Of a DNA stretch of 14,921 nt, positions 1 through 14,921 are shown one piece after another. The notes under the pieces are model-generated. The model was given only the letters and a program-made list of their open reading frames with translations. It did no database searches and had not been told where the DNA came from. Source of the DNA: Candidatus Abyssobacteria bacterium SURF_5 (GTDB lineage: Bacteria > Abyssobacteria > SURF-5); the NCBI GenBank assembly GCA_003598085.1, contig QZKU01000036.1:1-14921 (forward strand). The letters are read 5' to 3'. Position 1 is the stretch's first letter, and each line of letters starts with the position of its first letter. The translations under genes and the position numbers were made by a program.

Positions 1-15
1 CACGAAATGAGTTAT

Positions 16-42
16 AGTATCAGTAACTATTATTGAGTATCA
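16..42. promoter_or_regulatory. Direct repeats at the edge promoter, possible operator
   Basis: The heptamer AGTATCA occurs at 16-22 and again at 36-42, so the copies start 20 bases (about two helical turns) apart. The second copy touches the -10 box of the edge promoter, and the first lies just past the expected start site. A short inverted repeat, ATAGT/ACTAT, spans 14-30. This arrangement suits a repressor-bound autoregulated gene, for example a toxin-antitoxin or XRE-type unit. No regulator gene is visible here, so this stays a suggestion. Confidence 0.35.
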
Positions 43-70
43 TAATACTACAACCTTGTGGAGATGTCAA
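42..70 (-). promoter_or_regulatory. Sigma70-type promoter reading off the left edge
   Basis: On the minus strand the -35 box is TTGACA (65-70), a perfect consensus match. It is separated by exactly 17 bases from the -10 box TATTAT (42-47). Transcription would start near position 35 and leave the window, so the gene it serves is not visible. It lies downstream of the 231-residue gene and points the same way, so it probably starts a separate unit. That a promoter is present is an inference from the two boxes and their spacing. Confidence 0.6.
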
Positions 71-103
71 GCAAAAAATGCATTTGGGCAACACGCCGTT
101 TAG

Positions 104-160
104 GTCTGACCCCAAGCGCCCGCAATTCCCCCTTTTAATTGATTGCGTGAACCTGACCCC
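104..160. repeat. REP-like element: paired TGACCCC boxes around a small stem
   Basis: GTCTGACCCCAAG (104-116) and ACCTGACCCC (151-160) are direct copies of the same TGACCCC core. They flank an inverted repeat, CGCAAT (121-126) with ATTGCG (142-147). A third close copy, ATCTGACCCCAAG, lies at 1587-1599. GGGGTCAG-cored intergenic repeats of this sort often mark REP-type elements mobilised by REP-associated tyrosine transposases; no such transposase is in the window. The element overlaps the last codons of the neighbouring 231-residue gene. Confidence 0.45.
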
Positions 161-830
161 GTTTCTCTCCATCCCTTAAATATTTTTCGTTCGCTTCTCT
201 GACCTGTCCTATCAAACCCTGCGATTTTGCCATCGCTACAAACATCAAATCCCGCCAATAGATGGCAGTCACGAACCTGGAATCCAGACGCTGTTTGATA
301 TCTGCGAAATGGTCGGTAAAGCACTGGCGCCGAGAATGCTGAAAAACAGAGATAACTGATTTCTCTGATATCTGATTACAAATAGAGCTAATATCGGAAT
401 ATAAGACATGCTTTTTGCTGGAGTTTCTTGGTTCAAAGCCAGTATCCGGATCTAAAAGAAGCAACTGGTCATCTGCCGTTGAAAAACCGGAGAAGTATTG
501 GTTCCTTATACCATTGCTGAAAAATCCGCTTTCTTTTTTGTGAATACCTAGACTATAGTTGGCTGTTGTCCTACTAGGCAAAGATTCCAGGATAGAAATA
601 TCAAATTCCTGTTTACATCGAAGATATTCTTGCCGAATCTCCTTGCAAAAATCGATTACAGGTTGTCTTGCAGGGAATTTGGTTGGTAAAGTCTTCCCAT
701 CATTGCTTCTGTCATCAGGTGTCAGCATCAATACTATGTTCAGGATTGGAAGCTGTAATTCCTGTACAAGGAAGTCATGGTAATCCCACTTGAAGCTATC
801 CTTGGAATCTCCTAAATACTGAAGCTTCAT
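135..830 (-). CDS. Conserved-looking protein of unknown function, 231 aa
   Basis: I do not recognise a named family. The ATG at 830 is preferred over an in-frame TTG at 854 because AAGGGGGG sits six bases before the ATG. The protein opens with MKLQYLGDSKDSFKW, a GD-x-x-D-x-x-K pattern. Mid-protein it has the hydrophobic strand and turn LLLLDPDTGFEP (about residues 123-134), then strands HVLYSDI (141-147) and VISVFQHSRR (159-168). The DPDxG turn after a hydrophobic strand suggests a Rossmann-like, perhaps nucleotide- or SAM-binding, fold; this is a guess from pattern. No signal peptide or membrane segment is seen. The start lies inside the end of the upstream gamma-glutamylcyclotransferase gene (35-nt overlap), so the two are probably translated together. 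The last eight or so codons (GQVHAIN and before) fall in a REP-like repeat, so the original C-terminus may have been replaced. Confidence 0.72.
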   Translation of the reverse strand: MKLQYLGDSKDSFKWDYHDFLVQELQLPILNIVLMLTPDDRSNDGKTLPTKFPARQPVIDFCKEIRQEYLRCKQEFDISILESLPSRTTANYSLGIHKKESGFFSNGIRNQYFSGFSTADDQLLLLDPDTGFEPRNSSKKHVLYSDISSICNQISEKSVISVFQHSRRQCFTDHFADIKQRLDSRFVTAIYWRDLMFVAMAKSQGLIGQVREANEKYLRDGEKRGQVHAIN

Positions 831-1356
831 TTCTTTCCCCCCTTGTCCTGCCAATCACACTATTCTTCAAAATCGCCCAGTTCTTATCTGCGCGTGATTT
901 GTTGGGATCTTGGCGAGCATTGACCGATGCAATGGCTGCAATATACTCTTCGGGGAGACTAATAGATTTCGCGCCCTGCAGGACGAATTCCTTATACCAG
1001 TCGTACGGCGAAAGGTTGTCTTCCACATACTCCGGATCGGCCAAATAAGTGAAGGTCTTGAATGTCTTGTCTCCAGAGCGGACAGTAATTGGATGCTCGA
1101 TATATCCAGAGCCAACTCCCTCTGCTTTATCTAATTGAGGTTTTTCCGAAGGCAAAATTTCATATACCGCCCCAAAAACGAAATCCCCCGGATTACCTGT
1201 GAAGAAAGCAGTACACTTTCCGGATTTATCGGTACTCCTCTTATTGAAGCGAAGAGAGTGACCGATTAGCTTTGCGGTTGACTCGAACTCGCAGGAGGGA
1301 CATCTCTTCCAAAGCCTTTCAAGGCACATGTTGGAACCGTAAGCGAAGTAGAGCAT
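796..1356 (-). CDS. Gamma-glutamylcyclotransferase-fold (GGCT/AIG2-like) protein, 186 aa
   Basis: The N-terminus, MLYFAYGSNM, carries the YGSN substrate-binding loop of the GGCT/AIG2 fold (residues 6-9). The expected catalytic glutamate is Glu79 in DKAEGVGSGY. Family members cyclise gamma-glutamyl amines or peptides to 5-oxoproline, or open related amide bonds, in the cytoplasm. The length fits a single GGCT domain plus a short tail. AGGAG lies about ten bases before the ATG at 1356. The final 12 or so residues (basic, ending RRFQG) are encoded across the start region of the next gene, so the tail is probably dictated by that overlap. A substrate cannot be read from sequence. Many stand-alone GGCT-fold proteins are small housekeeping enzymes, so a defence role for this pair rests on location only. 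The fold call is confident; the substrate is not. Confidence 0.88.
   Translation of the reverse strand: MLYFAYGSNMCLERLWKRCPSCEFESTAKLIGHSLRFNKRSTDKSGKCTAFFTGNPGDFVFGAVYEILPSEKPQLDKAEGVGSGYIEHPITVRSGDKTFKTFTYLADPEYVEDNLSPYDWYKEFVLQGAKSISLPEEYIAAIASVNARQDPNKSRADKNWAILKNSVIGRTRGERNEASVFRRFQG
837..844 (-). promoter_or_regulatory. Ribosome binding site deciding the 231-aa start
   Basis: The minus strand reads AAGGGGGG, then six bases (AAAGAA), then ATG at 830. This purine block is far stronger than anything before the alternative TTG at 854. It lies inside the coding end of the upstream gene, consistent with coupled translation. Confidence 0.6.
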
Positions 1357-1819
1357 GAATATATATCTCCTATTCTCTCGAAATATAATGTGATATCCAG
1401 ATGGACAGGAGCTTTATATCCTTCAATTCGGTTTTAATCTGTAACCCCTCCCACTACGGAAAATTCCCGTTTCCCAGATCGTCAGATCGACTTTCTCGCC
1501 AGGCCATTGAGTTCTTGCGGCAGAGAAGGATACTCTCCACTACCTGAGGACCAAGGACGCCGGACTACAGTCTGCCTTCCCTGTCAATCTGACCCCAAGT
1601 CCCCCCTTCATCCTGAACATACCAGAGATTTAAGATAACTTCGCGAGTGCTCAAAGTCTCCTTTCTTTTCAAATGCGCAGACCTGGCCCTTTTTTTCCCT
1701 CTGTTGCTTACCCTAAAATGTGGAATAGGTGACGCTGGACCAAGGATTCTCTTGATGAGAGGGGGCTTGTTAATAAATGTCCTCACTCCGGCCGAGGTCT
1801 CGAGATTTGTATTGGTGAG
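1357..1819. other. Intergenic stretch without a recognisable gene
   Basis: These 463 bases separate the end of the seven-gene operon from the GGCT gene. The longest open frame, 73 codons on the minus strand (1565-1786), has no recognisable motif and ends inside a repeat copy, so I do not call it. The stretch nearest 1356 is AT-rich (TATATT at about 1383-1388 could be a weak -10 box for the GGCT gene), but I see no convincing -35 partner. No hairpin followed by a T-run is visible after the operon's last stop codon. Confidence 0.6.
1587..1600. repeat. Third copy of the TCTGACCCCAAG repeat
   Basis: ATCTGACCCCAAGT shares 12 consecutive bases with the copy at 105-116 (TCTGACCCCAAG) and the TGACCCC core with the copy at 151-160. 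The two sites bracket the GGCT and 231-residue gene pair in the same orientation, one on each side. Confidence 0.5.
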
Positions 1820-2266
1820 CTAATGTTTCTTTGAGTATTCTCGTATCAAATTAAAACCATTATCACCGATGAATCTGGAATACGTTAGAAATTTCCGTCC
1901 CTCTGTCCGTTTGGGAAGTGTGAAAGTCCGTGTCCCTTCGTTTTCGCCGCTTTTGTTGCGGGAAGCTAATCTAGCGAGAGTGCGTGAAGGAATGATGGCT
2001 ATCTGATTATTAATTTCCGTATAAAAAATAAAAAACAAATCTGACCTTGGTGCAAATTTTAATCCAGCAAACGTGTAAGGATATTTCGCGTTCCTTGATC
2101 GAGCTTTTATCTGCACATCCACATAACAACCAGATTTCAGGCGAAGCACACAATCTATACCCGAGTCATCAACAAGCGTAAGATATACCTTAAACCTTCT
2201 GCGTAACAATTCAGCTACCGCCAAAAATTCTTGAACCTTCCCAAAGGTCAGACTGGTATTTGCCAT
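1820..2266 (-). CDS. Predicted PD-(D/E)XK nuclease-like protein, 148 aa
   Basis: The layout matches small PD-(D/E)XK proteins such as the DUF4365 / PDDEXK_5 type. An N-terminal helix carries Glu13 and Glu19 (GKVQEFLAVAELLRRRF), a strand has Asp38 in DSGIDCVL, and the next strand has Gln52 and Lys54 in VDVQIKAR. This gives D-x13-QxK, with glutamine where the usual acid stands; several active members use QxK. A predicted hydrophobic strand, LFFIFYT, follows near residues 77-83, as usual after the core. It is the last gene of the operon, 39 nt after the DUF499 gene, in the same direction, with AGGAAGA just before the ATG. It may act as a stand-alone DNA nuclease effector or as a Holliday-junction-resolvase-like accessory. 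No partner immunity gene is seen. The fold call comes from motif order and spacing only. Confidence 0.68.
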   Translation of the reverse strand: MANTSLTFGKVQEFLAVAELLRRRFKVYLTLVDDSGIDCVLRLKSGCYVDVQIKARSRNAKYPYTFAGLKFAPRSDLFFIFYTEINNQIAIIPSRTLARLASRNKSGENEGTRTFTLPKRTEGRKFLTYSRFIGDNGFNLIREYSKKH

Positions 2267-2305
2267 TCTTCCTATCTTTGCGTAAAGAATACTATAATAC
2301 TTTTC

Positions 2306-5300
2306 TCATTCTTGCTCAAAACCATGACTCTTGAACTTCAGGGCGCGGCAGTTTTCCGTAACAGTCCGGATGGTGTCATCGGGTACGCCGTCGGGAACAT
2401 CGGCGTGTATTTCCAAATTCACTTCTACGTTGGAGCCGAGCAAACTAGTCAGATGCTGAACCACTTCCTCGGCGATTCGGCTGGCGTCCCGGCTTAGTCT
2501 GTTAGGATCGAGAGATGCTGAGCCATGAAACCGCCGATATTGTGGAGGTGGCTCGACAGTTGTGGTACCTGTAGAATCTCCTCCAGATTCGCCACCCGGT
2601 CCACTTTCGCCAAGCCTTTCACTCACTGTGGTAGTTGTTCGCGCTTCTGCCGATTCCGCCTCCATTTGAGCTGCCGCAACATCAGGCTTTACAATCAGAC
2701 TCTGCCCATCGGGCAGAACACGAACACCAGGTCCGGTCTGAAGCCCAACATATCTCTTTCTTTGCTCGTCCCATCTCTCAGCGTAAGCGAATGTCTCCGA
2801 CTGCCATGTTAACAGTGAGACTCCGTCGCGAATGGCCAAAAGTAGTACCTCATCATCTGCCAGACGTGGCAAGTAGAGATAAGTGGCAAAGTCCTCTGCC
2901 AGTTGTCTTACTCCCACATTATCCCCCCTCCAAAGGGGGACGCGGTCCAATTCGTGGCGGAGACGGGCACCACCCAACTGCACCATCAGCAGTTCGTCGT
3001 TCTTCAGTTTCTTTGAAGCCCGAACAGCTAAAGCCTCGTGGCCCTGCTGTCGAATTTCAAGCCATTCAAGTGAGCCCTTGGGGTCGGGCTGACTCGGTAC
3101 CAGAAGCCACTGATATGCCTCAGGAATTCGGGCGTCCACTGTCTCGTCTGCGCCTCTCGACTTTGTTTCAGCTTGTCTAGTCTGAAATGAATCGAGGTTC
3201 AGGGTTTCTCGATCTTCCCAGATCGATTTCCAGGCTATATACTGCCGAACCGCTTGTTCCAGATCGCGAAGTCGACTGCTATCAGCTGCGAGAAAAACCA
3301 AAGTGTTTCGGTACGTTCGGGGACTGGTGCCGCGGGAATTGAGTACATCACTGCTCGTCTCAAGAGCAGGACTGGCCTTCTCTTTCGCTGTGTGCGGACG
3401 TTCCGGGCTCAATATCACAAGTCTGGTTTCTCGCTCATCAGGTATATCGCCACTCAAGGCACAAGCATGGACTTTTCCAAATTCTCCGCGCGATCTGGCG
3501 GCATTGCGAAGACGGCGGCTGATCTCATCGTATACATCATCATCGCGTACTTGAGTAGCACGGTCCTGCGCAAGCTTGGCGACTGTCGGTTGAGTAGAGT
3601 ACCAGTATCTTCTTCCGTCGACGTAAAGATATGTTGCTCGGTCAGTGAGTCGCCTGAGAGCATCCCCGAAAATCGCCGCGCTCTCGCCTGCCTGCACGCA
3701 TCCAAGCTTCACTTGCCGGTCATCAATACCCCGATTGGCGGCCCGCTGTACGGGAGCGGAACCCATGTAGATAGTTCGTGCGACGCGCCTGCAAGCTGAA
3801 TAACGGCCAAGATTCGGATTTTCCCGATCAAGCGTAAGCGGTAGCGAAAGCTGCCCATCCACGTCTTTTTCTATAACCGGCACCCACTGATCCTCAAGGT
3901 AGCGAGTAAGTTCGAACTGGACTCGCGGATCCTCCACGGGCACATTTGCCGGCATAATCAGAAGATTATTATCCTGTCGTTCCCAGAGGGAATGTATGAC
4001 AGCAGCCATGAGACGGAGGACTCCACGAGTACGCTGAAACTTGTCCAATGTAGACCAATCGTTATAGAGACGATCAAAAAGCTCTGGATGAATTGGATAT
4101 GCCATCTTGATACGTCGCTCGTAGCTGGCTTCCCTGCATTCAGAGGGAAACTCTTGTTGCTGTCCGGCATACATGTCGACATAAGCGCGCGCGACCTGAT
4201 CAAGATCAATGAACTTTGATGGTTCCGTTATCGGCTGGAATAACCGGCGACGCACTATCTCAAATCCCTCATCCGGACTCGCAGGGCGCCAGGAAGCTTC
4301 CACCCGGCCAATTGCATTCTTCAATCTTGTCAGGGCAATGCGCCCGCGCTCTCCACCAACTTCAATATCTGAAACGACTGCTCGACCATCACGTGGACTG
4401 GGGCTTTCGGATGCTGGAATACTTACGACCACGAGAGTCTGCTTGGCTGCCTTGGCGCTTTCCGTCAGGGCCTGAGCAAAGGTAAACTGTGTATCAAATG
4501 TTCCCGCCGGCAAGCCTCCATTGTCATGGAGTTGGCGCGCAAAGGCCACCCACTCATCTATGAGAATCAGGCACGGCGAATACTGATTAAAGAGTTCCCG
4601 AAGTGAGTCACCCGGATTTGTTGCTGTTTCATCTGCCTCTTTAACAATTCCATACGCCTCTTTCCCGCCGAGTTGCCAAGCGATTTCTCCCCACATAGTC
4701 CTGATCGTAGTTCCGTCAGGTTTCTTATGAGCTTTGCCTGGGGACAACCTTGTGCCCACAATGACGGCCCGGTGGATTTTACGGGGAATTTTGCTATCAA
4801 TGTCCTTCAGCAGATCTTCAATACCGGCCAAATCCGCCGCCGAGACGCCAGAGAAAAGATGATAAAGCGCCAGCATTGAATGCGTCTTGCCGCCGCCGAA
4901 GTTTGTCTGTAATTCAACGACTGGATCGCCGCCTTTGCCTGTGAGACGCTGGACCGCCCGCGTCAGCAAGTGTTTCAATCCCTCTGTAAGAAAGGTACGC
5001 CGAAAAAATTCGGTCGGGTCTTTATACTCATCCGAACCTTCTTTCAGGTAAACCTGCCAGAGGTCTGCAGCAAATTCCGCCTGCTGATAACCACCCGATG
5101 CTACATCCGGATGTGGAGTCACAACTTCCCGCCATGGCTTCAAATTAGTTGCGGGACGACCTTCAACCGGCGCAACTGCCGCCCGGCGAGCATCATAGCG
5201 CCGCTGTTCCTCAAAACGGAGGCGTAGGAGTTCCATTTTCTGTTTTTCCAGCTTTGCCGCCTCAGGTGCGGAAACAGCATTCAGAAGACGCCCAATGGTA

Positions 5301-5620
5301 TCGAGTGCGCGGTAAGCGTCATCGGTGCTGAATGCCTCCATGTGCGCCCACCTGTTCCGGATGTCTCTGACTTCGCTTATAAGGCTTCTCTCCGCATGTC
5401 CTAAGGTCTTTTTGAAAACATTATTCCAATGGTCCCACATCATGGTAAGAGTTATTTGCGGATCGTTCCGGTTTTGCTTTTTATCGCCGAAATACTGCGT
5501 CTCAATCTGTTCCCATTTCCCCTTATGAAAAACCTTCATTTCTCGTTCCACAAAAGGCGCAAGCCCCTTGTTGAGGAGTTCAAGTCCTTCACCAATCCGA
5601 TCACGATTTGTCTTTGCCAC
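2306..5620 (-). CDS. DUF499 (COG1483) AAA+ ATPase with N-terminal Swt1-type HEPN domain, 1104 aa
   Basis: Residues 1-115 form a helical domain ending in RNRWAH (88-93), followed by FSTDDAYRALDTIGRLL. This matches the Swt1-family HEPN domain and keeps the R-x4-H motif of HEPN RNases. A P-loop reads NFGGGKTHS (Lys245, Thr246) and a Walker B strand LILIDEW (Asp355, Glu356), both typical of DUF499. The C-terminus, around VTENCRALKFKSHGFE, is also family-typical, so the protein looks full length. The start is GTG at 5620, with GGAG seven bases upstream. It follows the DUF1156 methylase by 36 nt, the usual partner order for COG1743/COG1483 pairs. I infer an ATP-driven sensor or remodeller working with the methylase and helicase, possibly with RNase output from HEPN. 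A proline/glycine/threonine-rich linker near residues 1000-1030 precedes the C-terminal domain. Family assignment is firm; the role is inferred. Confidence 0.93.
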   Translation of the reverse strand: MAKTNRDRIGEGLELLNKGLAPFVEREMKVFHKGKWEQIETQYFGDKKQNRNDPQITLTMMWDHWNNVFKKTLGHAERSLISEVRDIRNRWAHMEAFSTDDAYRALDTIGRLLNAVSAPEAAKLEKQKMELLRLRFEEQRRYDARRAAVAPVEGRPATNLKPWREVVTPHPDVASGGYQQAEFAADLWQVYLKEGSDEYKDPTEFFRRTFLTEGLKHLLTRAVQRLTGKGGDPVVELQTNFGGGKTHSMLALYHLFSGVSAADLAGIEDLLKDIDSKIPRKIHRAVIVGTRLSPGKAHKKPDGTTIRTMWGEIAWQLGGKEAYGIVKEADETATNPGDSLRELFNQYSPCLILIDEWVAFARQLHDNGGLPAGTFDTQFTFAQALTESAKAAKQTLVVVSIPASESPSPRDGRAVVSDIEVGGERGRIALTRLKNAIGRVEASWRPASPDEGFEIVRRRLFQPITEPSKFIDLDQVARAYVDMYAGQQQEFPSECREASYERRIKMAYPIHPELFDRLYNDWSTLDKFQRTRGVLRLMAAVIHSLWERQDNNLLIMPANVPVEDPRVQFELTRYLEDQWVPVIEKDVDGQLSLPLTLDRENPNLGRYSACRRVARTIYMGSAPVQRAANRGIDDRQVKLGCVQAGESAAIFGDALRRLTDRATYLYVDGRRYWYSTQPTVAKLAQDRATQVRDDDVYDEISRRLRNAARSRGEFGKVHACALSGDIPDERETRLVILSPERPHTAKEKASPALETSSDVLNSRGTSPRTYRNTLVFLAADSSRLRDLEQAVRQYIAWKSIWEDRETLNLDSFQTRQAETKSRGADETVDARIPEAYQWLLVPSQPDPKGSLEWLEIRQQGHEALAVRASKKLKNDELLMVQLGGARLRHELDRVPLWRGDNVGVRQLAEDFATYLYLPRLADDEVLLLAIRDGVSLLTWQSETFAYAERWDEQRKRYVGLQTGPGVRVLPDGQSLIVKPDVAAAQMEAESAEARTTTTVSERLGESGPGGESGGDSTGTTTVEPPPQYRRFHGSASLDPNRLSRDASRIAEEVVQHLTSLLGSNVEVNLEIHADVPDGVPDDTIRTVTENCRALKFKSHGFEQE

Positions 5621-5656
5621 TGTCTCGCTCCAAATTAATAGCGACTATCGATCATA

Positions 5657-8377
5657 TCAGATGAGCTTACCTTGTTCAGTCGGTCTGGCTGTAGTCGCGA
5701 GTTTTACAATTTCCGGCCAGGCGACCACAAGGCCATTGTACGACAAAGCTTCCTTCGACCAACTATTCTTCTCGCAAATTTGGAACAGGCGGTAAGATAA
5801 TTCTCTGGCTGCCTCGCCCGCACCACTACCGAGCTTGCTAAGGAGCTCGGCTGCGCCACTCTCACCGGATTTTTCGAGAGAATATATTAGATGTTGAGTT
5901 ATCTCCCATACGGTCAAACGTTTATCCTTCGCAGGGTCCCAATCTTCTGGCAGTTCGTTCCGATCCAACAGCCGAACCTTTCCTCCACGGGAGAAAACCA
6001 CCCCCGCCTCCACGAGCCCGTTCACGGCTGTGTTCTTTGCTTTCGAAAGAGTCTCTGCATCCCCGTAAAGACCCTCTTTCATTCCATGCTGTTCGAACCA
6101 TGCGAGACACCATCGAGTATCCGTATCAAATTCTGCTTCTTGTTCGGAAAGCACTTCGTCAAGCGTTTGATTTATAAGGGAGAGTGCTGTTCGAACAGTC
6201 ATCCTTCCTCTTGACTCTATAACTTTGGAATATTGAGAAAATATGGCCATGCCAGGTCCAATCGAGGCTTGAGCAAGGTCCACTGGTGCCACATTCCCCT
6301 GTTGGAGATGCTTGAGCGCCGATGGTAGTTTACGTTTAAGTTCATTAAGTAGCTCCCGGCGACTACAATGAGGAGCTTCGAGAGAGCGCTTCCTAGCGAC
6401 AAGGACTATGGCCGAAGCCAATGCGTTGGCATCTTTCGCTACCGCTCGTGCTTTTTTTGTTGTCCGAACTGGCCAGGTTCCAGTAATTTGGAAACCTGCC
6501 TCAACAAGACCCTCAAGCATGGTCTCCCAACCAGTTGAAACACGGTTGCCTCCCTCCGGAGATTCACTACTTTCTTCCTCTTCCTCCTGCTTAAACGCGT
6601 AGTATATCGTGCAGGGGATTGACGGCTCAGCAGTCTGCAAAATTTCAGCAAATACATTTTGGAATCCATGCCGAAAGTGCTTTTCAGCAAGTTCTAATGA
6701 ACCGTGACGTGTGGGAGAGGCGATAAGCTCAGGACCTTTAGGAGTTAAGAGAGTTGCAAATGTATGTGGATCTATACTCTTCAATATCCGCCGCAGCCAG
6801 ACATAAAAGAAGTCAGCAAGGTCAGCATAGCTTATGTTGTCGTAGTAAGGAGGGTCGGTGGAAACTACAGGTGCGCTGCCAAAAGAAGGAGTTTCTTGCC
6901 GGGCATCGGCTTGTTTTACTCTAGCGGGATGAGCCTCGGTTGGAAGAGATTCAAGCGAAGAAGCAACCCATCCAGCCACAGCATCATAAGCCAGCTTTCC
7001 CTCAATGGGATTCGCCTCGCAAAAATCCCAAGCCATAGGAATCGCTTGACGTTGAAACAGGTGGCTCACGTTCTCATTTGTTGGGTTCCATGTCGTTAGA
7101 TTACTATGGTAATCTGTCATTCGAGAGAGCGCGCATGCCAGGTAAAAGGTTACTGCCTCGGCGTAAGCAGTATTCCCTTTCGCGTGTTCCAGGATGTGTT
7201 TTCGAGCATCGAGAATTATGTCGCAAAGTATGTCAAGTGCAACCAGTTGCCTTGGAGTGAACAAATCACCAATATTCTCCATGCCATAGACAGGAGGTTG
7301 AAAATTCCGGTGTTTCTTCGGCATCTCACAATCAGGTCGCCACTTTGGAGATGCTTGCCTTGCGGCTGAAATATGCTGATCACTGGGCGCATGGTAGAAT
7401 TTTCCTCGGTTACCCTCTGTAACAATTGCCATTAATCTGGTTCCCATATTTCCCTGCTTCGCTTGTTTGCGCACATAAGGAAATGGCATAGGATTCTTAC
7501 TCAGAAGGCAGGTCGCGCCTTTGCGGGAAACGGTTCCTTTGACCTCGGGGACTATCCCATTGGCGATATCAAACTCGAAATTGTTTCCCTTTCGATTAAC
7601 CTTCGGGAACACCCATACGTGTCGTTTTTTCCCGGCAAGTTTGAACGATCTAACCAAAGGAACCGCGGCGCCATTGCGCGATGGATCAGGACTTGGCACT
7701 GTCCTCGTCCAAAGCCAGGCAACTACAACATTGCCATCCGGCCCTTTGGGGTAGAGTTTCGACAATCGCTTCTGGGCTTCCTGGCAGACCCACTTCCCGT
7801 ACCAGCGAATGTCATCAGCAAGGCCAGTAGCACCTTTCCAGACAGTGCTGTGAAGAAGATTTTGATCATTTTGCGGATGGACCGGCGGGCTTCCGGAAAA
7901 GGTTGATGGAAACTCAAGAAGTCCCCGCTGGATAGTGACTGCCACAGGATTCAGGTCACTGCTCGTGACTTTAAGGCCAAGTCGCTGAGCTTCAAGTGGA
8001 ATACTTGCTCGTCCAGCAAACATATCCCAAAATTCGGGTGCCTTACCCTTGAACTGTTTGAGGATTATTTCTCTTGCCTTTTCTATAAGTTTCTCGTCAG
8101 TAGTTGCCTCCCAAGTTGCTAATTTAGCGACAAAATCAAGAAGCTCTCTACGTGCCCGTTGAGCTTCTTCGGTTTCAAGACCATTGCCAGGGTCATCAAT
8201 GAGTTGGGCGAACAGGATAGCGCGTGATACGGAGAGCGGAGTCCGTGCCCACCAGTTGTGAATGGCCCGCGGGTGGCCTTTAAGAAATGGATTTTCCGTT
8301 TCCGGCTTTGATCCTTCATTGATTGCCGCAAGCGGTAGCGCTACTTCAATAAGCTTTTTCGAGAAAGTATCAGTCAT
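5657..8377 (-). CDS. DUF1156 (COG1743) N6-adenine DNA methylase, 906 aa
   Basis: The N-terminal DUF1156 signature is clear: ALPLAAINEGS (13-23) and GHPRAIHNWWARTPLSVSRA (34-53). SAM-binding motif I is DMFAGRASIPLEA (118-130), with DLNPVA following (141-146). Catalytic motif IV is STDPPYYDN (506-514), typical of adenine-N6 amino-methyltransferases, in the motif I then IV order. The expected product is m6A in DNA, probably marking host DNA. Two features are odd. The residues where this family usually has zinc-ribbon CxxC pairs read PSPDPSRNG (228-236) and TCLLSKN (289-295), leaving a single cysteine. Also, the last glycine of the FxGxG loop is Ala124. The start ATG overlaps the preceding gene by 8 nt, so translation is likely coupled. 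Length fits full-length family members. Whether it is catalytically active cannot be decided from sequence. Confidence 0.93.
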   Translation of the reverse strand: MTDTFSKKLIEVALPLAAINEGSKPETENPFLKGHPRAIHNWWARTPLSVSRAILFAQLIDDPGNGLETEEAQRARRELLDFVAKLATWEATTDEKLIEKAREIILKQFKGKAPEFWDMFAGRASIPLEAQRLGLKVTSSDLNPVAVTIQRGLLEFPSTFSGSPPVHPQNDQNLLHSTVWKGATGLADDIRWYGKWVCQEAQKRLSKLYPKGPDGNVVVAWLWTRTVPSPDPSRNGAAVPLVRSFKLAGKKRHVWVFPKVNRKGNNFEFDIANGIVPEVKGTVSRKGATCLLSKNPMPFPYVRKQAKQGNMGTRLMAIVTEGNRGKFYHAPSDQHISAARQASPKWRPDCEMPKKHRNFQPPVYGMENIGDLFTPRQLVALDILCDIILDARKHILEHAKGNTAYAEAVTFYLACALSRMTDYHSNLTTWNPTNENVSHLFQRQAIPMAWDFCEANPIEGKLAYDAVAGWVASSLESLPTEAHPARVKQADARQETPSFGSAPVVSTDPPYYDNISYADLADFFYVWLRRILKSIDPHTFATLLTPKGPELIASPTRHGSLELAEKHFRHGFQNVFAEILQTAEPSIPCTIYYAFKQEEEEESSESPEGGNRVSTGWETMLEGLVEAGFQITGTWPVRTTKKARAVAKDANALASAIVLVARKRSLEAPHCSRRELLNELKRKLPSALKHLQQGNVAPVDLAQASIGPGMAIFSQYSKVIESRGRMTVRTALSLINQTLDEVLSEQEAEFDTDTRWCLAWFEQHGMKEGLYGDAETLSKAKNTAVNGLVEAGVVFSRGGKVRLLDRNELPEDWDPAKDKRLTVWEITQHLIYSLEKSGESGAAELLSKLGSGAGEAARELSYRLFQICEKNSWSKEALSYNGLVVAWPEIVKLATTARPTEQGKLI

Positions 8378-8843
8378 TCGTTAATGCCTCCTCGGGCGCC
8401 CATAGTGGCGGCACTCCAGGCAAAACCATTTCATCTATATATGAACATACCGCTGAGGCGGCTCCTCTAGGGGATTTGCAGGGCAAGCCGCCCATGGCGC
8501 GAAGAATATTTCTAACGACTTCATCTTCATTGACTAAACGCGGGAACATCTCCAGATTTATGAATTTTTCCCAGTCTTCCCGTGTTTCGGTGTCATGATC
8601 TTGGAATAGAGGCAATTGCGGCGTATACCTTTCGGCTAAATAGCGTCCGCATATTGCTTCCCAAACTGAGACCAAAGGCGTCATATCTGTAGCTTCCAAA
8701 TCCTGCAGCTTACCTATGGATTCACTTCTGATACAAAGTAATTCTGCAGAACGCAGAAATCGGCGGCGGCATTTCATGAAAAGAGAATAGAGAGCTTGGC
8801 CGGCCTGTTTTTGCTGGAGCCGCGCCAGTTCCTCAACAGTCAT
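8370..8843 (-). CDS. Unrecognised small protein between TOPRIM and methylase genes, 157 aa
   Basis: I do not recognise a family. The ATG at 8843 is chosen over the adjacent in-frame TTG at 8846 because AGAGGA lies seven bases before it. The N-terminal 60 residues look helical and basic (MKCRRRFLRSAELL). A proline-containing stretch, TPQLPLFQDHD, lies around residues 74-84, and a second helical part ends in LPGVPPLWAPEEAL. No catalytic motif, zinc site, signal peptide or membrane segment is evident. The gene starts 13 nt after the TOPRIM stop and its stop overlaps the methylase start by 8 nt, so it is embedded in the operon and probably made alongside the methylase. A structural adaptor, specificity factor or inhibitor would fit that position, but nothing in the sequence chooses among these. 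Confidence 0.78.
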   Translation of the reverse strand: MTVEELARLQQKQAGQALYSLFMKCRRRFLRSAELLCIRSESIGKLQDLEATDMTPLVSVWEAICGRYLAERYTPQLPLFQDHDTETREDWEKFINLEMFPRLVNEDEVVRNILRAMGGLPCKSPRGAASAVCSYIDEMVLPGVPPLWAPEEALTND

Positions 8844-8850
8844 CAAAATT

Positions 8851-8856
8851 TCCTCT
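8851..8856 (-). promoter_or_regulatory. Ribosome binding site for the 157-aa gene
   Basis: AGAGGA sits seven bases before the ATG at 8843 and lies in the short gap just before the TOPRIM stop codon region (8857-8859). It supports the ATG rather than the adjoining TTG as the start. Confidence 0.5.
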
Positions 8857-9468
8857 TTAACTCAGCAAACGACGCGCCCAGTTAACGAAAGCAATGGCAG
8901 CGGGACAATCATGAAGAAGATATTTCTTTGTTAAAGCTTCGCCCATACGAGTGCCGGGCTCTTCTTGCCAGGCTAGCCACGTATGGATTTCCGCTTTCGG
9001 CAAATATGTTGGTTTAAATAGCCTATGGTCGTCTGGTATTTCACTGACGTCATTCTTTGCCCGCGGCCAGAGGACATCTCCTTGCGGTATAAGATCCGCT
9101 ACGAAATCCTCGACCTTTCCTCTTTCTCTGTTATCGGGCATTACCCAGATTCCTACTCTTTTATCTTCTGCGACATCAATAATTGTTCCCTCTCCTACGG
9201 GGGCAACCGGAGCTTGAATGAACGGATATTGATCAGCCACTATGTGTAGCACCTTTTGCCAATTCCTTTTACAGTCTTCATCCGCATCAATGATTATACC
9301 AAGGTTTTGAAGGTCAGTTGCCTGCAATTCCTCGCCCAATGTATCACAGAGGTTCGTAAATCCTTGTTTATCTTTATAGTCGAAAAGGTAGCCAAGATTA
9401 TACTGAATAAGAAGATTTCTCACCACATGGCGATCATTTACACCTTCAAAAATCAGTCTGTTTGCCAT
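8857..9468 (-). CDS. DUF3226 TOPRIM-domain protein, 203 aa
   Basis: The first strand and loop, LIFEGVNDRHVV, place Glu8 where TOPRIM domains hold the catalytic glutamate. A hydrophobic strand then ends in IIIDADED, giving the metal-binding DxD (Asp61, Asp63). This layout and the ~200-residue length match DUF3226, a stand-alone TOPRIM family. TOPRIM domains of OLD nucleases cut DNA, whereas in PARIS (AriB) the TOPRIM protein acts as the effector released by its ATPase partner. The start ATG overlaps the stop of the upstream ATPase gene by one base (TAATG), so the two are translationally coupled and very likely form one complex. I infer the nuclease half of a split OLD-type pair. A tRNA, DNA or other target cannot be read from sequence. 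The C-terminus (about residues 165-203) has no recognised motif. Confidence 0.88.
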   Translation of the reverse strand: MANRLIFEGVNDRHVVRNLLIQYNLGYLFDYKDKQGFTNLCDTLGEELQATDLQNLGIIIDADEDCKRNWQKVLHIVADQYPFIQAPVAPVGEGTIIDVAEDKRVGIWVMPDNRERGKVEDFVADLIPQGDVLWPRAKNDVSEIPDDHRLFKPTYLPKAEIHTWLAWQEEPGTRMGEALTKKYLLHDCPAAIAFVNWARRLLS

Positions 9469-10598
9469 TATCTTATCTCTATATTTTCACCCAGAACAGT
9501 ATTCAGACGGTCTTCATCGAAAACAGCTGATCTGTATTCATCGTTCACAAACTCGACCCGATTTAAAACCCCGTCAATTGAAGTATCTTCCCGCGCAGCC
9601 GCATAAAACGCCTTTATGCATTCATAGCTATGGGAACTGGCAAATACCTGCACATTCAAGCGACGGGCAACTTTCAGAATATACTTCCAAAGAGATGGGA
9701 GTATGGAAAAATGAAGCCCATTTTCGATCTCATCCACCAGCAAAATTCCGTTCTGTGAATTCACTAGAGCCATTCCGATTCCAAAAAGTCGATTCATACC
9801 ATCACCAAGGCTTCGCAATGGAACGGGGGTGGCCGATCTCTCCGTTTTAAGGCGGACAGTAGGATAACCTGAGGAATTTGTACTTAGCACTGCGAAATCG
9901 TCCACCTCTGGTGATATAATCCGCATTGAATCGATAACATCCCGCTCGAGTTCTGTAAGTACCACTTGCCGCCAGAGATTCTCCATCTCCCTCGGGGCGA
10001 GCCCATTTGGACCAACGAAGACTGAATTAATAGTCAGTTCCAACATTGAGCGGGGCTGGAGTTCCCATCGCCGAGCGTGAACTTCAAAGTCCTCGTCGAG
10101 CATCATCATCCGCTGCAAAGAACCAATTTTAACAATCAGGGCCGGAATATCTTCCTCGTAAAGGTCATGGAATTCTGTTGGTCCTTCTGCCGAAGAGACT
10201 GACTGTTCTGCAGCGGCTTTCTTGCGATGGACACGTGCAATAGTAATTCTAAGACTGCTATCCGGCGCATTAATTGGACCAATTTCAATCGTGGAATCAA
10301 ATTGACCGATTTTTGGACGGTCGTGAAAGAGAGAACAGACCGATGGTTCTCCACCACCTCGAATTCCGCATTCGCCCTGAGGATACTCGATTGCTTCGTC
10401 ATGCGCTTGTAATATCTCCCGGAGTATTCTCGGGGAGCCCAAATTGGCATAAAGCCAAAGAGCTTCAAGAATCGTTGACTTGCCGACATTGTTTTTCCCG
10501 ACAAAAAGATTCACCTGTCCGAGGCGTTCCACGACCAGATGGTCAAACGTTCGAAACTGGCGGATTTCCAGATTTTCTAACTTTATAGGAGAAGCCAT
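9468..10598 (-). CDS. OLD/AAA_15-type ABC ATPase, 376 aa
   Basis: The N-terminus, LENLEIRQFRTFDHLVVERL, is the usual first strand pair of RecF/OLD-like ATPases. It is followed by Walker A VGKNNVGKST (33-42). The ABC signature region is RSLGDGMNRLF (262-272), Walker B is GILLVDEIENGLH (284-296) with Glu289/Glu291-type acids, and the switch histidine lies in FASSHSYECI (319-328). The middle part lacks the long coiled coil of SMC/RecN proteins, as expected for the AAA_15/AAA_21 group. There is no C-terminal TOPRIM domain: the chain ends at residue 376, and that activity is encoded by the next gene. AAGGGGA lies about eight bases before the ATG. The gene sits 34 nt after the helicase gene. I infer a sensor ATPase that holds or activates the TOPRIM partner, in the manner of PARIS AriA or a split GajA. 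The family is certain; the trigger is unknown. Confidence 0.92.
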   Translation of the reverse strand: MASPIKLENLEIRQFRTFDHLVVERLGQVNLFVGKNNVGKSTILEALWLYANLGSPRILREILQAHDEAIEYPQGECGIRGGGEPSVCSLFHDRPKIGQFDSTIEIGPINAPDSSLRITIARVHRKKAAAEQSVSSAEGPTEFHDLYEEDIPALIVKIGSLQRMMMLDEDFEVHARRWELQPRSMLELTINSVFVGPNGLAPREMENLWRQVVLTELERDVIDSMRIISPEVDDFAVLSTNSSGYPTVRLKTERSATPVPLRSLGDGMNRLFGIGMALVNSQNGILLVDEIENGLHFSILPSLWKYILKVARRLNVQVFASSHSYECIKAFYAAAREDTSIDGVLNRVEFVNDEYRSAVFDEDRLNTVLGENIEIR

Positions 10599-10632
10599 AG
10601 TTTTTTCCCCTTTTTATGTATATTATAAACTA

Positions 10633-13600
10633 TCAGCGTACCTGCCCACGTCGAAGTAGTTCTTTTAGATTGTAGTTCACACTGGTTACGCCAAAATCTG
10701 GCTCTTTCTGAAATGGTTGACTGACATATACAGGCGCATTTGCCCTTGCTCCTTCAACTTCGACAATAGCAAGAAGGAAATCATCAGGCTTATTAAGGGC
10801 CGTCAGAATCTCGTTTTTGGAGATAGTGACTGTAGCTGCGCCGCTGGCGCGACCCTTTACTTCAATGAAAAGCAGTTTTCCAGTATCAGGTATTGCTGAT
10901 TCCACGTCATATCCCAGATTCTGGTCGCTTACGTCGCGGGGATAGCGGCCAAGCTGGTGCTCTTTGGTGATTACTGCCTGCATCGCGATCTGTTCGATAC
11001 GTGCCGTTTCTTTAGCGAATATAGCTGGCTGCGTGTCGATTTCGCCTTTCAGGCTCCGCAGGAGATTGATTGGGGCGATTAAAGCTCCACCAATTACGAC
11101 CGGAGGCAATGGCGAAAGCCGCCGTTCCTGCTCCAAATCGTCCATGCGCTTCTTTAGCCGGGCCTCCAGTTCGTTAGCGCGCTCACGCGCCTTGCCGGAA
11201 TTGATTCTCGAGTTTGACTTTCCGACATTTTCCTGGGCCTTCAACTCTTCGGCTCGATGGTCCCAGTAGTTGATTTCCTTCGTGAGGCGGTCTTTCACTG
11301 CGGCCATAGTTTTTGCAATTAGTTCCTCGCGAAACCGCTTCACTTCGCCAAGGTGCTTTTGAACGAGATGTTCTATGGCAAAGGAAACTGCTTTATCTTC
11401 CACGTTTTCCTTGAGCCAGGAATCAGCGATGTTTGATCTGAGCAGCCTTTGTTCTTCTTCAGTGGCGGGACGGTAATCAAGATAAGGCGCATAGCCGGCC
11501 ATCCGGGTACGGCCGTGCGGCTGCATTTCGACAAACTGCAATTGGCGCGATGCAATGCGACGATTTCCCTGACGGTCTGAGCGGCCGTCCTGTATTGAAT
11601 GTTCAATGTAAAAAAGAGCACGCACGTCTTCGTCGCCTGTTTCTTTCTCATCAACGAGAATCGAACCTCTACGCAACAGGTCGCGGTATCTTTCGAGGAT
11701 GATATCTATTGTGGAATCCAGGAGCGGATGTCCCGGACAAACAAAGGCGGCCAGCGGCTTCCCGGGAACGCTTATCTCTTCCTTATGAAAGGTGATTCGT
11801 TCGTAACGGGTAAGAACAGGCGCCCCTGTTCCTATCTGCCGATCCCGGTTCCGAATGGTTGCGGGCACATGAGTGATCTCATATCGACGGGGCTCTCGTT
11901 CGCGAATTGTCCCGCCCAAAAGGCGAAAAGCTTCAATAAAGAAAGAGGCTATAAAATGAGGCTGCAATCGCCGAGCATCGGCTCGCTCCATGTCCTCTTT
12001 GATACGACGAACGGCCGCGGCATCCAGACATTCCCGCGACAACGCACAATCTGCCAACAACTGCTCTAGGCGGCTGCGGTCCACAACCTGGTCTACCACA
12101 CGGAAGAGTTTCTCGCGCACTTCCGGCTGTTCACCATAGCGAATCGCCTCAATGAGAAGGTCCCGAAGCGGCTTGTCCTGAAAGAGCTTCCCAAGAACAT
12201 CAAAAACTCTCCCCCCCAACGCCTTCCTCTGCTCATCTATTTTTTTTAGGAGTCGATGATAAACCTCACCCTCCCGTGTTTCCTCTGCAACCAGGTTCCA
12301 CAGATGGCAAACCTCCGTCTGACCGATGCGGTGGATTCGACCAAAGCGCTGCTCAATTCGGTTTGGGTTCCATGGCAGGTCGTAATTAACCATCAGATGC
12401 GCCCTCTGCAGGTTTATTCCCTCACCTGCCGCATCTGTCGCTACCAGGATTTGCACATCCTTGTCCTGAGTAAATTTCTCTTGGGTATTCCTGCGTTCCT
12501 CACGGCCCATCCCACCGTGGATAGACACAATTGCTTCAGGACGACCCAGCAACCCCGCAAGGCGGTCTGATAGATAATTCAACGTGTCGCGATGTTCCGT
12601 AAAGAGGATGAGCTTACGCCTATATCCCTGGGCATCGAACATCTCCGAATTGTTCTGCAGAAGCCTGGAAAGTTCCTCCCATTTCTTATCTAACTGGCTT
12701 TTGCGCACTTTCAGCGCCAAATCCTCGAGATGCTTCAGAGTGGCAATTTCCGCTTCAAGTTCAGCAATGGTTCGAGCGGCGGACGCTTGATCAACAACCG
12801 CCTCCTCGGTAGTTTCAACCTCTGCGTCGGGAGCATCGTCGAGATCGTGAATATCGTCCTCGGTGATGTTTGGCAATTCCCGGGTCGTATCCAGAGGGAG
12901 CTCGGAACCGCGTTTTACAATCTTTTCTTCTCGCAAGCGTTTCTCTAACCTCTCTCGACGACGCCGTAGGGACTGAAGGATTGCCTCGGGAGAAGAAGCT
13001 AGTCGACGTTGAAGAATGGTCAAAGCAAAGCCAACAAGGTTTTTCCGGCGTCCTTCACCTTCTGCCGCCAAGCGGTCAGCACGATTCATTTCATCTCGGA
13101 CATACTCTGTAACCGCGAAATAGAGCTTTGCTTCCAAGTCCGAGAGCTTATAAGAAACCGTATTCGCCCAACGCTCGGGAAAAAGAGGTTTGCCGTCAAA
13201 TTTCAGAAGGCCCTCTTTAGTGACTCGGCGCATGAGGTCTGAAGCATTCGCTGAATGTACTCCATCACGAAACCTGCCTTCGAATCGATCCGCGTCCAGC
13301 AGCGCCATGAATAACTGGAAATCTTCTTCTTTACCATTATGCGGAGTCGCAGTCATGAGCAGGAAATGGCGAGACAGTCTTCCGAGGACACGACCGAGTT
13401 TGTACCGCTTCGTTTCTTTTATTTCACCACTGAAGAAGGACGCGTGCATCTTATGAGCTTCATCCACAACAATTACGTCCCAATCCGTCTGATTCAGTTT
13501 GGCGATAATGTCATCACTCCGGCTCATAAGATCGAGGCGGCTGACAACCAGATTCTTTTCTCCGTACGGATTGCCCGTGCGCGATGCTTCAATGGTAGCC

Positions 13601-14151
13601 CGATCGACGATCTCGAATGGCAGATGGAACTTCGAATCAAGTTCGTCCTGCCATTGTTCGGCAAGATTTCCAGGACAGCATATCAAACAGCGATGAAGGT
13701 CGCCCCGAATTATCAGTTCCTTGATGAGAAGTCCGGCCATAATGGTCTTGCCCGCGCCCGGATCATCTGCAAGAAGAAATCGGAGGGGTTGCCGGGGAAG
13801 CATAGCTTCGTATACGGCAGTTATCTGATGGGGCAATGGTTCAACAATGGATGTGTGTATGGCCAGAAGAGGGTCAAACAAGTGCGCCAGACTGATTCTG
13901 CGGGCTTCTGACGCAAGTCGAAAATGTGCGCCATCGCTGTCAAAGCTGAAAGGAGTACCTTGAGTGACTATTTCAAGAGATGATTCCTGATCCCGATATA
14001 GCAATTCGTTTGCCGGGCGTCCTGAAGCATCTTTATATGTCACCTCCACGACAGCAGAGCCGTGCCACTTCACATCAATTATAGTGACAAGGCCGTCCGG
14101 CAGGATTCCTTTGACCGATGCGCCTCTTTTTAGGTCTTCAAGCTTCGCCAT
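10633..14151 (-). CDS. SNF2-type helicase with C-terminal DUF3883 (PD-(D/E)XK-like) domain, 1172 aa
   Basis: A small N-terminal beta-rich region (1-65) precedes a full superfamily 2 engine. Walker A is ADDPGAGKTIMAG (128-140), motif Ia CCPGNLAEQW, motif II VVDEAH (228-233) and motif III LMTATPHN (265-272). Motif V is TDAAGEGINLQ and motif VI is RFGRIHRIGQ (602-611). Residues 385-500 hold a charged coiled-coil insert with an acidic stretch. The last ~105 residues match DUF3883/NOV_C: GYDVES (Asp1082) and LFIEVKG (Glu1097, Lys1099), the D and ExK of a PD-(D/E)XK-like fold. Helicases of this build occur in DISARM class 1 (DrmD) and with DUF1156/DUF499 pairs. It is the first gene of the operon, with its promoter about 120 bases upstream; the Shine-Dalgarno is weak (AAGAAC or AGGATA). 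I infer a DNA translocase bringing a nuclease-like domain to foreign DNA. The DrmD label is not claimed, as other DISARM genes are missing. Confidence 0.94.
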   Translation of the reverse strand: MAKLEDLKRGASVKGILPDGLVTIIDVKWHGSAVVEVTYKDASGRPANELLYRDQESSLEIVTQGTPFSFDSDGAHFRLASEARRISLAHLFDPLLAIHTSIVEPLPHQITAVYEAMLPRQPLRFLLADDPGAGKTIMAGLLIKELIIRGDLHRCLICCPGNLAEQWQDELDSKFHLPFEIVDRATIEASRTGNPYGEKNLVVSRLDLMSRSDDIIAKLNQTDWDVIVVDEAHKMHASFFSGEIKETKRYKLGRVLGRLSRHFLLMTATPHNGKEEDFQLFMALLDADRFEGRFRDGVHSANASDLMRRVTKEGLLKFDGKPLFPERWANTVSYKLSDLEAKLYFAVTEYVRDEMNRADRLAAEGEGRRKNLVGFALTILQRRLASSPEAILQSLRRRRERLEKRLREEKIVKRGSELPLDTTRELPNITEDDIHDLDDAPDAEVETTEEAVVDQASAARTIAELEAEIATLKHLEDLALKVRKSQLDKKWEELSRLLQNNSEMFDAQGYRRKLILFTEHRDTLNYLSDRLAGLLGRPEAIVSIHGGMGREERRNTQEKFTQDKDVQILVATDAAGEGINLQRAHLMVNYDLPWNPNRIEQRFGRIHRIGQTEVCHLWNLVAEETREGEVYHRLLKKIDEQRKALGGRVFDVLGKLFQDKPLRDLLIEAIRYGEQPEVREKLFRVVDQVVDRSRLEQLLADCALSRECLDAAAVRRIKEDMERADARRLQPHFIASFFIEAFRLLGGTIREREPRRYEITHVPATIRNRDRQIGTGAPVLTRYERITFHKEEISVPGKPLAAFVCPGHPLLDSTIDIILERYRDLLRRGSILVDEKETGDEDVRALFYIEHSIQDGRSDRQGNRRIASRQLQFVEMQPHGRTRMAGYAPYLDYRPATEEEQRLLRSNIADSWLKENVEDKAVSFAIEHLVQKHLGEVKRFREELIAKTMAAVKDRLTKEINYWDHRAEELKAQENVGKSNSRINSGKARERANELEARLKKRMDDLEQERRLSPLPPVVIGGALIAPINLLRSLKGEIDTQPAIFAKETARIEQIAMQAVITKEHQLGRYPRDVSDQNLGYDVESAIPDTGKLLFIEVKGRASGAATVTISKNEILTALNKPDDFLLAIVEVEGARANAPVYVSQPFQKEPDFGVTSVNYNLKELLRRGQVR

Positions 14152-14273
14152 GCTGTTCTTGGTCTATCCTGTGGCTATGGGAACGGGCCCAGGACGTAAA
14201 ATAGAAAGAAGAACAGGCGGGATCGAGCTACAGAAACGTCCCATTGCTCCTATCTTCTCCCCAACAGCTCATT

Positions 14274-14302
14274 ATTAAACCAGAAAAGGCAGCGGGAGTC
14301 AA
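14274..14302 (-). promoter_or_regulatory. Probable sigma70-type promoter of the seven-gene operon
   Basis: On the minus strand a -35 box TTGACT (14297-14302) and a -10 box TTTAAT (14274-14279) each match consensus at five of six positions. They are spaced by exactly 17 bases. Transcription would start near 14267, giving a leader of about 115 bases before the helicase ATG. The leader contains an inverted repeat, GGACGT (14192-14197) with ACGTCC (14236-14241). No other promoter of this quality was noticed in the short gaps downstream, so it may drive all seven genes. Confidence 0.55.
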
Positions 14303-14693
14303 TAATTTAGACAGTCTGGAGACCGAAGACTGAGGGAGAAACTGGGATCAGACACATTTTACAGAATTGACAAACAAAGCCCCTCTTCCAATCCGTGAAA
14401 GCTTGTCTTCACCCGCCGAAGGTACCAAACCTCAGTTTCTTCAACTCCCTGCGAGCCCAAAACCCAATGTCTCAAGACCTCTCTGTTCCCTCCGTTTCCT
14501 CCTGTTCAAGAGTATCTTACTCGTCTTCCAATTCGTGATAATTCGTGAAAATCCGTGTTTCATTCAATCTGAGTAAATCCGCGGAATCCGCGGATAGGAA
14601 GAGTCTTTCTGTGGACTGTTGTCTGCTTTTCTAATCCGTGAAAACCCGTGGTTCCCATCATCTTCCGTCTTTAATGACATCTTTTTAACAACT
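14303..14693. other. Noncoding flank upstream of the operon
   Basis: Apart from the 10-base repeats, I see no gene here. GATCAGACAC (14346-14355) resembles a degenerate form of the GGGGTCAGAC repeats seen at the left end. Open frames on both strands pass through the repeats and have no recognisable motif or ribosome binding site. Confidence 0.5.
14390..14655. repeat. Dispersed and tandem 10-base AT(T/C)CGTGAAA-type repeats
   Basis: Three consecutive 10-base units, ATTCGTGATA, ATTCGTGAAA and ATCCGTGTTT, fill 14531-14560. Related units are ATCCGTGAAA at 14391-14400, two tandem AATCCGCGG units at 14576-14593, and ATCCGTGAAA then ACCCGTGGTT at 14634-14653. The spacing is one unit per helical turn within clusters. 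Such repeats are known as noncoding intergenic sequence in various environmental bacteria; their function is not established. Confidence 0.6.
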
Positions 14694-14921
14694 ATGTCGT
14701 TGACCGGGCGTCGCCAGTATGGTTCAATGACCTTGTCGACACCAGAAAGTTTGGCCGGTCTGGATAAGGCCGGCCGCCTGGCTGGTCGGCAACTGAACGC
14801 GGCCACGTTCTACGAACCAACAAAAGGAGCTGTAGCAAAAAAACGATCGACGCGGAACCTCGCGACCGGTCACGGGGAAGTCCAATCCGAAATGTACGCG
14901 ACAGAATATCACCCGGAACCG
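14694..14921 (+). other. Open frame running off the right edge, doubtful gene start
   Basis: On the plus strand the frame is open from an ATG at 14694 to the last base (76 codons), and back to about 14598 without a stop. The product would begin MSLTGRRQYGSM and be rich in Ala, Gly, Thr, Arg and Lys. There is no Shine-Dalgarno before the ATG and no motif I recognise. The minus strand is also open over much of the same GC-rich stretch, so chance is a fair explanation. If real, it is a 5' fragment diverging from the operon. Confidence 0.2.

Follow-up and report, generated by a model that had tools for sequence, protein, structure and literature searches.

The window analyzed here, a single complete contig of 14,921 bp from the 5.1-Mb genome of Candidatus Abyssobacteria bacterium SURF_5, carries a tightly spaced operon of seven genes, whose neighborhood can be read only within the contig ends. 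The original prediction took the operon for one composite defense system of apparently undescribed content, in which an ATPase and TOPRIM pair is embedded in a methylase, DUF499 and SNF2 helicase core. The question raised by this locus is whether its seven genes belong together as one system, or whether a known system has taken up a module with an existence of its own.

Operon layout

The genes all lie on the minus strand and run in the same direction, from 14151 to 1820, as follows.

hmaA: 10633..14151, minus strand, 1172 aa; SNF2/DEAD-type helicase with a C-terminal NOV_C/DUF3883 (PD-(D/E)XK-type) nuclease
PDC-M38A: 9468..10598, minus strand, 376 aa; OLD-type ABC ATPase without a fused TOPRIM
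PDC-M38B: 8857..9468, minus strand, 203 aa; DUF3226 protein, TOPRIM-like putative nuclease
unk158: 8370..8846, minus strand, 158 aa from TTG or 157 from the next codon, ATG; orphan accessory gene
hmaB: 5657..8377, minus strand, 906 aa; DUF1156 DNA adenine-type methylase with a DPPY motif
hmaC: 2306..5620, minus strand, 1104 aa; Swt1-like HEPN fused to a DUF499 AAA+ ATPase
DUF4365-like gene: 1820..2266, minus strand, 148 aa; putative PD-(D/E)XK protein, the last gene of the operon as judged by spacing

Successive intergenic distances are 34, -1, 10, -8, 36 and 39 nt, so that the seven same-strand open reading frames, the maximum gap of 39 nt and the two overlaps originally described are all confirmed. 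The junction between the ATPase and TOPRIM-like genes reads TAATG, a 1-nt overlap, and the 3' end of unk158 overlaps the start of hmaB by 8 nt, with the AGGAGG ribosome site of hmaB lying inside unk158. This spacing suggests that the seven genes are co-transcribed, possibly with an internal promoter; scans for promoters and terminators returned no more signals than shuffled sequences, Rfam gave no match, and no notable repeats were seen around the insert. Catalytic motifs are present in the operon, among them those of the helicase-nuclease, ATPase, methylase and HEPN (DEAH, GYD..EVK, GKNNVGKS, LLVDE, IFEG with DAD, DPPY and RNRWAH). Beyond a 464-nt gap lie two further minus-strand frames that we did not count in the operon; one resembles gamma-glutamyl cyclotransferase genes, and the other, of 239 aa (135-854), has no match in any library searched.

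The domain assignments first made from the translations were borne out by Pfam for SNF2 with NOV_C, AAA_15/AAA_21, DUF3226, DUF1156 and HEPN_Swt1 with DUF499. The PD-(D/E)XK assignment of the last gene is only partly upheld: its 148-aa product contains GID..QIK, but its DUF4365 match (E=0.017) falls under the Pfam cut-off. The gene was not found in the 80 Hma loci that we fetched, and in the nearest relative among them (L032:3628-5346) its place after hmaC is taken by genes of the XRE-ImmA-like and DUF4411 types.

The core is a Hma operon

The methylase, DUF499 and SNF2 genes, rightly recognized from the start as a recurrent set, match HmaA, HmaB and HmaC of PADLOC over nearly their full length and hence correspond to Hma or Type-1 BR. 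HmaA matches its PADLOC model with 1691.9 bits over residues 1-1170 and contains SNF2-rel_dom, Helicase_C and NOV_C (69.2 bits) domains with the motifs GAGKT, DEAH and GYD..FIEVK. HmaB scores 988 bits, with a Pfam DUF1156 domain and DPPY at residue 508; its motif I is the variant DMFAGRAS, which reads DMFGGRAS in L052 and DPF.GGGS in most relatives matched. The HmaC match (1100 bits) starts at residue 159, after a HEPN_Swt1 domain at 12-117 (120 bits) that carries the HEPN motif (Rx4H) RNRWAH at residue 88, and the Walker A motif, read directly from the translation, is NFGGGKTH. An SNF2 helicase, a DUF1156 N6-type methylase and a DUF499 ATPase thus stand in one operon, and the C-terminal nuclease of the helicase, with an intact motif, and the HEPN domain on the ATPase are both present in the sequence.

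Hma was named in PMC8565338, with 1,638 instances in 26 phyla, and a set of HEPN-DUF499, restriction-modification and SNF2-DUF3883 genes was noted in PMC3710099. It was re-classed as Type-1 BREX-related in PMC12839542, which counts 2,446 taxa and a HEPN fusion in 1,370, and a passage of which cites an experimental report of nuclease-helicase antiphage activity. The three core proteins, the HEPN-DUF499 fusion and the helicase-nuclease fusion are common to our operon and the DUF499-centered Type-1 systems described in PMC8565338 and PMC12839542, and the gene order is that of the fetched Hma loci. There is no essential difference beyond the added embedded and trailing genes, which many Hma loci also have. 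Judged by its sequence, the core is a complete copy of Hma (Type-1 BREX-related), a known predicted anti-virus system.

The embedded pair is PDC-M38

The two genes between hmaA and unk158 also have a known counterpart. The 376-aa ATPase matches PDC-M38A with 284.4 bits over residues 7-376, belongs to AAA_15/AAA_21, and gives profile matches to the PtuA, OLD, AriA and GajA structures. It adjoins, with the 1-nt overlap, a 203-aa protein that matches Pfam DUF3226 (182.7 bits) and PADLOC PDC-M38B (160 bits) and conserves E8-G9, D61-A62 and E120. These short motifs make the DUF3226 protein putatively TOPRIM-like; its structure model is poor (pLDDT 42) and its PDB match, to 1t6t, is weak (E 0.02). 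PDC-M38 (PADLOC-DB 2.0.0) is the best PADLOC match for both genes, and we find no essential difference from it, although the pair is embedded in Hma here and is usually unlinked to Hma in the genomes searched. The proposal that the pair resembles a complete module of its own was well founded.

Two related systems were considered. PARIS (AriA/AriB) likewise consists of a split OLD-type ATPase and a TOPRIM-type partner, for which a backup role against anti-restriction has been proposed, but the AriA models score far below PDC-M38A for this ATPase (90 vs 284 bits) and the 203-aa protein has no AriB match at E<=0.001. Gabija and other single-chain OLD proteins (GajA) do not fit a pair in which ATPase and TOPRIM-like parts occupy two genes (376 and 203 aa).

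The view that this exact content was undescribed does not hold for the core or the pair. A passage in PMC12988326 derives the PDC models from a guilt-by-embedding screen, and OLD/TOPRIM modules embedded in Type-1 BREX-related operons have been published (PMC12839542); Hma with an embedded pair is an arrangement of the published kind.

A slot between hmaA and hmaB

Among 80 Hma loci fetched by HmaB similarity, a sample biased to the nearest relatives of the window, we counted co-oriented genes and scored a gap as filled at >=250 nt, using simple ORF calling that includes some broken genes. On this basis the HmaA-HmaB gap is filled in 49/56 loci and the HmaB-HmaC gap in 21/63, and some Hma operons have no insert at all. 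Many defense modules use this slot. Its proteins match the AriA, HEC-01A, AbiLi, GajA, PtuA, PDC-S01 and NsnB models, among others, and include OLD/AAA_15, Schlafen, GmrSD, DUF4143, RloB, NYN, AbiEii and Uma2 families.

Co-oriented pairs lie directly 5' of hmaB in L052, L075, L185 and L199. The order helicase, pair, methylase is kept in one orientation in L052, L185 and L199, with an extra insert before the pair in L052 and L199, while in L075 the helicase gene is reduced to an in-frame 3' end near the contig end. As called, the M38B and HmaB frames share bases at their junction in L075, L185 and L199. A further pair, in L035, is inverted between hmaA and hmaB. The same Hma operon holds two inserts (L035:8724-10397 and 13274-15024), the other being a Schlafen/AlbA_2 gene that separates hmaB from hmaC. 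Separately, L034:10705-14898 contains a 1,398-aa open frame that joins the HmaA N-terminus to HmaB with a transposase-like stretch within, and that may be an in-frame fusion, a deletion remnant or an assembly artefact.

The pair moves independently of Hma

A count from the side of the cassette was obtained from four DUF3226-gene searches; the genome search covers only three genomes of the window's phylum. Not counting the window and two search centers, 47 pairs were obtained on 45 stretches; three matched stretches (L197, L206 and L207) gave no pair at the thresholds used. ATPase and DUF3226 genes are adjacent on one strand in all 47. Three of them are embedded in Hma, inverted in L035 and co-oriented in L185 and L199, and two adjoin other DUF499 operons (L044 and L189), leaving 42/47 by neither; some of the contigs are short, and linkage to Hma may therefore have been missed for some pairs. 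Small plasmids (6.4 and 9.7 kb) carry the pair without Hma, and on a large plasmid it adjoins phage-tail genes. The pair is an independently mobile unit of its own.

Two side observations arose from these stretches. L044:2552-15514 is a DUF499/methylase-type operon with an M38 pair as well as an NsnA/NsnB pair, and the 4114 bp contig L186 holds two M38 pairs, one of them the second closest to that of the window (38 and 49% identity).

We built a tree from 53 concatenated pairs. The five that are embedded in Hma in the co-oriented way (window, L052, L075, L185 and L199) belong to a single clade of 15 members (support 100), whose other ten pairs are mostly unlinked; an AU test does not reject monophyly of the five (p=0.35). 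In the HmaB tree, where FastTree supports are moderate in the region of the M38-bearing operons, the window groups with L052; L075 and L199 lie among M38-free relatives; L185 stands beside L121; and L035 is far away. With the co-oriented embedded pairs in one clade and their HmaB genes in separate places, M38 appears to be a cassette exchanged into one slot. In our reading, a single M38 lineage was transferred repeatedly into this slot, and an inverted pair was inserted once, independently; one ancient gain followed by many losses would be less economical. Trees and count together establish the HmaA-HmaB gap as a cassette slot, which one OLD-type pair lineage occupies in unrelated Hma operons.

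It is in this light that the idea of one integrated seven-gene system, with the pair and the 158-aa protein obligate to the Hma machine, has to be judged. The tight spacing and overlaps, and the well-supported clade shared by the five co-oriented pairs, are what such a system would lead us to expect. However, most pairs lie away from Hma and other DUF499 operons, one embedded copy is inverted, Hma exists insert-free and the HmaB genes of M38-bearing operons are dispersed over the HmaB tree, which together make an obligate system very improbable. The expected position between helicase and methylase does recur in L052, L185, L199 and L075, but it is not general, with 42/47 pairs elsewhere, and the independence of the pair from the other genes, named beforehand as counting against a single system, is what was found for most copies.

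At the other extreme, the pair could be a selfish addiction or exclusion cassette for which the Hma operon is a mere transcribed landing site, gaining nothing. Its presence on small plasmids and by phage-tail genes, and the many unrelated inserts that share the slot, would suit this reading. It nevertheless seems unlikely, as many defense families are among the slot contents and the co-oriented embedded pairs are closely related rather than random draws.

The orphan unk158

The only new part of the locus is the small and almost unique unk158 gene, which has no match in PADLOC, Pfam, NCBIfam or PHROGs. Single-sequence searches of genome contigs, tblastn of plasmids and a search of viral contigs gave no match, and other small genes 5' of hmaB are not relatives. 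The sole relative found (L121:9440-9913, Acidobacteriota, 45% identity) also lies directly 5' of hmaB, in the order HmaA, PDC-S01, HEC-01A, HEC-01B, unk158 relative, HmaB. Given this order, both copies have an ATPase/TOPRIM-like pair on one side and hmaB on the other, a pattern seen in two cases only. A search of 393 genomes around the Acidobacteriota relative recovered no match outside that genome itself except a weak hit, whose frame reads as chance and coincides with a long open frame on the opposite strand. In L052, the closest operon, the pair occurs without unk158.

HEC-01, the PADLOC Hma-embedded candidate that precedes the unk158 relative in L121, resembles M38 in being an ATPase with a small TOPRIM-like (DUF4276) partner in the same slot. 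The ATPase and second-gene families of the two differ, however, and hhalign of the two second genes gave no real match. The unk158 protein is predicted, at low confidence, to be helical; its structure model is poor (pLDDT 45), and an adaptor or immunity role is our guess. That it founds a new adaptor family, tying exchangeable ATPase/TOPRIM-type effectors (M38 and HEC-01, in two phyla) to the Hma methylase, is a tentative and rather doubtful suggestion. The orphan offers a concrete starting point for asking how embedded modules might be coupled to their host operon.

A model for the composite operon

The locus is probably a Hma restriction-modification-like operon whose HmaA-HmaB slot took up a PDC-M38 cassette and a small accessory gene, providing sensor-gated backup killing. 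The core would most likely act in modification-based restriction and the pair as a sensor-gated toxic nuclease; we infer the biochemical steps, their trigger and their sequence from the protein families, with the core mechanism modeled on PMC12839542 and PMC3710099. In this model, HmaB would methylate host DNA, and the HmaC ATPase would assemble on unmodified DNA and direct the HmaA helicase-nuclease, which would degrade it. The M38 ATPase may serve as a sensor that restrains its TOPRIM-like partner and, on sensing infection or an anti-restriction protein, frees the nuclease, by analogy with AriA/AriB in PARIS. The HEPN domain of HmaC would plausibly be another backup, working as a suicide RNase.

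Elsewhere in the same genome we observed a second DUF499 gene (G000:C101:2500-4977, 241.6 bits to HmaC) and, on another contig, a second DUF1156 gene (G000:C53:117701-117859), which suggests that the genome holds further BREX-related systems.

Follow-up and report, generated by a model that had tools for sequence, protein, structure and literature searches.

The protein Ava_2192 was described in 2013 as a HEPN-DUF499 AAA+ protein encoded in restriction-modification (RM) operons together with a SNF2 helicase-DUF3883 protein, and was labelled active (PMC3710099). The same architecture appears in the HEPN-fused variant of the Type-1 DUF499-centred BREX-related (BR) systems, in which a DUF499 protein with an N-terminal HEPN domain accompanies a DUF1156 N6-methylase and a SNF2 helicase with a C-terminal PD-(D/E)xK domain, and HEPN fusions were reported in 1370 of 2446 Type-1 BR taxa (PMC12839542). 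Most HEPN domains carrying an R-x4-6-H motif are RNases, and active HEPN sites arise from dimers (PMC3710099 and general background). Both the HEPN-DUF499 fusion and the idea that it serves abortive infection are already published, in 2013 (PMC3710099) and 2026 (PMC12839542), and the locus described here is a new member of this family.

The Hma operon and its variable slots

The window is an entire contig of 14,921 bases, the ends of which are the window edges. Homologues of HmaA, HmaB and HmaC lie in one operon, all on the minus strand, and are matched by PADLOC with E-values of 0, 8e-298 and 0, respectively; judged by homology, they make up a complete Hma system (Type-1 DUF499 BR). The hmaA gene (10633..14151, minus strand) encodes a SNF2 helicase with a C-terminal NOV_C/DUF3883 nuclease (Pfam Helicase_C, SNF2 and NOV_C), hmaB (5657..8377, minus strand) a DUF1156 N6-adenine methyltransferase with a DPPY motif, and hmaC (2306..5620, minus strand) a protein of 1104 amino acids that joins a HEPN domain to a BrxC/DUF499-type AAA+ ATPase (Pfam HEPN_Swt1 and DUF499). 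The hmaC ORF begins with a GTG start, and a GGAG Shine-Dalgarno-like motif can be read 7 nt upstream (5628..5631, minus strand). NCBIfam models of DUF499 and DUF1156 anti-phage proteins gave matches below threshold only. The Pfam scan of the contig's nine ORFs found no DUF3780 gene, the mark of Type-2 BR systems, and no PglZ phosphatase, the criterion for BREX proper, was present among the Pfam, PADLOC and NCBIfam matches of the same nine ORFs. Scanning the window for Rfam families and tRNAs returned no matches, promoter and terminator patterns in the window showed no excess over shuffles, and the phage records searched for HmaC yielded no match.

Three cargo genes separate hmaA from hmaB (8370..10598, minus strand). 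An AAA ATPase (9468-10598, minus strand) and a DUF3226 protein (8857-9468, minus strand) correspond to the PADLOC pair PDC-M38A/B, and the third ORF (8370-8846, minus strand) encodes an orphan of 158 amino acids. The same pair occupies the hmaA-hmaB slot of locus L020, with 46% and 55% identity; L068 has a DUF3226 homologue ahead of hmaB, and L085 encodes a homologue of the orphan. In related loci (L007-L094, L187-L197) the slot between hmaA and hmaB is variable and accommodates a wide range of defence-type genes, and a second slot, between hmaB and hmaC, is used less. Families found in the gaps flanking hmaB include OLD/AbiL/PARIS-like ATPases, RloB, DUF4435, DUF3226, Schlafen, GmrSD, NYN and YhcG, and Septu embedded in Hma has already been mentioned (PMC12255303). 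Genes occupy the hmaA-hmaB gap in 45 of the 51 HEPN-bearing loci, where they vary from locus to locus, and in 6 of 7 HEPN-less loci; these figures, in which HEPN-less loci are few, give no sign of a trade-off between the HEPN domain and the cargo.

Downstream of hmaC are genes for a weakly DUF4365-like protein (1820-2266), a gamma-glutamylcyclotransferase-like (GGACT/AIG2) protein (796-1356) and an orphan of 239 amino acids (135-854). In two distant hosts a gene for a 'four helix bundle protein' lies immediately upstream of the HEPN-bearing hmaC (L008, 10503-10871; L009, 10598-10966). The genome that contains the window also encodes a second, distant DUF499 ATPase (L004, G000:C101:2497-4560), which is 29% identical, has no detected HEPN domain, and probably belongs to another BR subtype.

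The HEPN and ATPase domains of HmaC

A Swt1-type HEPN domain had been proposed for the front of the DUF499 protein in a preliminary description, and the family search bears this out. The Pfam model PF18731 (HEPN_Swt1) matches HmaC residues 12-117 (5270..5587, minus strand) over model positions 2-115 of 115 with a score of 120 bits and E=8.1e-35, above the Pfam cut-off of 27.5 bits. The R-x4-H signature RNRWAH had been placed correctly, at residues 88-93 (5342..5359, minus strand); it is the sole R-x4-H in HmaC and is present in 55 of 55 rows of the alignment A3. A lone R-x4-H is weak evidence, as such motifs arise cheaply by chance.

Structure prediction, which had been suggested as a check on this assignment, was run as an AlphaFold monomer of HmaC residues 1-170 with an alignment of 76 sequences. 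The model is all-helical (pLDDT 89.2, pTM 0.78), with helices at residues 5-44, 75-92 and 99-115 among others, and the bounds first given for the domain (5171-5620, residues 1-150) agree with the predicted helical region, in which helices run from residue 5 to 149. In the predicted monomer R88 lies near the end of the helix at 75-92 and H93 directly after it. A dyad at the end of a helix or just beyond it is the usual arrangement in HEPN domains. When 995 PDB chains were re-aligned to the model with VIA-align 2, the C-terminal domain of yeast Swt1 (4pqz) ranked first (Z 8.3, 124 residues, 3.5 A) and the Archaeoglobus HEPN protein 2hsb second (Z 6.7), with HepT/MntA, HEPN-MNT and Csm6 chains also among the matches. 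A Foldseek search of the model against the PDB gave nothing significant (best E 0.45), and searching the PDB by sequence recovered no relative for either the HEPN domain or the DUF499 protein. Since Z-scores of this size are modest for a helical domain, and given the Foldseek result, the structural evidence backs the sequence match but does not stand alone.

A flexible linker of low confidence (pLDDT < 50; residues 148-154, 5159..5179, minus strand) is predicted to connect the HEPN domain to the ATPase. Pfam DUF499 covers residues 302-803, and the best structural matches of the full-length HmaC model (pLDDT 85, pTM 0.60) are BrxC chains of Acinetobacter BREX, 9zll_D (Z 16.5) and 9zdx_C (Z 15.3), with ORC/Cdc6 proteins next. 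The BrxC-like module spans residues 161-675 (3596..5140, minus strand) and aligns to BrxC residues 1-551; because the match starts at BrxC residue 1, the HEPN domain sits directly before the BrxC-type ATPase. The Walker A motif GGGKT (residues 242-246, 4883..4897, minus strand) is invariant in A3, as are D355 and E356 of the Walker B motif CLILIDE (residues 350-356, 4553..4573, minus strand). The N-terminal AAA+ domain of BrxC forms a reversible ATP-dependent dimer, and DNA promotes higher oligomers (PMC13326643).

Conservation of the dyad and origin of the fusion

Related loci were collected as the 80 best matches to the query on genome contigs from many phyla, a set that leans towards close relatives, and all 85 HEPN-bearing relatives share R88, A92 and H93. 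A wider and less biased set, to which genomes of three other phyla were added, holds 128 HEPN-bearing HmaC proteins, including some with less than 45% core identity. In this set R88 is kept in 126 of 128 members and H93 in 127, both together in 125, and N89 in 123. Mean identity to the HmaC of the window is 53% in the HEPN region versus 67% in the ATPase, and because R88 and H93 are nearly fixed while the HEPN region varies more than the ATPase, the dyad is under selection. Family membership, the conservation pattern and the predicted fold thus all support the predicted HEPN RNase domain as real and apparently intact, with its catalytic dyad in place. The dyad is changed in three members (R to H in L113, H to R in L160, and a rearranged motif in L147), which are candidates for naturally dead HEPN domains. 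Outside the R-x4-H motif, D53 and R104 (5462-5464 and 5309-5311) are invariant in 128 of 128 proteins and E83 and D107 (5372-5374 and 5300-5302) are kept in 127, making these four residues as invariant as the dyad.

A quick tree of 106 HmaC cores, built with the HEPN columns excluded, midpoint-rooted and with SH-aLRT support only, requires two changes in HEPN presence, against 30.5 on average after shuffling. L139 accounts for one of these changes; its frame is broken or chimeric, and it was rejected as a clean loss because the frame is joined to unrelated sequence and the first 39 residues of the core are missing. In L139 (900-1300) the HmaC N-terminus is replaced by sequence that looks PIN-like by eye, reflecting either an assembly chimera or a real deletion. 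The HEPN domain is absent from a sister clade of about 950 amino acids, whose genome matches come from the Pseudomonadota draw, and from more distant DUF499 proteins, so that the tree is most simply read as a single gain; HEPN-HmaC would then be one old fusion that has been retained since. A single origin together with a fixed active site argues that the HEPN domain is not merely an optional extra.

Possible roles of the HEPN domain and relation to known systems

The preliminary description had also suggested an abortive-infection output in place of plain DNA restriction, and the latter half of this is not supported. The C-terminus of HmaA matches Pfam NOV_C (E=3e-19), and its PD-(D/E)xK catalytic residues D1082, E1097 and K1099 (10855..10908, minus strand) are invariant in 62 of 62 aligned HmaA C-termini, drawn from HEPN-bearing and HEPN-less loci alike. 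With this nuclease intact, an RNase would add to DNA cleavage and not replace it, and the possibility that HEPN is a stand-in for a missing DNA nuclease was rejected, the triad being intact in both kinds of locus.

The best explanation, which we consider moderately probable, is a complete Hma system whose HmaC carries a catalytically intact Swt1-type HEPN domain, with ATP- and DNA-driven assembly pairing the HEPN domains and activating RNA cleavage. HmaB would mark self DNA, and HmaC would load onto unmethylated invader DNA and there, by analogy with BrxC, use its ATPase domain to assemble in a manner that depends on ATP and DNA. HEPN active sites are built from two subunits, so this assembly, by bringing tethered HEPN domains into contact, would turn RNA cleavage on; HmaA would meanwhile unwind and cut DNA, and if the phage is not stopped the cell would slow or die. 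This reading draws on the HEPN family match and motif and a predicted fold for which Swt1 ranks first, on a dyad that stays fixed in the less conserved part of the protein and on its one retained origin, and on the match to BrxC, the oligomerisation of BrxC, and the intact HmaA nuclease. Counted against it are the Foldseek result, a leading Z-score that is modest for an all-helical domain, the fact that BrxC itself has no HEPN domain, and the loss of a dyad residue in 3 of 128 members. An abortive-infection output of HEPN-HmaC is plausible, and is the proposal of both PMC3710099 and PMC12839542. In a stronger version, offered only as a tentative suggestion, RNA cleavage is a regular and obligatory output of a methylation-guided system in the HEPN-bearing HmaC clade, triggered by ATP and unmethylated DNA through BrxC-like assembly that pairs the HEPN domains; the system would then be an RM-like sensor that answers foreign DNA by cutting RNA.

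Alternatively, the HEPN domain could be a PrrC-like backup suicide switch that the intact complex restrains and that fires only once a phage inactivates the DNA-cutting part, as proposed in PMC3710099 and PMC12839542. An intact HmaA nuclease beside the HEPN domain fits such an arrangement, although an optional backup would be expected to be lost or to die often, and this clade hardly ever loses the domain or its dyad; such retention does not settle the matter, as PrrC-like guards can be stable too, and we regard the switch as rather unlikely. The two schemes differ in the timing of RNA cutting, which distinguishes gated assembly from a last-resort suicide effector. It is also conceivable, but improbable, that HEPN is retained as a dimerisation or RNA-binding module with its RNase activity unused, as the eukaryotic Swt1 HEPN is thought to be inactive (PMC3710099) and the full dyad is missing from three HmaC homologues that retain the domain; set against this, R88, H93 and N89 are held nearly constant against drift in the remainder of the domain. 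Chance resemblance, with the motif arising by accident in an unrelated helical domain, would draw on the facts that R-x4-H alone is common and that Z-scores from the structural alignment of helical bundles are soft, but it is effectively refuted by the Pfam match (E=8e-35) and by conservation across many phyla, and its probability is negligible.

Gated assembly of HEPN-HmaC, the reading preferred here, can be set beside the systems already described. The locus shows no essential difference from the HEPN variant of Type-1 BR systems as presented in PMC12839542, to which it adds the AAA and DUF3226 pair and the orphan, and no difference is seen from the Ava_2192 clade of Swt1-like HEPN proteins as outlined in PMC3710099, of which it looks like a member; plasmid relatives already bear the RefSeq name 'Swt1 family HEPN domain-containing protein'. 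Relative to the Hma system of PADLOC (PMC8565338), all three proteins are matched at E<1e-290 in identical order and strand, but the PADLOC HmaC model covers residues 159-1102 only, without the HEPN domain, and HEPN-bearing Hma forms a separate HmaC clade. BREX differs in having PglZ, which is absent from the contig, and a BrxC that resembles only the ATPase part of HmaC. Neither the analysis that gives a single origin, nor the count showing a near-universal active-site dyad, nor the model of ATP/DNA-gated pairing appears in the text consulted of PMC3710099 and PMC12839542; these three points, the last being a model in which ATP/DNA-driven assembly of HmaC pairs the HEPN domains, are what the present analysis adds. 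A functional parallel exists in PrrC/EcoprrI and RloC, where a HEPN RNase is coupled to a DNA-restriction module or an ATPase, although their HEPN domain is C-terminal to an ABC ATPase and they belong to a different family from HmaC. If the gated-assembly model is true, an RM-like defence family that ranks among the most widespread couples DNA surveillance to RNA cleavage inside one ATPase, whereas PrrC uses separate proteins.
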